Source: Bacteroidota bacterium
GTDB lineage: Bacteria > Bacteroidota > Bacteroidia > 2-12-FULL-35-15
Assembly: GCA_017303895.1 (NCBI GenBank)
Contig: JAFLBF010000017.1
Coordinates: 1 to 64,000, forward strand
DNA length: 64,000 bases
Direction of reading: 5' to 3'
In this document: positions 1-64,000 of the stretch, one piece after another
Layout: the number at the start of each line of letters is the position of its first letter
Position numbering within the stretch: position 1 is the first letter of the stretch
Translations under genes and position numbers: made by a program
The notes under the pieces: generated by a model
The model's database searches: none
What the model saw: the letters and a program-made list of their open reading frames with translations, nothing else
Told to the model about the DNA's origin: nothing

Positions 1-154
1 AAAAAAGGAGCGGGCTGCTGAGATCAAAAAACAATTAACAGACGAAAGGCTTCTAAAATGGGAAAAGCTAAAAAAAGAGAGAAAAGCACAGAAAGATGCA
101 AAGAAAAAAAATGAGAATACTGATGGTGAAATTTTGGAGATCTTAAATAACTAA
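1..154 (+). CDS. C-terminal fragment of an unknown charged protein
   Basis: The frame is open from the left edge to the TAA at 152-154, giving about 50 residues very rich in Lys, Glu, Arg and Gln with no hydrophobic stretch, so a helical or coiled-coil tail is likely. It ends in ILEILNN. The 5' part lies outside the window, so no family can be assigned. It is followed at once by a terminator-like hairpin, which supports this being a real gene end. Seen directly: open frame, composition, stop. Function: unknown. Confidence 0.5.
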   Translation, partial: KKERAAEIKKQLTDERLLKWEKLKKERKAQKDAKKKNENTDGEILEILNN

Positions 155-159
155 AATAA

Positions 160-187
160 AAAGCACAACCAAAAGTTGTGCTTTTTT
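160..187 (+). terminator. Rho-independent terminator
   Basis: The stem AAAGCACAAC / GTTGTGCTTT (160-169 with 175-184, loop CAAAA) runs into a T-run. It lies just after the stop codon at 154 and before the most likely start of the TatD gene, so it should end transcription from the left. Confidence 0.7.
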
Positions 188-199
188 AATTGCTACGAC

Positions 200-871
200 T
201 TGAATCATTCTACACCTTATATCAATATTCATAGCCACCATTTAGGAGCGGATGGTGATATCACGATCACAAATACACATCAGTTTTTTGAACGGATCAT
301 CGATTCTAATATTCATTCCATTGGCTTGCACCCCTGGTATTTAAACACAAACACTTTGAATGAAGATTTGTCTTCCTTAGAAAGATATGCCCACTTAAAA
401 AATGTGATCGCCATTGGTGAGTGTGGCCTAGACAAACTTTGTCAAACAGATTGGGAGCTACAGAAAAAAGCATTTATTCAACAAATACAAATTGCCGAGA
501 AGCTAAAAAAGCCGGTGATCATTCATTGTGTAAAAGCTTTCAACGAATTGATCGAAACAAAAAAAGAACTGAAGGTTAAAACACCGATGATCGTGCATGG
601 ATACAACAACAATAAACATATTGCAGAACAACTACTTCAGCACGGTTTCTATTTTTCCTTTGGAAAATCTTTATTAAAATCCGATTCAAACGCATCCGCA
701 CTTATCGTAACTCTTTCTAAAGAAAGAATATTTTTGGAAACGGATGATGCCGATATCTCAATAAAAACTATTTTTGATGCAGCAGCGAGTCGTCTTCAAA
801 TGAATGAAGATGAACTGAAAGCAATTATATACAACAATTTTAAAACGGTGTTTCAGTATGAGCGACCTTAA
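200..871 (+). CDS. TatD-family metal-dependent hydrolase
   Basis: A TIM-barrel amidohydrolase of the TatD family, which are cytoplasmic metal-dependent nucleases or related hydrolases. Visible motifs in order are HSH (the N-terminal HxH metal pair, residues 11-13 from this start), GLHPW, GECGLD, IIHC, VHG and LETD, the full set of expected metal ligands. No ATG precedes HxH; the frame is open from a TTG at 176, but that lies inside the terminator hairpin, so I prefer the TTG at 200, which leaves about ten residues before HxH as is normal. At about 223 residues it is somewhat shorter than the usual 255-265. Its last 14 bases overlap the start of the TcdA gene, suggesting translational coupling. 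The exact substrate is unknown. Confidence 0.82.
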   Translation: MNHSTPYINIHSHHLGADGDITITNTHQFFERIIDSNIHSIGLHPWYLNTNTLNEDLSSLERYAHLKNVIAIGECGLDKLCQTDWELQKKAFIQQIQIAEKLKKPVIIHCVKAFNELIETKKELKVKTPMIVHGYNNNKHIAEQLLQHGFYFSFGKSLLKSDSNASALIVTLSKERIFLETDDADISIKTIFDAAASRLQMNEDELKAIIYNNFKTVFQYERP

Positions 872-1580
872 ATGGCTTTCGAGAACGGAATTATTGATCG
901 GAAAAGAGAAGTTGATGAAGCTTCAAAAAGCGCATGTATTGGTGGTTGGAATGGGCGGAGTGGGATCCTTTGCTGCCGAATTCATTTGCAGAAGCGGTGT
1001 AGGAGAAATGACGATCGTTGATGGCGATGTCGTAGATCCAAGCAATAGAAACCGTCAGCTACCAGCTCTTTCAACTACGCATGGTTTGCCTAAAGCCGAT
1101 ATCATGGCTGGACGATTACTCGCCATCAATCCGGACCTGAAATTGACTGTGATCAAAGAATTTATTACACCTGAGAGGGCCGTACAAATCCTATCCACAC
1201 CATACGATTACGTAGTGGATGCGATTGATAGCATCACCCCAAAAATAACATTCATAAAAACTGCTTATGATCTAAAAGTGCGGATCATCAGTTCCATGGG
1301 AGCAGGTGCTAAATTGGATCCTACCAAGTTACAGGTGGTAGATATTTCAAAAACTTATAATTGTCCGTTTGCACAATATGTAAGAAAACGTTTGAAAGAA
1401 TTAGGAGTAAAAAAAGGAATTAAAACAGTTTTTTCTCCCGAAGAACCGATCAAAGAATCCTTGATGTTAACGGATGGCAGCAATTTCAAAAAGTCGGCTT
1501 ATGGAACTATTTCCTACTTACCTGCCACATTCGGGAGTGTATGTGCATCAGTAGTGATCAGAGATATTATAGAAGGGTAA
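858..1580 (+). CDS. tcdA: tRNA threonylcarbamoyladenosine dehydratase (TcdA/CsdL type)
   Basis: An E1-like ThiF-superfamily enzyme of 240 residues. TcdA adenylates and cyclises the t6A37 modification of ANN-decoding tRNAs to the ct6A form. The nucleotide-binding loop GMGGVGS is at residues 31-37, followed by DGDVVDPSNRNRQ, which carries the Asp and Arg residues that bind ATP in this superfamily, and later VDAIDS and the SSMGAGAKLDPT segment typical of TcdA rather than MoeB or ThiF. The length matches the family (about 250-270). It overlaps the upstream TatD gene by 14 bases and shares one base with the next start (TAATG), so the three genes form one operon. Confidence 0.88.
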   Translation: MSDLKWLSRTELLIGKEKLMKLQKAHVLVVGMGGVGSFAAEFICRSGVGEMTIVDGDVVDPSNRNRQLPALSTTHGLPKADIMAGRLLAINPDLKLTVIKEFITPERAVQILSTPYDYVVDAIDSITPKITFIKTAYDLKVRIISSMGAGAKLDPTKLQVVDISKTYNCPFAQYVRKRLKELGVKKGIKTVFSPEEPIKESLMLTDGSNFKKSAYGTISYLPATFGSVCASVVIRDIIEG

Positions 1581-2086
1581 TGGAACATATTTTAGAAACA
1601 GAACGACTTTATTTAAGAGCATTTATCATTGAAGATGCTCCATTGTTGATCGATCTTAATTCCGACCCCGAAGTAACCAGATACACGGGTGATGGACCGG
1701 TAGCCAATATCAAAGAAGCGGAACGCATTTTAAAAGAGATCATCTTTCCTCAATATCCTAACAAAATAGGGAGATGGGCTGTACACTTAAAATCCAATGA
1801 AGAGTTTATTGGCTGGTGTGGCATTAAATTCATTCAAGAAGATAACGAATACGATCTGGGCTATCGCTTTTATAAAAAACATTGGGGAAAAGGATATGCT
1901 ACTGAGTCGGCTAATGCGGTTATGAATTACGCCAAAAACAACTTGCAGCTGAAAGAGATCATCGGAAGAGCTGCTATTGAAAACACAGCCTCTATTCATG
2001 TATTAAAAAAAATGGGAATGACCTATCTAAGAAATGAAACATGTGGTCACGATCCTGCCGAAGTATATATCTGGAAAAAGAATTAG
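1580..2086 (+). CDS. GNAT-family N-acetyltransferase (RimJ/RimL-like)
   Basis: A GNAT acetyltransferase of the RimJ/RimL/Acetyltransf_3 type, which moves the acetyl group of acetyl-CoA to an amine on a protein or small molecule. The N-terminus ETERLYLRAF is the classic first strand. YRFYKKHWGKGYATE contains the acetyl-CoA pyrophosphate loop, and NTASIHVLKKMGM is the conserved C-terminal helix. I use the ATG at 1580 because it overlaps the tcdA stop as TAATG; the frame is open further upstream but that part is not family-like. The substrate is not predictable. Its last four bases overlap the convergent permease gene. Confidence 0.82.
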   Translation: MEHILETERLYLRAFIIEDAPLLIDLNSDPEVTRYTGDGPVANIKEAERILKEIIFPQYPNKIGRWAVHLKSNEEFIGWCGIKFIQEDNEYDLGYRFYKKHWGKGYATESANAVMNYAKNNLQLKEIIGRAAIENTASIHVLKKMGMTYLRNETCGHDPAEVYIWKKN

Positions 2087-3333
2087 AACATTACCTGATC
2101 ATCATCAACGGCCTTTGCATCCAATGCATCGCGCAAGCCATTTCCAAGTAACACGAATGCCAATACCATTAACATGATGGCTAAGCCCGGAAGGAATGCT
2201 AAATAAGGAGCATCGCCAATGATATAGCCTCTGTGTGCATTGATCATAGCACCCCAGGAAGCTGTTGGTGGCTGCGCACCAATACCAAGGAAGCTTAATC
2301 CGGCCTCTGTTAAAATAGCTGATGCAAAATTCGCTGCAGAGATCACGATCACCGGTCCTAGTACATTTGGCAACACATGCCGGAAAATGATACGGGCATT
2401 TTTAAAACCAAGTGCACGACCTGCTTCAATGAATTCTTTCTCACGCAAACTCAATACCTGACCACGGATCACACGGGCCACCTCCACCCACATGGTTAAA
2501 CCAACTGCAACAAACACTTGCCAGAAACCTTTTCCTAATGCCAATGTAATAGCAATGACGAGGAGCAATGTCGGAATTGACCATACCACGTTGATCACCC
2601 ATACAATGATATCATCCACTCTGCCACGATAAAAACCTGCTAAAGCACCCATCAATACTCCAATAAAAATGGAGATAAAAACAGAAATAAAACCAACAGA
2701 GAACGACACACGTGTCCCGATCATCAATCGGCTAAGCAAATCACGACCGGAAGGGTCGGTCCCTAATATAAAATGTTTGGTAATAATATTTTTCTTTTCG
2801 ATCTCTTCTCTTAATTCTTTTACGGTCTTCTTTAATTTTTGATCGCTACCAAACGTGTAAAACTCCATGTACCCCTCTTCAACATTATTTTGTATCGGAG
2901 TATTGTAATTGATCGGATATACCACATCGGCCAAATTGATCTTAATATCAGTCCCTACTCTCTTCTCATCCTCGCCTGTATATTCACGAATGATGATATC
3001 ATTCCCTTCAAATTTATAATCTTTAAAAGGAATAGAACGATACTCACTCACCTCGCCAAACAACATTTTAGAAAAAATACCCGTTTCACGTTTGGCTTCA
3101 TTCTTCTTTCTTAATAGCATCTTCACCTCAAATCCCGGTGGCTTTTTGGACAACTCCAATAGCTGATCATTGGCATCGGGAGTAGGATCGGGAGTGATTA
3201 AATAGCCTAAAACAGCAACGATCATACACAGAACGATCACCAACAGACCAAACATAGAAAGCTTATTTTTCTTCAAGCGTTTCCATGCATGATAGGACAA
3301 TGAGTATGAATATTTATCGCCTTTTTTAGCCAT
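2083..3333 (-). CDS. ABC transporter permease, OppC/DppC type
   Basis: An inner-membrane permease of a peptide or nickel-type ABC importer, 416 residues. The N-terminus (KRLKKNKLSMFGLLV) is the OppC N-terminal signature with the first membrane helix at about 25-48. A hydrophilic stretch follows to about residue 190, then GTDPSGRDLLSRLMIG and five membrane helices of the BPD_transp_1 domain. The EAA loop that contacts the ATPase is EAGRALGFKNARIIFRHVLP. OppC proteins are usually about 300 residues; the extra length is the roughly 130-residue periplasmic insertion. No ATPase, OppB or binding-protein gene is adjacent, so partners must be elsewhere. The gene lies 3 bases from the glycosyltransferase gene upstream of it. 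Confidence 0.88.
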   Translation of the reverse strand: MAKKGDKYSYSLSYHAWKRLKKNKLSMFGLLVIVLCMIVAVLGYLITPDPTPDANDQLLELSKKPPGFEVKMLLRKKNEAKRETGIFSKMLFGEVSEYRSIPFKDYKFEGNDIIIREYTGEDEKRVGTDIKINLADVVYPINYNTPIQNNVEEGYMEFYTFGSDQKLKKTVKELREEIEKKNIITKHFILGTDPSGRDLLSRLMIGTRVSFSVGFISVFISIFIGVLMGALAGFYRGRVDDIIVWVINVVWSIPTLLLVIAITLALGKGFWQVFVAVGLTMWVEVARVIRGQVLSLREKEFIEAGRALGFKNARIIFRHVLPNVLGPVIVISAANFASAILTEAGLSFLGIGAQPPTASWGAMINAHRGYIIGDAPYLAFLPGLAIMLMVLAFVLLGNGLRDALDAKAVDDDQVMF

Positions 3334-3336
3334 TTA

Positions 3337-4485
3337 TTAATAATTCCTTCCTTTCCATGAATACGACCTACTAAAGCTCATCAAGCCAACAATTACTACA
3401 TAAAACATGTATATCAATTGTTCGGGCAAAAAGTACCACAATAAGCGCCTTTTATCAAAAAAGGAAGATGCTAAAAATAATAACAAAAAGTCAATAAAAC
3501 ATTTAATTCCGAGCAGAATCAGACAAATTTTAGAAAAAAACGGATAGAATTCGTTTTTTTGACAGCAAAACAAGCTACAAATCAATAGAATAGCAGTCAA
3601 ATTCGTAAAGAAGACCAGCAGCGACAAGTATTTTGTAGAAAAATTAAGCATCATAAAAGGCTTCGAAGTCCAGCGTTTTCGTTGATCAAGAAAATTTTTC
3701 AAACTATTTTGAGCACTTGTACTTACCAAAGCCTGTGTATCTTTAAAAAAAAGAATAGAACCTGGATGTTTTTTCTCAATCTTATACATCAATAGCACAT
3801 CATCGCCTGTGCTGATACCATCTATCCCATCATAACCGGATACCTCAGCAAACACACTTCGTTCAAAGATCAAATTTGCCCCATTACACATCACAGGTTT
3901 GTTATAGTGCAAACTCCCGGCACCGCTTGCAATTAAGGCTACCAACTCCATCGATTGCATCTTTTCAAAGAAAGAATTCTCATTTTGAAAAACAACAGGT
4001 CCAACGATCATCTTTGCTTTTGTTTGCACATAAAAAGAAGCGATCGAACTCAACCAGTTTTCAGTAACAATACAATCTGCATCGGTAGTTACGATCAATT
4101 CAGATTGCGAATTAGCTATTCCTGATTTAATCGCATTTTTTTTCCCATGTTGATCGTCACCACTCAATCTAATAAGTTTCACATTAGAGTATTTCTGCAT
4201 TAGCTCTTCTACACGAGAGGCGGTCGCATCATTTGAATGATCATCCACAACAATTACATCATACAATTCATTTGAATATTTTTGATTTAGCACAGAAAGC
4301 AAACAAGTCCGGATATTTTCTTGTTCATTCCTTGCAGCGATCACAACTGAAATTTTCACCTGTGTAGAAATAAATGGATATCGTCTTAAATGCAGCCATC
4401 CCGCAGTCAATGAGAAGAACTTGATCGTGTAAAGTAAAACGACTGCTGAAGAAAGAATTAGAAACAGAAAAAGCAGATCATTCAT
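3337..4485 (-). CDS. Glycosyltransferase family 2, membrane-anchored
   Basis: A GT-A fold inverting glycosyltransferase of 382 residues. There is one N-terminal membrane helix (about 3-25), then the catalytic domain: VVIAARNE, VVDDHSND (nucleotide-sugar Asp), TTDADC (metal-binding DxD-like motif), GDD and the QRKRWTSKP acceptor/catalytic motif. Three or four membrane helices follow at about 285-375. This layout resembles polyprenyl-linked or processive GT2 enzymes at the cytoplasmic face of the inner membrane. It overlaps the upstream flippase-like gene by 8 bases, so the two are translated together and probably act on the same lipid-linked glycan. The product is not identifiable. Confidence 0.85.
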   Translation of the reverse strand: MNDLLFLFLILSSAVVLLYTIKFFSLTAGWLHLRRYPFISTQVKISVVIAARNEQENIRTCLLSVLNQKYSNELYDVIVVDDHSNDATASRVEELMQKYSNVKLIRLSGDDQHGKKNAIKSGIANSQSELIVTTDADCIVTENWLSSIASFYVQTKAKMIVGPVVFQNENSFFEKMQSMELVALIASGAGSLHYNKPVMCNGANLIFERSVFAEVSGYDGIDGISTGDDVLLMYKIEKKHPGSILFFKDTQALVSTSAQNSLKNFLDQRKRWTSKPFMMLNFSTKYLSLLVFFTNLTAILLICSLFCCQKNEFYPFFSKICLILLGIKCFIDFLLLFLASSFFDKRRLLWYFLPEQLIYMFYVVIVGLMSFSRSYSWKGRNY

Positions 4486-5449
4486 TTTCTGAGGTTTTAA
4501 AAAATTTCATTCTCCCGACAAATATAGCTCCAATAAGTGCTGGCAGCGCTAAATTGATCACCCATAATAAAAAGGAAACTGCCAAAATAGCGGCCGAATC
4601 ATTTGTAAAATCAGCAAAAAGATAGACAGCAGTGGCTCCTCTTGTAAACACTTCCGTTAAAGCAAAACTGGGGATGAAACTCTGAATAAAAAAATTCAAT
4701 GCGATCAAAGTCGCTGCAAGCCAAAAGTCGATCTCAATTCCAAATGCCAACAACAACAAATAATACTGAATTAAAAATACAGCATAACGAAGTGTTGAAA
4801 GCACAAACACATTAATGCCCTCTTTAAAAGACATTTCGTTAAATACATCTAAGTAGTATCTGATTTTTCCTGATAACCTATGTTTGAATTTACGCAGCAA
4901 GATCAACCCGGTCAATAAAAGAATCACAACACCTAACAACAAAAACCAATAATCGTTACGACTGGAAATAAGATCATTGAGATCCAATATCCCATTGAAT
5001 GTAGCTGTATAAATAGCAATTACACCGGTAATGAGTGTGACCGAGAGCTGAATTAAACTACCTAGAAAATTCTTCAGTGTTGCACTAACCTTATCTGCTT
5101 TCTCCAGATAAAAAATGCGCCCTGCAAACTCCCCAACTCTGTTCGGCATAAAGACACTTACTGTAACCCCTGAAAATACCGCTATCAAAGAGTTTATAAA
5201 AGACATCTTTTCAAGTGAACGGATCAGGTATTGCCATTTCATGGCTTCTAATCCCCAATTGATGAACATCAAAAAAGCAACCGTTATGATGTACGTTTTA
5301 TTTGCCTCCTGTAATCGTGTTTCAAAATGAATGACATCCTGCCTGTCTATCATTTTACTGGTAATGTAGAAAAGTGCAAAAAATAAAATGAGGGCCTTAA
5401 TAAAAAGACTTATAACTTTGTAAGAAATGGTATTTTTTTGTTGTATCAT
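4478..5449 (-). CDS. Lysylphosphatidylglycerol-synthase-like transmembrane protein (flippase-like)
   Basis: An integral membrane protein of 323 residues with seven or eight predicted helices, matching the LPG_synthase_TM (AglD/UPF0104) family. Visible signatures are the [18 protein letters not shown] segment in the middle and an [14 protein letters not shown] segment near the C-terminus. Family members are thought to help glycan-lipid or lipid translocation, and stand-alone copies often sit next to GT2 genes, as here. It is divergent from ruvC, with 40 bases between the two starts if ruvC starts at 5490. The transported lipid is unknown. Confidence 0.75.
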
Positions 5450-5489
5450 TACCTACAACAATAATAGTAAAAAGCTTTGTGAAATAGCT

Positions 5490-6047
5490 ATGAGCAGCGA
5501 TAAAATAGTTTTAGGAATTGACCCCGGCACCAATATCATGGGATATGGGATCATTCATATTAAAGGGACTAAAATGGAGTTGCTGGTAATGGGCGTATTA
5601 CGATTGGAAAAAATTGATGATCACGCTTTAAAGCTTCAGCGGATCTTTGAAAAGGTTGTTGCGTTAATTGAAGAATACAAACCGGATGAACTCTCTATTG
5701 AAGCTCCTTTTTTTGGAAAGAATGTTCAATCCATGCTTAAGCTGGGAAGAGCACAAGGCGTAGCCATTGCCGGTGCATTATCCAGAAATATCCCCATTCA
5801 TGAATATTCACCTAAAAAGATCAAACAATCCATCACGGGAAGTGGAAATGCCTCAAAAGAGCAGGTAGCTGCCATGTTAAAGACATTGTTAAATTTCAAA
5901 GAAACACCCGAATTTTTGGATGCAACTGATGGATTAGCAGCCGCTGTTTGTCATCATTTTCAACGCAAACCGGGCAGCACAAAAAAGAATTATACGGGAT
6001 GGAAAGCCTTTATTGCAGACAATCCAAAACGCACTACAACAAAATAA
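5490..6047 (+). CDS. ruvC: Holliday junction resolvase RuvC
   Basis: Crossover-junction endonuclease that cuts Holliday junctions with RuvAB. The four acidic catalytic residues are visible: D11 in GIDPGT, E71 in [10 protein letters not shown], and D144 and D147 in [11 protein letters not shown]. The length of 185 residues fits the family. The frame is open back to 5427, but the preceding residues are not family-like; the ATG at 5490 puts GIDPGT at the normal distance from the N-terminus. ruvA and ruvB are not adjacent. It is convergent with the HIT gene, with a 2-base gap. Confidence 0.93.
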
Positions 6048-6049
6048 TG

Positions 6050-6442
6050 TTAGAATTGGGAGCGGATCTTTTCAGCCATCGCTGTTAGTTCCTCCGTAGT
6101 AGGCTTGATCTTTTCCTGAGTAAAATTGATATCTCCAACCGTATTCATGGGCACTAAATGAATATGTGCATGAGGCACTTCCAAACCGATCACTGCCACA
6201 CCAATACGTTTACATGGGACTGCTTTTCTTTGTGGTTTAGCAACATGTTTTGCGAACAACATCATTTCGGCCAACTCTGCATCTTCAATATCAAATATAT
6301 AATCGGTCTCTTTCTTAGGGATCACTAAAACATGACCATGAACCAATGGAAATACATCTAAAAAGGCTAAAAATTTATCATTCTCAGCAATTTTATGACA
6401 AGGAAGCTCCCCATTTATGATCTTTGTAAAAATACTTGCCAT
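6050..6442 (-). CDS. HIT-family nucleotide-binding protein (HinT-like)
   Basis: A small histidine-triad protein of 130 residues that hydrolyses nucleoside phosphoramidates or related adenylates in the cytoplasm. The N-terminal IFTKIINGELPCHKI segment and the catalytic triad HAHIH at residues 101-105 followed by LVP are diagnostic. It lies 8 bases downstream of greA on the same strand, so the two form an operon. In Bacteroidota greA and a HIT gene are commonly neighbours. Confidence 0.92.
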   Translation of the reverse strand: MASIFTKIINGELPCHKIAENDKFLAFLDVFPLVHGHVLVIPKKETDYIFDIEDAELAEMMLFAKHVAKPQRKAVPCKRIGVAVIGLEVPHAHIHLVPMNTVGDINFTQEKIKPTTEELTAMAEKIRSQF

Positions 6443-6450
6443 AACCTTTA

Positions 6451-6924
6451 TTATCTTGAAATTTCTACCACTTCAAATTTCATTGTTCCGGAAGGCACTT
6501 TAATATCGGCTACATCACCCACTTTTTTGCCCAACAATCCTTTACCAATTGGAGAGTCAACAGAGATCTTTCCTGATTTAAGATCAGCTTCATTCTCCGC
6601 TACAAGTGTATATTGCATGGTTGCTCCGTTCGCTACATTTTTGATCTTTACTTTGGATAAGATCAAAACCTTAGACATATCAAGAGTTGACTCATCGATC
6701 AAACGGGCATTACTCAATACTTCTTCCAGTTTAGAGATTTTCAATTCCAATAATCCTTGTGCTTCTTTTGCAGCATCATACTCGGCATTCTCCGACAAGT
6801 CGCCTTTATCTCTCGCTTCAGCGATCTGCTTGGAAATAGAAGCACGTTCATGAACTTTCAACTGGTGTAATTCATCCTTAAGTCTTTTCAATCCTTCTTC
6901 TGTAAAATACGATACTTGTGACAT
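6451..6924 (-). CDS. greA: Transcription elongation factor GreA
   Basis: GreA rescues backtracked RNA polymerase by stimulating transcript cleavage through its secondary channel. The protein is 157 residues, the normal length. The N-terminal coiled coil carries the acidic tip in GDLSENAEYDAAKE (the Asp and Glu that position the catalytic metal). The C-terminal domain has SPIGKGLLGKKVGD. The start region of this gene, its leader and the hairpin upstream of it lie inside the left copy of a perfect 828-bp tandem repeat; this copy keeps the complete gene. Confidence 0.95.
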   Translation of the reverse strand: MSQVSYFTEEGLKRLKDELHQLKVHERASISKQIAEARDKGDLSENAEYDAAKEAQGLLELKISKLEEVLSNARLIDESTLDMSKVLILSKVKIKNVANGATMQYTLVAENEADLKSGKISVDSPIGKGLLGKKVGDVADIKVPSGTMKFEVVEISR

Positions 6925-6956
6925 TTGAATTGGTTTTATTGGTTGATTTAAAACAG

Positions 6957-6995
6957 AAAAAGAATCCTTCCGTTTTTAAACGGAAGGACTCTTTT
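6957..6995 (-). terminator. Rho-independent terminator (left repeat copy)
   Basis: Read on the minus strand, AGTCCTTCCGTTT pairs with AAACGGAAGGATT and is followed by a T-rich stretch. It sits after the end of the truncated PorV-like copy and before greA. A TATATTTG box lies upstream of it (7003-7010 read on the minus strand). Confidence 0.8.
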
Positions 6996-7002
6996 CATAA
7001 AG

Positions 7003-7010
7003 CAAATATA
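7003..7010 (-). promoter_or_regulatory. Candidate -7 promoter box for greA
   Basis: Minus-strand TATATTTG matches the Bacteroidota -7 consensus TAnnTTTG. A transcript starting about five bases downstream would read through the hairpin at 6957-6995 before reaching greA, so either the box is fortuitous or the hairpin acts as a leader attenuator. No clear -33 TTTG was found. An identical copy is at 7831-7838. Confidence 0.35.
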
Positions 7011-7019
7011 TAAAAAATA

Positions 7020-7679
7020 TTATAAATTGATGCGGGCACCGAATGAATGCGTTCCATTGAACGGATTCGTAGCGCGGTAAGAATAATCTACTGCAAAAGT
7101 AGATTTGTTTTTACCGAAAGGTAGTTCAACTGTTAAACCGGCACTTGGACCTGTGAATACAGTTGTTCTGTCTTCTTTGCTGAAAATACCTTTTTCGTAA
7201 GTATAACCCGCACGAACCATTACCATATTCTTCCAACCATACTCTAAACCTAATTTATACTCATCTTTAGAGAATGAATTAGATACGAATGCTCCGGAAG
7301 CAGTGATACGGTGTGTTTTCATAGATGCGCTATCTTTAGAAAGATAGAAATCGTATCCGGCACCGATGCTCAATAATGAAGGTAATTCAAACTGAGCAGA
7401 ACGTTGTTCAACAGTCATTACGTTAGAACCATTTGTTGCAGCAGGAACCGGTGTTTTGAAAGACAAACCGTCACCTGAGAATTTCATACGAGGTCCAACA
7501 TTTTTCAATGCGATACCGAATTTCAACTGATCGTTTTTACCGGCAACGTATTGAATACCCGCATCTAATGCGATACCACGAGCACTTACGTTTGCTGTTT
7601 TTTCAGTGATCACTTTCAACGTAATACCACCGTAAATATTATCAGAAAACCCTTTTGCGTATGACAAACCGATGTTCAT
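7020..7679 (-). pseudogene. Truncated duplicate of the PorV-like gene (C-terminal 219 codons)
   Basis: The 219 residues are identical to the C-terminal 219 residues of the intact gene at 7848-8927, starting at an internal Met (MNIGLSYAKG). The signal peptide and the first third of the barrel are missing, so it cannot be exported or folded as a barrel. It arose from the 828-bp tandem duplication. Its ATG lies inside the broken greA copy (7642-7752), so translation by reinitiation is possible. I regard it as a pseudogene of very recent origin because no substitution has accumulated. Confidence 0.85.
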
Positions 7680-7752
7680 GAACTTTCAACTGGTGTAATT
7701 CATCCTTAAGTCTTTTCAATCCTTCTTCTGTAAAATACGATACTTGTGACAT
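7642..7752 (-). pseudogene. Broken greA start: 26 greA codons fused to 10 out-of-frame codons
   Basis: The second repeat copy carries the greA start codon and 26 native codons ending KVHE. At the duplication junction the frame passes into PorV-like sequence in a different frame, adds HRFVIRKRVF and stops at 7642-7644. The predicted 36-residue peptide keeps only the start of the GreA coiled coil and none of the acidic tip, so it should have no GreA activity. It keeps the native greA leader, so it could still be translated. Confidence 0.75.
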
Positions 7753-7784
7753 TTGAATTGGTTTTATTGGTTGATTTAAAACAG

Positions 7785-7823
7785 AAAAAGAATCCTTCCG
7801 TTTTTAAACGGAAGGACTCTTTT
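7785..7823 (-). terminator. Rho-independent terminator (right repeat copy)
   Basis: Same hairpin as at 6957-6995, here directly after the stop of the intact PorV-like gene. It should end the three-gene envelope operon and shield the truncated copies downstream. Confidence 0.8.
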
Positions 7824-7847
7824 CATAAAGCAAATATATAAAAAATA

Positions 7848-8927
7848 TTATAAATTGATGCGGGCACCGAATGAATGCGTTCCATTGAACGGATTCGTAG
7901 CGCGGTAAGAATAATCTACTGCAAAAGTAGATTTGTTTTTACCGAAAGGTAGTTCAACTGTTAAACCGGCACTTGGACCTGTGAATACAGTTGTTCTGTC
8001 TTCTTTGCTGAAAATACCTTTTTCGTAAGTATAACCCGCACGAACCATTACCATATTCTTCCAACCATACTCTAAACCTAATTTATACTCATCTTTAGAG
8101 AATGAATTAGATACGAATGCTCCGGAAGCAGTGATACGGTGTGTTTTCATAGATGCGCTATCTTTAGAAAGATAGAAATCGTATCCGGCACCGATGCTCA
8201 ATAATGAAGGTAATTCAAACTGAGCAGAACGTTGTTCAACAGTCATTACGTTAGAACCATTTGTTGCAGCAGGAACCGGTGTTTTGAAAGACAAACCGTC
8301 ACCTGAGAATTTCATACGAGGTCCAACATTTTTCAATGCGATACCGAATTTCAACTGATCGTTTTTACCGGCAACGTATTGAATACCCGCATCTAATGCG
8401 ATACCACGAGCACTTACGTTTGCTGTTTTTTCAGTGATCACTTTCAACGTAATACCACCGTAAATATTATCAGAAAACCCTTTTGCGTATGACAAACCGA
8501 TGTTCATGAACTGAGGAGAATACGTTCCTAATCCGCCTTCCGGATTATCAACTGTAGTGATCTCGATATCACCAAAATCCATTGACATGATCGTTAAACC
8601 CAATGCACCTGTTTCACCCACACGTTGAGTTAAACCAAATGCATTAATATTGATGTCGGTTCCTTTTAACCATTGCGTACGAGCGAATAATAACTCTGTT
8701 TTACGAGTGAAAGCAGTTCCTGCCACATTCAAAAACATAGCTTCCAATCCTCTTGCACCGGCCATGTTAGCACCAGCCCAACCTGAACTACGCGCCCAAG
8801 GATTGATCAATAACTCGGTTGCACCAGCTTGACCTGCACGGTCAGGATTTCCAGCCTTAACAGTGTCTGAGGCAAGGATAATCCCTGCTAAAGCAAGTGG
8901 AGCGATTAATTTACAATACTTTTTCAT
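7848..8927 (-). CDS. PorV/PorQ-family outer-membrane protein
   Basis: A 359-residue outer-membrane beta-barrel. The N-terminus is a signal peptide (residues 1-25, ending about VKAG). The block GQAGATELLINPWARSSGWAGAN followed by GLEAMFLNVAG is the PorV/PorQ signature, and alternating amphipathic strands follow to a C-terminal GARINL. In T9SS, PorV binds cargo C-terminal domains after they pass the SprA translocon and hands them to PorU. This copy is the last gene of an operon with a TonB-dependent receptor and a large secreted protein, so it is better seen as a dedicated paralogue than as the housekeeping PorV. Its C-terminal 219 codons form half of the 828-bp repeat. Confidence 0.82.
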   Translation of the reverse strand: MKKYCKLIAPLALAGIILASDTVKAGNPDRAGQAGATELLINPWARSSGWAGANMAGARGLEAMFLNVAGTAFTRKTELLFARTQWLKGTDININAFGLTQRVGETGALGLTIMSMDFGDIEITTVDNPEGGLGTYSPQFMNIGLSYAKGFSDNIYGGITLKVITEKTANVSARGIALDAGIQYVAGKNDQLKFGIALKNVGPRMKFSGDGLSFKTPVPAATNGSNVMTVEQRSAQFELPSLLSIGAGYDFYLSKDSASMKTHRITASGAFVSNSFSKDEYKLGLEYGWKNMVMVRAGYTYEKGIFSKEDRTTVFTGPSAGLTVELPFGKNKSTFAVDYSYRATNPFNGTHSFGARINL

Positions 8928-8981
8928 ATTATATCTTGTTTTATGTAAACTCTAATTTCTTTTGATCTATTGTTAATACTA

Positions 8982-11900
8982 TTAATACGACTCCAAATCG
9001 ATTGGACGCATTACACCAAACCATTTCAACACTTTCTCTCCTACATTTGGAACATCCACATGGATAATGTAAAGTCCACTTGCGATAGGAATACGTGCTT
9101 GGTTTTTCAAATCCCAATCCAATGATGTTTTTGTATCATCTTTCTTGAATTTACGGATCAATGTACCATTCAATGTATAGATAGTAACTGTACATTGCTC
9201 CGGAAGATTTGTGATCTTAACAATATTATCTAAAGTAGATTTCTCATAACCAGAGTAAGCATAGTATGGATTTGGAACGATATTGATCAGATCCAATGAA
9301 TTTACTGCAGCATCGTTATCGTCCACAACAGTTTGAATATCTGCCGTAGAGAAAGTATAATATGGATCTGCATTAAAGTCTTTGTTCACACCAGTAATCG
9401 TTTGATCAGTTGTCATCACCATTGGGTTAGCAATAGAAGAAGTGTAATTAGCATTTACAGCAGTAAATGAAGCTCCTTCTAACACATTCACAGCATTGTG
9501 AGTGATCGGTCCGTTCTCAACAAAGTATTGCCTTCCCGGAACCAATTGTCCATCAGCCACGTAAGTTCCAGTTCCAAACTTTTTGTAAGCTTTGCTTACA
9601 CGTAAACGAACTTTTACATCTGTTTCCAATGTTGGATGTCCTGCAACACCTAATGGAATGTTTACCCACATTGCATCTGCAAAGAATTCACGTTTGTAAC
9701 CTTCACTTGAAGTTCCTGTAGTTGCAGCAGCAGCTTTCAATAAATTGTAAGAAGCTACACCTTGGTCATAAGCAGGGATATCTCTTAAACCGCTTGGTAA
9801 CTGAGCATCAGTTGGTTGATAGATATCATTGTTATTGTGTCCAAGAACATAGATATAATGTTTACCACCAAATACAGGAGAACCACCGCTTGTAACAGTT
9901 GATGTTGGATTCCATTTCATATCTGCACCATTCTCATTGATCAACCATGAATCTTCACCAAAAGCCATGTTCAAACGCTCACCAGTTTCAAGGTTAAGTG
10001 CATAACCAGGGAACCAGCCCATACCTGTAGGTTGAGTACCACCAAAGTCACCTTCGGCAGAATTATAACCTGCATCACCTGATTTACGACCTTCTTTATC
10101 AACAGAAGCAGAAGCGCGCATGTGTAATTTAGGAGCTCCACCGATCGCTAAAGCAGTTTCATCTTGCTCTTCTAATACCGGACAACGAGTCCATTTTGAT
10201 TTATCAGATGTGAAAACGATGTCAACACTTGCTAATTTACCTAAACTGCTTAATGTGATAAACTTATTCCAAGCCGGACCACCTTTGTAATCAGTTATCG
10301 TAGCAGGAGTTGAAGCACATAAGCGGTAAGGTGCCCAAGTTCCATTTAAAACTTTTTCATAAGCTGAATTATCATCTTGTCCACCATAGTCAGCATAATC
10401 AGGAGGAGCAGTGGTAGTACCTGAACGGATCCAGTTTGTAAATGTTTCTTGATCTGTATCAGCTACCGCACTTAACCAACGTTTACTTGGATCTGCAAAC
10501 TCCATAGAGGCAGTCAAGAATCCGTTATTAGTAGCATTCGCATTACCCGGATCATAAGAGATAACAACATTTACAGACATACCCCATTTCGTAATGATCT
10601 GCTCATTCGGAATAGCAATTGTACGCTCTGACCATACTGTATCATCCGGTGAACCACCAGGTAATTTTACCATATACCATTTTGAACCGCTTGTTGGAGC
10701 GTTTGCATTATAATTAGCTACTGAGCTACTGTCATACAAACGGATCGCAAATTCAGCATTCGGAACATTTAATGGATCGATCACTTTAATATTTACAGGA
10801 CCTTTTGCATTTTCATACTCAGGGTTTAATACTTTACTTGTTCCTGAACCTGTGAAGAATTTAGCAACTGTACCAGAAGTGAAATCCAATTCTAAAGCAC
10901 CATTTCCTTGACCTTCTAATCGAGTCAACTTAGGACCTGAACCATAATTCACATTTTGAACTGTTCCACCTGCTTCAGGAGAAGGCGTGTGAGGAATACC
11001 TGTATGAACAAAGTATCCATCAGCCTGCTTACGACCAGCAATAAACGGTAAGTAATCTTGCAATGCAGCCGGGTTGAAAGGCAAAGTACTAGGCTGAACA
11101 CTGAAACCGTATGCAATGATCGCATAATAGTATGATTTATGATTCACAAGCTTTGGGTCGCCTACAGCAAATTTATCTTCTGTAATGGAGATCGAGTGAA
11201 CAATTCCAGCATCAGCACCATTTACCATTTCTTGAGGAACCAATGCTCCTAAATTATCATCCATTGTGTAGTTCACAATTTGCTTGTATCCATCCTTCTT
11301 ATCGCATTGGAATACCAAACGAGCTCTATCAGGATCATACAATTCAGTAGCACTCACCGTTGCATCTTTCAACTGATAGATCATATAACCTTGGAAACGG
11401 TATAATGAATCGGCACCACTTGAAGGGTTATCATCTTCTGAGTAATTTTCGTTTGCATTGTTTGATTGAGCGATGTTTGTTGGGTTAGTCCAATACAATA
11501 TCAACTCGTTGTTCAGCTCTTGAATCGTCAAATTCGGAGCTGTTGGACCATCTAATGTTTTGAAACATCTGTCAAATAATTTTTGAGCTTTTGCATCAGC
11601 ACCTTTTAATAATGCTAAGGAAGCTAAGTTACCACCTTGAGTTGCTCTAGCCCAAACAACACCTGTTGTAATAGTATTAACAGCACCCGGTTGCAATGTA
11701 AATGGCCCGGCTGATTGCAAGAAACGTCTATCTGCAGGAGTATTACCTACACTTGCTTCATCCCAAGGAGCTTGAGAAATAAAGTTTGTTCCATAACCTG
11801 TAGGATCGGAAGCACCAGGGAACATATAGCTACAAGCTATACCACCACTTTGGTGACCATCACCACCATAGGTCATTGGAGTATCATCTAACCAAGTACC

Positions 11901-13133
11901 ACTTAAATATTGATAGAAGTTGTTATCACCATTTGGATTACCGGTTGTTGTATTATCATTATTATAGTACATGAATTTCTTCATACCTATACGCTCATCA
12001 TCTACTATTCCATTCCCGTAGTTAAGGAAACTGGCAGGAACAGAAGCTGCGGGGTCATCCGCTAGATTCGCATCCGCAAAAGGACCTTCAAAGAAATCCA
12101 CTCCAATAGCTGGAGGATTTACACCGTACAACAACTGTCCGGTACCACCATTATCATCTACTAAGTCACCATTGTAGCAGAAACCTAAACCAAGAGATAC
12201 GTCACAACCAACATAGTCATCATAAGCACCACCTAAGTCAGCATCTACCCATACACCAAAGAATGTACTATCTAAACGGAAAGAAGATTTGTTTACAATT
12301 CTGTAACGATAGAAAGTCTGGTTATTGATCTCATCATTAGTTTCAAATCCAAACGCTTGTGCTTGGATCTCGATACCAATAGCTTGTCCACCTGTTTCTG
12401 AATGAACATTTCCTTTATCATTGAATACCCAAAATAAGTTTTGATCACCAAATAATTTGGCTGCACAACCTCTAGTACCGGTGATATCAAAATCAGGAAC
12501 CTCACCTAAGAATGGCTCATATACACCATTGCTGTTCATGTCATAGAAAGGCGCTAATGGTTGTCCATCTGTACCAACTGTTGGCCAGTTATTGATAACA
12601 TCCATTGCATCAGAAGGAGTGGGATTCGAATTTTGGGAACCATTTACAAACCAGTTGTAATATGTTTCAACATCTTTACGGTTGATCTTAAAGTGCTTAT
12701 CCCAAATTGAACAAATTGAAGCGTCAGTAACGCCACTTGCATCTAAAGGTCCCGGCCAAAAGTCGTTACCAGTTTGACGGTAAGTCATACCGGCAGCTTT
12801 TAACTGTCCACCCGCATCGTAACCACCGATCCATAAGGATCCGGCAAACAATGATGAAGGTCCTGGAGAACCTTTTGCTGGTTTTGGAACAAGATATTTA
12901 CCATTCAAAAGATCCCACCACATATCACCACCGGTCATAATAACGGTTCTAACGTTATTTATATCCAAATCTGTTTTGGCAGTAGCAGGTGTACAAGCCG
13001 CTGCAACAGATCTCGTTGGATCTGCGTTGCTTACAGGAGCTAAACCTGCTCCCACATTTCTTTCTGCTTGTGCATGGAATGCCAAAGTCAAAAAGGCCGC
13101 AGCTGTAAGTAGTTTATTTCGATTCTTTTTCAT
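8982..13133 (-). CDS. Large exported protein, probable T9SS cargo (1383 residues)
   Basis: I start at the Met of MKKNRNKLL, which begins a normal signal peptide ending AFHAQA; the frame is open seven codons further upstream. The mature part begins with a block containing MTGGDMWWDLLNG, SLWIGGYDAGGQL and TYRQTGNDFWPGPLD, which I recognise as recurring in large secreted proteins of Bacteroidota. The middle has several aromatic- and Gly/Asn-rich beta-sandwich-like modules. The C-terminus (VPNPYYAYS, VTIYTLNGTLIRKF, IASGLYIIHVDV) looks like a type A T9SS sorting or FlgD-like Ig domain with a short extra tail GVMRPIDLESY. It lies 54 bases before the PorV-like gene and 45 bases after the receptor gene, so the three are co-transcribed. 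Function is unknown; surface display is inferred. Confidence 0.78.
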   Translation of the reverse strand: MKKNRNKLLTAAAFLTLAFHAQAERNVGAGLAPVSNADPTRSVAAACTPATAKTDLDINNVRTVIMTGGDMWWDLLNGKYLVPKPAKGSPGPSSLFAGSLWIGGYDAGGQLKAAGMTYRQTGNDFWPGPLDASGVTDASICSIWDKHFKINRKDVETYYNWFVNGSQNSNPTPSDAMDVINNWPTVGTDGQPLAPFYDMNSNGVYEPFLGEVPDFDITGTRGCAAKLFGDQNLFWVFNDKGNVHSETGGQAIGIEIQAQAFGFETNDEINNQTFYRYRIVNKSSFRLDSTFFGVWVDADLGGAYDDYVGCDVSLGLGFCYNGDLVDDNGGTGQLLYGVNPPAIGVDFFEGPFADANLADDPAASVPASFLNYGNGIVDDERIGMKKFMYYNNDNTTTGNPNGDNNFYQYLSGTWLDDTPMTYGGDGHQSGGIACSYMFPGASDPTGYGTNFISQAPWDEASVGNTPADRRFLQSAGPFTLQPGAVNTITTGVVWARATQGGNLASLALLKGADAKAQKLFDRCFKTLDGPTAPNLTIQELNNELILYWTNPTNIAQSNNANENYSEDDNPSSGADSLYRFQGYMIYQLKDATVSATELYDPDRARLVFQCDKKDGYKQIVNYTMDDNLGALVPQEMVNGADAGIVHSISITEDKFAVGDPKLVNHKSYYYAIIAYGFSVQPSTLPFNPAALQDYLPFIAGRKQADGYFVHTGIPHTPSPEAGGTVQNVNYGSGPKLTRLEGQGNGALELDFTSGTVAKFFTGSGTSKVLNPEYENAKGPVNIKVIDPLNVPNAEFAIRLYDSSSVANYNANAPTSGSKWYMVKLPGGSPDDTVWSERTIAIPNEQIITKWGMSVNVVISYDPGNANATNNGFLTASMEFADPSKRWLSAVADTDQETFTNWIRSGTTTAPPDYADYGGQDDNSAYEKVLNGTWAPYRLCASTPATITDYKGGPAWNKFITLSSLGKLASVDIVFTSDKSKWTRCPVLEEQDETALAIGGAPKLHMRASASVDKEGRKSGDAGYNSAEGDFGGTQPTGMGWFPGYALNLETGERLNMAFGEDSWLINENGADMKWNPTSTVTSGGSPVFGGKHYIYVLGHNNNDIYQPTDAQLPSGLRDIPAYDQGVASYNLLKAAAATTGTSSEGYKREFFADAMWVNIPLGVAGHPTLETDVKVRLRVSKAYKKFGTGTYVADGQLVPGRQYFVENGPITHNAVNVLEGASFTAVNANYTSSIANPMVMTTDQTITGVNKDFNADPYYTFSTADIQTVVDDNDAAVNSLDLINIVPNPYYAYSGYEKSTLDNIVKITNLPEQCTVTIYTLNGTLIRKFKKDDTKTSLDWDLKNQARIPIASGLYIIHVDVPNVGEKVLKWFGVMRPIDLESY

Positions 13134-13178
13134 ATCAATATGTATTTGTAGCATTTCTATTCTTTATATAACGATCAA

Positions 13179-16100
13179 TTAAAAGTCTAACAATAATCCT
13201 AAACGAATAACGCGAGGACGTTGGTAGTTATTCGGATTGTTGATCTTAACCCCGTAAAGATCCTGGAAGGAAGTTTGACTTGTTTGACCAGCAATTGTTG
13301 ATTGAGCCTGAGCAGAAGCTAAATAACCATCATCATCAGGTGTACCTGTTGCTCTGTAAACTCTGATCACATTCTTAGTGTTCAATACGTTCAACACTTG
13401 CAAGTAGATGTTTAAGTTCGCATGTTTTTTATCTTCTCCTTCTTTCTTACCTCCCCATGTTAATTCCATGTTTTTGTCGATACGTAAGTCCATTCTGAAG
13501 TTCCAAGGTAAGTTAGAACCGTTGATAGAACCTTCCAATTTGGGATTATTCGAAATACCAAACTGACCTTCAGGAATAAAGTTAGACTGTTTGCTGTAAG
13601 GAGTACCGGAACCTGCACGGAATACTACGTTCGCTCCAACATCTTCCAAGATATTGATGATCTTATCACCTTTCTTAAAGCGAGGACCGTTATAATCTTT
13701 TCCTGCACCAAAACGGTAGTCAACATTTAATACGATCGTATGACGTTGATCGAAATCCAATGGATGTGTAGTTCTTAGATTAGGCTGACCAGTGGAAGCT
13801 AAATTAATTCCATCAGAAGCGCTTGAACCTGTACCATCAGCAAACTGTAATGTATAGTTAGCAGACAATTGAACTCCACTAGCCATTCTTCTTAAGTCGT
13901 AAGCAATAGAGAATCCTTTAACTGTACCAAAATCAATATTAGCATAAGAGGTATATGTCATCGGGTACGCCTGGAAAACAGAAGTAGTTTGAATCATATT
14001 TCTCAATTCACGATAGAAAGCAGAGAGCGTAATAGAAGAGTTCTTTTTCTCATTCAATACCTGAGCAAAACCTAACTCATAGTCAATTGTTTTTTCAGGT
14101 TTCAAATCAGGATTATTTACCACACCTCCTAAACTATTAACAACAGAATAGTATTGCATTATATCTAAACGATTAGCAGCTGGAGGACGTTGTGTCAATA
14201 CATCATAGTGAGCAAAGAAATTCGCTACGTCAGAGATCGGGAATGCAAATGCAATACGTGGCATCAAATTGATTTGAGGATCATAATCCTTAAATACTTT
14301 TGAAGAAAGTTCTTTTTTACCATATAACTCTTTTGATTCAGAAGTCAAATAAGGCGTAACAGAACTACCAGAGGAAACAGTTAAATCAGATACCTCGACA
14401 CCCTGCGCATTATACCATGTGTCGCCATTTCTATACCCAACCACAGTTGGACTTGTTGAATTGTAATCATTTACATAAACAACATAATCATTTCCAATAT
14501 TCGAAGGTTGCCCGCCCACTTCACCTGCAGTTTTAGCTTCATACAATAAGTATTTATCTTTCAATACTTTTTGGTTAGCATCAAAACGGTCGATACGTAA
14601 ACCTACGTTAAAGCGGATATCTTTGAAATCGAATTTATCCTGAATATAACCTGCGATATAGATTGGCTGGTAAGCACCTAATTCTCTAGTTAAATTCCCT
14701 TTGTCATCCTTTTTATTAAAAAAATCTTCAAGTGAAGGATTTGATTTAAGCTTTTTTCCTTTATAATCATATCCATAGTAATTAACATAAGAGGTTCCAC
14801 CCAAATTTAAAAGGTCATCAGCACTAAACATATCGATATTGAAAGTTGAAGGATCATATGCATCAATGTCGATCCAATCCAAGCCATTTACATCATACCC
14901 TAATGCTTCACGGATACTTTCTCCGAATTGAGTGATGTTTCCATCATTGTATCTGTTAAAATTGTAAGCATCAAAAGTTCCAAAAATCGTATTGATTTGT
15001 CCAGCATAAATTGGAATAGTATCAAGACCTTGTATGTGAAAATTCGCCAAATCGCGCATCCTAGACCATAAACTAATTGCAGAAACAAAATAAGATCTTG
15101 AGGTCCGTTGTTCGTATTCAAAACCTAACTGAACTGCATGTTTTTTAATATCTGCAGAGAAGTTAGCAAATACACGGAACTGAGTACTCTGATCATATCC
15201 ATATCCACCATACTGACGACCGGTATTGTACCACATAGAGTAAATGTTACGTGGACGGTCACCATTCATCAAACCAAAACCTTGTTGAACATCGATCAAG
15301 CTCTCAACTTGATTTTGTTCATAAGCATAAAATTGACTCGTATACGCTGCACCAATTGGATTTTGATTGCCAGGAGTGAATGATAAACTTGTATTACTAA
15401 ATCCATCCTGAAACATTGCCACCAAAGTATCTACAACCCCATCTCCATCAATATCATAATCTCCATACGAAACAGTTGGATCACCGTAAGACACTTCCTT
15501 TGTTTGCTCAAACTTTCCTATGTAACCATAATCAAAGATCTTGTCTTTATGGGTATCATCTTGTGTTTTCGAACTAGTGCTTGCATAACTAGCTTGCAAA
15601 GTGAAATACGCATTTTTAATGATCGAAGATGATTTTTCTTCTTCAGCTGAATTATTGTTGTTAAATTTCTGAGTTAATTTTCCATATACCCTCCATGTGT
15701 TAGAGATTATTTGAGGGTTATTACTTGGGTTGAAAAGTGCGTATTCATAAATGAAATCATGACGATTACCGTAATCAACAGATCCACCTAATGTGATACC
15801 CATATTAGTAGTAGGTTGATATTGGATCTTTCCGTTTAAACGCAAAGCTTGTTGACCTACATTATTTCTTGCTTTGATCTTTTCCAAATCATCAGCAGTA
15901 ACATATTCTGAATTTAATTGGTACGCTCCAGTTGCAACAGATGATGGCCGTAATGGCGAGTATTCTAATTCTTGTAGCTTATCCTTTTTTATTTGATAAA
16001 AACCAACCACAGAAGGGTTTGGATCTTTTTCACTAACAGCCTCACCGGAAATACTAAAACCTAAAACTGATTTTTTTACTCCACTAGCAGAATCCGATTT

Positions 16101-16907
16101 CATAAGGATTGGACCGTTTAATGAGAAACCAATAAAATTGTATCCATAAGCATCTAAACCTCTTGAACTACCATCTTTTTCTCCTAATCCGGAAGTGATC
16201 ATTTCAATACCACCAGAATATTTACTTGCAGGGCCCTTTGTAGTAATAGCAATGATACCACCTGTAGCATCACCATACTCTGCCGGAGTACCACCAACAA
16301 TAGTTGTGATTTGATCCACTGAATTTTGAGGAACTGAAGAGCTACCTATTACTTTTTGACCATCCACATAATATGCAGTACCGTCAGAACGTGCACCACG
16401 TACATTCAAAGAACCACCTTCATCTTGTTGGTAAACACCAGCTGTTGTTGATGCTACGGAGTTAATATTCTTTGTTGCCATGTTCTTATACTCCTCAGCA
16501 GTAACTGTACCACCTGATTTCGTATCCGGATCGATCAATGGCTTGCTCCACTCAACGATCTCAACAACATCTAACTGTTGTCCAGCCGCCATTTCCATAT
16601 TTAAGTGAACCGTTTTACCAACGGTTAAAACCACGTTATCAATTTGTACCGCTTGATAACCAACGTATGTCGCTTTTACATTATATCGTCCCGGATTAAG
16701 AGGTTTGATCAACACCTCACCATCGATGTTTGTTGTACCAACACCCGCTTGGATACCACCCATTTCAACAACGACATTCGCAAACGGAATCGTTTCTTTG
16801 TTGGCCTTATCTGTCAGCCTAACTTTAATTGCTGCCTCGTTTTGTGCAAACATCAGCCCTGCTGACGCAACAACAATAGACAATGTAGAGAGTAATTTTC
16901 GTAGCAT
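13179..16907 (-). CDS. TonB-dependent receptor with CarboxypepD_reg domain
   Basis: A 1242-residue outer-membrane receptor. It has a signal peptide (residues 1-22, ending FAQ), then a carboxypeptidase regulatory-like domain (about 25-110: KETIPFANVVVEMGG, GRYNVKATYVGYQAV). The plug domain follows (GGSLNVRGARSDGTAYYVDG, TPAEYGDATGGIIAITTKG), then a long barrel ending in PRVIRLGLLLDF, with a terminal aromatic as expected for BAM substrates. It is first in the operon with the large secreted protein and PorV-like barrel; no SusD gene is present. It may work as an anchor or gate for the secreted partner rather than as a nutrient importer, which is inference. Long upstream region (16908-17277) probably holds its promoter. 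Confidence 0.9.
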   Translation of the reverse strand: MLRKLLSTLSIVVASAGLMFAQNEAAIKVRLTDKANKETIPFANVVVEMGGIQAGVGTTNIDGEVLIKPLNPGRYNVKATYVGYQAVQIDNVVLTVGKTVHLNMEMAAGQQLDVVEIVEWSKPLIDPDTKSGGTVTAEEYKNMATKNINSVASTTAGVYQQDEGGSLNVRGARSDGTAYYVDGQKVIGSSSVPQNSVDQITTIVGGTPAEYGDATGGIIAITTKGPASKYSGGIEMITSGLGEKDGSSRGLDAYGYNFIGFSLNGPILMKSDSASGVKKSVLGFSISGEAVSEKDPNPSVVGFYQIKKDKLQELEYSPLRPSSVATGAYQLNSEYVTADDLEKIKARNNVGQQALRLNGKIQYQPTTNMGITLGGSVDYGNRHDFIYEYALFNPSNNPQIISNTWRVYGKLTQKFNNNNSAEEEKSSSIIKNAYFTLQASYASTSSKTQDDTHKDKIFDYGYIGKFEQTKEVSYGDPTVSYGDYDIDGDGVVDTLVAMFQDGFSNTSLSFTPGNQNPIGAAYTSQFYAYEQNQVESLIDVQQGFGLMNGDRPRNIYSMWYNTGRQYGGYGYDQSTQFRVFANFSADIKKHAVQLGFEYEQRTSRSYFVSAISLWSRMRDLANFHIQGLDTIPIYAGQINTIFGTFDAYNFNRYNDGNITQFGESIREALGYDVNGLDWIDIDAYDPSTFNIDMFSADDLLNLGGTSYVNYYGYDYKGKKLKSNPSLEDFFNKKDDKGNLTRELGAYQPIYIAGYIQDKFDFKDIRFNVGLRIDRFDANQKVLKDKYLLYEAKTAGEVGGQPSNIGNDYVVYVNDYNSTSPTVVGYRNGDTWYNAQGVEVSDLTVSSGSSVTPYLTSESKELYGKKELSSKVFKDYDPQINLMPRIAFAFPISDVANFFAHYDVLTQRPPAANRLDIMQYYSVVNSLGGVVNNPDLKPEKTIDYELGFAQVLNEKKNSSITLSAFYRELRNMIQTTSVFQAYPMTYTSYANIDFGTVKGFSIAYDLRRMASGVQLSANYTLQFADGTGSSASDGINLASTGQPNLRTTHPLDFDQRHTIVLNVDYRFGAGKDYNGPRFKKGDKIINILEDVGANVVFRAGSGTPYSKQSNFIPEGQFGISNNPKLEGSINGSNLPWNFRMDLRIDKNMELTWGGKKEGEDKKHANLNIYLQVLNVLNTKNVIRVYRATGTPDDDGYLASAQAQSTIAGQTSQTSFQDLYGVKINNPNNYQRPRVIRLGLLLDF

Positions 16908-17277
16908 ATTAATTAATTATTATATTATAAAATAAATTCGTGCAAATTGAAGTGCGTAAATATAGGAATATTTAACATTCTTTTACAAATTTTTTTAACT
17001 ACCGGATTCCATTTTTTTTAAGCTATTTGTAATTCATTAAAAAATAACAAATTACATTGCTATAAAGGCAATACAGCGTGAAAAAATTCACTTCAAAAAA
17101 ATACATTAAATTTATTGGCAACCATTGCAGGACTGCTGCAATTTATAAGAAGGGATGTTGTTCAAATAACAATAACACTGCAATTATACAACTTTTTTTG
17201 AAAAAAGTTACATTTTTTTAAAAAAAGTTTGATATTTTTAAAAAATGCTAATAAAATCAACTATTACAAGCGCTTTT
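16908..17277. other. AT-rich intergenic region upstream of the receptor operon
   Basis: 370 bases without a gene. It holds a perfect 7-bp inverted repeat ATTGCAG-GACTG-CTGCAAT (17124-17142) that could be an operator, and an A/T hairpin AACTTTTTT-TG-AAAAAAGTT (17190-17209) that may terminate the small basic-protein gene. A near-consensus minus-strand box TCAATTTG lies about 35 bases from the receptor start. I see no tRNA or other RNA gene. Confidence 0.5.
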
Positions 17278-17553
17278 TTATCTTTTGTTTTTTCTAAGCT
17301 TATCACTTTTCTTCTTCTCCGCCTTCATCCGTTTGCGTGTTTCTTTTGTTTGAATACGCTTGTGATGCTGCTTCACAGCTTTCTTTTGCTCCATTTCGAT
17401 CTTCCGTTGCTCTTTCCATTTTTGTTTCGCTTTCTTCTTTTTAGCTCGAGTGGTAGCAGGAGATTCGTTCTTAGGTGCCGCTTCTTGCGAAAAAACGGTC
17501 TCCGGTATGGAGAACAACAAAATAAAAAAGAATATGTATTTAATTAAGCGCAT
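17278..17553 (-). CDS. Small exported lysine-rich protein
   Basis: A 91-residue protein with a clear signal peptide (RLIKYIFFFILLFSIPETVFSQ) and a mature part of about 70 residues that is mostly Lys, Arg, Glu and Gln, without aromatic core residues, likely an extended helix. I prefer the ATG at 17551-17553, since the codon three places upstream is TTG. Similar short basic exported proteins occur in Bacteroidota, but no function is known to me. The high charge suggests binding to polyanions such as LPS or nucleic acids, which is speculation. Confidence 0.65.
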   Translation of the reverse strand: MRLIKYIFFFILLFSIPETVFSQEAAPKNESPATTRAKKKKAKQKWKEQRKIEMEQKKAVKQHHKRIQTKETRKRMKAEKKKSDKLRKNKR

Positions 17554-17621
17554 GAAAGTCAATTACAGTTTGACAAATTTAATGATTTAACCGGGTAATT
17601 TAACATCCTTAGAAATATTTG

Positions 17622-17629
17622 TAACTTTG
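17622..17629 (+). promoter_or_regulatory. Candidate -7 promoter box (TAACTTTG)
   Basis: Matches TAnnTTTG and lies 16 bases before the start of the lipoprotein gene at 17646. A perfect 16-bp palindrome follows it at 17632-17647. No good -33 box is visible. Confidence 0.5.
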
Positions 17630-17631
17630 TT

Positions 17632-17647
17632 ATGTTATTAATAACAT
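17632..17647. promoter_or_regulatory. 16-bp perfect palindrome over the start codon, possible operator
   Basis: ATGTTATTAATAACAT reads the same on both strands. It covers the expected transcription start and the first bases of the lipoprotein start codon, a typical place for a repressor site. AT-rich palindromes also arise by chance in such DNA, so support is weak. Confidence 0.3.
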
Positions 17648-18077
17648 GAAAATGTTCTCAAGCAAAAGCATTGGCTTATTCCTACTTTGCATCTTGTTCC
17701 TTTTTTCCTGCAGGAAAGAAACAGAAAACACGGTGCCGAATGCCGCAGTAGATATTTATATCTATATCAACAATCCTAGTTACACTAATCTTACATCCGT
17801 TGGAGGATGGGTTTATATAACCGGAGGAGTTCGGGGAATTGTGGTATATAGAAAATCGAATACCGAAATTGCTGCATACGAAAGAAATTGCACGTATCAA
17901 TCGAGCAACGCTTGTGCTACTGTATATGTAGATAACTCCAATATCATTGCAAAAGACACCTGTTGCGGTTCTCAGTTTTCGATCTACGATGGCTCCGTTC
18001 TTCAAGGACCAGCAGGCATCCCATTAAAACCTTACAATACAACTTTTGACGGGAATCTACTTCATATTTACAATTAA
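17646..18077 (+). CDS. Lipoprotein with a Rieske-like fold lacking the histidine ligands
   Basis: A 143-residue lipoprotein: SIGLFLLCILFLFSC is a lipobox signal with Cys at about residue 22. The rest resembles the C-terminal part of Rieske domains: AYERNCTY (where C-x-H is expected), DTCCGSQFSIYDG (where C-x-x-H is expected), then GPAGIPLKPY and a closing LHIYN. The spacing and the GPA-PL motif are Rieske-like, but both histidine positions are replaced by Tyr and Ser-type residues, so a normal 2Fe-2S cluster cannot form. Comparable lipoproteins are common in Bacteroidota. Role unknown. The fold assignment is my inference from motif order only. Confidence 0.6.
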   Translation: MKMFSSKSIGLFLLCILFLFSCRKETENTVPNAAVDIYIYINNPSYTNLTSVGGWVYITGGVRGIVVYRKSNTEIAAYERNCTYQSSNACATVYVDNSNIIAKDTCCGSQFSIYDGSVLQGPAGIPLKPYNTTFDGNLLHIYN

Positions 18078-18080
18078 TTC

Positions 18081-18119
18081 AAAAAGAAAAGGGAGCAAAA
18101 AATGCTCCCTTTTCTTTTT
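18081..18119. terminator. Bidirectional terminator between convergent genes
   Basis: AAAAAGAAAAGGGAGC pairs with GCTCCCTTTTCTTTTT around an A-rich loop, with A and T runs on either side. It separates the lipoprotein gene (+) from ahcY (-). Confidence 0.85.
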
Positions 18120-18136
18120 ATAGAATTGTGATATTA

Positions 18137-19453
18137 CTAGTATCTGTAGGCATCTGTTTTGAATGGACCTTCAACAGTAACACCAATATATTTTGCTTGA
18201 TCAGGAGTTAAAATATCTAACTCACAATTGATCTTCGCCAAATGTAAACGAGCTACTTTCTCATCCAAATGCTTAGGTAAAGTATAAACTTTGTTTTCGT
18301 ACTTAGAAGCATTTTGCCATAATTCCAATTGAGCTAAGGTTTGATTTGTAAAGGAGTTACTCATTACAAATGAAGGGTGACCAGTTGCACAACCTAAATT
18401 CACCAAACGGCCTTCAGCCAATACAATGATATCTTTTCCATCAACAGTATATTTATCTACTTGTGGTTTGATCTCATCTTTTGATGAACCATAATTTTTA
18501 TTCAACCATGCCATATCGATCTCGTTATCGAAATGTCCGATGTTACAAACAATCGCATTATGTTTCATCGTCTTGAAATGACGATCAACGATAATGTTTT
18601 TATTTCCGGTTGCAGTTACGATAATATCCGCTTCTTTCACTGCATTATCCATTTTCATAACTTGGTATCCATCCATAGCTGCTTGTAATGCGCAGATTGG
18701 ATCGATCTCTGTTACGATCACACGAACACCTTGAGATGACAATGATTCCGCAGAACCTTTTCCAACATCGCCATAACCAGCAACAACAGCAACTTTACCT
18801 GCCAACATCAAATCTGTTGCACGTCTGATAGCATCCACTAATGACTCACGGCAACCATATTTATTATCAAATTTAGATTTGGTAACTGAGTCGTTAATGT
18901 TGATCGCAGGAATATGTAATGTTCCATTTTTCATACGCTCATGTAAACGGTGAACTCCAGTTGTTGTTTCTTCTGATAAACCTTTGATTCCTTTGATCAA
19001 TTCAGGGTATTTATCAAACACCATGTTTGTTAAATCGCCACCATCATCCAGGATCATGTTCAACGGCTTTCTATCTTCACCAAAATACAATGTTTGTTCA
19101 ATACACCAGTCAAACTCTTGTTCGTTCATCCCTTTCCAAGCATAAACAGATATACCGGCAGCAGCAATTGCAGCAGCAGCATGATCTTGTGTAGAGAAGA
19201 TATTACATGAAGACCAAGTTACCTCTGCTCCTAATTCCACCAATGTTTCAATCAAAACAGCTGTTTGGATGGTCATGTGTAGGCAACCTGCAATGCGAGC
19301 CCCTGCCAAAGGTTTTGATTTACCATATTCAGCACGTAATGCCATTAAACCCGGCATTTCAGCTTCTGCTAATTTTATTTCTTTGCGTCCCCATTCAGCA
19401 AGAGACATGTCTTTCACTTTGTATTTCACGAATTTTTCCACGGTTGTACCCAT
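18137..19453 (-). CDS. ahcY: Adenosylhomocysteinase (SAH hydrolase)
   Basis: Splits S-adenosylhomocysteine into adenosine and homocysteine, relieving product inhibition of methyltransferases. The protein is 438 residues, the normal bacterial length. Signatures are [19 protein letters not shown] at the N-terminus, [23 protein letters not shown], the NAD-binding [19 protein letters not shown], and a C-terminal PFKTDAYRY that carries the Lys-Tyr-Arg-Tyr end of the family (the usual form has His where Ala stands). It lies downstream of the WG-repeat gene but behind a terminator hairpin, so it probably has its own promoter, which I could not place. Confidence 0.96.
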
Positions 19454-19474
19454 TTTGTTTTTTGTATTAAATTA

Positions 19475-19530
19475 TTAAAAAAGAAGTGCGAAATTACTTG
19501 TTATTCAGATAACAAACAAATTTCGCACTT
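19475..19530 (-). terminator. Long hairpin terminator after the WG-repeat gene
   Basis: AAGTGCGAAATT (19484-19495) pairs perfectly with AATTTCGCACTT (19519-19530). Inside it TTGTTAT pairs with ATAACAA around TCAG, so the stem has about 19 pairs with a small internal loop. On the minus strand it is followed by CTTTTTTAAT, a good U-tract. It lies between the WG gene and ahcY. Confidence 0.8.
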
Positions 19531-19548
19531 GTTTAGATCAATTAGATT

Positions 19549-20580
19549 TTATTGAGCCGACCAAACTGTTTTACCGGCTTTGTCGATATAATTCATTTTA
19601 CCGCCATAACTTACGTATGCCAAGCCTTTGTTAAAATCGGCATAAAAATCGGCACCTCTAGTAATCACAAGCTTACCGGTTTTATCAATGAATTGCCATT
19701 TAGCATCTTTTAAACTTCCATTAACTAAAGGAGAAGTACTCACACAAGCTAGTCCATCATTGAAAAAATAAGCTCCGGAGAAAACAGGATTGATGATTAC
19801 TTTTCCGGTTTTGTCGATATATCCAAATTTCCCGGTTTTGAAATCTCCAACACGGATGCAAGCTAATCCATCAGAGAAAGTCCATGCTCTATCAAACTGA
19901 GCCTCGATAACAACCTTACCGGTTTTATCGATATAACCCCATTTTCCAGTTTTTTCATCTCCTATTCTGAAGTTCGCTAATCCTTCAGAGAATTCAAACG
20001 TTTCATCGTATTTAAAATCGATCACCACTTTTCCTGTTTTGTCAATAAAACCCCATTTCCCTCCTTTTTTCACACGTGCCAACCCTTCTTTAAAATCCCA
20101 ACCTCCATCAAATTGCGGTTTGATCACCACTTCTCCGGTTTTGTTAATGTAAGCAAACTTCAATCCTATTTGAATACGAGCCATGCCTTCTGAAAACTTG
20201 TATGCATGTTCGCAAGTGGGAGTAATCACTGTTTTGCCGGATTTATCAATATACATATACTTTGATCCCTGCTTAACACAAGCTAAACCTTCTGAAAAGT
20301 AGCCATCCGTTTTTTGATCAAATTGAGGGGCAATCACCATTTTACCAGTAGCGTCAACAAATCCTCTCTTGCCTCCTTGCTTTACAACACCCATCCCTTC
20401 GTAGAACTTTTCTGCGTATTCATATTGAGCAGGAACAACGATCTTTCCTGTCTTGTTGATATAACCATACTTCCCTTTTTCCGCAAATGGATACAATACA
20501 TCCTGTGCAAAAGAAACAGCATGAGTTAAAACACCTACTAAAATTAGTAACGACAATCGAATGTTAGATCTTGATTTCAT
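19549..20580 (-). CDS. Exported WG-repeat (beta-propeller-like) protein
   Basis: A 343-residue protein with a signal peptide (ending VSFAQ) and nine copies of a roughly 35-residue WG repeat with the core K-W/Y-G-Y/F-I-D-K-T-G-K-V-V-I, for example KYGYINKTGK, KWGFIDKTGK, KWGYIDKTGK, KFGYIDKTGK and a final KMNYIDKAGK. WG repeats form small beta modules and are found in many Bacteroidota proteins of unknown role, sometimes with surface or periplasmic binding functions. It is a single gene with its own -7 box upstream and a strong terminator downstream. Confidence 0.85.
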   Translation of the reverse strand: MKSRSNIRLSLLILVGVLTHAVSFAQDVLYPFAEKGKYGYINKTGKIVVPAQYEYAEKFYEGMGVVKQGGKRGFVDATGKMVIAPQFDQKTDGYFSEGLACVKQGSKYMYIDKSGKTVITPTCEHAYKFSEGMARIQIGLKFAYINKTGEVVIKPQFDGGWDFKEGLARVKKGGKWGFIDKTGKVVIDFKYDETFEFSEGLANFRIGDEKTGKWGYIDKTGKVVIEAQFDRAWTFSDGLACIRVGDFKTGKFGYIDKTGKVIINPVFSGAYFFNDGLACVSTSPLVNGSLKDAKWQFIDKTGKLVITRGADFYADFNKGLAYVSYGGKMNYIDKAGKTVWSAQ

Positions 20581-20644
20581 AATTGAGTAGTTAAATTTTC
20601 TGTAAATATCTAAAATTTATTGAAATTTGAAAACTTTTGACATA

Positions 20645-20652
20645 CAAATATA
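20645..20652 (-). promoter_or_regulatory. Candidate -7 promoter box for the WG-repeat gene
   Basis: Minus-strand TATATTTG, a full match to TAnnTTTG, 64 bases upstream of the start at 20580. A TTTG is present at 20662-20665 but too close to be the -33 box. Confidence 0.45.
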
Positions 20653-20704
20653 AGCTATTTACAAATTTGTATGTTTAATAAATTGAAATATTTAATATTG
20701 TAGA

Positions 20705-21442
20705 ATGAACGGAAACATCTATCAGCATATTCTTGAGTATAAAAAGAACAATAAAAAGCTTTTTGCGGTATTGGTAGATCCCGATAAATATCATTCTGAC
20801 ATTATAGAGAAGATCAACGAAGCAAAAGTAGATATTTTACTGGTTGGTGGAAGTTTACTATCGAATGGGAGTTTTGAAAAATGCATAGCAGATATCAGAA
20901 AGCGTTCAAAGATCCCTGTAGTAATATTCCCGGGGAACGATCTTCAAATTTCGAATAAAGCACAAGGCATACTTCTTCTTTCTCTGATCTCAGGTAGAAA
21001 TGCAGACCTGCTTATTGGGAAACATGTTATTGCTGCACCACTGTTACGTGCCAGCAAATTGGAAATAATTCCTACCGGATACATTCTAATCGACAGTGGG
21101 AAACAAACTTCTGCGCTATATATGAGCAATACGAATCCCATCCCTTTCGACAAACCTGATATTGCAGCTTGTACAGCAATGGCAGGCGAAATGCTTGGAT
21201 TAAAAATAATGTATATGGATGCCGGCAGTGGAGCCGAAAACTGTGTGAGTGCAAAAATGATACAAGAAGTTAAAAACAACATTAAAATTCCTTTGATCGT
21301 TGGTGGAGGGATCAATTCTAGCTCAAAAGCAAAAATCGCTTGCGAAGCAGGAGCTGATATGATCGTAGTGGGCAATGCTGCAGAAAAGGACAATAAATTG
21401 ATAAAGGAAATTGCCAAAGTGGTTCATTCTTACAAAAAATAA
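20705..21442 (+). CDS. Geranylgeranylglyceryl/heptaprenylglyceryl phosphate synthase family (PcrB-like)
   Basis: A TIM-barrel prenyltransferase of the GGGPS/PcrB family, 245 residues. It joins a polyprenyl diphosphate to sn-glycerol 1-phosphate by an ether bond. Visible family segments are FAVLVDPDKY (metal and substrate Asp), LVGGSLLSNG, VIFPGNDLQIS, ILLLSLISGRNADLLIG, GYILIDSG, YMDAGSGAENCVS and the phosphate-binding IVGGGINSS and VVGNAAEKD. GGGPS is the first enzyme of archaeal ether-lipid synthesis, and homologues exist in Bacteroidota with an unsettled role. It starts the run pcrB-like, thiE-like, pnuC, nadR-like, with gaps of 6 and 2 bases. Confidence 0.88.
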   Translation: MNGNIYQHILEYKKNNKKLFAVLVDPDKYHSDIIEKINEAKVDILLVGGSLLSNGSFEKCIADIRKRSKIPVVIFPGNDLQISNKAQGILLLSLISGRNADLLIGKHVIAAPLLRASKLEIIPTGYILIDSGKQTSALYMSNTNPIPFDKPDIAACTAMAGEMLGLKIMYMDAGSGAENCVSAKMIQEVKNNIKIPLIVGGGINSSSKAKIACEAGADMIVVGNAAEKDNKLIKEIAKVVHSYKK

Positions 21443-21448
21443 TCGTCA

Positions 21449-22084
21449 ATGAAAATTATTGTTATCTCCAGCTCTACTCCCATTGAGAATGAAACTCAGA
21501 TCATAACTAAACTTTTTGAAGCCGGACTTGAAACCTTTCATCTCCGGAAGCACAGAATGAGTACCAAATCAATACGTACATTCATTCAGCAGATTCCTGT
21601 ACAATACCACAATCGTATTGTGTTGCATTCGCATCACAAGCTCGCCAGAAAATTTAATTTAAAGGGTATTCACATTACCAAAACGCATAAAAAAAGAAGA
21701 TTTAAAACCTGGCTTACAACTCGATTAGTTCAATTACGTCATCCACATATTTTAATCACAACATCCTATGGCAATATAGGAAGCATGTTGGATCAGCATA
21801 AAGAATACAATTATGACTATGCTTTTCTAAGTCCGATATTCGACAGTTTAACAAGCAAATATCAAAGTGGATTTACCGAACATTCCATTAAATCCGCACT
21901 TTCAAAAGCAAAAGAAAAGATCATTGCTAGAGGAGGAACTAGCGTTGACACCGTAGCAAGAGTAAAGGAATTGGGATTTGACGGCATGGCCTTATATAGT
22001 TCTATCTGGCAAAAAAAAGATCCTGTTCAGGAATTCAACAACGTAATAGAAAAATGTGAATCACTTGGTATTAAAATAGAATAG
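21449..22084 (+). CDS. Thiamine phosphate synthase / TenI-like TIM-barrel protein
   Basis: A 211-residue protein of the ThiE/TenI superfamily. ThiE joins the pyrimidine and thiazole phosphates to give thiamine phosphate. Matching parts are FHLRKHRMS near residue 31, KGIHITKTH, TTSYGNIGSML, YAFLSPIFDSLTSKYQSGF (ThiE: GPIFxTxTK) and IARGGTSVDTVARVKELGFDGMALYSSIW. Several ThiE phosphate-binding residues are replaced, and the usual N-D-R motif is not evident, so it could be a TenI-type regulator or an enzyme with another substrate. The TPP riboswitch 1.1 kb downstream supports a link to thiamine metabolism. Confidence 0.72.
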   Translation: MKIIVISSSTPIENETQIITKLFEAGLETFHLRKHRMSTKSIRTFIQQIPVQYHNRIVLHSHHKLARKFNLKGIHITKTHKKRRFKTWLTTRLVQLRHPHILITTSYGNIGSMLDQHKEYNYDYAFLSPIFDSLTSKYQSGFTEHSIKSALSKAKEKIIARGGTSVDTVARVKELGFDGMALYSSIWQKKDPVQEFNNVIEKCESLGIKIE

Positions 22085-22086
22085 AA

Positions 22087-22692
22087 ATGAATTTCTCTGT
22101 TTTAATGACTACTATTTTCGAGGCAATTACAAACATTTCATTTATTGAATGGCTCATATTCGGAACAGCACTTTTTTACGTGGTGCTTGCCGCCATCGAA
22201 AATGTCTGGTGCTGGTTCTTTGGAATTATTTCCAGTATTCTTTCGATTTATCTCTGCTATTCAAGTCAACTATTTTTAGAAAGCGGATTACAAGTTTTCT
22301 ATGTTTTTGTTGGCTTTTATGGTTGGTATGAATGGTTGCATGGATCACCTGAAAAAAGTAATCTAAGCATACAAACCTCATCTATTAAACAATTAGCAAT
22401 CTACATTTTCATATCCTGTATTTTATGGATACCATTCGGAGCTATTGCAAAACATTACTCCACGCAAGTTTTACCATATCTGGATGCATTCATCACTTCA
22501 TTTAGTATAGTCGCGACATGGATGGTTGCAAAAAAGAAAATAGAGAATTGGTTATTTTGGATACTCATTGATGCTGCTGCAATAATTTTGTATGCCAAAC
22601 GCGATTTTTATCTGATCGCATTTCTTTATTTGATATATACTATTTTGGCGGGTCTTGGTTATTTATCATGGAAAAAAAAGTTAAACGCATAG
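22087..22692 (+). CDS. pnuC: PnuC-family vitamin-precursor transporter
   Basis: A 201-residue inner-membrane facilitator with seven hydrophobic segments. ENVWCWFFGIISSILSIYLCY and the following FYGWYEW are the conserved Trp-rich PnuC motifs. Family members carry nicotinamide riboside (PnuC), riboflavin (PnuX) or thiamine (PnuT) by facilitated diffusion, trapped by phosphorylation inside the cell. A NadR-like kinase overlapping its 3' end would trap nicotinamide riboside; the thiE-like gene and the TPP riboswitch nearby instead point to thiamine. In Bacteroidota, PnuT genes with TPP-riboswitch receptors are known, so I leave the substrate open. Confidence 0.85.
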   Translation: MNFSVLMTTIFEAITNISFIEWLIFGTALFYVVLAAIENVWCWFFGIISSILSIYLCYSSQLFLESGLQVFYVFVGFYGWYEWLHGSPEKSNLSIQTSSIKQLAIYIFISCILWIPFGAIAKHYSTQVLPYLDAFITSFSIVATWMVAKKKIENWLFWILIDAAAIILYAKRDFYLIAFLYLIYTILAGLGYLSWKKKLNA

Positions 22693-23198
22693 CACTTTTA
22701 GGTCCCGAAAGTACCGCCAAAAGTACACTTTCGGAGCAATTGGCATTGCACTATCAAACGCAATGGGTGAAAGAACATGCCCGTGAATATTTAAGCAGAC
22801 TCAACAAAAAATATACGCTTGAAGATATCGTAACAATATCTCAGGAACAACTGGCCATTGAGCAAGAACTTCTTCCACGTTCTAAAGAACTTATTTTTAT
22901 TGATACTGAATTTATTAATGCTAAAATTTGGTGTCTGGATGTATTCAAAACCTGCCCTGAATACATTTCTAAAAATATCACTGAGCAGGCATATGATCTG
23001 TACCTTCTAACTTACCCCGACTTACCCTGGAAGCCTGATCCACTTAGGGAAAATCCAAACAGAAGAGAATACTTCTTTAATTGGTACGAACAAGAACTGA
23101 AAGAGATCGGTGCAAAATATACTATCATCAAAGGATCTGGGCAAGAGCGATTTTCACAAGCATTAAGAGCAGTTGAAAATTTTAAACGTGGATTATAA
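22668..23198 (+). CDS. NadR-like P-loop kinase
   Basis: A 176-residue AAA/NadR-type ATPase. The Walker A loop is GPESTAKST (residues 13-21), followed by WVKEHAREYL, as in NadR ribosylnicotinamide kinases (ExAR). LIFIDTEFI is the Walker B-like segment and DPLRENPNRRE is the conserved lid/substrate segment. NadR kinases phosphorylate nicotinamide riboside to NMN; the N-terminal adenylyltransferase and repressor domains of full NadR are absent. Its start lies 25 bases inside pnuC, indicating coupled translation and joint uptake-and-trapping function. A thiamine kinase role is also possible given the neighbours. Confidence 0.82.
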   Translation: MEKKVKRIALLGPESTAKSTLSEQLALHYQTQWVKEHAREYLSRLNKKYTLEDIVTISQEQLAIEQELLPRSKELIFIDTEFINAKIWCLDVFKTCPEYISKNITEQAYDLYLLTYPDLPWKPDPLRENPNRREYFFNWYEQELKEIGAKYTIIKGSGQERFSQALRAVENFKRGL

Positions 23199-23208
23199 AA
23201 ATTATTTA

Positions 23209-23216
23209 TAGTTTTG
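23209..23216 (+). promoter_or_regulatory. Candidate -7 promoter box for the riboswitch transcript
   Basis: TAGTTTTG matches TAnnTTTG and lies about eight bases before the first riboswitch helix, which is where the transcript should begin. Confidence 0.5.
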
Positions 23217-23223
23217 TCGCATC

Positions 23224-23400
23224 ATAAAGGGGTGCCTCCTTTTCAAGAAATTAAGTATAAAGAGCTAAAGTCGAAACCATTTCACTTTTAACCTTACACT
23301 TAAAGCTTAAAAGTAGGCTGAGATTATACCCAATAAATGAGTTTGCTCAACAAACTTGTTTATGCACCTGATCAGGATAATGCCTGCGTAGGGATAGGGA
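23224..23400 (+). ncRNA. TPP (THI-box) riboswitch
   Basis: Shows the conserved aptamer blocks in order: AAAGGGGTGCC at the 5' end, GGCTGAGATTATACCC (pyrimidine-sensor arm), and CACCTGATCAGGATAATGCC then TGCGTAGGGATAGG (pyrophosphate arm and closing helix). Between the first two blocks there is an unusually long P3 extension of about 75 bases that can itself pair (CC-TTTT-AAG with CTT-AAAA-GG, then TTAAGT with ACTTAA, then AAAGT-GAAA with TTTC-ACTTT). It precedes the TonB-dependent receptor gene, so receptor expression should drop when TPP is plentiful. A hairpin TAGTAGC/GCTGCTA at 23413-23439 may be part of the expression platform. Confidence 0.95.
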
Positions 23401-23467
23401 ATGTTAAAATATTAGTAGCCGCTTGCTCCTTTGCTGCTATATGTTTAACAAATTAAAACAAATCAAA

Positions 23468-25924
23468 ATGTTTAACTTAAAAAAAGTAATGTATGCATGT
23501 GTGCTATTGGTATTGCCATCGGCTATACAAGCGCAACTGAGTATTTCAGGAACAGTAAAGGACAAAAAAAGCAATGAACCTGTTGCAGGGGCAGTGATCA
23601 CGCTCGACAACTCATTTATCAATGCTCAGAGTGATGCCAATGGGAATTTCTCCATCAACAATTTAAAAGCTGGAACTTATATCATCCATGCCTCCATGAT
23701 TGGCTATCAAACATCAAATGATACCATTGTTGTAAATGAATCTAAAAAAATGGATATTCTTTTATCCGCTAATACGGTGTTGATGGATGAAGTGATCGTT
23801 TCTTCCACACGTGTAGACGAACGGTCTGCAATGGCATATTCTACTGTCAACAAAAAGCAAATCGCGGAACAAAACTTAGGACAGGATCTTCCCTATCTAT
23901 TAAATCAACAAGCATCGGTAGTTACTACATCAGATGCCGGAAATGGAGTTGGATACACCGGCATTCGAATCCGTGGTGTAGATGCTACCCGAATCAATGT
24001 TACCATTAATGGCATTCCCGTTAATGATGCTGAATCACAAGGCACATTTTGGGTAAATACACCTGATCTTGCCAGCAGCATCGATAACATACAAGTTCAA
24101 AGAGGTGTGGGGACCTCGACTAACGGAGCAGGAGCATTTGGAGGAAGTTTAAACATTCAAACAAGTAAACTTCAGCCAAAAGCTTATGCCGAATACAATG
24201 TATCCTACGGATCGTTCAACACTTTAAAAAATACAGTATTGGCAGGGACCGGACTTATCAATGATAAATTTGCAGTTGATGCACGCTTATCTAAAATAAA
24301 CTCAGATGGGTTTATCGACAGAGCCACCTCTGATCTTCGATCTTACTACTTATCCGGAGCTTATTACGGCAAAAAGAACATTATAAAATTTATCACTTTC
24401 TCCGGTTTGGAAAAAACATATCAAGCATGGTATGGAATTCCTGAATCAAGATTAAAAGGTGATGTAGAAGGAATGAATAATTACATTCTGAACAATGGAC
24501 TTGATGCTACTGAAGCCAATGAACTTCTTTCTTCGAATAGTAGAACCTACAACCCCTACACGTATCAGAATCAAATCGATCACTACCAGCAAAATTACTA
24601 CCAATTACATTTTGCTCATGAGTTCAACAAGTACTGGAACTCTAATATTGCTTTGCATTACACAAAAGGGAAAGGCTATTATGAAGAGTTTAAAAAAGGG
24701 CAGAATTTTTCTTCCTATGGATTAAATGATGTAGTCATCGGAAATGACACACTCACAAAAACGGATCTGGTTAGAAGACGCTGGCTTGACAATGACTTTT
24801 ATGGCACTACATTTTCCTTGAACTATTACAATCACAAAGACCTTAGTGTAACGCTTGGTGGTGCCTGGAATAATTATGTTGGATTACATTATGGTGAGAT
24901 CATTTGGGCACAATTAGCCAGCAACAGTAGTTTAACCGAAAAATATTATAATGATACCGCCAACAAAAGTGATTTTAATGTTTTTGCAAAGATCAATTAT
25001 TTGCTGGCCAACAAACTCAATATTTTTGCCGATATTCAATATCGCACGATCAATTATTCATTCCTGGGATTTGACAACAACTTAAATAACATTCAACAAA
25101 ATGCCGTTCTTAATTTTGTAAATCCAAAAATTGGTTTGAATTACGACCTGAACTCAAACATCAGCTTTTATGCCTCGTACAGTATTGGGAACAAAGAACC
25201 AAGCAGAGACGATTTCACGCAATCAACCCCAAACAGCCGACCAAAACACGAAACACTGAACGACCTTGAAATAGGATATAAACACAAAACAAGAATGATG
25301 ATGTGGGCACTAAACCTTTACCACATGAACTACAAAAATCAACTTGTTTTAACGGGGGAGATCAATGATGTTGGTGCATATAACAGAACGAATGTTGCAA
25401 AAAGTTTCCGTCAGGGAATCGAAGCAGAATTTGGCATACAACCTATTAAATGGCTTACATGGACCGCTAACATCACAGTTAGCCAAAACAAGATCGACAA
25501 TTTCAAAGAGTATATCGACAATTATGATACTTACTTACAAGATAGCATTGAGTACAAACAAACTGACATTGCTTTCTCCCCAAATTTGATCGCATCGAGC
25601 ACAATTGCGATAGAACCGGTCAAAAATCTGAAATTCAGCTTGATCAGTAAATATGTTGGCAAACAGTATTTAGATAACACTTCGAATGAGCAACGTAAAC
25701 TGGATGCATTTTTTGTAAATGACCTTCGAATAAATTATTCCATAAAGGTAAAACACATGCGCGAAATTGCATTTACACTTGCTGCGAACAATTTATTCAA
25801 TGAATTATATGAACCAAATGGATATACATGGGGATATATTTATGGGGGACAACGAATCGTAGAAAATTTCTACTATCCTCAGGCAGGAACAAATTTCATG
25901 GCTGGTATGAGTTTTAAATTCTAA
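23468..25924 (+). CDS. TonB-dependent receptor under TPP riboswitch control (probable thiamine receptor)
   Basis: An 818-residue outer-membrane receptor. I start at the Met of MFNLKKVMYAC, which gives a compact signal peptide ending IQAQ; an ATG at 23441 with a nine-residue longer tail is the alternative. Domains: CarboxypepD_reg (SISGTVKDKKSNEPVAGAVI), then the plug (MDEVIVSSTRVDERSAMAY, GYTGIRIRGVDATRINVTIN, GAGAFGGSLNIQTS), then a barrel ending GTNFMAGMSFKF. Its placement directly behind a TPP riboswitch predicts import of thiamine or a thiamine precursor across the outer membrane, as for the OMR1-type receptors described in Bacteroidota. PnuC and the kinase upstream would finish the route into the cytoplasm. 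Confidence 0.92.
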   Translation: MFNLKKVMYACVLLVLPSAIQAQLSISGTVKDKKSNEPVAGAVITLDNSFINAQSDANGNFSINNLKAGTYIIHASMIGYQTSNDTIVVNESKKMDILLSANTVLMDEVIVSSTRVDERSAMAYSTVNKKQIAEQNLGQDLPYLLNQQASVVTTSDAGNGVGYTGIRIRGVDATRINVTINGIPVNDAESQGTFWVNTPDLASSIDNIQVQRGVGTSTNGAGAFGGSLNIQTSKLQPKAYAEYNVSYGSFNTLKNTVLAGTGLINDKFAVDARLSKINSDGFIDRATSDLRSYYLSGAYYGKKNIIKFITFSGLEKTYQAWYGIPESRLKGDVEGMNNYILNNGLDATEANELLSSNSRTYNPYTYQNQIDHYQQNYYQLHFAHEFNKYWNSNIALHYTKGKGYYEEFKKGQNFSSYGLNDVVIGNDTLTKTDLVRRRWLDNDFYGTTFSLNYYNHKDLSVTLGGAWNNYVGLHYGEIIWAQLASNSSLTEKYYNDTANKSDFNVFAKINYLLANKLNIFADIQYRTINYSFLGFDNNLNNIQQNAVLNFVNPKIGLNYDLNSNISFYASYSIGNKEPSRDDFTQSTPNSRPKHETLNDLEIGYKHKTRMMMWALNLYHMNYKNQLVLTGEINDVGAYNRTNVAKSFRQGIEAEFGIQPIKWLTWTANITVSQNKIDNFKEYIDNYDTYLQDSIEYKQTDIAFSPNLIASSTIAIEPVKNLKFSLISKYVGKQYLDNTSNEQRKLDAFFVNDLRINYSIKVKHMREIAFTLAANNLFNELYEPNGYTWGYIYGGQRIVENFYYPQAGTNFMAGMSFKF

Positions 25925-25927
25925 AAT

Positions 25928-25959
25928 AAAAAGCTCCGGAAAATTCCGGAGCTTTTTTT
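25928..25959. terminator. Bidirectional terminator between receptor and RDD genes
   Basis: AAAAGCTCCGGAA pairs with TTCCGGAGCTTTT around AA, flanked by A and T runs on both sides, so it works for both convergent genes. It reaches the stop codon of the RDD gene. Confidence 0.88.
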
Positions 25960-26677
25960 ATTTGTCGAAATTATAAAAACTGTAATCCTGTACAACGATC
26001 GACAAAAATTGCGCATCGGGCATGCTATTCGTAATTCCCATCGTTGCTTTCGTTTTATCCGCCAATTTTTTAATTGCAGTAACATTATTTGTACCTAGGC
26101 TAACACGCATCACATCCTTAATAATATCAATATCATTGTCGCTCAACTTACTCACTTCGGGAAACACAAGCATATAATCGGCTTTTACCTTATTCAGGAT
26201 CGTATCATTGAGTGTAACCTTTTGTTTCATCTTAATAACCGTTGTTCCGGCTGCCATATCTCCTACCCGTTGACCTTTACCATTTACAACAATAGCGATC
26301 AATGCGATGACTCCGGAAAACAAACGAGTATCAATTATTCTCAACAACCATCTTAACAAATAGGCTCCAAAACCGGCTTGCGTGCCATCCAATTTTACAA
26401 CTTTTATTTTCATGATCATTTTTCCAAATGACCGACCCTGAAAAATAAGCTCACACGCAAGGTCATAAAACAGTATGGGGAGAGATATAATAAGAATAAA
26501 AGCAATACTTTCGAACAGAGCTCCATTGGTAAGCGCTGCAATTACACCCCACAAAAGAAAATAGGCTAAAAAGAACAAATAGTCTAATAATGTGGCAAGT
26601 ATCCTATCGCCCACACTGGCCACTTCATACTCAATATCTACATTTTGAGTAGTTTGTATCTTAATATTATCCATCAA
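25958..26677 (-). CDS. RDD-family membrane protein
   Basis: A 239-residue protein with an N-terminal RDD domain: VASVGDRILATLLDYLFF (the Arg-Asp-Asp type motif), QGRSFGKMIMKIKVVKLDG, and TRLFSGVIALIAIVVNGKGQRVGDMAAGTTVI, with three or four membrane helices in the first 140 residues. The last 90 residues are a soluble cytoplasmic tail that ends in a hydrophobic-aromatic stretch. RDD proteins are thought to be membrane transport or accessory proteins, in a few cases ion antiporters. It is divergent from, and probably functionally tied to, the SpoIIM-MoxR-DUF58 cluster, since RDD genes often accompany that set. Confidence 0.85.
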   Translation of the reverse strand: MMDNIKIQTTQNVDIEYEVASVGDRILATLLDYLFFLAYFLLWGVIAALTNGALFESIAFILIISLPILFYDLACELIFQGRSFGKMIMKIKVVKLDGTQAGFGAYLLRWLLRIIDTRLFSGVIALIAIVVNGKGQRVGDMAAGTTVIKMKQKVTLNDTILNKVKADYMLVFPEVSKLSDNDIDIIKDVMRVSLGTNNVTAIKKLADKTKATMGITNSMPDAQFLSIVVQDYSFYNFDK

Positions 26678-26722
26678 ACAAATATTTGTATAAATTTACA
26701 GAAGTGCAAATAAAGTTGAATT

Positions 26723-27706
26723 TTGAAGGAAATTACTTTTCTCAAACAGAATGCCGATAAGTGGCAACAGTTTGAAACACTTATTTCAACCAAAGGTGCC
26801 TCAGACCCTGATCTGATGGCCGATCTTTTCATTCAACTAACAGATGATCTTTCCTATTCAAAAACGCATTATCCAAAAGCTAAAACAACCCAATATTTAA
26901 ACGGACTAGCAGCTAAAGTTCATCAGGAAATTTATAAAAACAAGAAAGAAAAACGCTCGAGGATCAAACAATTCTGGCTTTATGAGCTTCCATTTCTTTT
27001 TAAGAATTCACACAAGCAATTGCTTTACTCATTTCTCATTTTTTTTGTTGCAGTATTAATTGGCATTGTCTCTTCGGCTTATGACGACTCATTTGTCCGG
27101 TTGATCATGGGAGATACCTATGTAAACATGACACTCGACAACATCGAAAAGGGTGATCCAATGGCTGTATATAAAAAAATGAATGAAGTAGATATGTTCT
27201 TAGGCATCACGATAAACAATATCTATGTTTCGTTTGCTTGCTTTGCGATGGGAATATTATTTTCACTTGGAACAGGATACATGTTATTTACCAATGGAAT
27301 CATGTTAGGTGCATTTCAATACTTTTTTTACACAAAAGGTCTATTATTAGAATCGGTTTTAGTGATCTGGATCCATGGCACACTTGAAATATCTGCTATC
27401 ATAATTGCCGGTTGTGCCGGGCTTACATTAGGAAATAGTTTTTTATTTCCGGGAACCTATTCCAGAGGAGTTTCATTTATAAGAGGCGCCAAACAAGGTG
27501 TAAAGATAGCGGTAGGACTTGTCCCTATATTTATTATGGCCGGTTTTTTAGAAAGTTTTGTAACAAGACATACAGAAATGCCAATGTGGTTAAGCCTAAC
27601 TATTATCCTCTCATCACTTGCATTCATCCTATTTTATTTTATTATCTATCCGATTCAACTGCACAAACGAAGCAAACAAGAACTACTCAATTTTAATATA
27701 CTATGA
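26723..27706 (+). CDS. SpoIIM/DUF95-family membrane protein
   Basis: A 327-residue integral membrane protein that starts with TTG; no in-frame ATG would keep the conserved start KEITFLKQNADKWQQFE, which is typical of this family in Bacteroidota. A cytoplasmic N-terminus of about 100 residues is followed by a helix at 103-122 and four or five helices from about 165 to the end (TINNIYVSFACFAMGILFS, HGTLEISAIIIAGCAGL). SpoIIM is the sporulation engulfment membrane protein of Bacillus; non-spore-formers carry homologues in MoxR/DUF58 clusters. It overlaps the next gene by 4 bases. Confidence 0.85.
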   Translation: MKEITFLKQNADKWQQFETLISTKGASDPDLMADLFIQLTDDLSYSKTHYPKAKTTQYLNGLAAKVHQEIYKNKKEKRSRIKQFWLYELPFLFKNSHKQLLYSFLIFFVAVLIGIVSSAYDDSFVRLIMGDTYVNMTLDNIEKGDPMAVYKKMNEVDMFLGITINNIYVSFACFAMGILFSLGTGYMLFTNGIMLGAFQYFFYTKGLLLESVLVIWIHGTLEISAIIIAGCAGLTLGNSFLFPGTYSRGVSFIRGAKQGVKIAVGLVPIFIMAGFLESFVTRHTEMPMWLSLTIILSSLAFILFYFIIYPIQLHKRSKQELLNFNIL

Positions 27707-28665
27707 ACACAGAAAAAATAAATTTTAAGGTGTCACGCGACTTTGGCGAAACATTTAATGTTTCGGTTAAATTTTTGCGTCAAAATTTCAGATCATTTTT
27801 TGGATCAATTATCCTGATAGCCGGACCGCTTATTCTGATAGCAGCAGTATCGGGTGCATTCTATCAATCGAACGCATTAACGATGATGTCTCCTAAAAGA
27901 ATTTTAATGAATGATGTTGATCCATTTGCTCAATTTGGCCTTACCTACTTTTTATTCATCATCGCAAGTTTACTCAGTCATTTAGCCTTGCTGGGAACTA
28001 CCTTTGCTTATATGGTAGCTTATCAGGAAAAAGGACCGGGTAACATTACAACCAGTGATGTTTCCAGGATCTTATTCAGAAACACCGGCCGCATCATTGG
28101 GGGATTCTTTCTTTATACACTACTCATTATAATTGCAGTGGTAATTGTAGTGCTTATCATTGCAGGCTTGTCGGCTATAGCACCTGCATTAGGAGTATTG
28201 ATGGGGATATTGTTGTTTTTTGGAATTTTGGTCATTGCGCCTCCATTCATGTGGCAGTTTTCTGTTTTTTATTTAGCTGCTATGCAAGATGATATTGGTG
28301 TAACTGATGCAATGAGTAAAACCCGTAGTGTTATGAAAGATAATTTCTGGTGGACCTGGGTGATCGTTGTTTGTGCGGGCATTGCTATTGCTATTATAGG
28401 AGTGGTATTTGCTATGCCACAATTTATCTATCAGATGATCTTAATGATCAGTAATATTAAAGATGGAACAGGCGAGATCTCTATTCCATTTATAGTTGTA
28501 TCATCCATCTGCACATTTTTCGTTCAGGTCATTTACAGCATCTATTATATTATTTCCGGCTTTCATTATTATAGTCTGGCAGAAAAAAAAGGAGGAGATG
28601 GATTGCTGGAAAGAATTGATGAAATAGGAAAAGTAAATCAAACAGATGTTAATCAAACATATTAA
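27703..28665 (+). CDS. Polytopic membrane protein of the MoxR cluster, function unknown
   Basis: A 320-residue membrane protein with about six predicted helices at roughly 33-55, 85-108, 135-160, 160-185, 215-240 and 260-285. Short polar segments between them include RQNFRSFFGS and a conserved-looking DDIGVTDAMSKTRSVMKDNFWW. The pattern resembles the membrane domain found in some glycerophosphodiester phosphodiesterase-like and DUF975-like proteins, but I cannot assign it. Start and stop overlap the neighbours by 4 and 20 bases, so it is an integral part of the operon. Confidence 0.7.
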   Translation: MNTEKINFKVSRDFGETFNVSVKFLRQNFRSFFGSIILIAGPLILIAAVSGAFYQSNALTMMSPKRILMNDVDPFAQFGLTYFLFIIASLLSHLALLGTTFAYMVAYQEKGPGNITTSDVSRILFRNTGRIIGGFFLYTLLIIIAVVIVVLIIAGLSAIAPALGVLMGILLFFGILVIAPPFMWQFSVFYLAAMQDDIGVTDAMSKTRSVMKDNFWWTWVIVVCAGIAIAIIGVVFAMPQFIYQMILMISNIKDGTGEISIPFIVVSSICTFFVQVIYSIYYIISGFHYYSLAEKKGGDGLLERIDEIGKVNQTDVNQTY

Positions 28666-29383
28666 TAATTTACTTTTTACATTGTTATTGTTGCTTGTTT
28701 CGGCTAGCAATAAGCCCATCTATTGCCTAAACGATTCTACTCTCCAAACGAATAAAGAAATAATAAAAGACACCTCGCACATACAAATGAGGCATGTGCA
28801 AAAAGAAAAATTGGAAGAGGTGATCAATAACAAAGATTACATTTATGACCGTGTTGGTCCTGCTCCTAAAACACCATGGGAAAAATTCAAAGAATGGTTC
28901 TGGCACATGGTAGATGAGCTATTTGATTCAAAAGGTGGTCAAGTTGGGCTAAGCATTTTTCAGTATGCACTGATCATTGCCGCAATCGTACTGATTATTA
29001 TTTTACTTGTCAAAACGGATATCCGCTCCGTGTTTTATGGAAAAAGTGCCAGCGTAGCAATTGACTTCAAAGAGTTAGATGAAGACATCCACAAGATAAA
29101 CTTTGAAGAATTGATCGCAAAAGCCATTGCCAATAAAGATTACAGAAAAGCCGTGCGTTTGCATTTTCTCAAACTTTTAAAAGACCTTACAGATAAGAAT
29201 TTGATCAAATGGCAGATCGACAAAACTAACCACGATTACTCTATTGAATTAGCTCAAAGCAAATACAGTTCTCAATTTCAAGAGCTCTCATTGCTTTATG
29301 AATACATCTGGTATGGAGATTTTGATATCAACGAAAGCAATTTCAAGAATACGATCACAAAATTTAATGCATTCAAAGTATAA
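28646..29383 (+). CDS. DUF4129-type membrane protein
   Basis: A 245-residue protein with a signal peptide or anchor (about 5-22), a periplasmic segment, one membrane helix at about 105-122 and a cytoplasmic C-terminal domain. That domain (FEELIAKAIANKDYRKAVRLHFLKLLKDL, later LYEYIWYGDFDI) matches DUF4129, which is found in transglutaminase/MoxR clusters. The start overlaps the preceding gene by 20 bases and the stop shares a base with the next start (TAATG). Function is not established. It may be a scaffold for the MoxR ATPase at the membrane. Confidence 0.8.
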   Translation: MLIKHINNLLFTLLLLLVSASNKPIYCLNDSTLQTNKEIIKDTSHIQMRHVQKEKLEEVINNKDYIYDRVGPAPKTPWEKFKEWFWHMVDELFDSKGGQVGLSIFQYALIIAAIVLIIILLVKTDIRSVFYGKSASVAIDFKELDEDIHKINFEELIAKAIANKDYRKAVRLHFLKLLKDLTDKNLIKWQIDKTNHDYSIELAQSKYSSQFQELSLLYEYIWYGDFDINESNFKNTITKFNAFKV

Positions 29384-30609
29384 TGTTAAAAGGAAATAAA
29401 AAATACATCTTCTTTTTATCACTTTGCTTTGTGATACTGATAACGCTGCAAATTATTGCACCCAAACCGATCAATTGGAATCCCACTTATCTCAAAAAAG
29501 ATAAGAATCCATTTGGGACAGCAGCATTGTTTGAATTATTACCCAGCCTTTTTTCAAACACATCCGAAACAAAAGGAACAATCTACACAACGTTAAATAA
29601 CAGTAATAAAAAAGGGTGTTCCTACATTATCATTAATGAAGGATTCAGTCCTGACGAACTCGACACAAGAGAACTATTAAATTTTGTAAAAAACGGGAAC
29701 AATGCTTTTATAGCTGCAAATTATTTTTCAGGAAAATTTGCCGATACACTTGAGCTAAAAACAGATAATTATTACGATATCGATTGGGATCTTTCTGATG
29801 ACACTGCAAATATTAAAAGTCTGTACAAACAATACGACACTGCAAAGATCAACTTCATTACACCATCTCTAAAAAGCCAAACATCTTATACTTTTATAAA
29901 AGGCGTAGAAAACACCTATTTCACATCTTTTGACACCACTAAAGCAATTGCATTAGGAAACAATCAATATGACAAATTAAATTTCATAAAGATCCCATTT
30001 GGGAAAGGCAATATTTTTATTAGCACATTACCCGAAGTGTTTTGTAATTATCATGTGGCGCATAAAACAAATCACGAATACGCAATAAAAGCACTTTCTT
30101 ATCTACCAAATGGAGAACTCATCTGGGATGAATATTATAAAGTTGGGAATGTAAAACAAGACAATTTCCTCCGTGTGATATTCGATAACAAAGCCTTATC
30201 ATCAGCGTATTATCTGGCTCTTATTTCATTAATCCTTTTTATGATCATTGGCATCAAACGAAAACAAAGGATCATTCCGGTGATGGAACCATTCGAAAAC
30301 ACCACTTTAAAATTTGTTGAAACTGTAGGAACGTTATATTACCAAACCGGAGATCATAAAAATATTGCCGGCAAAAAGATCACATTTTTTCTTGAACATA
30401 TTCGAAATACCTTTCATGTCAAAACAAACATCTACGACACTACTTTCATTGATCGCATCAGCAACCTGTCCGGGATCGACAAAGAAAAAGTACATGCGCT
30501 TTTTTATTACTTTTCAGACATCGAAATAAAAACACAAATTAGTCAACAAGAGCTCATCAAACTCAATGGGATGATCGAAGAATTTCACAAACTAAGCAAC
30601 AGAAAATAA
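29383..30609 (+). CDS. DUF4350-domain membrane protein
   Basis: A 408-residue protein with an N-terminal helix (residues 7-25), a large extracytoplasmic part and a second helix at about 270-287. Its DUF4350 region is seen in NPFGTAALFELLPSLF, the segment AFIAANYFSG and GKGNIFISTLPEVFCNYH, a fold related to glutamine-amidotransferase-like sensors. A soluble C-terminal domain of about 115 residues follows (KFVETVGTLYYQTGDHKNIAGK). DUF4350 and DUF4129 are standard companions of MoxR and DUF58 in Bacteroidota. It lies between both with a 1-base overlap and an 8-base gap. Confidence 0.8.
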   Translation: MLKGNKKYIFFLSLCFVILITLQIIAPKPINWNPTYLKKDKNPFGTAALFELLPSLFSNTSETKGTIYTTLNNSNKKGCSYIIINEGFSPDELDTRELLNFVKNGNNAFIAANYFSGKFADTLELKTDNYYDIDWDLSDDTANIKSLYKQYDTAKINFITPSLKSQTSYTFIKGVENTYFTSFDTTKAIALGNNQYDKLNFIKIPFGKGNIFISTLPEVFCNYHVAHKTNHEYAIKALSYLPNGELIWDEYYKVGNVKQDNFLRVIFDNKALSSAYYLALISLILFMIIGIKRKQRIIPVMEPFENTTLKFVETVGTLYYQTGDHKNIAGKKITFFLEHIRNTFHVKTNIYDTTFIDRISNLSGIDKEKVHALFYYFSDIEIKTQISQQELIKLNGMIEEFHKLSNRK

Positions 30610-30617
30610 AAACAAAT

Positions 30618-31595
30618 ATGGAACAAACCGGATTTCAAAACAGAATTGACCTTAGTGGCTTACAATTGGCCGTTAGTAATATAAAAAGTGAGGTCAATAA
30701 GATCATTGTTGGACAAGATGAAATGATCGAATTATTGATCGCTGCTATTTTAGCAGATGGACATGTACTCATTGAAGGAGTTCCCGGAGTAGCAAAGACA
30801 CTCACTGCAAAATTATTATCAAGAACCATGTCGGTTCAATTTTCGAGAATACAGTTCACACCCGACCTTATGCCTTCGGACATAATTGGAACAAGTGTTT
30901 TCAATTTAAAAACATCGGAATTTGAATTCAAACAAGGCCCACTTTTTTCGAATATTGTGCTAATTGATGAGATCAACCGTGCTCCTGCAAAAACACAATC
31001 AGCATTGTTTGAAGCCATGGAAGAACGCCAGATCACCGTTGACGGAAAAACATACCCTTTAACTCCACCTTTCATTGTTTTAGCAACACAGAATCCGGTA
31101 GAACAAGAAGGAACATATCGCTTACCGGAAGCACAGCTGGATCGTTTCATTTTCAAAATAGAAGTTGACTACCCTAATCTGGAAGATGAAACCAGGATCA
31201 TTGCTGATTTTCATTCAAGAAAAAACTCTATTGATCTAAATAGCGTGAATTCTGTTATGAATGCCAATGATGTAAAAAGTTTTAGAGATAAAGTTGGTGA
31301 GATCCATATTGAATCGCATTTAATTTCCTACATCGCTAAGATCGTGAATCAAACTCGTAACAACTCCTCTTTGTATTTAGGAGCATCACCCAGAGCATCT
31401 TTATCAATCTTAACAACTTCTAAAGCAATTGCTGCAATGCGTGGCAGAGACTTTGTGACTCCTGATGACATCAAATTTGTTGCTACCCCTGTTTTAAAAC
31501 ACAGAGTGATGCTTACTCCTGAAAAGGAGATGGAAGGAAGTACAACAACAGAAGTAATTAAACAGATCATCGAAAAAATAGAAGTTCCCAGATGA
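30618..31595 (+). CDS. MoxR-family AAA+ ATPase
   Basis: A 325-residue AAA+ ATPase. Walker A is GVPGVAKT (residues 55-62), Walker B LIDEINRAPAKTQ, the sensor-1 region LATQNPVEQEGTYRLPEAQLDRF, and sensor 2 in the ASPRASLSIL helix. MoxR ATPases act as chaperones that insert cofactors or remodel proteins carrying von Willebrand A-like domains. The DUF58 protein encoded directly downstream (4-base overlap) is the normal partner. All the cluster genes lie on one strand with almost no gaps. Confidence 0.95.
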   Translation: MEQTGFQNRIDLSGLQLAVSNIKSEVNKIIVGQDEMIELLIAAILADGHVLIEGVPGVAKTLTAKLLSRTMSVQFSRIQFTPDLMPSDIIGTSVFNLKTSEFEFKQGPLFSNIVLIDEINRAPAKTQSALFEAMEERQITVDGKTYPLTPPFIVLATQNPVEQEGTYRLPEAQLDRFIFKIEVDYPNLEDETRIIADFHSRKNSIDLNSVNSVMNANDVKSFRDKVGEIHIESHLISYIAKIVNQTRNNSSLYLGASPRASLSILTTSKAIAAMRGRDFVTPDDIKFVATPVLKHRVMLTPEKEMEGSTTTEVIKQIIEKIEVPR

Positions 31596-32929
31596 TGAGA
31601 TCATTTTTTAGATCCATATATATTTCTAATCTACTTTACTATGTAGTGTCATCGGTTATTGTACTGTTGGTGCTCGGCTTTTTCTTTCCTGACATCTACG
31701 CAATTGCAATACTTACGCTCCAGTTTTTAGCGGGATTAACGATTGTTGATGTTCTTATTCTATATGCAAATAGAAATGGTTTTTTTGCCAGAAGAGATAC
31801 ATTGGACAAACTATCAAATGGTGATGAAAACCCTGTTCAGATCATTCTGGAGAATAATTATGTTTTTCCAACAAGAATAACAGTTATTGACGAACTGCCA
31901 TTTCAATTCCAGGCAAGAGATAAAGAATTTAAAACTAAAATATCCCCGGGGAAGAGTAAAACGATACAGTATGATGTGCGACCGGTAAAACGGGGTGAAT
32001 ATAATTTTGGAGCAGTAAATGTTTTTGTAAAAAGTCCGATCGGGTTGATCCAAAAACGATACTGTTTCTCGCAAGACATGATGGTTCCCGTTTACCCTTC
32101 ATTCATGCAAATGCGGAAGTATGAGCTATTAGCCATTTCAAACAGATTAACAGAGATCGGCATTAAAAAGATCCGTAAACGGGGAAATAATTCAGAATTT
32201 GAGCAAATAAAAGAATACGTAGCAGGCGATGATTACAGAACAGTTAACTGGAAGGCCACAGCACGCAAAAACAAATTGATGATCAACCAATATCAGGATG
32301 AAAAATCACAACAAGTGTACGCTGTTATTGATATGGGAAGAGTGATGCGTATGCCTTTTGAAGGCCTGAGCTTACTCGACTATGCCATCAATTCCAGTCT
32401 GGTCATTGCAAACATTGCCATGCTAAAACACGACAAGGCCGGCATTATTACTTTCTCACACAAAGTACAATCTATATTAGGTGCCGACAGAAAAGGTGGA
32501 CACTTAAATAAGATCCTGCAACTACTATACAATCAAAAAACGGGTTATCTGGAAAGTGATTACGAAAATTTATACATCAATATCAAAACTAAGATCAACC
32601 AACGCGCCCTGCTTTTGCTCTATACCAACTTTGAAAGTTTATCGGGATTACAGCGCCAAATCAAGTTTTTGAGACGAATAGCAAAAGATCATTTACTTGT
32701 CGTAATCTTTTTTGAGAATACCGAACTAAAAGAATTTTTAGATACACCAGCCAAGAGTACAGAAGAAATATACAATAAAGCTATTGCTGAAAAATTTGCA
32801 TTTGAAAAACGATTGATCGTTAAAGAACTTGAAAAATACGGCATCCACAGCATTTTAACCGCCCCCGAAAACTTATCGGTAAATACAATCAATAAATACC
32901 TGGAGTTAAAAGCAAGAGGCTTGATCTGA
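31592..32929 (+). CDS. DUF58-domain protein (MoxR partner)
   Basis: A 445-residue protein with two N-terminal membrane helices (about 10-55), a beta-rich region and the DUF58 signature GNNSEFEQIKEYVAGDDYRT followed by VNWKATARKNKLMINQY. A von Willebrand A-like fold follows, with YAVIDMGRVM as the metal-site strand; the usual D-x-S-x-S is degenerate here (D-M-G-R). These proteins are thought to be substrates or adaptors for MoxR. It overlaps moxR by 4 bases, and recX starts one base after its stop. Confidence 0.9.
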   Translation: MMRSFFRSIYISNLLYYVVSSVIVLLVLGFFFPDIYAIAILTLQFLAGLTIVDVLILYANRNGFFARRDTLDKLSNGDENPVQIILENNYVFPTRITVIDELPFQFQARDKEFKTKISPGKSKTIQYDVRPVKRGEYNFGAVNVFVKSPIGLIQKRYCFSQDMMVPVYPSFMQMRKYELLAISNRLTEIGIKKIRKRGNNSEFEQIKEYVAGDDYRTVNWKATARKNKLMINQYQDEKSQQVYAVIDMGRVMRMPFEGLSLLDYAINSSLVIANIAMLKHDKAGIITFSHKVQSILGADRKGGHLNKILQLLYNQKTGYLESDYENLYINIKTKINQRALLLLYTNFESLSGLQRQIKFLRRIAKDHLLVVIFFENTELKEFLDTPAKSTEEIYNKAIAEKFAFEKRLIVKELEKYGIHSILTAPENLSVNTINKYLELKARGLI

Positions 32930-32930
32930 T

Positions 32931-33413
32931 ATGTTTGAAGAAAAAAAACAGAAAAAAAAATTAACCCCTACGCAAGCTATTATCAAAGCACAAATGGCTT
33001 GCGCTTATCAAGAACGCTGTCAGCAAGAGATGCGCGACAAATTATATGAATGGGGGCTGCATAGTAATGATGTTGAGAATATCATTGCAGATCTGATCAG
33101 TACTAATTTTTTAAATGAAGAACGATTTGCCAAAGCATTTGCAGGTGGCAAATTCAGGATCAAGAAATGGGGAAAAGTAAAGATCAAGATCGAACTGAAA
33201 AAACGAAAGATCTCCGACTATTGCATTCGAAAAGGTCTTGAGGAAATTGATGACGAAGCTTACATCAGCACATTAAAGGACTTACTCAATAAAAAGTTAA
33301 AAGAAATATCAAAAGGAAAAGAACACATTCGAAATTACAAAGCAGCACAATATGCTTTATCGAGAGGTTTTGAAAGTGATCTAGTTTGGGATATTCTAAA
33401 AATGGAAGATTAA
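32931..33413 (+). CDS. recX: Regulatory protein RecX
   Basis: A 160-residue all-helical RecX protein, which binds RecA filaments and limits recombination. The three-helix repeats are visible: CAYQERCQQEMRDKLYEWGL, then FLNEERFAKAFAGGKFRIKKWGKVKIKIEL, then a third around KAAQYALSRGFESDLVWDIL. It follows the DUF58 gene with a single base between the stop and this ATG, so it is probably transcribed with the MoxR cluster. recA is not in the window. The 3' end overlaps the convergent small membrane-protein gene by 4 bases. Confidence 0.9.
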   Translation: MFEEKKQKKKLTPTQAIIKAQMACAYQERCQQEMRDKLYEWGLHSNDVENIIADLISTNFLNEERFAKAFAGGKFRIKKWGKVKIKIELKKRKISDYCIRKGLEEIDDEAYISTLKDLLNKKLKEISKGKEHIRNYKAAQYALSRGFESDLVWDILKMED

Positions 33414-33889
33414 GCCAACAACTTTGTTTGCTGTAAAACAGGTAAGGCTTCCTGCTTATACAAGACAGGTATCACACGCTTCAAGACTTTTCCTTCCGGC
33501 CCTTCAAAAAATATATTTACCCTTGGATAAGAGAAACGTGGGGTTTTAAATTCAACTGATCTGATCTTTGAGCGTTGAATAGAAGGAGTTCTACTTGAAA
33601 ATTTTCCATCCATGATACGCTTCATGGATAATATCAACAAAAATACAGCTGCATAATTAACCGGATTCATAAAAAATCCTCCACCATAATACATAACAGA
33701 AAAGGCTGTATAGATAAGTATTAAAAAAAAGAAAATGTAATTGAGTACGCTTAAAATACCCCATGCTTCACTCAAACCATGTTCAACAGGTACACGGGTT
33801 GGAACTTTGCTATTAAATATAAAAACATGATCATTGGTAATATGACAATACTCTTTCTTATTAACTCTAAAATACGTGCTTTCCATCAT
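33410..33889 (-). CDS. Small membrane protein of unknown function
   Basis: A 159-residue protein with two membrane helices (about 48-68 and 76-92) separated by a Gly-rich loop, and a basic C-terminal part with RSKIRSVEFKTPRFSYPRVNIFFEG. This looks like a PH-like or membrane-peripheral beta domain. I do not recognise a named family. Two Met codons start the frame (33889 and 33886); a TAAATTTG box lies directly before them, so the second ATG may be the real, nearly leaderless start. It overlaps the recX 3' end by 4 bases. Confidence 0.65.
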   Translation of the reverse strand: MMESTYFRVNKKEYCHITNDHVFIFNSKVPTRVPVEHGLSEAWGILSVLNYIFFFLILIYTAFSVMYYGGGFFMNPVNYAAVFLLILSMKRIMDGKFSSRTPSIQRSKIRSVEFKTPRFSYPRVNIFFEGPEGKVLKRVIPVLYKQEALPVLQQTKLLA

Positions 33890-33890
33890 T

Positions 33891-33898
33891 CAAATTTA
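33891..33898 (-). promoter_or_regulatory. Candidate -7 box abutting a start codon
   Basis: Minus-strand TAAATTTG matches TAnnTTTG and ends one base before the first ATG of the small membrane protein. A transcript from it would have virtually no leader. Confidence 0.5.
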
Positions 33899-33913
33899 TT
33901 TCACAAAATTACT

Positions 33914-35596
33914 TTAATTTTTGTATAAAACATCGATCATTTTTTCATCTCTTCCATATACATCAATAAAGAAATTCACCCATCCAAATCCATTTGCTTC
34001 AGCCGTATAATAATTAATATAAATTGGCAGTGGCCTCTTTAAGTAAACATATTTTTGTTGTTCTTTCAAAAGATCCGATTTTAGAGAATCAATAGGATAT
34101 TTCAAACTATCGTCACGTATCAAAAAAGAAGCAAAATCAATAAATTTCTCTAAGCGCACACAACCATGACTTAAGGCACGCATTTCGCGCGCAAACAACT
34201 TACGGTTATCTGTATCATGCATATATACACCATACTTGTTGTTGAAATTAAATTTCAAAATTCCTAATGAATTATCATCTCCTATCCGTTGACGTAACTT
34301 CCAGGGGAAATAGGTCTTTGAATATTTTTTCCATTTGATCTTACTTGCATCCACTACCCTATTGTTTCCATCCAACACTTCAAAGTTTTTTCTTCTTAAA
34401 TAGGATGTATCTCTTTTTAATATGGGCAGGATCTCTTTGGTTGCAATACTAAATGGCACCGTCCAATATGGATAAATGATAAAATAACGGATCGTGCTTT
34501 TTAACAAGGGAGTTGGTGTTTTAGGAGCACCAACGATCACTCTGGAACTCATAACCAAAGTATCGGCTTCCATCACTTTCATTTCATACTTAGGAATATT
34601 TACCCATACAAATTGCTTTTCTGCCGGCAGCTCACGCCAACGGCAGCGCTCCATATTGAGCTCGACCTGACGGATATAATCCTGTTTTGTCCGTTGCAAC
34701 GCTTTAAATGTCAATTTCCCGATCTTTCCATCTTCAACCAAATTGTGACGACATTGAAAATTTTTAATTGCCTTTAACAGCTTAATGGAATCGTTACCCG
34801 AATATTCATCAAAATAGTCGTGGCTAAGTATTAACCGCTGTTTCAAACGATCATTAAAAGTGATCGAATCCGACTCTCTACTCGCCAAGCTATCCCATTC
34901 AATCCCTTCAAATTCCTTCTTAAACATTTTCAAAGCAAACTTTAAACTCTGATAAGCCGTATCACGAGGCTCTAAATTATCAATCGTTATTTTGAAACTA
35001 TTCTTAAATAAACTTTGATCAAAAAGTGCTACCAAATTGGTATCCAATTTCTCCGGATGCCACTCAAAAGTCAAACTATCGGAATTCATTCTTCCTTTGG
35101 AAACATGCACCATCAAAGTAAAAAAAGCATCCGTCAACAATACATCTGCTTCATACAGTTTTACTGCATCGTATTTTTTATTGATGGAATCCCTGCTTGT
35201 TTTGATCAAACTATCAATCTTATGATAGTGGTAATCTTGCTGGATCAATCCATACTCATCAACAGCAGACAATAAATTCATAAGTGAATCTGCCGCAGAA
35301 TTACGTTTCCCTTTATCAGTCCATAAATGAACAAAACTTTTCTTTGAATATAATTCAACAAGAAACTTTGTTGCATACAACGTATCTTCTGCTAAAAAAA
35401 GAAACTTTGTTGTGTCTGTTTCCTCCAACTCATCACGAAGCAATTTATCAACTTCTTCATTAATCATTTCGGGTTTTTCAACCAGCACAATAGGCTTAAC
35501 CTTTTCCTCGGAACACTTATTACAGGCCGTAATGAATAGAAGCAGTAGGATAAAAAGATATGACGATCTTGCTCTCAAAAGATTTATTTTACTCAT
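33914..35596 (-). CDS. L,D-transpeptidase (YcbB/LdtD type) lipoprotein
   Basis: A cell-wall enzyme that forms 3-3 crosslinks in peptidoglycan or attaches proteins. I start at the ATG before SKINLLRARSSYLFI, which yields a lipoprotein signal with lipobox LFITAC; the frame is open nine codons further upstream. The order is: an N-terminal scaffold domain, a peptidoglycan-binding domain (KAIKNFQCRHNLVEDGKIG), then the YkuD catalytic domain with GVYMHDTD and SHGCVRLEKF, which holds the catalytic His and Cys. The final part is the C-terminal tail after the active site. About 560 residues is normal for the YcbB group. It is divergent from the epimerase gene, 57 bases apart. Confidence 0.92.
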   Translation of the reverse strand: MSKINLLRARSSYLFILLLLFITACNKCSEEKVKPIVLVEKPEMINEEVDKLLRDELEETDTTKFLFLAEDTLYATKFLVELYSKKSFVHLWTDKGKRNSAADSLMNLLSAVDEYGLIQQDYHYHKIDSLIKTSRDSINKKYDAVKLYEADVLLTDAFFTLMVHVSKGRMNSDSLTFEWHPEKLDTNLVALFDQSLFKNSFKITIDNLEPRDTAYQSLKFALKMFKKEFEGIEWDSLASRESDSITFNDRLKQRLILSHDYFDEYSGNDSIKLLKAIKNFQCRHNLVEDGKIGKLTFKALQRTKQDYIRQVELNMERCRWRELPAEKQFVWVNIPKYEMKVMEADTLVMSSRVIVGAPKTPTPLLKSTIRYFIIYPYWTVPFSIATKEILPILKRDTSYLRRKNFEVLDGNNRVVDASKIKWKKYSKTYFPWKLRQRIGDDNSLGILKFNFNNKYGVYMHDTDNRKLFAREMRALSHGCVRLEKFIDFASFLIRDDSLKYPIDSLKSDLLKEQQKYVYLKRPLPIYINYYTAEANGFGWVNFFIDVYGRDEKMIDVLYKN

Positions 35597-35621
35597 CAAA
35601 GGTATGTAATTAGCGCTAAAC

Positions 35622-35629
35622 AATTAACT
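35622..35629 (+). promoter_or_regulatory. Candidate -7 promoter box (TAACTTTG) for the epimerase gene
   Basis: A TAnnTTTG match 24 bases before the GTG at 35654. It covers positions that would be coding if an upstream TTG were the start, which supports the later start. Confidence 0.5.
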
Positions 35630-35653
35630 TTGTATCACTCAAATTATTTATCT

Positions 35654-36670
35654 GTGATATTAGTAACAGGAGGAACAGGCTTAGTTGGAACACATCTTTT
35701 ATATGACCTCTGCAGGTCAGGGAAAATGGTCCGTGCCATAAAACGTTCTGAAAGTAATTTGAAAAACGTTGAGAAAGTTTTTTCCTATTATACGAACACT
35801 CCACAAACACTTTTACAAAACATTGAATGGGTGAATGCTGATCTTCTGGACATTTACTCGATCCTGGAAGTGATGGATGGCGTGGAACAAGTATATCATT
35901 GTGCTGCCATGGTCTCCTTTGAACCGGAGCATGAAGAAGAAATGATGAAGATCAATATTGACGGGACAGCCAATATGGTAAATGCATCATTGGAAAAAAG
36001 AGTGAAAAAATTCTGTCATGTGAGCTCTATTGCCAGTATTGGAAAACCGGAGCATGTTAGCATAAGTACCGAAGAACATTTTTGGAAAGCATCACCCGAC
36101 AATTCCAACTACGCCATCAGTAAATATGGAGCCGAACGTGAGGTTTGGAGAGCTTCTGAAGAAGGATTAAATGTTGTGATCGTGAACCCCTCTTTGATAA
36201 TTGGTGCAGGTAATTGGACACAAAGCAGTTCCAATATGTTTACTAAAGCATACAAGGGCATAAAATATTATACCAACGGACAGAATGGTTTCGTAGATGT
36301 ACGTGATGTGGCGACATTGATGATCAAACTGATGGAGAATAACGTCTTTAACGAACGCTTCCTGATCAACTCGGAAAACATTCTATACAAAACATTCTTT
36401 GATCACATACATGTTGCATTCGGAAAAGCCAAACCAAGTATCAAAGCCGGGAAATTTTTAAGTGGATTTGCCTGGAGAATGGAAAAGTTGCGCCACCTAT
36501 TAACAGGCTCCAAGCCTCTGATCACCAAAGAAACTGCCCGTTCGGCACACCGTGTAAGAAACTACTCCAATAAGAAGATCTTAAGTCAGTTCCCTGATTT
36601 TAAGTTCATTCCTGTTGAACAATCCATAAAAGATACTTGTAAATTATTTTTGCAAGACCAAGGAAAGTAG
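35654..36670 (+). CDS. NAD-dependent epimerase/dehydratase (extended SDR)
   Basis: An extended short-chain dehydrogenase of 338 residues. The Rossmann motif ILVTGGTGLVGTHL starts right after the GTG, the reason for this start. Further signatures are YHCAAMVSF, the catalytic Ser region HVSSIASIG, NYAISKYGAER (Tyr-x3-Lys) and VVIVNPSLIIGAGNW. The C-terminal substrate domain suggests the 3-beta-HSD or dihydroflavonol-reductase-like branch, so the substrate may be a hydrophobic alcohol or sugar. It is convergent with the DUF4296 gene (2-base gap). The physiological role is unclear. Confidence 0.85.
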   Translation: MILVTGGTGLVGTHLLYDLCRSGKMVRAIKRSESNLKNVEKVFSYYTNTPQTLLQNIEWVNADLLDIYSILEVMDGVEQVYHCAAMVSFEPEHEEEMMKINIDGTANMVNASLEKRVKKFCHVSSIASIGKPEHVSISTEEHFWKASPDNSNYAISKYGAEREVWRASEEGLNVVIVNPSLIIGAGNWTQSSSNMFTKAYKGIKYYTNGQNGFVDVRDVATLMIKLMENNVFNERFLINSENILYKTFFDHIHVAFGKAKPSIKAGKFLSGFAWRMEKLRHLLTGSKPLITKETARSAHRVRNYSNKKILSQFPDFKFIPVEQSIKDTCKLFLQDQGK

Positions 36671-36672
36671 GA

Positions 36673-37035
36673 TCATTTTTGATTCATTACTTCTGCCTGC
36701 ATTTTACTCAGATCATTCAGCACCAACTGATAAATATCTACCAATAACTGCGGATGTTGCGTGTAGTATAAAAAACTATCATCATACTGCTGTTTGGTGA
36801 TATTGTGCTTTTTAAAAATGTCAGCATTAGGGATCAGATTATTTCTCGGCAATGTAATGCTAGGGTTATTCGGATTAGGAACATTCATGTTCATGGTTGC
36901 TTCCAACAAATGCACATCTACCATCACCTTGGCCATTTGTTCCTGTAAAAGAACATTCTCCGGAATAGAGACCGTATCATTATCGCTACAAGCGAAAAGA
37001 ATAAATGCAGATAGAATAAAAAATATTTTTCTCAT
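36673..37035 (-). CDS. DUF4296-family lipoprotein
   Basis: A 120-residue lipoprotein: RKIFFILSAFILFAC is a lipobox signal. The body has the family pattern IPENVLLQEQMAKVMVDVHL near the N-terminus and FKKHNITKQQYDDSFLYYT in the middle, which in this Bacteroidota-specific family forms a helical bundle. The function is unknown. I prefer the ATG at 37033-37035, because the frame extends five codons upstream without adding signal-peptide character. It is divergent from the SDR gene. Confidence 0.8.
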   Translation of the reverse strand: MRKIFFILSAFILFACSDNDTVSIPENVLLQEQMAKVMVDVHLLEATMNMNVPNPNNPSITLPRNNLIPNADIFKKHNITKQQYDDSFLYYTQHPQLLVDIYQLVLNDLSKMQAEVMNQK

Positions 37036-37071
37036 ACGATATGAATGCAAAGTTAGTATAAAAAATTAAGC

Positions 37072-37079
37072 TAAATTTG
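37072..37079 (+). promoter_or_regulatory. Candidate -7 promoter box (TAAATTTG) abutting a start codon
   Basis: A TAnnTTTG match that ends five bases before the ATG at 37085. With the usual spacing the transcript begins at or one base before that ATG, so the SDR mRNA would be leaderless. Confidence 0.55.
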
Positions 37080-37084
37080 TGCCA

Positions 37085-37882
37085 ATGAGCACATTCGCAA
37101 ATAAAGTGGTTTGGATCACCGGAGCATCTTCCGGAATTGGAGAAGCATTGGCAGAGGCTTTTGCCCAACAAGGCAGTAAGCTTATTCTTTCCTCCCGGAG
37201 AAAAGAGGAATTAGAGCGTGTAAAGACTCAATTAAATCTGAGTGATGAGCAAGTGCTTATTTTACCTATAGATTTAGCTGATACAAGTAAAGCAAATGAG
37301 TACACACAACAAGTGATCTCTAAATTTGACCGTATCGACATTTTGATCAACAATGGTGGTATCAGTCAACGTTCTCTTACAAAAGACACGCCTATTGACA
37401 TTGACCGCAAGATCATGGAAGTGAATTTTTTCGGGACCATTGCGCTTACGAAAAGTGTGTTACCTATTATGCTTCAGCAAAAAAATGGGCACATCGTGGC
37501 AATGAGCAGTATTGCCGGCAAATTCGGATTCTATTTCCGTTCGGCCTATTCGGCTTCAAAACACGCCTTACATGGGTTCTTTGAGTCACTAAGAATGGAG
37601 ATCTATAAAGACAATGTAAATGTGATGATCGTTTGTCCGGGCAAGATCAAAACGAACATTTCCATTAATGCGATCAAAGGAGATGGAAGCACCCACAACA
37701 AAATGGATGAAAGTCAAGCAAATGGAGTTAGTGCCGAGGAATGTGCCAAACAGATATTAAAAGGATTAGAGAATAACACCGAAGAATTATTTATAGGAGG
37801 AAAAGAATTGAGAGGCGTATGGGTAAAACGATTGTTCCCTAAATTATTCTCCAAACTCATCAGAAAACAAAAACCGGAATAA
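37085..37882 (+). CDS. Short-chain dehydrogenase/reductase (classical SDR)
   Basis: A 265-residue NAD(P)-dependent oxidoreductase. The cofactor loop is TGASSGIGEA, followed by SSRRKEEL (basic residues suggest NADPH), NNGG, the catalytic Ser in AMSSIAGKFGF and YSASKHALHG (Tyr-x3-Lys). It is close to the DltE/YqjQ-type SDRs by the CPGKIKTNIS segment. A GTG two codons upstream is in frame, but the -7 box leaves the ATG at 37085 as the first usable codon. The substrate is unknown. It is 23 bases before the VOC gene, probably one transcript. Confidence 0.9.
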   Translation: MSTFANKVVWITGASSGIGEALAEAFAQQGSKLILSSRRKEELERVKTQLNLSDEQVLILPIDLADTSKANEYTQQVISKFDRIDILINNGGISQRSLTKDTPIDIDRKIMEVNFFGTIALTKSVLPIMLQQKNGHIVAMSSIAGKFGFYFRSAYSASKHALHGFFESLRMEIYKDNVNVMIVCPGKIKTNISINAIKGDGSTHNKMDESQANGVSAEECAKQILKGLENNTEELFIGGKELRGVWVKRLFPKLFSKLIRKQKPE

Positions 37883-37905
37883 AACATATAGCAGAAATTA
37901 ATATT

Positions 37906-38967
37906 ATGAGCAAACCAACAATAGCAGGGATCCAACAAGTAGGAATAGGAATACCAAACGTGCATGAAGCATTCAAATGGTACCGTCAACATTTCGGAAT
38001 GGACATTCCTATTTTTGAAGAAGCAGCAGAAGCTAATTTGATGTTACCATACACAGGTGGCAAACCACACATGCGTCACGCTATTCTTGCTATTAATATG
38101 AAAGGTGGCGGTGGATTTGAGATCTGGCAATATACCAGTCGTAAGCCTGAACCATGTTCCTTTGAATTACAGGTAGGTGATCTTGGTTTTTATTGCGCAC
38201 GCATAAAAACAAGTGATGTAAAAGGCACCTATGATTTTTTAAGATCGAAAAAAGTAAACATTGTAAGTGAACTTACAAAAGATGCAGGTGGTAATGACAC
38301 CTTCTACTTACGTGACCCATGGAATAATTTGTTTCAAATTGTAAAAAGCAATTCATGGTTCGGAAACGGAATGCAGCTAACAGGTGGGCCTGCAGGAATG
38401 ATGATTGGTGTTAGTGATATCGAACGTTCAAAACAATTCTATTCAGATATTTTAGGATACGATACAGTTGTTTACGACAAAGAAGGAGTATTTGAAGATC
38501 TCAAAAACCTTCCCAGCGGAACAAATAAAGTACGAAGAGTATTACTAAAACATAGCAAACCAAGAGTGGGAGCTTTCTCACAATTATTGGGTGAAAGTGA
38601 AATAGAATTAATAAAAGTCTACGACCGTACACCAAGAAAAATATTCGAGAACAGATTCTGGGGCGACCAGGGATTCATTCACTTGTGCTTTGATATCACT
38701 AACCAAAAAGCCATGAAAGAATTATGTGCTGCCAAGGGACACCCGTTCACAGTTGATAGTGGAGAAAAATTCGATATGGGAGAAGCCGCAGGACATTTCA
38801 GTTATATAGAAGATCCGGATGGAGCATTGATCGAATTTGTGGAGACAAAAAAAATTCCGATCATGAAAAAACTGGGCTGGTATTTAGATCTTCGCAAACG
38901 CGATGCTTTAAAGCCATTACCAACATGGATGTTAAAAGCATTGAAATTTAACAGAGTGAAGGATTAA
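37906..38967 (+). CDS. Two-domain VOC-family protein (glyoxalase/dioxygenase fold)
   Basis: A 353-residue protein with two vicinal-oxygen-chelate modules. The first (about 8-140) has QQVGIGIPNVHEAFKWYRQHFG and ends DPWNNLFQIV. The second (about 160-300) has MMIGVSDIERSKQFYSDILGYD, GFIHLCFDI and IEDPDGALIEFVE, the last being the metal-ligand Glu strand. Such proteins include ring-cleaving dioxygenases, glyoxalases and HPPD-like enzymes. The family does not by itself fix the substrate. It follows the SDR gene and precedes a MORN lipoprotein gene with a 4-base gap. Confidence 0.8.
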   Translation: MSKPTIAGIQQVGIGIPNVHEAFKWYRQHFGMDIPIFEEAAEANLMLPYTGGKPHMRHAILAINMKGGGGFEIWQYTSRKPEPCSFELQVGDLGFYCARIKTSDVKGTYDFLRSKKVNIVSELTKDAGGNDTFYLRDPWNNLFQIVKSNSWFGNGMQLTGGPAGMMIGVSDIERSKQFYSDILGYDTVVYDKEGVFEDLKNLPSGTNKVRRVLLKHSKPRVGAFSQLLGESEIELIKVYDRTPRKIFENRFWGDQGFIHLCFDITNQKAMKELCAAKGHPFTVDSGEKFDMGEAAGHFSYIEDPDGALIEFVETKKIPIMKKLGWYLDLRKRDALKPLPTWMLKALKFNRVKD

Positions 38968-38971
38968 AATC

Positions 38972-39835
38972 ATGAAACTTATATATTTATTTTTAGCAAT
39001 TACTATTGTACTTCAATCGTGCTCAAACAAATTTGACGGTAAAGATGGAGTTAAAACAGTTTATTTTCCAAATTCGGAAATAGTTCAGCAAGTTGTTGAA
39101 TATAAAGACGGAAAGCGAATAGGAGAACTGAAAGAATATTATAGAAATGGGAAATTAAAAGTTCGTCAATACTATAAAGATGATAGACTGAATGACTCTG
39201 CATTCTTCTATCATGAAAATGGGAACATAAAGTACTTTCAGTATTTAAAGGATTCTAAAAAAGAAGGAACTTGGAAAAAATACAACGAGCAAGGAAAAGT
39301 CTACGAAGAAATTAGCTTCAAGGACGACTATCTTGATGGCTATACTACGACTTACACTTATCGTACAGGTCGTGTCATTCAAAGGTTACACTACAAGGAT
39401 GGAATGAAAGAAGGGAAACAAGAGTTGTTTTACAACAATGGAAAGCCAAAAGCAATACTATATTATCACTATAGCAAACCATGTGTAGGCACTGAAGAAT
39501 GGGACGAACAAGGTAATAAAATCAACAACGATTTTAAAATATCCATTCGTGAAGAGAATAAATTGCTACTTGAAAACAAATTGAACTTTTTCATCAAACT
39601 TGAAAACCCAAAAGAAAACGATGAAGTGTATTTAATTGCAGAAAAAGATCCTGAAAAAATGGCTACTACGGTATATCCACTAGAAAAAGTAGGCAATGAA
39701 TATCTTTTAACCTATAACGTTCCTCCCGGTGGATTTAAAATGGAGACCGTTCACATAGGCGCTTTCAGAAAAACTGCACTCGGAAATACTTACATTAAAA
39801 CAAAAGCAATCACAGTTTCCGCGAATAATTTTTAA
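38972..39835 (+). CDS. MORN/YwqK-repeat lipoprotein
   Basis: A 287-residue lipoprotein (lipobox AITIVLQSC). Residues about 25-190 contain six or seven YwqK-type MORN_2 repeats with the pattern Y-x-N-G-K/N-x-K-x-x-x-x-Y-K-D-x-x-x-x-G, for example YYRNGKLKVRQYYKDDRL and FYHENGNIKYFQYLKD. The C-terminal 95 residues look like a beta-sandwich. In databases such proteins are often labelled YwqK antitoxins, but in Bacteroidota they are exported lipoproteins of unknown role. It is the last gene of this block and meets the next gene tail to tail with no gap. Confidence 0.82.
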   Translation: MKLIYLFLAITIVLQSCSNKFDGKDGVKTVYFPNSEIVQQVVEYKDGKRIGELKEYYRNGKLKVRQYYKDDRLNDSAFFYHENGNIKYFQYLKDSKKEGTWKKYNEQGKVYEEISFKDDYLDGYTTTYTYRTGRVIQRLHYKDGMKEGKQELFYNNGKPKAILYYHYSKPCVGTEEWDEQGNKINNDFKISIREENKLLLENKLNFFIKLENPKENDEVYLIAEKDPEKMATTVYPLEKVGNEYLLTYNVPPGGFKMETVHIGAFRKTALGNTYIKTKAITVSANNF

Positions 39836-41413
39836 TTAAGGAATTTGTTTTAAACGTTGTAGTAAACCAAAGTTATTGGGAGCGTATTTTAACCCCGACT
39901 TCAAAAGTTGTTTCGACTTAGCGTAATTTCCCTTTTTATAATAAGCTACAGCGGCTTGCGAGTATGCTCTCTCAACAAATGATTCATTCGGAATCAAATT
40001 CTGATTATTGCTATTTAATTCTTCATATAGTTTTAAATACTGATCACCAGATTTTAAATCGTTGAAATAGTAACTTTCATATGCATTTTCTAAATAACAA
40101 GACGCTTTTACTGACAAAAACAACTCATGCTCTTTCATAAAATCAAATTGAAGCACAAATTTTTCAGAGAACTCAGAAGCGCCTTTACAATCGTCATACT
40201 TTTGAACAAATTGAGTATAGTGAGCAACGATAAGCGACCTTAAATTAGCATTCAATGAATTAAATTTGTAGGCATTAGCTAATTTTTCTAACTGATAGTC
40301 CTTTCCTTTTGAATTTAGATACCCCAGCCTTGCCAACTCAAAATTATAACGAAACCCAATTTCATTTTTCAATAATGAATCCGTTAATTCATCTGAAATT
40401 AATTTATATGACTTATCAATTAGTAAATAGTCCGACTTATCAATCAATTGAGCCTGCAAAACTTTTGTAAACTCATTCAAAATAACATCATTATTAATTT
40501 CTTTTGGATTTAAATTATTATATCTGCATAGGATGGATAAATTCACAACACTTTCGAATGTTGCATAACCATTTTTATCCAAAATATTTGCTATGATAGA
40601 TTTCATCAAATATTTATGCTTTTCACCTCTAAACAAGTAATAGGCTTTTTTACATTCCTCATTTGCCTGTAAATAGTCATTATCATCCAATGCGAAAAGT
40701 GCATAATTACTATACTGCAGACCCGACAATTCCAATAATGTTACACTCTCAGAAGTAAAATAATGCTTATTAAACAATTCATTTGGGGGAGTTTTTTCGT
40801 ATTCTTCTTTTGAAATTATTTTAGACTCATAGAGATTTTGAACAAAACTTGAAACAAAGCTATTGTTAAACTGAAAATAACCTTTTGTAGGAGAAGTAGT
40901 TTCAATAAGAATCTTACTTGTATTTGGATAAGCAATCAGATATACATGCTCAGGAGTTTCTCTAATTTGATATGGAATATTCAATTTAGAAAAAACGATC
41001 GCATAAAGAGCTGTTGCAGAAACACAGTTATATTCGCCAGACTCAAATAAATCCATAAAGCAATTTTTAAGCTTGTAAACCTTTAAAAATTGCTTGTGTA
41101 CATAATCATATACAACCTTTATCTTCTTAACATCCGACTTCCCTAGAGTCTCTTTACTTAAATAACTAACAGCCTTATCAATCGCTTGTAAAGCTGCTAT
41201 CCTATCACCTGTTTTAGTATGATCGTACGAACTATACAACAAATTGAATTCAATATTCTCTGTTTTGGACTCATTGAATTTCGAGAAAGCTTCTTTCTCA
41301 TAATCATTCGAGAAATTTAATTCATTAAACTTAATCAATTGATTTTCTGGCTCTGGAGTCGAAAAAACAAACAAAGGGAGTAGAAAAACAATATACAATA
41401 CAATACTTTTCAT
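39836..41413 (-). CDS. Exported transglutaminase-like protein with TPR-like helices
   Basis: A 525-residue protein with a signal peptide (ending VFS). Residues about 55-190 look like a transglutaminase-like core: a helix (VVYDYVHKQFL), then the nucleophile region SGEYNCVSATALYAIVF and PEHVYLIAYP with the His, followed by ILIETTSPTKG where the third catalytic acid would lie. The remaining 300 residues are helical, with a clear tetratricopeptide-like unit near the end (AAVAYYKKGNYAKSKQLL, then LKYAPNNFGLLQRL). Proteases or peptidases acting on envelope peptides are possible. It is not part of an operon. Confidence 0.68.
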   Translation of the reverse strand: MKSIVLYIVFLLPLFVFSTPEPENQLIKFNELNFSNDYEKEAFSKFNESKTENIEFNLLYSSYDHTKTGDRIAALQAIDKAVSYLSKETLGKSDVKKIKVVYDYVHKQFLKVYKLKNCFMDLFESGEYNCVSATALYAIVFSKLNIPYQIRETPEHVYLIAYPNTSKILIETTSPTKGYFQFNNSFVSSFVQNLYESKIISKEEYEKTPPNELFNKHYFTSESVTLLELSGLQYSNYALFALDDNDYLQANEECKKAYYLFRGEKHKYLMKSIIANILDKNGYATFESVVNLSILCRYNNLNPKEINNDVILNEFTKVLQAQLIDKSDYLLIDKSYKLISDELTDSLLKNEIGFRYNFELARLGYLNSKGKDYQLEKLANAYKFNSLNANLRSLIVAHYTQFVQKYDDCKGASEFSEKFVLQFDFMKEHELFLSVKASCYLENAYESYYFNDLKSGDQYLKLYEELNSNNQNLIPNESFVERAYSQAAVAYYKKGNYAKSKQLLKSGLKYAPNNFGLLQRLKQIP

Positions 41414-41495
41414 AAATCAATATAATTAGGCTAAATTTATGCAAAAAAACTAAATCAAAGAACACAAATAGATAAAGCCTTACCTTTGCCTAGCA

Positions 41496-43148
41496 ATGCA
41501 GATCCTCCTTACCACACTTAACTCCAAATACATTCACATGAATCTTGCAATTCGTTTATTATACGAATTGAACAAGAAACAGGAGGGATTGGATTGGAAA
41601 GAGTTTACCATCAAGGAAGACAAAGATGAAGTCGCTGACTATTGCAGCAAATACGACATCATAGCTTTTAGTTGTTACATCTGGAATATTACGCAAACAT
41701 TAGAGGTTGTAAAAAAGATCAAAGTACTCAACCCTTCCTGCAAAATTCTATTGGGCGGCCCTGAGGTAAGTTACGACTGGAATGAGGTCATTGCATTACC
41801 TGAAGTTGATTACATAATTGTTGGAGAAGGAGAAATCCCTTTTACTGAATTTATAGAAAATTATCCGGCAGTTGAACAAGTTCCTGGACTAGTTTGGAAA
41901 AAGGAAGGCCTAGCTGTTGAGAACAAAGCTCCTGCCATGTTCGATCTAAAGAACTTTGCAAGCATCAATCCTTACATTAACGACAAACCTGAAGAGTTAT
42001 ATAATAAAGTTTGTTATATTGAAACATCCAGAGGTTGCCCCTATAAATGTGAATTTTGCTTAGCAAGTCTGGATAATAAAGTTCGTTATCTCCCTACAGA
42101 AAATATTAAATCCAATTTATTGTATTTGATGCAACATGGGAGGGTTATCAAATTTTTAGACCGCACTTTCAATATCAAGAAGGATTTCACCATTGATATT
42201 TTTAAATTCATTCTGGAGCATCACCGCCCTGGAAATGTTTTTCAATTTGAGATAACAGCTGATATCGTTCATCCCGATATTATTCAATTCATTCATGAAC
42301 ATGTCCCTAAAGGACTCTTCCGCTTTGAAATTGGGATTCAAACCGTTAATCAAAAAGCAAACCTAGAAGTAAGTCGCAAACAGAACTTCGACAAGACCAG
42401 AAGCATCATTCAACAACTTTCAGATAAGATAGAAATGCATCTCGATCTAATCGTTGGATTGCCACTAGACTATTGGGAAGATATTAAATACAGTTTCGAG
42501 GAGGTATTCAAACTATTTGCTCCTGAATTGCAATTAGGCTTTTTGAAATTCTTAAAAGGAACACCAGTACGTGATAAACACGAACAGCATGGTTTCAAAT
42601 TCGACCCAAATCCGCCTTATCAGATCATTGAAAGTAATTTTTTGTCCAAAGAACAGCTGCACAAGATCACATTGGTAGAGCATGCCTTGGAGATCTATTG
42701 GAATAAAAAGCGCGCTTGCAATACATTAAAATATGTAACCGCTAACTATTCGATCTTCGACTTTCTATTGGGACTGGGGCTGCATTTTGAATCAAAGCGG
42801 GATCTTCATAAATTCTCACTATTAGATGTTTATGAGATCATAAATGAATATGTAGCGGCCAATTATGCAGATGATAAAACCATTCCCCAATTGATTGGAA
42901 TTGATTACTATTTATATCATAAAGTTAAACCGCAAACCTTGTTCCTTCAAGAGATAGAAAGAGCAGAAAAGAACAAATTGATAGAAGCAAAAAGATTAAA
43001 TCACCATCAATACCGCCATATAATATTACCACTTGACTTTAACTTTGAAAAACTTGAAAGAGAAAATAAAGTGGAAAAAGAAAATTATCACTTAATTTTG
43101 CAGTATGATGGCGTGAATAAAGCAGAAGTGATCTATTCGCATTCCTAA
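41496..43148 (+). CDS. Radical SAM protein with B12-binding-like N-terminus and DUF4080
   Basis: A 550-residue radical SAM enzyme. The N-terminal 140 residues have the B12-binding fold pattern (ILLTTLNSKYIH, IIAFSCYIWN, ILLGGPEVS, IIVGEGE), but the usual cobalamin D-x-H-x-x-G is not seen. The 4Fe-4S motif is C181-x3-C185-x2-C188 in SRGCPYKCEFCLAS. The domain continues to LDLIVGLPLDYWEDIKYSF, and the last 150 residues match DUF4080. The substrate is unknown. The next gene follows after 10 bases. A TACCTTTG box (41481-41488) lies just before the start. Confidence 0.88.
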   Translation: MQILLTTLNSKYIHMNLAIRLLYELNKKQEGLDWKEFTIKEDKDEVADYCSKYDIIAFSCYIWNITQTLEVVKKIKVLNPSCKILLGGPEVSYDWNEVIALPEVDYIIVGEGEIPFTEFIENYPAVEQVPGLVWKKEGLAVENKAPAMFDLKNFASINPYINDKPEELYNKVCYIETSRGCPYKCEFCLASLDNKVRYLPTENIKSNLLYLMQHGRVIKFLDRTFNIKKDFTIDIFKFILEHHRPGNVFQFEITADIVHPDIIQFIHEHVPKGLFRFEIGIQTVNQKANLEVSRKQNFDKTRSIIQQLSDKIEMHLDLIVGLPLDYWEDIKYSFEEVFKLFAPELQLGFLKFLKGTPVRDKHEQHGFKFDPNPPYQIIESNFLSKEQLHKITLVEHALEIYWNKKRACNTLKYVTANYSIFDFLLGLGLHFESKRDLHKFSLLDVYEIINEYVAANYADDKTIPQLIGIDYYLYHKVKPQTLFLQEIERAEKNKLIEAKRLNHHQYRHIILPLDFNFEKLERENKVEKENYHLILQYDGVNKAEVIYSHS

Positions 43149-43158
43149 AACAAACATT

Positions 43159-43725
43159 ATGAAACTTGATCATCCCGAATTAGTTGACCTTCTCAAAAGA
43201 GCTTATTCGGCTGAAAAAGCGGCTGCATTTGCTTATATTGGTCATGCTGCTTCAGTAAAAGATCTGGAAGAAAAAAAGGCCATCAAACAGATTGAGATCG
43301 ATGAGTGGAATCACCGTGAAGAGGTTTTAAAATTAATGAATCAATACGATGTTTCTATTTCGAAATATTACGAATTTAAATTTCATGTAATAGGCAAACT
43401 TATTTCTGCCAGCTGCTTTGTTATTGGCTGGTTCATGCCTTTTTATTTTGCGGGGAGATTGGAAAGCGGGAATGTATGTGAATATTTTAGAATGAAACAA
43501 TATTTCAATTCACTCGGAATAAAGGAGCATGATGTGATCCTTTATGAAATGGGAATAAAAGAAAAGGAGCACGAAGTATATTTTCTGGAACAAATAAAAA
43601 CCAGCAAAGCACTTCCTATTTTCGAGAAATTATTCGCTTGGGGATTATTGAAAAGCTTTAATAATATTGACCTGGAGAAAAAATATCCGGTTGAGAATTC
43701 AGATATCTATTGCAAGAAAAAATAA
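43159..43725 (+). CDS. Ferritin-like diiron protein (Coq7-like)
   Basis: A 188-residue four-helix protein with diiron ligands in the right places: E19 in SAEKAAAFAY, E49-x2-H52 in DEWNHRE, an acidic residue near 102-108 in the middle helix, and E135-x2-H138 in KEKEHEVY. Between the two halves lies a hydrophobic stretch (about 80-98) that probably attaches it to the membrane, as in Coq7/DMQ hydroxylase. Coq7 itself is part of ubiquinone synthesis, which Bacteroidota do not use, so the substrate must differ. It lies between the radical SAM gene and the LuxE-like gene with almost no spacing. Confidence 0.75.
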   Translation: MKLDHPELVDLLKRAYSAEKAAAFAYIGHAASVKDLEEKKAIKQIEIDEWNHREEVLKLMNQYDVSISKYYEFKFHVIGKLISASCFVIGWFMPFYFAGRLESGNVCEYFRMKQYFNSLGIKEHDVILYEMGIKEKEHEVYFLEQIKTSKALPIFEKLFAWGLLKSFNNIDLEKKYPVENSDIYCKKK

Positions 43726-44724
43726 ATGGAGATCAGTATTAATAACATATTCAATATTAAGAACGAGCAGGACTTCAGAAGAATGACTCTGGACATCTTC
43801 CGGTATCAGGCTGAGAATAATATTGTTTACAAGCAGTATCTTCAATCTTTACGAATATCCATTGACAGTATCGATCAAATTGAAAAAATCCCGTTTATAC
43901 CTGTTGAATTTTTTAAATCATTTGAAGTAATAACTGGTTCCATTTTAGATGAACATCAATCGAAGCTATTCACCAGCAGCGGAACAACCGGACAGATCAC
44001 CAGCAAACATTATGTAAAAGATGTTTCCATTTACGAGAAGAGCTTTACAAAAGCATTTGAACTATTTTACGGGAACATTCATGAATATTGTATTCTGGCC
44101 TTACTTCCCTCCTATCTCGAACGGGAAGGATCCTCATTGGTGTATATGGCCGATGATCTGATCACAAAAAGCAAACATCATGAAAGTGGTTTCTATTTGC
44201 ATAATTATGATGAGTTGATCTTAACGCTTCAGAATCTACAAGATAAAAAACAAAAAACACTATTATTAGGCGTTACCTATGCGTTACTCGATGTGGTGGA
44301 GCAATTCCCTTTATTCCGTGGGGAAAATAACTTAATAGTTATGGAGACAGGTGGCATGAAAGGAAAAAGAAAAGAAATGATCCGGGAAGAACTACATGCT
44401 GTTTTATGTGAAGGATTCGGAGTGAACGCCATTCATTCGGAATACGGCATGACCGAATTGTTATCACAAGCTTACTCAAAAGGCAATGGAGTTTTTAATT
44501 GTCCACCCTGGATGAAAATTCTGATACGCGATACGAATGATCCATTCAGCTATTTACCACATGGCCGGACAGGAGGCATCAATGTGATCGATCTTGCGAA
44601 TATCAATTCTTGTTCATTCATTGCTACACAAGATCTGGGAAAAACAAACCCTAACACTTCTTTCGAAGTATTAGGGCGTTTTGACAATAGCGATATAAGA
44701 GGATGTAATTTACTAGTGCAATAG
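43726..44724 (+). CDS. LuxE/acyl-protein synthetase-like adenylate-forming enzyme
   Basis: A 332-residue enzyme of the LuxE/PaaK-like group. The phosphate-binding motif is TSSGTTGQITSK (residues 88-99). Also seen are the N-terminal helix with IPFIPVEFFKSFEV, YGMTELLSQAY (A5-type adenylate motif) and the C-terminal IATQDLGKTN with a final FDNSDIRGC. LuxE transfers fatty acyl groups to its own Cys for aldehyde making; relatives activate other carboxylic acids. It begins directly after the diiron protein stop (no gap), so this looks like a small pathway that modifies an acyl chain. It is convergent with tyrS. Confidence 0.8.
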   Translation: MEISINNIFNIKNEQDFRRMTLDIFRYQAENNIVYKQYLQSLRISIDSIDQIEKIPFIPVEFFKSFEVITGSILDEHQSKLFTSSGTTGQITSKHYVKDVSIYEKSFTKAFELFYGNIHEYCILALLPSYLEREGSSLVYMADDLITKSKHHESGFYLHNYDELILTLQNLQDKKQKTLLLGVTYALLDVVEQFPLFRGENNLIVMETGGMKGKRKEMIREELHAVLCEGFGVNAIHSEYGMTELLSQAYSKGNGVFNCPPWMKILIRDTNDPFSYLPHGRTGGINVIDLANINSCSFIATQDLGKTNPNTSFEVLGRFDNSDIRGCNLLVQ

Positions 44725-44725
44725 A

Positions 44726-46006
44726 TCAAATTGCTTTCAATACAAAATAATTTTTCTTCCCTTTTTGAATCAACATATATTTATTGTTGATCAAATGATT
44801 GGCACTTACTATCATTTCGAGATCTTCCACTCTTGACTTATTCAATGCTACTCCTCCACCCTGGATCATTTTGCGGGCTTCCCCTTTTGAAGGAAACACT
44901 TTCGTTTTATCGGCTAAAAGATCAATAACAGGAATACCTGCCTGCAGATCGGTTTTAGAAATATCAAATTGAGGGACACCATCAAAAATATCTAAGAACA
45001 GATCTTCTGACAATTTTCCAAGATCTTCAATAGTTCCATTAAACAATATTTGTGAGGCCTCCACCGCTGCATTATAATCCTCTTCGGAATGCACACGAAT
45101 GGTAATGTCTTTTGCTAATGCTTTTTGCAACACACGCAAATGAGGCGCTTTTTCATGTTCAGCTTCCAATCCTTCGATCTCATCCTTTGTAAACAAAGTA
45201 AAAATACGGATATAGGTCTTCGTATCAGCATCACTCGCATTCAACCAAAACTGATAAAATTTATATGGTGAAGTTTTAGCTCTATCCAACCAAACATTAC
45301 CACTTTCTGTTTTTCCGAATTTAGTGCCATCAGCTTTCTTGATCAATGGTGTTGTTAAAGCAAATGCTTCACCACCATCTTTTCTTCTGATCAACTCAGT
45401 TCCGGTAACAATATTTCCCCACTGATCAGAACCACCCATCTGAAGCTTGATCCCTTTATTCTTCCATAAATAATAGAAATCATATCCTTGCACAAGCTGG
45501 TAACTAAACTCTGTAAAACTCATTCCATTTTCCAGACGATTCTTCACAGAATCTTTAGACATCATATAATTAACCGTAATGTGCTTACCTACATCACGAA
45601 TAAATTCCAAAAAACTAAATCCTTTGAACCAATCGTAATTATTAACGATCTCGGCACTATTCGCTCCACAATTGAAATCAAGAAATTTCTCTAATTGTTT
45701 CTTTTGAGAATTTAAATTATGATTCAATGTTGCTTCATCCAACAAATTACGTTCAGCCGATTTACCGGAGGGATCACCCACCATTCCTGTTGCTCCTCCC
45801 ACCAATGCTATTGGTTTGTGTCCCGCTTTTTGAAAATGCAACAAGGTCATGATCTGCACCATATTTCCCACACCCAATGAATCAGAAGTAGGATCAAATC
45901 CGATATAACCGGTAACCACTTCCTTGGTCAATAATTCTTCTGTTCCAGGCATGATATCTTGCAACATGCCACGCCATTTTAATTCCTCTACAAAATTCTT
46001 ATTCAT
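44726..46006 (-). CDS. tyrS: Tyrosyl-tRNA synthetase
   Basis: Class Ic aminoacyl-tRNA synthetase of 426 residues. Clear family segments: [19 protein letters not shown] at the ATP-binding site, [43 protein letters not shown], the KMSKS region as KFGKTESGN, and a C-terminal S4-like RNA-binding domain ([11 protein letters not shown]). The HIGH motif reads G-V-G-N, so its first His is Gly. Bacteroidota enzymes that I know have His there. Otherwise all parts are intact. The gene meets the LuxE-like gene with a 1-base gap. A -7 box (46024-46031) lies upstream. Confidence 0.95.
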
Positions 46007-46023
46007 ATCCTTATTTTGATTCG

Positions 46024-46031
46024 CAAATATA
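46024..46031 (-). promoter_or_regulatory. Candidate -7 promoter box for tyrS
   Basis: Minus-strand TATATTTG matches TAnnTTTG, 17 bases from the ATG at 46006. No obvious T-box or other leader structure, which agrees with a short leader. Confidence 0.5.
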
Positions 46032-46115
46032 AGAAGGATTGCTAATAATCTCTGCTTTTATTCAGCAGGATGAAGCAAAAAGCTGTAAATTCGTAAAAAC
46101 AATAATTCGTAAAAG

Positions 46116-47621
46116 GTGAGCATTTACTCTAAAAAACAACAATGGAAATTATGGCTGTTCTCGGCTGCTATCCTTATTGTAAGCGCCTCACTATGGTACA
46201 CCAACACACTTGTAAGTAAAATAGCACAAGAAGAACGGGATAAAGTGAAGTTGTGGGCCGATGCCATCCAGAAAAAAGTGAATCTTGTTAAATATACCAA
46301 TGAGCTTTTTGATAAAATAAAAATCGAAGAACGTAAAAAGGTAGAATTATGGGCAGAAGCCACTCGTCAGCTTTCACAAGATCTTACCGACTATGGATTT
46401 GTATTGAAAGTAGTTTCCGACAATACAACTGTTCCAGTTATCCTCGCTGATGAACATGGTACACCGATCACCTCCAGGAATCTGGATCCGGAAAAAGAAA
46501 ACGACAAAACCTATCTGAAACTGCAAATGCAAGCAATGCGAGCAGCAAAAGATCCAATTGAAATATCCATTTATAAAGGGCAAAAGAATTATTTGTATTA
46601 CAAGGATTCTAAACTTTTCTCCGAATTAAAAATTGTATTGGACGATCTGGTAGAATCATTCATTTCCGAAGTAGCCGTAAACTCTGCTTCAGTGCCTGTA
46701 ATATATACCGACTCTACACGCAGCATTGTGCATGCTTATGGAAATGTGGATTCTGTGAAGATCAAAGATCCTGTATTTCTTGCCACCACCATTGCGGAGA
46801 TGGAAAAACAGAATACACCTATTGAAGTGCAATTTGGGGCAGGTGGTAAAAATTACATTTTTTATCAGGAATCAACTTTGCTGACTCAACTTAAATACTA
46901 TCCATTTATCATGTTTGGTATAATCGGAGTATTTCTTTTAGTAGCCTACCTCATGTTCAGCACCGCTCGAAGAGTAGAACAGAACCAGGTTTGGGTAGGC
47001 ATGGCCAAAGAAACAGCACATCAACTTGGAACACCACTTTCATCCTTAATGGCATGGTTGGAATACTTAAGATCGAAAGGTCTTGATCCGGAAACTGCTA
47101 TCGAAATTGAAAAAGATGTAAAACGTTTAGAAACGATCACTGAACGTTTTTCAAAGATCGGCTCCGTTCCGAAGTTGGATACAGTGGATGTTGTAAAAGT
47201 GATGCACGATTCTGTAGATTACATGAAATTAAGAACTTCCAAAAATGTAAGTTTTTCGATTACTGCCTACAACGAAAAAGAAGTTTTTGCTCAATTGAAT
47301 GTGCCTTTATTTGAATGGGTAATAGAAAATTTGATCCGCAATGCGGTTGATGCAATGAATGGAAATGGTTCTATACTTATTTCTATTTCTGACCAAACTC
47401 AATTTGTATATATAGACATTTCCGATACAGGCAAAGGAATTCCAAAATCGAAATACAAAACGGTATTTGAGCCGGGCTATACAACTAAACAACGTGGATG
47501 GGGCTTAGGATTGTCGTTAACAAAACGCATCATTGAAAATTACCATTCCGGAAAAATATTTGTGAAAGGTTCGGAGATCGACAAAGGAACTACCTTTAGA
47601 ATTGTGTTGAATAAGATCTAA
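46116..47621 (+). CDS. Membrane sensor histidine kinase with duplicated sensor module
   Basis: A 501-residue kinase starting with GTG. Helix 1 is at 11-30 and helix 2 at 271-290, with a periplasmic sensor between. The sensor carries two similar modules, the first with VPVILADEHGTP and IEISIYKGQKNYLYYKDSKLF, the second with VPVIYTDSTRS and IEVQFGAGGKNYIFYQESTLL. EERDKVKLWADA and EERKKVELWAEA are also repeated. The cytoplasmic part has the phospho-accepting His302 in KETAHQLGTPLS, the N-box NLIRNAVDAMNG, the G1 box DTGKGIPKS and the G2 box GWGLGLSLTKRI. No response regulator gene is adjacent. The stop overlaps hemW by one base. Confidence 0.9.
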   Translation: MSIYSKKQQWKLWLFSAAILIVSASLWYTNTLVSKIAQEERDKVKLWADAIQKKVNLVKYTNELFDKIKIEERKKVELWAEATRQLSQDLTDYGFVLKVVSDNTTVPVILADEHGTPITSRNLDPEKENDKTYLKLQMQAMRAAKDPIEISIYKGQKNYLYYKDSKLFSELKIVLDDLVESFISEVAVNSASVPVIYTDSTRSIVHAYGNVDSVKIKDPVFLATTIAEMEKQNTPIEVQFGAGGKNYIFYQESTLLTQLKYYPFIMFGIIGVFLLVAYLMFSTARRVEQNQVWVGMAKETAHQLGTPLSSLMAWLEYLRSKGLDPETAIEIEKDVKRLETITERFSKIGSVPKLDTVDVVKVMHDSVDYMKLRTSKNVSFSITAYNEKEVFAQLNVPLFEWVIENLIRNAVDAMNGNGSILISISDQTQFVYIDISDTGKGIPKSKYKTVFEPGYTTKQRGWGLGLSLTKRIIENYHSGKIFVKGSEIDKGTTFRIVLNKI

Positions 47622-48748
47622 TGGCCGGCATTTACATTCATATTCCCTTTTGCAAACAAGCCTGCAATTATTGCGACTTTCATTTTTCAACTTCTTTAAA
47701 AAACAAAGAAGCATTCTTAAATGCGCTGAATAAAGAGATCGAGTTGCAAAAAGACTATTTGCTGACTAAAAAAATTTCTACTGTTTATTTCGGAGGAGGA
47801 ACACCTTCCCTACTCGAACAAACAGAATTGATGAGAATTTTCGATTCGCTTAATAAATACTATGAAATAGATTCTGATGCGGAAATAACATTGGAAGCAA
47901 ATCCGGATGATCTTACTAAAAACAAGATCAAAGAACTTCGATCTACCCCTATAAACCGCTTTAGCATAGGCATTCAAAGCTTTTATGATGAAGACCTAAA
48001 GTTGATGAACCGTGCACACAACTCACAAGAAGCTATTTCTGGCGTTAAGGGAGCACAGGATGCAGGTTTTGAGAATATTACCATCGATCTTATTTATGGA
48101 ATTCCCGGATTAACGGAACATCGCTGGAGAAACAATCTACAAAACGCTTTTTTACTGGACGTAAAACATATTTCTGCCTACTGCCTAACAGTAGAACCTA
48201 AAACTGTTTTAGCACATCAAGTAAAAACCGGCATCATAAAAAATGTAGATGAACTACAAAGTTCCGAACAATTTGAGATCATGCTGGAGGCTATGAAAAA
48301 GAACAACTTCGTCCAATATGAGATCTCTAATTTTTGTAAAGAAGGTCAATACTCACGTCACAATAGCAACTATTGGTTAAAGGAAAAATACCTGGGTTTA
48401 GGACCTTCCGCTCATTCATTTAATGGAGAAAGCCGGCAATGGAATATTTCCAACAATGCACTTTACATTAAAAGTCTGGAGAACAATACGCTTGATTTTG
48501 AGTTGGAGCAATTAAATATCGAACAGCGATACAATGAATATATACTTACCTCACTGCGTACCATGTGGGGAAGTGATCTGGAACGAATTGGATCAGACTT
48601 TGGAAATGAATTTAAAGAACATTGCTTGAAAGAAGTGAAAAAATATATTGAAACAGCAGATATTACAATTGAAACAAATACCTTATTTTTAACTGACAAA
48701 GGAAAGTTGATCGCTGATAAAATTGCCAGCGATCTATTTAAAGTATAA
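47621..48748 (+). CDS. hemW: Radical SAM heme chaperone HemW
   Basis: A 375-residue HemN-like protein. The cluster motif is C11-x3-C15-x2-C18 followed by Asp-Phe (CNYCDFHF), the HemW type; true HemN has a fourth Cys there. Further signatures: YFGGGTPSLLE, EANPDDLT, RFSIGIQSF, MNRAHNSQEA and the C-terminal GLGPSAHSF with LRTMWG. HemW inserts heme into respiratory enzymes rather than oxidising coproporphyrinogen. The ATG overlaps the stop of the kinase gene as TAATG. Confidence 0.93.
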   Translation: MAGIYIHIPFCKQACNYCDFHFSTSLKNKEAFLNALNKEIELQKDYLLTKKISTVYFGGGTPSLLEQTELMRIFDSLNKYYEIDSDAEITLEANPDDLTKNKIKELRSTPINRFSIGIQSFYDEDLKLMNRAHNSQEAISGVKGAQDAGFENITIDLIYGIPGLTEHRWRNNLQNAFLLDVKHISAYCLTVEPKTVLAHQVKTGIIKNVDELQSSEQFEIMLEAMKKNNFVQYEISNFCKEGQYSRHNSNYWLKEKYLGLGPSAHSFNGESRQWNISNNALYIKSLENNTLDFELEQLNIEQRYNEYILTSLRTMWGSDLERIGSDFGNEFKEHCLKEVKKYIETADITIETNTLFLTDKGKLIADKIASDLFKV

Positions 48749-48752
48749 CAAC

Positions 48753-49511
48753 ATGGTTACAAAGATCACACATAAAGGGAAAAGCTATATCGCAGATTTA
48801 TCAAAACCAATAGATATCTCTATACCACTAAGAACAGGAGAAGAAAATGTGAATGCCTGGTACGTTTCGCCCGTAAAAATTGAACCTGTGAGAATGGGTG
48901 ACTGGGTAGGAGATGTTAAACAAGGGGGATCTGTCAATTTCAGAAACATTTTTTTTAATCCACATGGAAATGGAACCCATACTGAATGTGTTGGTCACAT
49001 CAGTAAAGAAGATTACAGCATCAATCAATGTTTAAAAACTTTCTTTTTTATTGCCGAATTAATAACTGTATTACCCGAGGAGTTGGAAAACGGAGATAAA
49101 GTGATCACAAAAAAACATATTGAAAATTGTTTGGAAGGGAAGCGACCGGAAGCGATCATTATCCGCACACTTGATAACCATATTTCTAAGATCAACAAGC
49201 ATTACTCTAACACTAACCCTCCTTATCTACATCATGAAGCGGCAGAACTGATCGATAGTTTAGGCATTGATCATTTACTGATCGATCTTCCTTCGGTAGA
49301 TAAAGAAGTTGATGGAGGAAAACTATTATCACATCACGTTTTTTGGAGATATCCTAATGACGCACAGTTACAGAGAACAATAACGGAGATGATCTATGCA
49401 CCTAATACGATCTATGACGGAACTTATTTATTAAATCTTCAAATAGCCAGTTTTGAGAATGATGCCTCACCCAGCAAACCGGTTTTGTATCAATTGAACA
49501 AGGCATTATAA
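48753..49511 (+). CDS. Cyclase-family metal-dependent hydrolase
   Basis: A 252-residue protein of the cyclase / kynurenine formamidase-like family, usually binuclear zinc or manganese hydrolases. The metal motif HGNGTHTECVGH is at about residues 69-80, and LSKPIDISIPLR is the conserved first strand. PPYLHHEAAELI and LLIDLPSVD follow, as in KynB. I start at the ATG of MVTKITHKG. The frame is open ten codons upstream into hemW but this adds nothing family-like. Only 4 bases separate it from the hemW stop, so it is in the same transcript. The true substrate is not predictable; kynurenine formamidase is one possibility. Confidence 0.82.
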   Translation: MVTKITHKGKSYIADLSKPIDISIPLRTGEENVNAWYVSPVKIEPVRMGDWVGDVKQGGSVNFRNIFFNPHGNGTHTECVGHISKEDYSINQCLKTFFFIAELITVLPEELENGDKVITKKHIENCLEGKRPEAIIIRTLDNHISKINKHYSNTNPPYLHHEAAELIDSLGIDHLLIDLPSVDKEVDGGKLLSHHVFWRYPNDAQLQRTITEMIYAPNTIYDGTYLLNLQIASFENDASPSKPVLYQLNKAL

Positions 49512-49512
49512 A

Positions 49513-49544
49513 AAGATCCCCTTTCATTTCTGAAAGGGGATCTT
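49513..49544. terminator. Bidirectional terminator
   Basis: AAGATCCCCTTTCA pairs with TGAAAGGGGATCTT around a TTTC loop. It lies right after the cyclase stop codon and before the convergent DUF2807 gene. The T-tract on the plus strand is short. Confidence 0.8.
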
Positions 49545-49567
49545 CATTTTACAACACTTGTTAATTA

Positions 49568-50998
49568 TTAAGAAAAGCTAAACGTTACTCCTAATGTGAA
49601 TGGATATACTTGTGGTCCTTTATTTTTTTGGAACAATCTGTTCAATCCGTAGTTTGCAAACACCGTAACTCCATTGTATCCGATACGTGCTACAGCGCTG
49701 TAGCGGAAAGGCTCGATATTAAAATCATCTTGTGTTTTATTCTTGACTTTCGTATCTGCAACCTCATATTTTTGTTTTGCAACAGAATGTATTTTGTAAG
49801 CAAACTCAACACCACCAGCAATGTGGAAATTTTTATTGGGATTTTTACTTGTATTGATCTCGATCAACAATGGTGCTTTTATGTAGCTAACATTTAACCT
49901 GTTCTTTTTATAGTCGATATTATCAACTGTAGCAGCAAGATAAGCAGTGTCAGGGTTTAAAGTCACATTGTTTTTGAAAGCATAGTGATTAAAATCGAAA
50001 CCAAAACCAGTTACAACATTGATATAATTTTTATAGATATGGAAATCTTTTTCCAATAAATTCAATCCAAATTGTATGGACTTTGCATAATCCAATTCCA
50101 AAAAGCTTGCACCTGCTGGGGCATCTAACGAATTCTTGTAATCCAACAATCCATTTACACCCAGATCAAATCCACTCCAATGTTTAAATTCTTCATTGTA
50201 ATTTTTGATGGAATCCTTTTTGCTCAAACGTTTATAATCATTATCATCTTCATCATCAATGATCATATATTTTTTATTCCCTAGTTTGATCTTGGTTGTA
50301 TCGCTGGCAGTTTCTTCACCATTACCGCTTTTACTTTCACGTACAGATCCGGCTCCACTGATCTCCACATTACGATCAATTGGATTTCCCTTGTAAATGA
50401 TCGATCCTGCACCTGAAACGGAAGCATTCAAACTTTGCTTTGCATTTACTTTTGCATCGCCTGCACCTGATACCGATGCATTAACTTTCTCAGCTTCTAG
50501 ATCAGAAGCTTTTAGATCGCCAGCTCCACTCACATTTACAACTAAATTTTGAACAGTGCCTTTTAAAGTAACATCCCCTGCACCACTGATCTTCGTAGTG
50601 ATCTCAGTCGCTTTCAGATCCAAATTTACATCACCGGCACCCGTAGATTCAATATTTAATTTATCCACCACCAATTGATTGCTCGTTTTTACATCTGCTG
50701 CTCCTGTAACCTCTAATTTGGCTAAAGATTTTACACCAATTACAATAACAACATCGTCACTTGCTCCATTATTCTCTATCAAAAGCATCCCATCTTTTAC
50801 ATCCGTTTTAACCTTCGACTTTTGATCTTCCGGCCCTTCTACAGTAACAGAATTTGTTTCGCTTTGCGATAACTTTACATTGAAAGAATCGCCCACTTTA
50901 ATACCGGTAAAATCGCCTAAATTTTGAGCAAGAGCAGAAAAGATCGACATTCCGGTCAATAATGTTATTCCTAAAATTTTTGTTTTTATCGTATTCAT
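49568..50998 (-). CDS. DUF2807 adhesin-like domain fused to an outer-membrane beta-barrel
   Basis: A 476-residue protein. I start at the ATG before NTIKTKILGITLL, which gives a signal peptide ending ALAQ; the frame is open 64 codons upstream but without that signal. Residues about 22-240 are a head-GIN/DUF2807 right-handed parallel beta-helix with repeating SGAGDV / TGAGDV / SGAGDL turns. A linker of Asp/Glu/Lys (DDEDDNDYKRLSKKD) leads to a C-terminal domain of about 200 residues with alternating strands and a terminal F-S-F-S, typical of an eight-strand outer-membrane barrel (PorT-like). The combination suggests a helix displayed on the periplasmic or outer face. Function unknown. Confidence 0.75.
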   Translation of the reverse strand: MNTIKTKILGITLLTGMSIFSALAQNLGDFTGIKVGDSFNVKLSQSETNSVTVEGPEDQKSKVKTDVKDGMLLIENNGASDDVVIVIGVKSLAKLEVTGAADVKTSNQLVVDKLNIESTGAGDVNLDLKATEITTKISGAGDVTLKGTVQNLVVNVSGAGDLKASDLEAEKVNASVSGAGDAKVNAKQSLNASVSGAGSIIYKGNPIDRNVEISGAGSVRESKSGNGEETASDTTKIKLGNKKYMIIDDEDDNDYKRLSKKDSIKNYNEEFKHWSGFDLGVNGLLDYKNSLDAPAGASFLELDYAKSIQFGLNLLEKDFHIYKNYINVVTGFGFDFNHYAFKNNVTLNPDTAYLAATVDNIDYKKNRLNVSYIKAPLLIEINTSKNPNKNFHIAGGVEFAYKIHSVAKQKYEVADTKVKNKTQDDFNIEPFRYSAVARIGYNGVTVFANYGLNRLFQKNKGPQVYPFTLGVTFSFS

Positions 50999-51092
50999 AT
51001 TTTTTGATTTTTCGATTAATAATTTAATAGCGCTAATCTGTTTGTTTTTGTATGTGACGCATGATGTTTTTAAAAAGTTACAGCTCACATAA

Positions 51093-51917
51093 TTATTTTT
51101 CATAAAGAACAGTACAATTAAATCCGATTCCAACAGGACTGATCTTTTTCCATGAGTCTTGACTGGTTTTTCTAAACATACTGTTTCCATTCATCAAACC
51201 CGCACAAAAATTGATCTTCTCACTCCCATGTCCTTCGATCCATTCTAGCGAAACCAGAAAATCGTCTTCCACAATAATATTATAGGGCTTAAGATCAACA
51301 GTCAATACTCTGGTTTGTTTATCAATTTCAGCAATTATAGGCTTTTTTAAAATAATTGAGTCGACAATTCCATTTTTCATGTGATAGATATTTACTCTGA
51401 ACTTCACAATACCTGCATCGTTAAAAGCCACATTAAAGCAGGCTTTTTCAAGGAATGAAGGCGACTTTTTTATATGCATGATCACTCCTAACTCCGAACC
51501 TAGATCGTTACTTAGAAAGCCGGCTGAAATACTTCGGGAATCATTCTCATTCCCCAAAACCTTTGTTTTAAACACTTTAGGCTTTACAACAATTTGCTGT
51601 AGTAGCACTATATCTTCTTCTAAAAATAGATCGAATGTTTGTTTTTTGGTAAAATCAGACACCCTGTAAACTTCGTTTTTAAAGCCGATTGCTGAAATTT
51701 TAATATAATTATCCTTTAAGGAATCATATAATATGATCTTATAGTTTCCCTCTACATCTGACACTGTTCCTACGCCTTTTCCAACAACTCCAATATTCAC
51801 AAAAGGAATAGGACTTTTATCATTCGCATTCAATATCTTTCCTGAAAAGGATTGTGCATTTGCGGAATGAACGAACTGAATACACATTACAAAAAGGTTC
51901 AAAATGCTTATTTTCAT
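51093..51917 (-). CDS. Stand-alone CarboxypepD_reg-like exported protein
   Basis: A 274-residue exported protein with a signal peptide (ending SANAQ) and an N-terminal CarboxypepD_reg-like domain (SFSGKILNANDKSPIPFVNIG, then GNYKIILYDSLKDNYIKISAIGF), the same domain that precedes plugs in TonB-dependent receptors. No plug or barrel follows; the C-terminal 150 residues are a second beta-sandwich (ACFNVAFNDAGIVKFRVNIYHM, VSLEWIEGHG). Such proteins are common in Bacteroidota with unknown function. It lies 95 bases upstream of the DUF2807 gene on the same strand. Confidence 0.78.
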   Translation of the reverse strand: MKISILNLFVMCIQFVHSANAQSFSGKILNANDKSPIPFVNIGVVGKGVGTVSDVEGNYKIILYDSLKDNYIKISAIGFKNEVYRVSDFTKKQTFDLFLEEDIVLLQQIVVKPKVFKTKVLGNENDSRSISAGFLSNDLGSELGVIMHIKKSPSFLEKACFNVAFNDAGIVKFRVNIYHMKNGIVDSIILKKPIIAEIDKQTRVLTVDLKPYNIIVEDDFLVSLEWIEGHGSEKINFCAGLMNGNSMFRKTSQDSWKKISPVGIGFNCTVLYEK

Positions 51918-52121
51918 ACACTTGTGACGAAATGATCCCCGGGGAAGTTACATAAAAACTTAATAAATGAAAGCAACCAATTGGAGCATAGAAACATCTT
52001 GATATGTACTAACAAATAGTTGTGCAAAAATGCCTCCAAACATCTTTTATAATTCGTTTATTTATAGCATATTTGTATAGGAAACACGTATTTTTTCGAT
52101 TAAAAATTAAAACTATATATT

Positions 52122-55100
52122 TTGAAAAAGATTTCACTTTTTTTATTGGGATTATTAGCATTTATGGCCGGACAAATTTCGGCTCAAAATCGCTATTGGG
52201 TTGGTGGTACAGGTAGTTGGCAGGAGACTAGTCACTGGTCTTTTACCAGTGGTGGACCTGGAGGAGCATCCGTTCCAACAGCCACAGACGATGTGATCTT
52301 CGATCAACACTCATTTGTCGCTCCCGGACAAACGGTTATGATGAATGGCAATTTCGCATGTCACTCAATCGACTGGATGGGAATAGACAAACAGGTGATC
52401 TTTTCTGCTGCTAAAAATAAAAAACTAACTGTACATGGAAATTATCAGTTATCCCCTTTATTATTAAATGGTTTCAAAGGAACAACAGTATTTGCTTCCA
52501 ACTTATCATCAAATGTGATCAATACCAATGGAGTAACACTAAAAGGGGATTGGGAATTTAATGGAAGTGGATCATGGATACTTCAGAATGATGTACTTAC
52601 AGAGGATGAAGTAACGATCAAATTATTAAAAGGAACCCTCAATACAAACAGTAAAAATATTACTTGTGGCTATTTTACAGGGAACTCAAATCAAAATAGA
52701 ACCTTAAACTTAGGCTCTTCTGAGATCACGGTAAAAAACATATGGGACTTTTCTCAAGCAACTAACTTAACCTTTATCTCAGCAACATCACGTATCATTT
52801 TTGAAACTGATGTTACTTCAACAAATTTCAAGAGTGGTAATTTGAGTTATAACTCTGTATCTGCAATAGCAGCTCCTTGTAGTCCATCAAACCAGCCCTG
52901 CGGAACATTTACAATCACACTTTCTGCTACCAATGTAACTTGCAATGGACTTAACAATGGAACTGCAAGTGCTGTCGTAACAGGTGGTTCAGGAAATTTT
53001 TCTTATGATTGGAGTCCTGGTACACCTTCTGGGGATGGAACCCCCAATATTACGGGTTTAGGAGCATCAAATATGACCGTAAGGGTTACAGACCTAACAT
53101 CGGGATTATTCTGCTTTTGTAATATCAACGTATTAGAGCCCGGCTTGCTTTTCGATTATGAATTATTTCAAATACAACCCCTTTGTAATGGACAATCCAA
53201 TGGAACAATTGCTGTTGATGCAACCGGAGGTACTTTCCCTTATACCTATTCGTGGACAGGTGGCTTAGGCAATAATGATACTGTTACTAGTGTTCCTGCA
53301 GGAACCTACACCGTTACCGTTACAGATGTTAATAATTGCTCCGCTTTCACAGTAATAACATTAGGGCAACCAACCGTTTTAACTACCCCGGGAACTGCCA
53401 CCATGGTAGTTTGTAATGGTGCTTGTGATGGAACAGCAACTGTGAATGCTAGTGGTGGTACAGCTCCATATACGTATGATTGGACTCCCGGAGCTCCGGT
53501 AGGGGACGGAACCAATGCTGTGACAAATCTTTGCCCGGGCAATTATACTGTTACAGTAACCGACTTTAATGGCTGTATTGCCACTTACGATACAACGATC
53601 ACAGAACCACCACTTCTTACACTTACCATGTCGCAAACCAATGCCAGCTGTGGTGGAGTATGCGATGGAACTGCAACTGCTACTGTATCAGGAGGTGTTA
53701 CACCCTATGTTTACGTTTGGTCAAATGGTTCATCCACCTCTACCAATTCTACCACCAATACGATTTCGAATCTTTGCGCGGGATCTTATACCTTACAAAT
53801 CACAGACGCAAATGGATGTTCAAGAACAGATTCTGTGACAATAACGGAGCCTCCTATACTTTTAGCTTCAGCAACAGGCACTAATATTTCATGTAATGCT
53901 GCATGCGATGGGACAGCCACCGCTGTTGTTGCCGGTGGTACACCAGGATATTCGTTCAATTGGACACCGGGAAACCCTGTAGGTGATGGGACTGCAAACA
54001 TTACGAATCTTTGCCCAGGGACTTACACTGTACTTGTAACCGACCTAAATGGTTGTACTGATACAGGATCTGTCACAATTACAGAACCAGCTGTCCTTAT
54101 TGCAAACCCAACCTCAACCAATGTTTTGTGCTTCGGGGCATGTAATGGAACAGCAACTGCTTCCCCAACAGGTGGAACAGCACCCTATTCATACAACTGG
54201 ACACCTGGAAATCCGGCAGGAGATGGGACACCGAACATTTCCGGACTATGTGCTGGAACATATTCGGTTACTGTAACAGACGCGAATGGGTGTGTCTCCA
54301 CACAAACAACCGTTGTCTCTCAGCCAACTCAAATACAAGCAAATGTTACAAAAACAGATGTTACTTGTAATGGTGCTTGTAACGGAACCGCTACTGCAAG
54401 TCCAACAGGTGGAACACCCGGCTATAATTATTTGTGGATGCCAGGCGGACAAACAGGCCAAACGGCTACTGGTTTATGCCCTGGAACTTACACTGTAACA
54501 GTTACAGATGCCAATGGTTGTACTAGAACAAGTACTACTACAATTACACAACCAAATGGGTTAAATGTTACAGCAACGGGAACAGCTTTAGCTTGTAATG
54601 GAGATTGTAACGCTATTGCCAATGCTGTGATTTCAGGAGGAACACCCGGCTACACCATTGATTGGACTCCCGGAAATCCTTCCGGAGATGGAACAACAAC
54701 TATAACTGCACTGTGTGCAGGAACATATACAGTTACTGTTACCGATGCAAATGGATGTCCCGCAACAGCAAATACAACCATTAATCAGCCTACACTTTTG
54801 GTTCTAAATGCCAATGCGAGTGATGCGAGTTGTTTTGGAGTTTGTGATGGATCAGCCTCAGCTATTGGTGGCGGTGGGACACCACCTTATACCTTTTCAT
54901 GGGCACCTGGTGGTCAAACGACATCAACCATTACTAATCTATGCGATGGAACTTACACTGTAACTATTCGGGATGCAAACAACTGTACTCAGACAGCAAC
55001 AGTTACTGTAAACGAACCTACTCAAATAGTGCCAAACGCTTCAGTTGCAAACAATATAACCTGTTCCGGCTTATGCAATGGATCTGCAACATCTGCAGTA

Positions 55101-58100
55101 ACAGGAGGAACAGCACCTTACACACTCAACTGGAACCCCGGGAATCCGACTGGTGATGGAACTCCAACGATTACGAATCTTTGTGCCGGAACTTATACTT
55201 TACAAGTAACGGACGCAAACACTTGTAGTACTTCACAAACTGTGACCATTACTCAACCCACACCTTTAAGTGCTCCTATCACAGGAAGCACATCCAGTTG
55301 CAATATTTGTAATGGTACAGCTACAGTTACTCCGGCAGGAGGAACAGGGCCATATACCTTCTTGTGGATGCCTACGGGGCAAACAACACAAACCGCCACA
55401 GGACTATGTCCTAACATTACATATACTGTGACTGTTACAGATGCTAACAATTGTACAGCGAGTAACAGTGTTACCATCCAACAAACCATCATAATAAACA
55501 TTACAACATCCAATACCACATTAAGCTGTGCAGGTGTTTGCGATGGTATTGCAACCGCAAATGCTTCTGGTGGTGCCATCCCGTACAGCTTTTTATGGGT
55601 TGATAATGTTGGAGTTGTTTCTGTTACACAAACAGCTACAGGACTATGCGCGGGGACATATTCTGTGACCGTTTCCGATGCTAATGGCTGCTTTAATACG
55701 GATTCTGTTACATTTACTAATCCTACTGCGCTGACAATTACTACCAATAATACGAATGCCAGTTGCGGAGGAGCTTGCGATGGAACTGCAGGTGTAACAC
55801 CTGCAGGCGGAACAGGAGCTTACACTTATCTCTGGTTGCCCGGAGGACAAACCACTCAGAATGTAACAGGACTTTGTGCAGGGTCTTATACCGTGCAAGT
55901 AAGTGATGGAAATGCTTGTACTTCAACTGCAACAATTGTGATAACTGAGCCGTCTCAGGTATTAGACAATGTAACAGTAACAGGTGCAAATTGTACGTTT
56001 GCAGACGGATCTATTACTGTTGCTCCAACAGGAGGTACCCTGCCGTATTCATTTAACTGGGGACCTGGCAATCCAACAGGCGATGGAACAGCTACTATTA
56101 CAAACTTACTTCCTGGAGCATATACGCTTTCTATTACAGATGGTGGAGGATGTGTATTTAATTTTAACTACATTCTAAGTAATACAGCTGGTCCTACTAC
56201 ATTAATCAGCCATACCAATGTTTCATGTAACAATTCATGTGATGGTACTGTAAGCGTTGTGCCATCAGGTGGTGCAGGAGGATATTTATTCGACTGGACA
56301 CCAGGAGCTCCAAGCGGTGATGGTACGGCTGCGATCTCTTCATTATGCGGAACGATTACTTACACAGTTCAAGTGACGGACGCAGTAGGCTGTATCACAT
56401 TCGATACTGCTACAGTATTTAACCCTTCGTTGATATCTGTAAATGAAACCGTGGTGAATGAAAGTTGTGGCGGAGTTTGCGATGGAAGCATTTTACTTGC
56501 TCCAACAGGAGGAACAGGAGCATTCACATTTGCTTGGCTTCCGGGAGGACAAACCACTTCATCGATTACTGGACTGTGTGCAGGAACGTATACCGCTACT
56601 GTAACTGATGTCAACGGTTGCGATACCACTGTTACGTTCACTATAACTTCCCCACCTGTATTGACAGTTTCTTTGTCATCTACGGATGTTCTATGTAATA
56701 GTGCCTGCGATGGTACTGCAACTGCAATTGCTGCTGGTGGAACACCTGGTTATAACTACAGTTGGTCGCATGGAGCCGCGTTCGTTCTACCGAATGTCGT
56801 AAATCTATGTCCTGGTCAATACATTTTAACGGTTACTGATAATTTAGGATGTACTGCTGCCGATACTGTGAATATTACAGAACCTACTCCACTAACATCT
56901 TCAACTACTCAAACAAATGTTTCTTGTAATGCAGTATGTGACGGGGAGGCTGTTGTAATACCATCAGGTGGAACGCTTCCTTATAGCTTCTCTTGGGCCC
57001 CAGGAGGATCAACCAATGATACCGCTTCTAGTTTGTGTGCAGGAGTTTACAATGTTACAGTTACAGATGGTAATGGGTGTACCAACTCACCTGGTTCTGT
57101 AACAATTACTGAACCTGCACCAATTATTGCAAATGCAATTGGCACGAATCCAAGTTGTAACGGTAGTTGTAATGGATCTGCAACGGCAAATCCTTCAGGC
57201 GGTACAGCACCGTATACATTCTTGTGGATGCCGGGAGGACAAATAACACAAACAGCAATAGCGCTATGTGCCGGAGATTATACTGTAACTGTTACAGATG
57301 CTCAAGGTTGTAATACAACGGGAAATGTTACTTTAACTGATCCTGTATCGCTGTCATCAAACACTTCTTCTGTTTCTCCTTCATGTGCGAACGGATGTAA
57401 TGGAAGTGTTACCGCCAATCCTGTTGGTGGGACAAGTGCTTATACATTCCTTTGGTTGCCAATGAATGTGAATACACAAACAGTTACCAATTTATGTCCT
57501 GGAACTTATACAGTTGTTACTACTGACGCGAACAGTTGTGTGGACACACAATCAGTTGTATTAAATAATGCTGCAGCCATAGATGCTGTTATTGGTAGCA
57601 CTCCTGCTGCATGTGGTGTATGCGATGGAAGTATTTCCATTACACCAACAACAGGTGCATCGCCATACACATTCACATGGAATCCTACTCCTGGAGCTGG
57701 TAATGGAACTGCGAATGGTACTGCAATGTGTGCCGGACTATATAACATTACTGTTACCGACAATAATGGTTGTGATTCAACCTTTGTTGTCCCACTTAAT
57801 AACTCTAGCGGTCCAACCGGAGAAACTGTTACTACAACAGATGCAACATGTAATACCTTCTGCGATGGTACAGGATCCATAATACCAATTGGTGGAGTTT
57901 CACCTTTTACTTACCTATGGAATGATGGTCCGCCTGCAACAGCAGATTCTGCTGCAATTAATCTATGTGCTGGCAACTACCTAGTTCAGGTAACTGATGC
58001 AAATGCTTGTATCCATTTTAGTCCGGTTACGATCAATGAGCCCGCTCCTATTATTGACAATGCAGTAATAACAAGTGCAGTTTGTAGTACTGTTTGTACA

Positions 58101-60635
58101 GGAACGATCACTGTGGCTCCAACGGGTGGTACAGCAGGATACACATTTAGCTGGGCTCCTGGTAATCCAACCGGTCAAGGAACAGCATCTGTATCCAACC
58201 TTTGCCCTGGAACATATACCTTAACAATAACGGATGCGAACCTTTGTGTACAAACATTCACCTACGTAATTGGTCAAACAACTCCTCTTACAGCAACAAC
58301 AAGCACAACCAATATTCTTTGTTCAAGTGCATGCGATGGGGTTGCTACTTTAAACATCACTTCTGGAACTGCTCCATTTAACATTCAATGGAATGACCCA
58401 TTAGGTCAAACAAATGATACAGCATCTGCATTATGCGCAGGAATCTATGATGTGACAATTACTGATAATTTAGGTTGTTCAATAACATTATCTGATACTA
58501 TTACTGCCACACCTGCTGTTTCAGCTAATGCTATCATAACAGATGCTACTTGTGGACAATGTAACGGACAAGCAGCCTTGGCACCAACCGGTGGCACTGC
58601 TCCTTACACATTTGTATGGAGTAACGGACAAACAACTGCTACTGCAACAAATTTATGTGCAGGATTATATACGGTTGATATTACAGATGCAAACGGTTGT
58701 ACAACAAATTTTACGATTCCAGTTAACAATCCAACCGGTCCAACAAGTTTAAATGTAACGTCCACAAATGTAACTTGTAATGGAGCTTGCGATGGTGCTG
58801 TAACGGCCATCGCACCAGTTGGAGGAACAGCACCTTATACATTCCTTTGGGTTCAAACAGGACAAACAGCTGCTACAGCCAACAATCTGTGTGCAGGTAA
58901 TTATTTTGTTCAGGTAACCGATGCAAACGGATGTTCAATAGTTGATACGATCATTATTACAGAACCTTCAGCAATAACTGCTAACCCAACTTTAACAGCA
59001 GCAACTTGTGGTGTTTGTGACGGATCAATTTCAATAGCTCCAAGCGGAGGAACGGCACCATATACTGTTCTTTGGAATACAGGATCAACAGCATTAACAT
59101 TAAATAATCTATGTGCGGGAGTTTATTCTGTTACAATAACAGATGCAACAGGATGTAGTATAAATATTACAATTCCACTCAATAACCAAAATGGTCCAAC
59201 ATTAGCTACTACAGGAACCGACATTACATGTAATGGAAGTTGTAATGGCACTGCTACAGTAACAGCCACTGGCGGAACAAGCCCTTATGCTTTCCTATGG
59301 AATGACCCTGCTGCACAAACAACAGCAACTGCAAGTGCATTATGTGAAGGTATTTACTTTGTTCAAGTAACTGACAATGCCGGATGTATTAGTATTTCAA
59401 ATATTACTATTACAGAACCTGATTCCATTGAGTTCAGTTTAGCTTCATCCGTAAATCCATTGTGTAATGGAAATAACAATGGAGTAATTACCACTATTCC
59501 AAATGGAGGAACCCTACCATACACATTTGCTTGGTCATCGGGCGGCAATACAGCAACGGAGGATAGCTTAGCTGCCGGATCATATACCGTTACGATCACA
59601 GATGCAAATGGCTGTACAGCAACTCAAACGATCACTTTAACGAACCCAACTTCGTTAACAATCACTAGCACATCTACCAACCCAAGCTGTAATACAATAG
59701 CAGATGGTGCAATAGATGTAACTGTTGGTGGAGGAACAACTCCTTATTCCTATCAATGGAGCGGTGCTTCTACTGCTAATACTGAAGACTTAACAGCAAT
59801 ATTAAATGGAACATATACGATTACTGTAACCGATCTAAATGGTTGTAGTATTGCTGACACCATTGTATTGCTTCCAAATCAAACAGTATTAGCTAATGCA
59901 GGAAACGATACTACATTCTGTGAATCAGGTTCCATTACTTTGAATGCTACCAGCACCAACGGTGTCAACTTCCAATGGTTTGAATTACCTGGCAACACGA
60001 GTGTAGGAAATACATCTACTGTATCAATCACGCCTATCTCCGGAAATTCAAGCTATTATGTAGTGGTTGATAACGGAGCTGGATGCTCTATTAACGATAC
60101 AATTAATCTAACATCCAATCCTCTACCATCAGTTAATGCCGGTGCGGATGCAACCATCGTAGTTGGAACTAGTATAGGAATAGGAGGAAGTCCGACTACT
60201 AATGCTACAGGTGCAACTATTACATGGACACCAACAACAACATTAAATAATAGTTCTATCGCAAATCCTACAGCCACACCTTCCACAACCACCACTTATA
60301 CAGTAGTTGTTACAAGTGCTCAAGGGTGTAGTACAAGCGATTCTGTTACAATAACAGTCCGCCCAACTATTATTTTCCCTGATGGCATCTCTCCAAATGG
60401 TGATGGTGCAAATGATACTTGGATCATTGACGGAATTGAATTGTTCCCTAACTGTAATGTTGAAGTATATAACAGATGGGGAGAATTATTATTCCAATCA
60501 CCCGGATATAAAGAAAATTGGGATGGAACATACAAAGGCCAGCCACTTCCTGTTGGCACCTATTACTATGTAATAGATCTAGGGGATCCTTTATTCCCTG
60601 ATGCTTACACAGGACCAATTACCATTATGCGATAA
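52122..60635 (+). CDS. Giant SprB-like surface adhesin with T9SS type B C-terminus
   Basis: A 2837-residue secreted protein. Translation begins at a TTG (no nearby ATG) with a good signal peptide ending ISAQN. Residues about 23-260 are an N-terminal beta-rich domain (RYWVGGTGSWQETSHWSF, a motif found in other Bacteroidota adhesins). About 30 SprB repeats of roughly 77 residues follow (52910-59880) with the pattern C-x-x-x-C-x-G-x-A ... GGT-x-P-Y-x-F-x-W ... LC-x-G-T-Y-T-V-x-V-T-D-A-N-G-C. Two Ig-like modules come next, then the gliding-motility-associated C-terminal domain (FPDGISPNGDGANDTW, VEVYNRWGELLF, WDGTYKGQPLPVGTYYYVI). It is followed after 36 bases by a PorP/SprF gene. Role: probably adhesion or gliding, by family. 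Confidence 0.95.
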   Translation: MKKISLFLLGLLAFMAGQISAQNRYWVGGTGSWQETSHWSFTSGGPGGASVPTATDDVIFDQHSFVAPGQTVMMNGNFACHSIDWMGIDKQVIFSAAKNKKLTVHGNYQLSPLLLNGFKGTTVFASNLSSNVINTNGVTLKGDWEFNGSGSWILQNDVLTEDEVTIKLLKGTLNTNSKNITCGYFTGNSNQNRTLNLGSSEITVKNIWDFSQATNLTFISATSRIIFETDVTSTNFKSGNLSYNSVSAIAAPCSPSNQPCGTFTITLSATNVTCNGLNNGTASAVVTGGSGNFSYDWSPGTPSGDGTPNITGLGASNMTVRVTDLTSGLFCFCNINVLEPGLLFDYELFQIQPLCNGQSNGTIAVDATGGTFPYTYSWTGGLGNNDTVTSVPAGTYTVTVTDVNNCSAFTVITLGQPTVLTTPGTATMVVCNGACDGTATVNASGGTAPYTYDWTPGAPVGDGTNAVTNLCPGNYTVTVTDFNGCIATYDTTITEPPLLTLTMSQTNASCGGVCDGTATATVSGGVTPYVYVWSNGSSTSTNSTTNTISNLCAGSYTLQITDANGCSRTDSVTITEPPILLASATGTNISCNAACDGTATAVVAGGTPGYSFNWTPGNPVGDGTANITNLCPGTYTVLVTDLNGCTDTGSVTITEPAVLIANPTSTNVLCFGACNGTATASPTGGTAPYSYNWTPGNPAGDGTPNISGLCAGTYSVTVTDANGCVSTQTTVVSQPTQIQANVTKTDVTCNGACNGTATASPTGGTPGYNYLWMPGGQTGQTATGLCPGTYTVTVTDANGCTRTSTTTITQPNGLNVTATGTALACNGDCNAIANAVISGGTPGYTIDWTPGNPSGDGTTTITALCAGTYTVTVTDANGCPATANTTINQPTLLVLNANASDASCFGVCDGSASAIGGGGTPPYTFSWAPGGQTTSTITNLCDGTYTVTIRDANNCTQTATVTVNEPTQIVPNASVANNITCSGLCNGSATSAVTGGTAPYTLNWNPGNPTGDGTPTITNLCAGTYTLQVTDANTCSTSQTVTITQPTPLSAPITGSTSSCNICNGTATVTPAGGTGPYTFLWMPTGQTTQTATGLCPNITYTVTVTDANNCTASNSVTIQQTIIINITTSNTTLSCAGVCDGIATANASGGAIPYSFLWVDNVGVVSVTQTATGLCAGTYSVTVSDANGCFNTDSVTFTNPTALTITTNNTNASCGGACDGTAGVTPAGGTGAYTYLWLPGGQTTQNVTGLCAGSYTVQVSDGNACTSTATIVITEPSQVLDNVTVTGANCTFADGSITVAPTGGTLPYSFNWGPGNPTGDGTATITNLLPGAYTLSITDGGGCVFNFNYILSNTAGPTTLISHTNVSCNNSCDGTVSVVPSGGAGGYLFDWTPGAPSGDGTAAISSLCGTITYTVQVTDAVGCITFDTATVFNPSLISVNETVVNESCGGVCDGSILLAPTGGTGAFTFAWLPGGQTTSSITGLCAGTYTATVTDVNGCDTTVTFTITSPPVLTVSLSSTDVLCNSACDGTATAIAAGGTPGYNYSWSHGAAFVLPNVVNLCPGQYILTVTDNLGCTAADTVNITEPTPLTSSTTQTNVSCNAVCDGEAVVIPSGGTLPYSFSWAPGGSTNDTASSLCAGVYNVTVTDGNGCTNSPGSVTITEPAPIIANAIGTNPSCNGSCNGSATANPSGGTAPYTFLWMPGGQITQTAIALCAGDYTVTVTDAQGCNTTGNVTLTDPVSLSSNTSSVSPSCANGCNGSVTANPVGGTSAYTFLWLPMNVNTQTVTNLCPGTYTVVTTDANSCVDTQSVVLNNAAAIDAVIGSTPAACGVCDGSISITPTTGASPYTFTWNPTPGAGNGTANGTAMCAGLYNITVTDNNGCDSTFVVPLNNSSGPTGETVTTTDATCNTFCDGTGSIIPIGGVSPFTYLWNDGPPATADSAAINLCAGNYLVQVTDANACIHFSPVTINEPAPIIDNAVITSAVCSTVCTGTITVAPTGGTAGYTFSWAPGNPTGQGTASVSNLCPGTYTLTITDANLCVQTFTYVIGQTTPLTATTSTTNILCSSACDGVATLNITSGTAPFNIQWNDPLGQTNDTASALCAGIYDVTITDNLGCSITLSDTITATPAVSANAIITDATCGQCNGQAALAPTGGTAPYTFVWSNGQTTATATNLCAGLYTVDITDANGCTTNFTIPVNNPTGPTSLNVTSTNVTCNGACDGAVTAIAPVGGTAPYTFLWVQTGQTAATANNLCAGNYFVQVTDANGCSIVDTIIITEPSAITANPTLTAATCGVCDGSISIAPSGGTAPYTVLWNTGSTALTLNNLCAGVYSVTITDATGCSINITIPLNNQNGPTLATTGTDITCNGSCNGTATVTATGGTSPYAFLWNDPAAQTTATASALCEGIYFVQVTDNAGCISISNITITEPDSIEFSLASSVNPLCNGNNNGVITTIPNGGTLPYTFAWSSGGNTATEDSLAAGSYTVTITDANGCTATQTITLTNPTSLTITSTSTNPSCNTIADGAIDVTVGGGTTPYSYQWSGASTANTEDLTAILNGTYTITVTDLNGCSIADTIVLLPNQTVLANAGNDTTFCESGSITLNATSTNGVNFQWFELPGNTSVGNTSTVSITPISGNSSYYVVVDNGAGCSINDTINLTSNPLPSVNAGADATIVVGTSIGIGGSPTTNATGATITWTPTTTLNNSSIANPTATPSTTTTYTVVVTSAQGCSTSDSVTITVRPTIIFPDGISPNGDGANDTWIIDGIELFPNCNVEVYNRWGELLFQSPGYKENWDGTYKGQPLPVGTYYYVIDLGDPLFPDAYTGPITIMR
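52910..59880 (+). repeat. About 30 tandem SprB-type protein repeats (~232 bp each)
   Basis: By hand count there are 30 units, each with a Cys pair near the start and a Cys at the end (NGC), spaced for disulfides. The units are diverged at the DNA level but share words such as ACTTACACTGT and GGAACAGCACC. The repeats are coding, not spacer-separated, so this is not CRISPR. Confidence 0.9.
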
Positions 60636-60671
60636 AAATTAGTGAACGAAAAGAAATTTAAAATATCTGAA

Positions 60672-61598
60672 ATGAAAAGAATCATCACATTGTTAACCCT
60701 ATTTTTCAGCATTGCAAATGCAGTAGCTCAACAGTTACCTCATTACAGCAATTATATGCTGAATGACTATCCGATGAATCCGGCAATAGGCGGAAGCAAT
60801 CCTTACTTTGAAGGAAAATCGAACAACCGATATCAGTGGATCGGCATTACGGATGCTCCTAGAACCTACATCCTAAGTGTAAACGGGCCGACTAAATCAT
60901 TGAAAATGGGACTGGGAGGTTTGTTATTTACCGATATAGTTGGTCCAACCAGAAGAACTGGTTTGTATTTTTCTTATGCATACCATCTTAAAATGAATGA
61001 TAAGATCCGTTTATCAATGGGAATTTCCGGAGGGATCTTACAATTTGTGGTGGATGGTTCAAAGATCACATTACGCGATCCTTCTGATGCTGTATTAACA
61101 AACAATCTGCAATCAGTGATCATTCCCGACTTTGGAGCAGGTGTATATGCTTATTCTACAGATAAAAAATGGTATGTGGGTGTTAGTGTTCCACAGATCA
61201 CACAAAATCGAATTAAATTTTTCGACAGTAGCACATCTTCCTTAAGTAAATTGGCAACCCACTTCTACGCCACAGCAGGATATAAATTTAATTTAAATGA
61301 TGATTTCAAAATTGAGCCCTCTACCTGTATTAAATATGTAAAGCCTGCCCCACTACAATTCGACCTTGGACTAAGAGCCATCTATAAAGATAAATTATGG
61401 ATAGGTGGAGCTTTCCGTTATTTAGATGCGGTTTCAGCAATGATCGGTTACACTATGCAGGAAAATATAACCTTTGCCTATTCATATGATTTTACAACAA
61501 CAGCTATTAAAAAATACAGTACCGGTACACATGAGTTAATGATTGGAATTAAATTCCATCAACATGAGAATAAGGGAACAGCCGCACGAATGGAATAA
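60672..61598 (+). CDS. PorP/SprF-family type IX secretion outer-membrane protein
   Basis: A 308-residue barrel-type protein of the PorP/SprF family, whose members are needed for secretion or attachment of specific partner adhesins such as SprB. I start at the ATG before KRIITLLTLFF, which gives a signal peptide ending VAQ; an in-frame GTG ten codons upstream is the alternative. The family opening QLPHYSNYMLNDYPMNPAI is intact, as are FSYAYHLKMNDKIRLSMGISGG and FDLGLRAIYKDKLWIGGAFR. Its place directly downstream of the giant SprB-like gene matches the sprB-sprF pairing of gliding Flavobacteria. Confidence 0.93.
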   Translation: MKRIITLLTLFFSIANAVAQQLPHYSNYMLNDYPMNPAIGGSNPYFEGKSNNRYQWIGITDAPRTYILSVNGPTKSLKMGLGGLLFTDIVGPTRRTGLYFSYAYHLKMNDKIRLSMGISGGILQFVVDGSKITLRDPSDAVLTNNLQSVIIPDFGAGVYAYSTDKKWYVGVSVPQITQNRIKFFDSSTSSLSKLATHFYATAGYKFNLNDDFKIEPSTCIKYVKPAPLQFDLGLRAIYKDKLWIGGAFRYLDAVSAMIGYTMQENITFAYSYDFTTTAIKKYSTGTHELMIGIKFHQHENKGTAARME

Positions 61599-61649
61599 GC
61601 GATCATCTAAATACTGTTCAAAATCATGATTTAAAGTGATAATGAATTT

Positions 61650-61657
61650 TATATTTG
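61650..61657 (+). promoter_or_regulatory. Candidate -7 promoter box (TATATTTG)
   Basis: A full TAnnTTTG match 34 bases before the small membrane-protein gene. It suggests that the two genes after PorP/SprF have their own transcript. Confidence 0.5.
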
Positions 61658-61691
61658 TGCCCGATTCGTTGTATCAGACCCCAATCATAAA

Positions 61692-61853
61692 ATGAACAGA
61701 AGAATAAAAGTTGGATTAGTAGGAATGGGCATTACTCTCATCATAACACTCCTATTATATTTTATTGGAAATGTCTCACCATCTCTTTTTGCGCCATTTT
61801 TTATGCCTTGGACTGTATTGATATTGATTGGAGTAACCAATAAAAACCATTAA
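61692..61853 (+). CDS. 53-residue two-helix membrane protein
   Basis: The frame ATG (61692) to TAA (61851) encodes a small protein beginning NRRIKVGLVGMGITL with two hydrophobic segments, about residues 7-26 and 31-48, separated by GNVSPS, and a basic N-terminus. A promoter box lies upstream and the next gene begins 6 bases after the stop, so it is likely to be translated. No family recognised. Possible role: accessory to the surface proteins encoded nearby (inference). Confidence 0.55.
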   Translation: MNRRIKVGLVGMGITLIITLLLYFIGNVSPSLFAPFFMPWTVLILIGVTNKNH

Positions 61854-61859
61854 GATCAA

Positions 61860-62711
61860 ATGAAAAAAACGCTTTTACCACTCGTATTTTTATTCAGCTG
61901 CAGTAGCTTATTCTCACAAGAAAAACAGGAAAAAGAAATATGTGATTGTCCTACACAAAGTAAAGTAGGAAAAGGAAGTTTTTACTTTTCCTGGGGATAT
62001 AATAAAGATTGGTATTCCAAAAGTGATATTCATTTTACGAATAACACCTCCGCAATAAATGCGACAACCGGGAAACCTGAGAGCTACGACTTTATGGTTC
62101 ATGATGTCGCTGCCCTTGACAGACCAGGATTTAAAGACATTTTAAGAACCGATCTTACGATACCACAATATGTATATCGTTTAGGATATTATTTTAATGA
62201 CAAAAAAGATTTGGGAGTAGAGATCAACTTCGATCACACCAAATACATTATGCGTAATTGGCAAACCTTGAGAGTAACTGGAACAATACATGGTCAGGCA
62301 ATTGATCAGGATACGTTAATTAACCCCGACAACTTCCTTGCTTTCGAACATTCTGACGGAGCCAATTTCCTTCTTTTTAATTTTATGAAACGTCAGAATT
62401 TATTGGTATCTAAGAATAAAAAACATTGGTTGAGTGGAGTTGTAAAAATTGGAGCCGGTATGGTAATTCCAAAAACACGCGTTCAGTTATTTGGCGAAAC
62501 GCTTGATAACCGTTTTCACATCGCAGGATACTGTGCAGGAGTTGAAGCCGGATTTAGATACGATGCATTTAAATATGTATTTATGGAATATACCGCAAAA
62601 GGAGTTTTTGCTGATTACAGGAATGTTCTTGTTATTGGTGAAGGCAAAGCCAGACATCACTTTTGGGCCTTCGAAAACATTCTATCTGTGGGATTACAAT
62701 TTCCTATATAA
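61860..62711 (+). CDS. Predicted outer-membrane beta-barrel protein
   Basis: A 283-residue protein with a signal peptide (ending LFSQ) and alternating strands: GSFYFSWGYNKDWYSKSDIHF, IPQYVYRLGYYFNDKKDLGVEINFDHTKYI, VKIGAGMVIPKTRVQLFGE, AGVEAGFRYDAFKYVFMEYTAKG, ending in NILSVGLQFPI. The strand pattern and terminal hydrophobics fit a small outer-membrane barrel of the OmpA-like or DUF-type group. I do not recognise a named family. It follows the 53-residue protein after 6 bases and is convergent with the T9SS type B gene. Confidence 0.72.
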   Translation: MKKTLLPLVFLFSCSSLFSQEKQEKEICDCPTQSKVGKGSFYFSWGYNKDWYSKSDIHFTNNTSAINATTGKPESYDFMVHDVAALDRPGFKDILRTDLTIPQYVYRLGYYFNDKKDLGVEINFDHTKYIMRNWQTLRVTGTIHGQAIDQDTLINPDNFLAFEHSDGANFLLFNFMKRQNLLVSKNKKHWLSGVVKIGAGMVIPKTRVQLFGETLDNRFHIAGYCAGVEAGFRYDAFKYVFMEYTAKGVFADYRNVLVIGEGKARHHFWAFENILSVGLQFPI

Positions 62712-62747
62712 AAAAACTCCGCTAACAGTTCATTAGCGGAGTTTTTT
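62711..62747. terminator. Bidirectional terminator
   Basis: AAAAAACTCCGCTAA pairs with TTAGCGGAGTTTTTT (62711-62725 with 62733-62747) around a seven-base loop, with A and T runs on both sides. It separates the barrel gene from the convergent T9SS type B gene. Confidence 0.9.
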
Positions 62748-62761
62748 ATATATACTTCCTT

Positions 62762-64000
62762 TTAATTTTTTCTGATCAGTTGAATATATCCTTTGGTGCT
62801 ATAGTCTTTTGTAGTAACAGAAACAGCTTTCAAAATATAGTAATAAGTCCCATCATTTAAAGGAACGCCAGCGGTTGTTGTTCCATCCCATTTCTCATTA
62901 GGCGTTTGCGATGAAAACACTTTTACGCCCCAACGGTTATAGATGTCGATCTGATATTCAGCCAAACCGGAATTATCAATATAGAAAAGATCGTTTACTC
63001 CATCTCCATCCGGAGTAAATACGTTAGGAATATTAATAAAATCGGTTGCGTCTATTATTATATTTCTACAAACAGAGTCCGCACAACCATTATTAGAAAC
63101 AACTAAACAAACCGTTTGCACGCCATTTCCGGTATACGTATGTGATGGATTTTGTGCAGCCGATGTACTGCCATCACCAAAATCCCAAGCCCAGGAAGTA
63201 ACTGTTCCTGTACTTAAATCAGTAAAATTATACGTAAAACCTGCCGATGTAGTATCAAATGATGCAACCGGTGTAACATTAGCCGTAACTGAACAAGAAG
63301 CCGGATTAGAAGCACAACCCGCTGCACTATTTGTTGTCACAGATAAAGTACCTGAAGAAGCTCCCCAATCGATATCAACTGAATTTGTTCCTTGTCCTGA
63401 ACTAATGGTAGCACCCGCAGGAGCAGTCCATGTAAAACTTGACCCCGTACCTGTTGCTGTAAAGTTATTTCCTGTTGAGTTTGCACAAACATCGTTACAT
63501 GCTAATACTGGCATAGCCGGTTTTACACGAGCCAAAATATAAGGCGAATTTGAAAAGTCAGACCAATTCACTTTTAATACATCGTTGAATGGAACAGCTG
63601 AGGTATTAGTAACAGCCCCCATGTTATTCCATATAGCTGCTGTTGGTGTATTAAATTGTGCCAAAGCATCCCATAATCCATTATCAGCAGCCTGATCATA
63701 AAACACATCGATACTTGCATTATCCGCTCCCGCTGCTCTATTTATCTGATGATAAAACAATGACAGAACAGAACACATAGATGTATCTAATGCTGCTGTG
63801 CTAAAACCATCAACAGTAGCATTATTATTTCCTAAACGAACATTAAAAACATTCGCTGCAGCAGTAGCAGGAGTGAGTTGTACTGGACGATAACGCGTAG
63901 TTCCTACGCTTGAACCTGTCGGAAAGCGATACATAGAAGAACTATTAGTAGCTCTTGAAAGACTACCCCCAACACTACTGCTAACAAACCCTTCCGATCC
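62762..64000 (-). CDS. T9SS type B surface protein with PKD domain (5' end outside the window)
   Basis: The frame is open from the stop (62762-62764) to the right edge with no stop, so the Met at 63934 is internal and the protein continues beyond the window. The visible 412 residues include a beta-rich region, an Ig-like segment (FTWTAPAGATISSGQG), a PKD domain (WAWDFGDGSTSAAQNPSHTY) and the gliding-motility-associated C-terminal domain (NVFTPDGDGVNDLF, IDIYNRWGVKVFSS, WDGTTTAGVPLNDGTYYYIL). It is thus exported and surface-anchored by T9SS, like the giant adhesin. Unique N-terminal function cannot be judged. Confidence 0.88.
   Translation of the reverse strand, partial: GSEGFVSSSVGGSLSRATNSSSMYRFPTGSSVGTTRYRPVQLTPATAAANVFNVRLGNNNATVDGFSTAALDTSMCSVLSLFYHQINRAAGADNASIDVFYDQAADNGLWDALAQFNTPTAAIWNNMGAVTNTSAVPFNDVLKVNWSDFSNSPYILARVKPAMPVLACNDVCANSTGNNFTATGTGSSFTWTAPAGATISSGQGTNSVDIDWGASSGTLSVTTNSAAGCASNPASCSVTANVTPVASFDTTSAGFTYNFTDLSTGTVTSWAWDFGDGSTSAAQNPSHTYTGNGVQTVCLVVSNNGCADSVCRNIIIDATDFINIPNVFTPDGDGVNDLFYIDNSGLAEYQIDIYNRWGVKVFSSQTPNEKWDGTTTAGVPLNDGTYYYILKAVSVTTKDYSTKGYIQLIRKN

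Follow-up and report, generated by a model that had tools for sequence, protein, structure and literature searches.

Introduction

In descriptions of the T9SS, type A cargo proteins share PorV as their carrier. The CTDs of PorZ and PorU are not cleaved off, the one staying on PorQ and the other on PorV, and cognate PorV-like barrels have been proposed to shield such CTDs against cleavage (PMC10202324). Barrels of the PorP/SprF kind adjoin the specific cargo, with a type B CTD and exemplified by SprB, that they are proposed to anchor (PMC10202324, PMC9143113). Outside the T9SS, a large surface partner accompanies a TonB-dependent receptor (TBDR) in one operon in SusC–SusD, which exists in many diversified copies; a large extracellular lipoprotein, BamH, sits on the loops of the FadL-fold barrel BamG (PMC12578637); and in the Oar–PopC system of Myxococcus the secretion of a protein depends on a TBDR (PMC6434023).

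Here, we describe a locus that combines elements of these systems. In a window of 64,000 nucleotides, the whole stretch of DNA that was analyzed, a TBDR, a large T9SS-type surface protein (referred to below as the cargo) and a PorV/PorQ-family outer-membrane barrel are encoded one after the other. By analogy, this trio may work like PorQ–PorZ or SprF–SprB, in that a CTD protein is held by its cognate barrel, with a TonB-dependent receptor in addition. With PorQ–PorZ and PorV–PorU it would share a CTD protein that is held uncleaved by a barrel of the PorV family, and the CTD of the window cargo is structurally nearest that of PorZ and then that of PorU. However, the cargo body bears no relation to either the propeller of PorZ or the peptidase of PorU, the operon includes a TBDR, and PorQ, PorV, and PorU are each separately present in the genome. 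As in PorP/SprF, the barrel adjoins its specific cargo, but this barrel is a PorV/PorQ-family member and the cargo has a type A-like CTD. The single operon with a TBDR and a large surface partner recalls SusC–SusD, although the partner is neither a lipoprotein nor a SusD, the receptor matches no SusC/RagA family model, and the trio is single copy and vertically conserved rather than diversified. The extracellular components of BAM were considered because this locus, too, pairs a FadL-fold barrel with a large surface protein; no family relation was found, and BamG–BamH is an analogue only, since BamH is a lipoprotein and not a T9SS cargo, the barrel is of another family and no TBDR is involved. 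Oar–PopC shares the TBDR but neither the T9SS nor PorV. The same genome also encodes PorU2–PorV2, in which a PorV-family barrel likewise adjoins a dedicated CTD-pathway partner, there a sortase homologue (PorV2 adjoins PorU2 at L006, G000:C1 around 188792-189766). A literature search, through which few subscription papers were reachable, found no publication describing a TBDR–cargo–barrel trio, and the trio looks like an undescribed core surface machine.

Organization of the Locus

The three genes are consecutive on the minus strand in the order TBDR (1242 aa; 13179..16907), cargo (1383 aa; 8982..13133), and barrel (359 aa; 7848..8927). The gaps are 45 bp between TBDR and cargo and 54 bp between cargo and barrel, so that the layout given in an earlier note on this DNA, three genes in sequence with gaps of about 45-55 bases and proteins of 1242 and 1383 aa, holds in each particular. 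The cargo ORF as such comprises 1390 aa (8982-13154, minus strand); its start was placed at Met8 (13133), which is invariant among relatives and gives the 1383-aa protein. A terminator-like hairpin (7785..7824, minus strand) lies 3′ of the barrel gene and 5′ of greA (6451..6924, minus strand), a conserved neighbor downstream of the trio that is not claimed as a member of the complex.

The Trio Is Co-conserved Across the Class

Eighty loci were fetched independently through relatives of the cargo protein. The TBDR–cargo–barrel arrangement was complete in 62 of them, with the same order and strand and with gaps whose medians are 29 and 41 bp, while the remaining 18 were cut by contig ends, represented a rearranged fragment (L028), or held second cargo copies (six). 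These six lone-cargo loci, which had room around them, were considered as a break in co-occurrence, and on follow-up this was rejected for all of them: each of the six genomes has a barrel orthologue around which the three genes stand in the usual order (in one genome on contigs truncated at the ends), and because all six thus also hold the trio, the lone cargo is a second copy. Among 26 genomes of the window's order, the trio is together in 24, split over two contigs in one (G311), and entirely absent from one.

The same pattern extends to the class, from which 396 genomes were drawn evenly and the presence of all, none, or part of the trio was tallied by hand. Orthologues of the cargo were found in 297, of the barrel in 303, and of the receptor in 306 genomes; all three genes occur in 291 (about three quarters), none in 87, and part of the set in 18, and presence or absence is therefore concordant in 378 of the 396. 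The earlier note had named a lack of co-conservation as a finding that could overturn its reading, and the three families prove to be co-conserved. The trio spans about 145 genera, is mostly single-copy, and is nearly all-or-none. It occurs in the cultured species Crocinitomix catalasitica and Flavipsychrobacter stenotrophus and is therefore open to experimental testing.

Of the 62 complete loci, 60 have greA as the next gene downstream of the trio, on the same strand and no more than 253 bp away, and in 59 greA is in turn followed by a HIT gene. This synteny of surface and housekeeping genes (L013-L092) is unusually deep, and the trio block is old and vertically inherited. Given the strong synteny with greA and the HIT gene, adjacency by itself is weaker evidence for a complex than it looks.

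In some genomes there is a further homologous cargo bearing the same tail, either following the trio, in the order TBDR–cargo–barrel–second cargo (G297:C17:16377-29592 and G405:C40:26872-40217), or elsewhere and without a barrel (G301, G303). A receptor and a barrel with no cargo above threshold were found in genomes G369, G373, G396, G449, G495, G503, G530, G599, and G602, in which the cargo has possibly diverged or been replaced; in G396, G449, G530, and G599 the receptor and the barrel lie on separate contigs.

A Fourth PorV/PorQ-Family Barrel

The assignment of the barrel to the PorV/PorQ family, made in the earlier note, is confirmed by a score of 146.5 bits against NF033709 (cut-off 90), a model matched by 33 of 33 members of the barrel family at E 0.01. 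Against the models of the individual family members the barrel falls well short, and each of these has its own representative in the genome: canonical PorV (NF033710), 68 bits, below 250, versus 508 for the genome's own PorV, beside PorU; PorQ (NF033711), 66 bits, below 220, versus 395; and PorV2 (NF052325), 49 bits, below 325, versus 524. The window barrel is the fourth PorV/PorQ-family member of this genome, distinct from PorV, PorQ, and PorV2. That it might be the sole PorV of the genome, the other finding that could have undone the earlier reading, is ruled out by the presence of these three separate proteins; in all, SprA, PorU, PorV, PorQ, PorU2, and PorV2 are encoded outside the trio.

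In its predicted fold, the barrel corresponds to the PorV of the substrate-bound translocon, with CTD bound (8gl6_F, Z 33.5). It also matches BamG (Z about 24-26), and by structure comparison the PorV family falls within the FadL fold. In a tree with the genome's other PorV members, the barrel family is weakly separated from PorV/PorQ (61/86) on long branches, and this tree was not counted as main evidence.

The Cargo CTD Has a Private Tail and Is Predicted to Dock on the Barrel

The type A-like CTD of the cargo comprises aa 1281-1390 of the ORF (8985..9314, minus strand). It scores 22.8 bits against TIGR04183 (cut-off 23) and 13 bits against PF18962 (cut-off 27); TIGR04183 matches 28 of 33 members of the cargo family at E 0.01, and in profile scans a PorZ model matches the same region, in keeping with the type A-like C terminus that had been read from the sequence. 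Structurally, the domain matches the CTDs of PorZ, PorU, and mirolase, the nearest being the CTD of PorZ (Z 11.2, 2.1 Å over 89 residues, 25% identity), followed by that of PorU (Z 9.1). The CTD closes with a family-specific C-terminal tail, KWFGVMRPIDLESY (aa 1377-1390; 8985..9026, minus strand), of the type KWFG-x2-RP-x-D-x3-Y/F, variants included. Of 80 family members, 68 show this pattern, several of the others ending at contig edges, and it occurs in 0 of about 2,290 other ORFs in the locus flanks. Together, the CTD and its tail are the best-conserved region of the cargo.

The cargo and barrel genes share a reading frame, which allowed the CTD and the barrel to be modeled as a single chain. 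The AlphaFold model comprised the CTD, the intergenic codons with stops read through (table 6), and the barrel, and its alignment contained 15 relatives paired in the same fused manner. The pTM was 0.86, a value that stems from a single fused chain, with neither a control CTD nor a control barrel and with a linker that may favor packing, compared with about 0.63-0.68 expected for a CTD unplaced relative to the barrel. The mean confidence of the CTD was 93 with the barrel vs. 76 in the model of the cargo without it. We regard this fused model as moderate evidence for docking, and the cargo CTD probably docks on its cognate barrel. The earlier note had called for structure prediction of the complex, and what this has yielded is the predicted placement of the CTD on the barrel; a contact between the TBDR and the cargo is inferred from linkage only. 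The linkage, the unusual conserved CTD tail, and the predicted CTD–barrel placement together lend good support to the view that a PorV paralogue is tied to a particular cargo. The stronger form of this claim, that the paralogue is locked to one cargo, does not extend to those genomes with a second cargo bearing the same tail.

The cargo could nevertheless be an ordinary T9SS substrate of the canonical PorV and PorU, encoded next to a TBDR and a FadL-like barrel for hydrophobic ligands, the three being joined by common regulation or a common pathway and forming no complex. The place of the PorV family within the FadL fold is compatible with such an arrangement, as are the second cargo copies that have no adjacent barrel, and the adjacency of greA and the HIT gene is strong synteny in itself. 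However, the three genes agree in presence or absence in nearly every genome of the class sample (378/396), and the CTD is conserved above the body and ends in a private tail, unlike ordinary type A CTDs, which show low conservation on the surface that faces the translocon (PMC10994853). Moreover, the second cargo copies keep the tail. We therefore consider an ordinary cargo unlikely, and favor a cargo that is held by its own barrel.

The Cargo Body and the Receptor

By inspection, the N terminus of the cargo, MKKNRNKLLTAAAFLTLAFHAQA, is a Sec signal peptide, with no lipobox at its end. The body was modeled with AlphaFold on aa 192-1390 and compared with known structures by VIA-align. Residues 237-533 (11556..12446, minus strand) form a predicted β-supersandwich that resembles the N-terminal domain of GH94/GH116 glycosidases/phosphorylases, minus the catalytic barrel (Z about 12), and an FN3-like stretch comes next in the predicted structure. 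The supersandwich match, which is at the level of fold, would fit contact with carbohydrate and proves nothing; we make no claim of enzyme activity. Foldseek also paired the cargo with streptococcal proteases and complement-like proteins, but at TM-scores <0.1, and these matches were disregarded; a PDB sequence search with a single barrel or cargo sequence as the query gave nothing useful.

Two further proteins in the genome (L011 and L012; G000:C1:740316-746512) have the N-terminal domain of the cargo; these relatives end in ordinary type A CTDs from which the tail is absent. The N-terminal domain is also present in other classes of the phylum. Outside the class, just part of the cargo was found (about model positions 20-680), in proteins mostly of 1000-1300 aa.

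The TBDR consists of a signal peptide and of carboxypeptidase-regulatory, plug, and large barrel domains recognized in domain scans, the matches to PF07715 (35 bits vs. 23.9) and PF00593 (53 bits vs. 27) being above the cut-offs. SusC/RagA family models are absent among the domain matches of 30 members of the TBDR family. No SusD-like protein was seen by inspection among the genes called at window positions 176-25924, as the earlier note had observed, and a SusCD-type operon is ruled out by the missing SusD and SusC match.

A Candidate Three-Component Surface Complex

Collectively, these observations are consistent with a model in which the trio forms a three-component complex at the outer-membrane surface. 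The cargo would cross the inner membrane by means of its signal peptide. As SprA and PorU are encoded elsewhere, its export would probably depend on the common T9SS; judged from the genes present, passage of the outer membrane most likely takes place through the common SprA translocon, with the type A-like CTD as guide. The CTD and its tail, for which docking is predicted, would then stay on the dedicated barrel, neither cleaved nor released, and the barrel would serve as both carrier and permanent non-lipid anchor for the cargo. The linkage of the genes suggests that the anchored cargo may cover the neighboring TBDR, either as a lid or as a subunit that captures substrate, in a SusD-like role, and that the TBDR would import the ligand using TonB energy. 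To this picture as a whole, including the anchoring and the lid role, we give an even chance. Somewhat more tentative is the proposal of an energized outer-membrane receptor complex of a new kind, a counterpart to SusCD: its surface partner would arrive by the T9SS, and a cognate PorV-family barrel, rather than a lipid anchor, would hold it in place. The single copy and deep vertical conservation of the trio suggest a housekeeping ligand or envelope function and not a niche nutrient.

The same genes had been interpreted in the earlier note as a self-contained export or display machine. Spelled out, such a reading would have the barrel replace PorV for one cargo, working via SprA or a similar channel; the TBDR would anchor or energize the process, and there would be no permanent anchor. 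The PorV fold of the barrel, its predicted interaction with the CTD, and the linkage of all three genes accord with this interpretation, and a TBDR role in export has a precedent in Oar, a TonB-dependent transporter that is needed for protease secretion in Myxococcus (PMC6434023). Yet the operon includes no second translocon, SprA, PorU, PorV, PorQ, PorU2, and PorV2 being encoded elsewhere, the plug domain of the receptor is ordinary, and the CTDs nearest that of the cargo, those of PorZ and PorU, are the ones that are retained on their barrels. Nothing was found in support of the TBDR as an anchor or energy source for export. Because the translocon and the sortase are encoded elsewhere and the operon contains no export channel, a self-contained export unit is improbable and less likely than the three-part surface complex. 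Least probable of all is an envelope-building device, such as an assembly or quality-control factor like BamG–BamH, and not an importer: although the FadL-fold BamG, a fold match of the window barrel (Z about 24-26), holds a large extracellular protein above BamA (PMC12578637, PMC12611786) and a single-copy core distribution fits housekeeping, BAM or LPS genes are not linked to the trio and the domain content of the receptor is that of a TonB-dependent importer.

Under the surface-complex model, a fourth PorV-family barrel that is synteny-locked to one cargo family and one TBDR points to cargo-specific anchoring of type A proteins, and the trio points to a link between the T9SS and TonB-dependent transport. 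If the parallel to SusCD is true, such a complex would be a core component in most of the sampled families of the class, linking the T9SS directly to TonB-dependent transport.

A Tandem Duplication in the Window

The window contains a perfect tandem duplication at 6846-8512 (839 bp, 100% identity, period 828), which was not found in a search of the remaining 25 genomes of the order and is either a recent event or an assembly artefact. The second copy, joined at the palindrome GTTCATGAAC, carries two thirds of the barrel gene (its 3′ part) along with the terminator and the opening codons of greA, and the duplication gives rise to an additional, truncated barrel ORF (7020-7679, minus strand).
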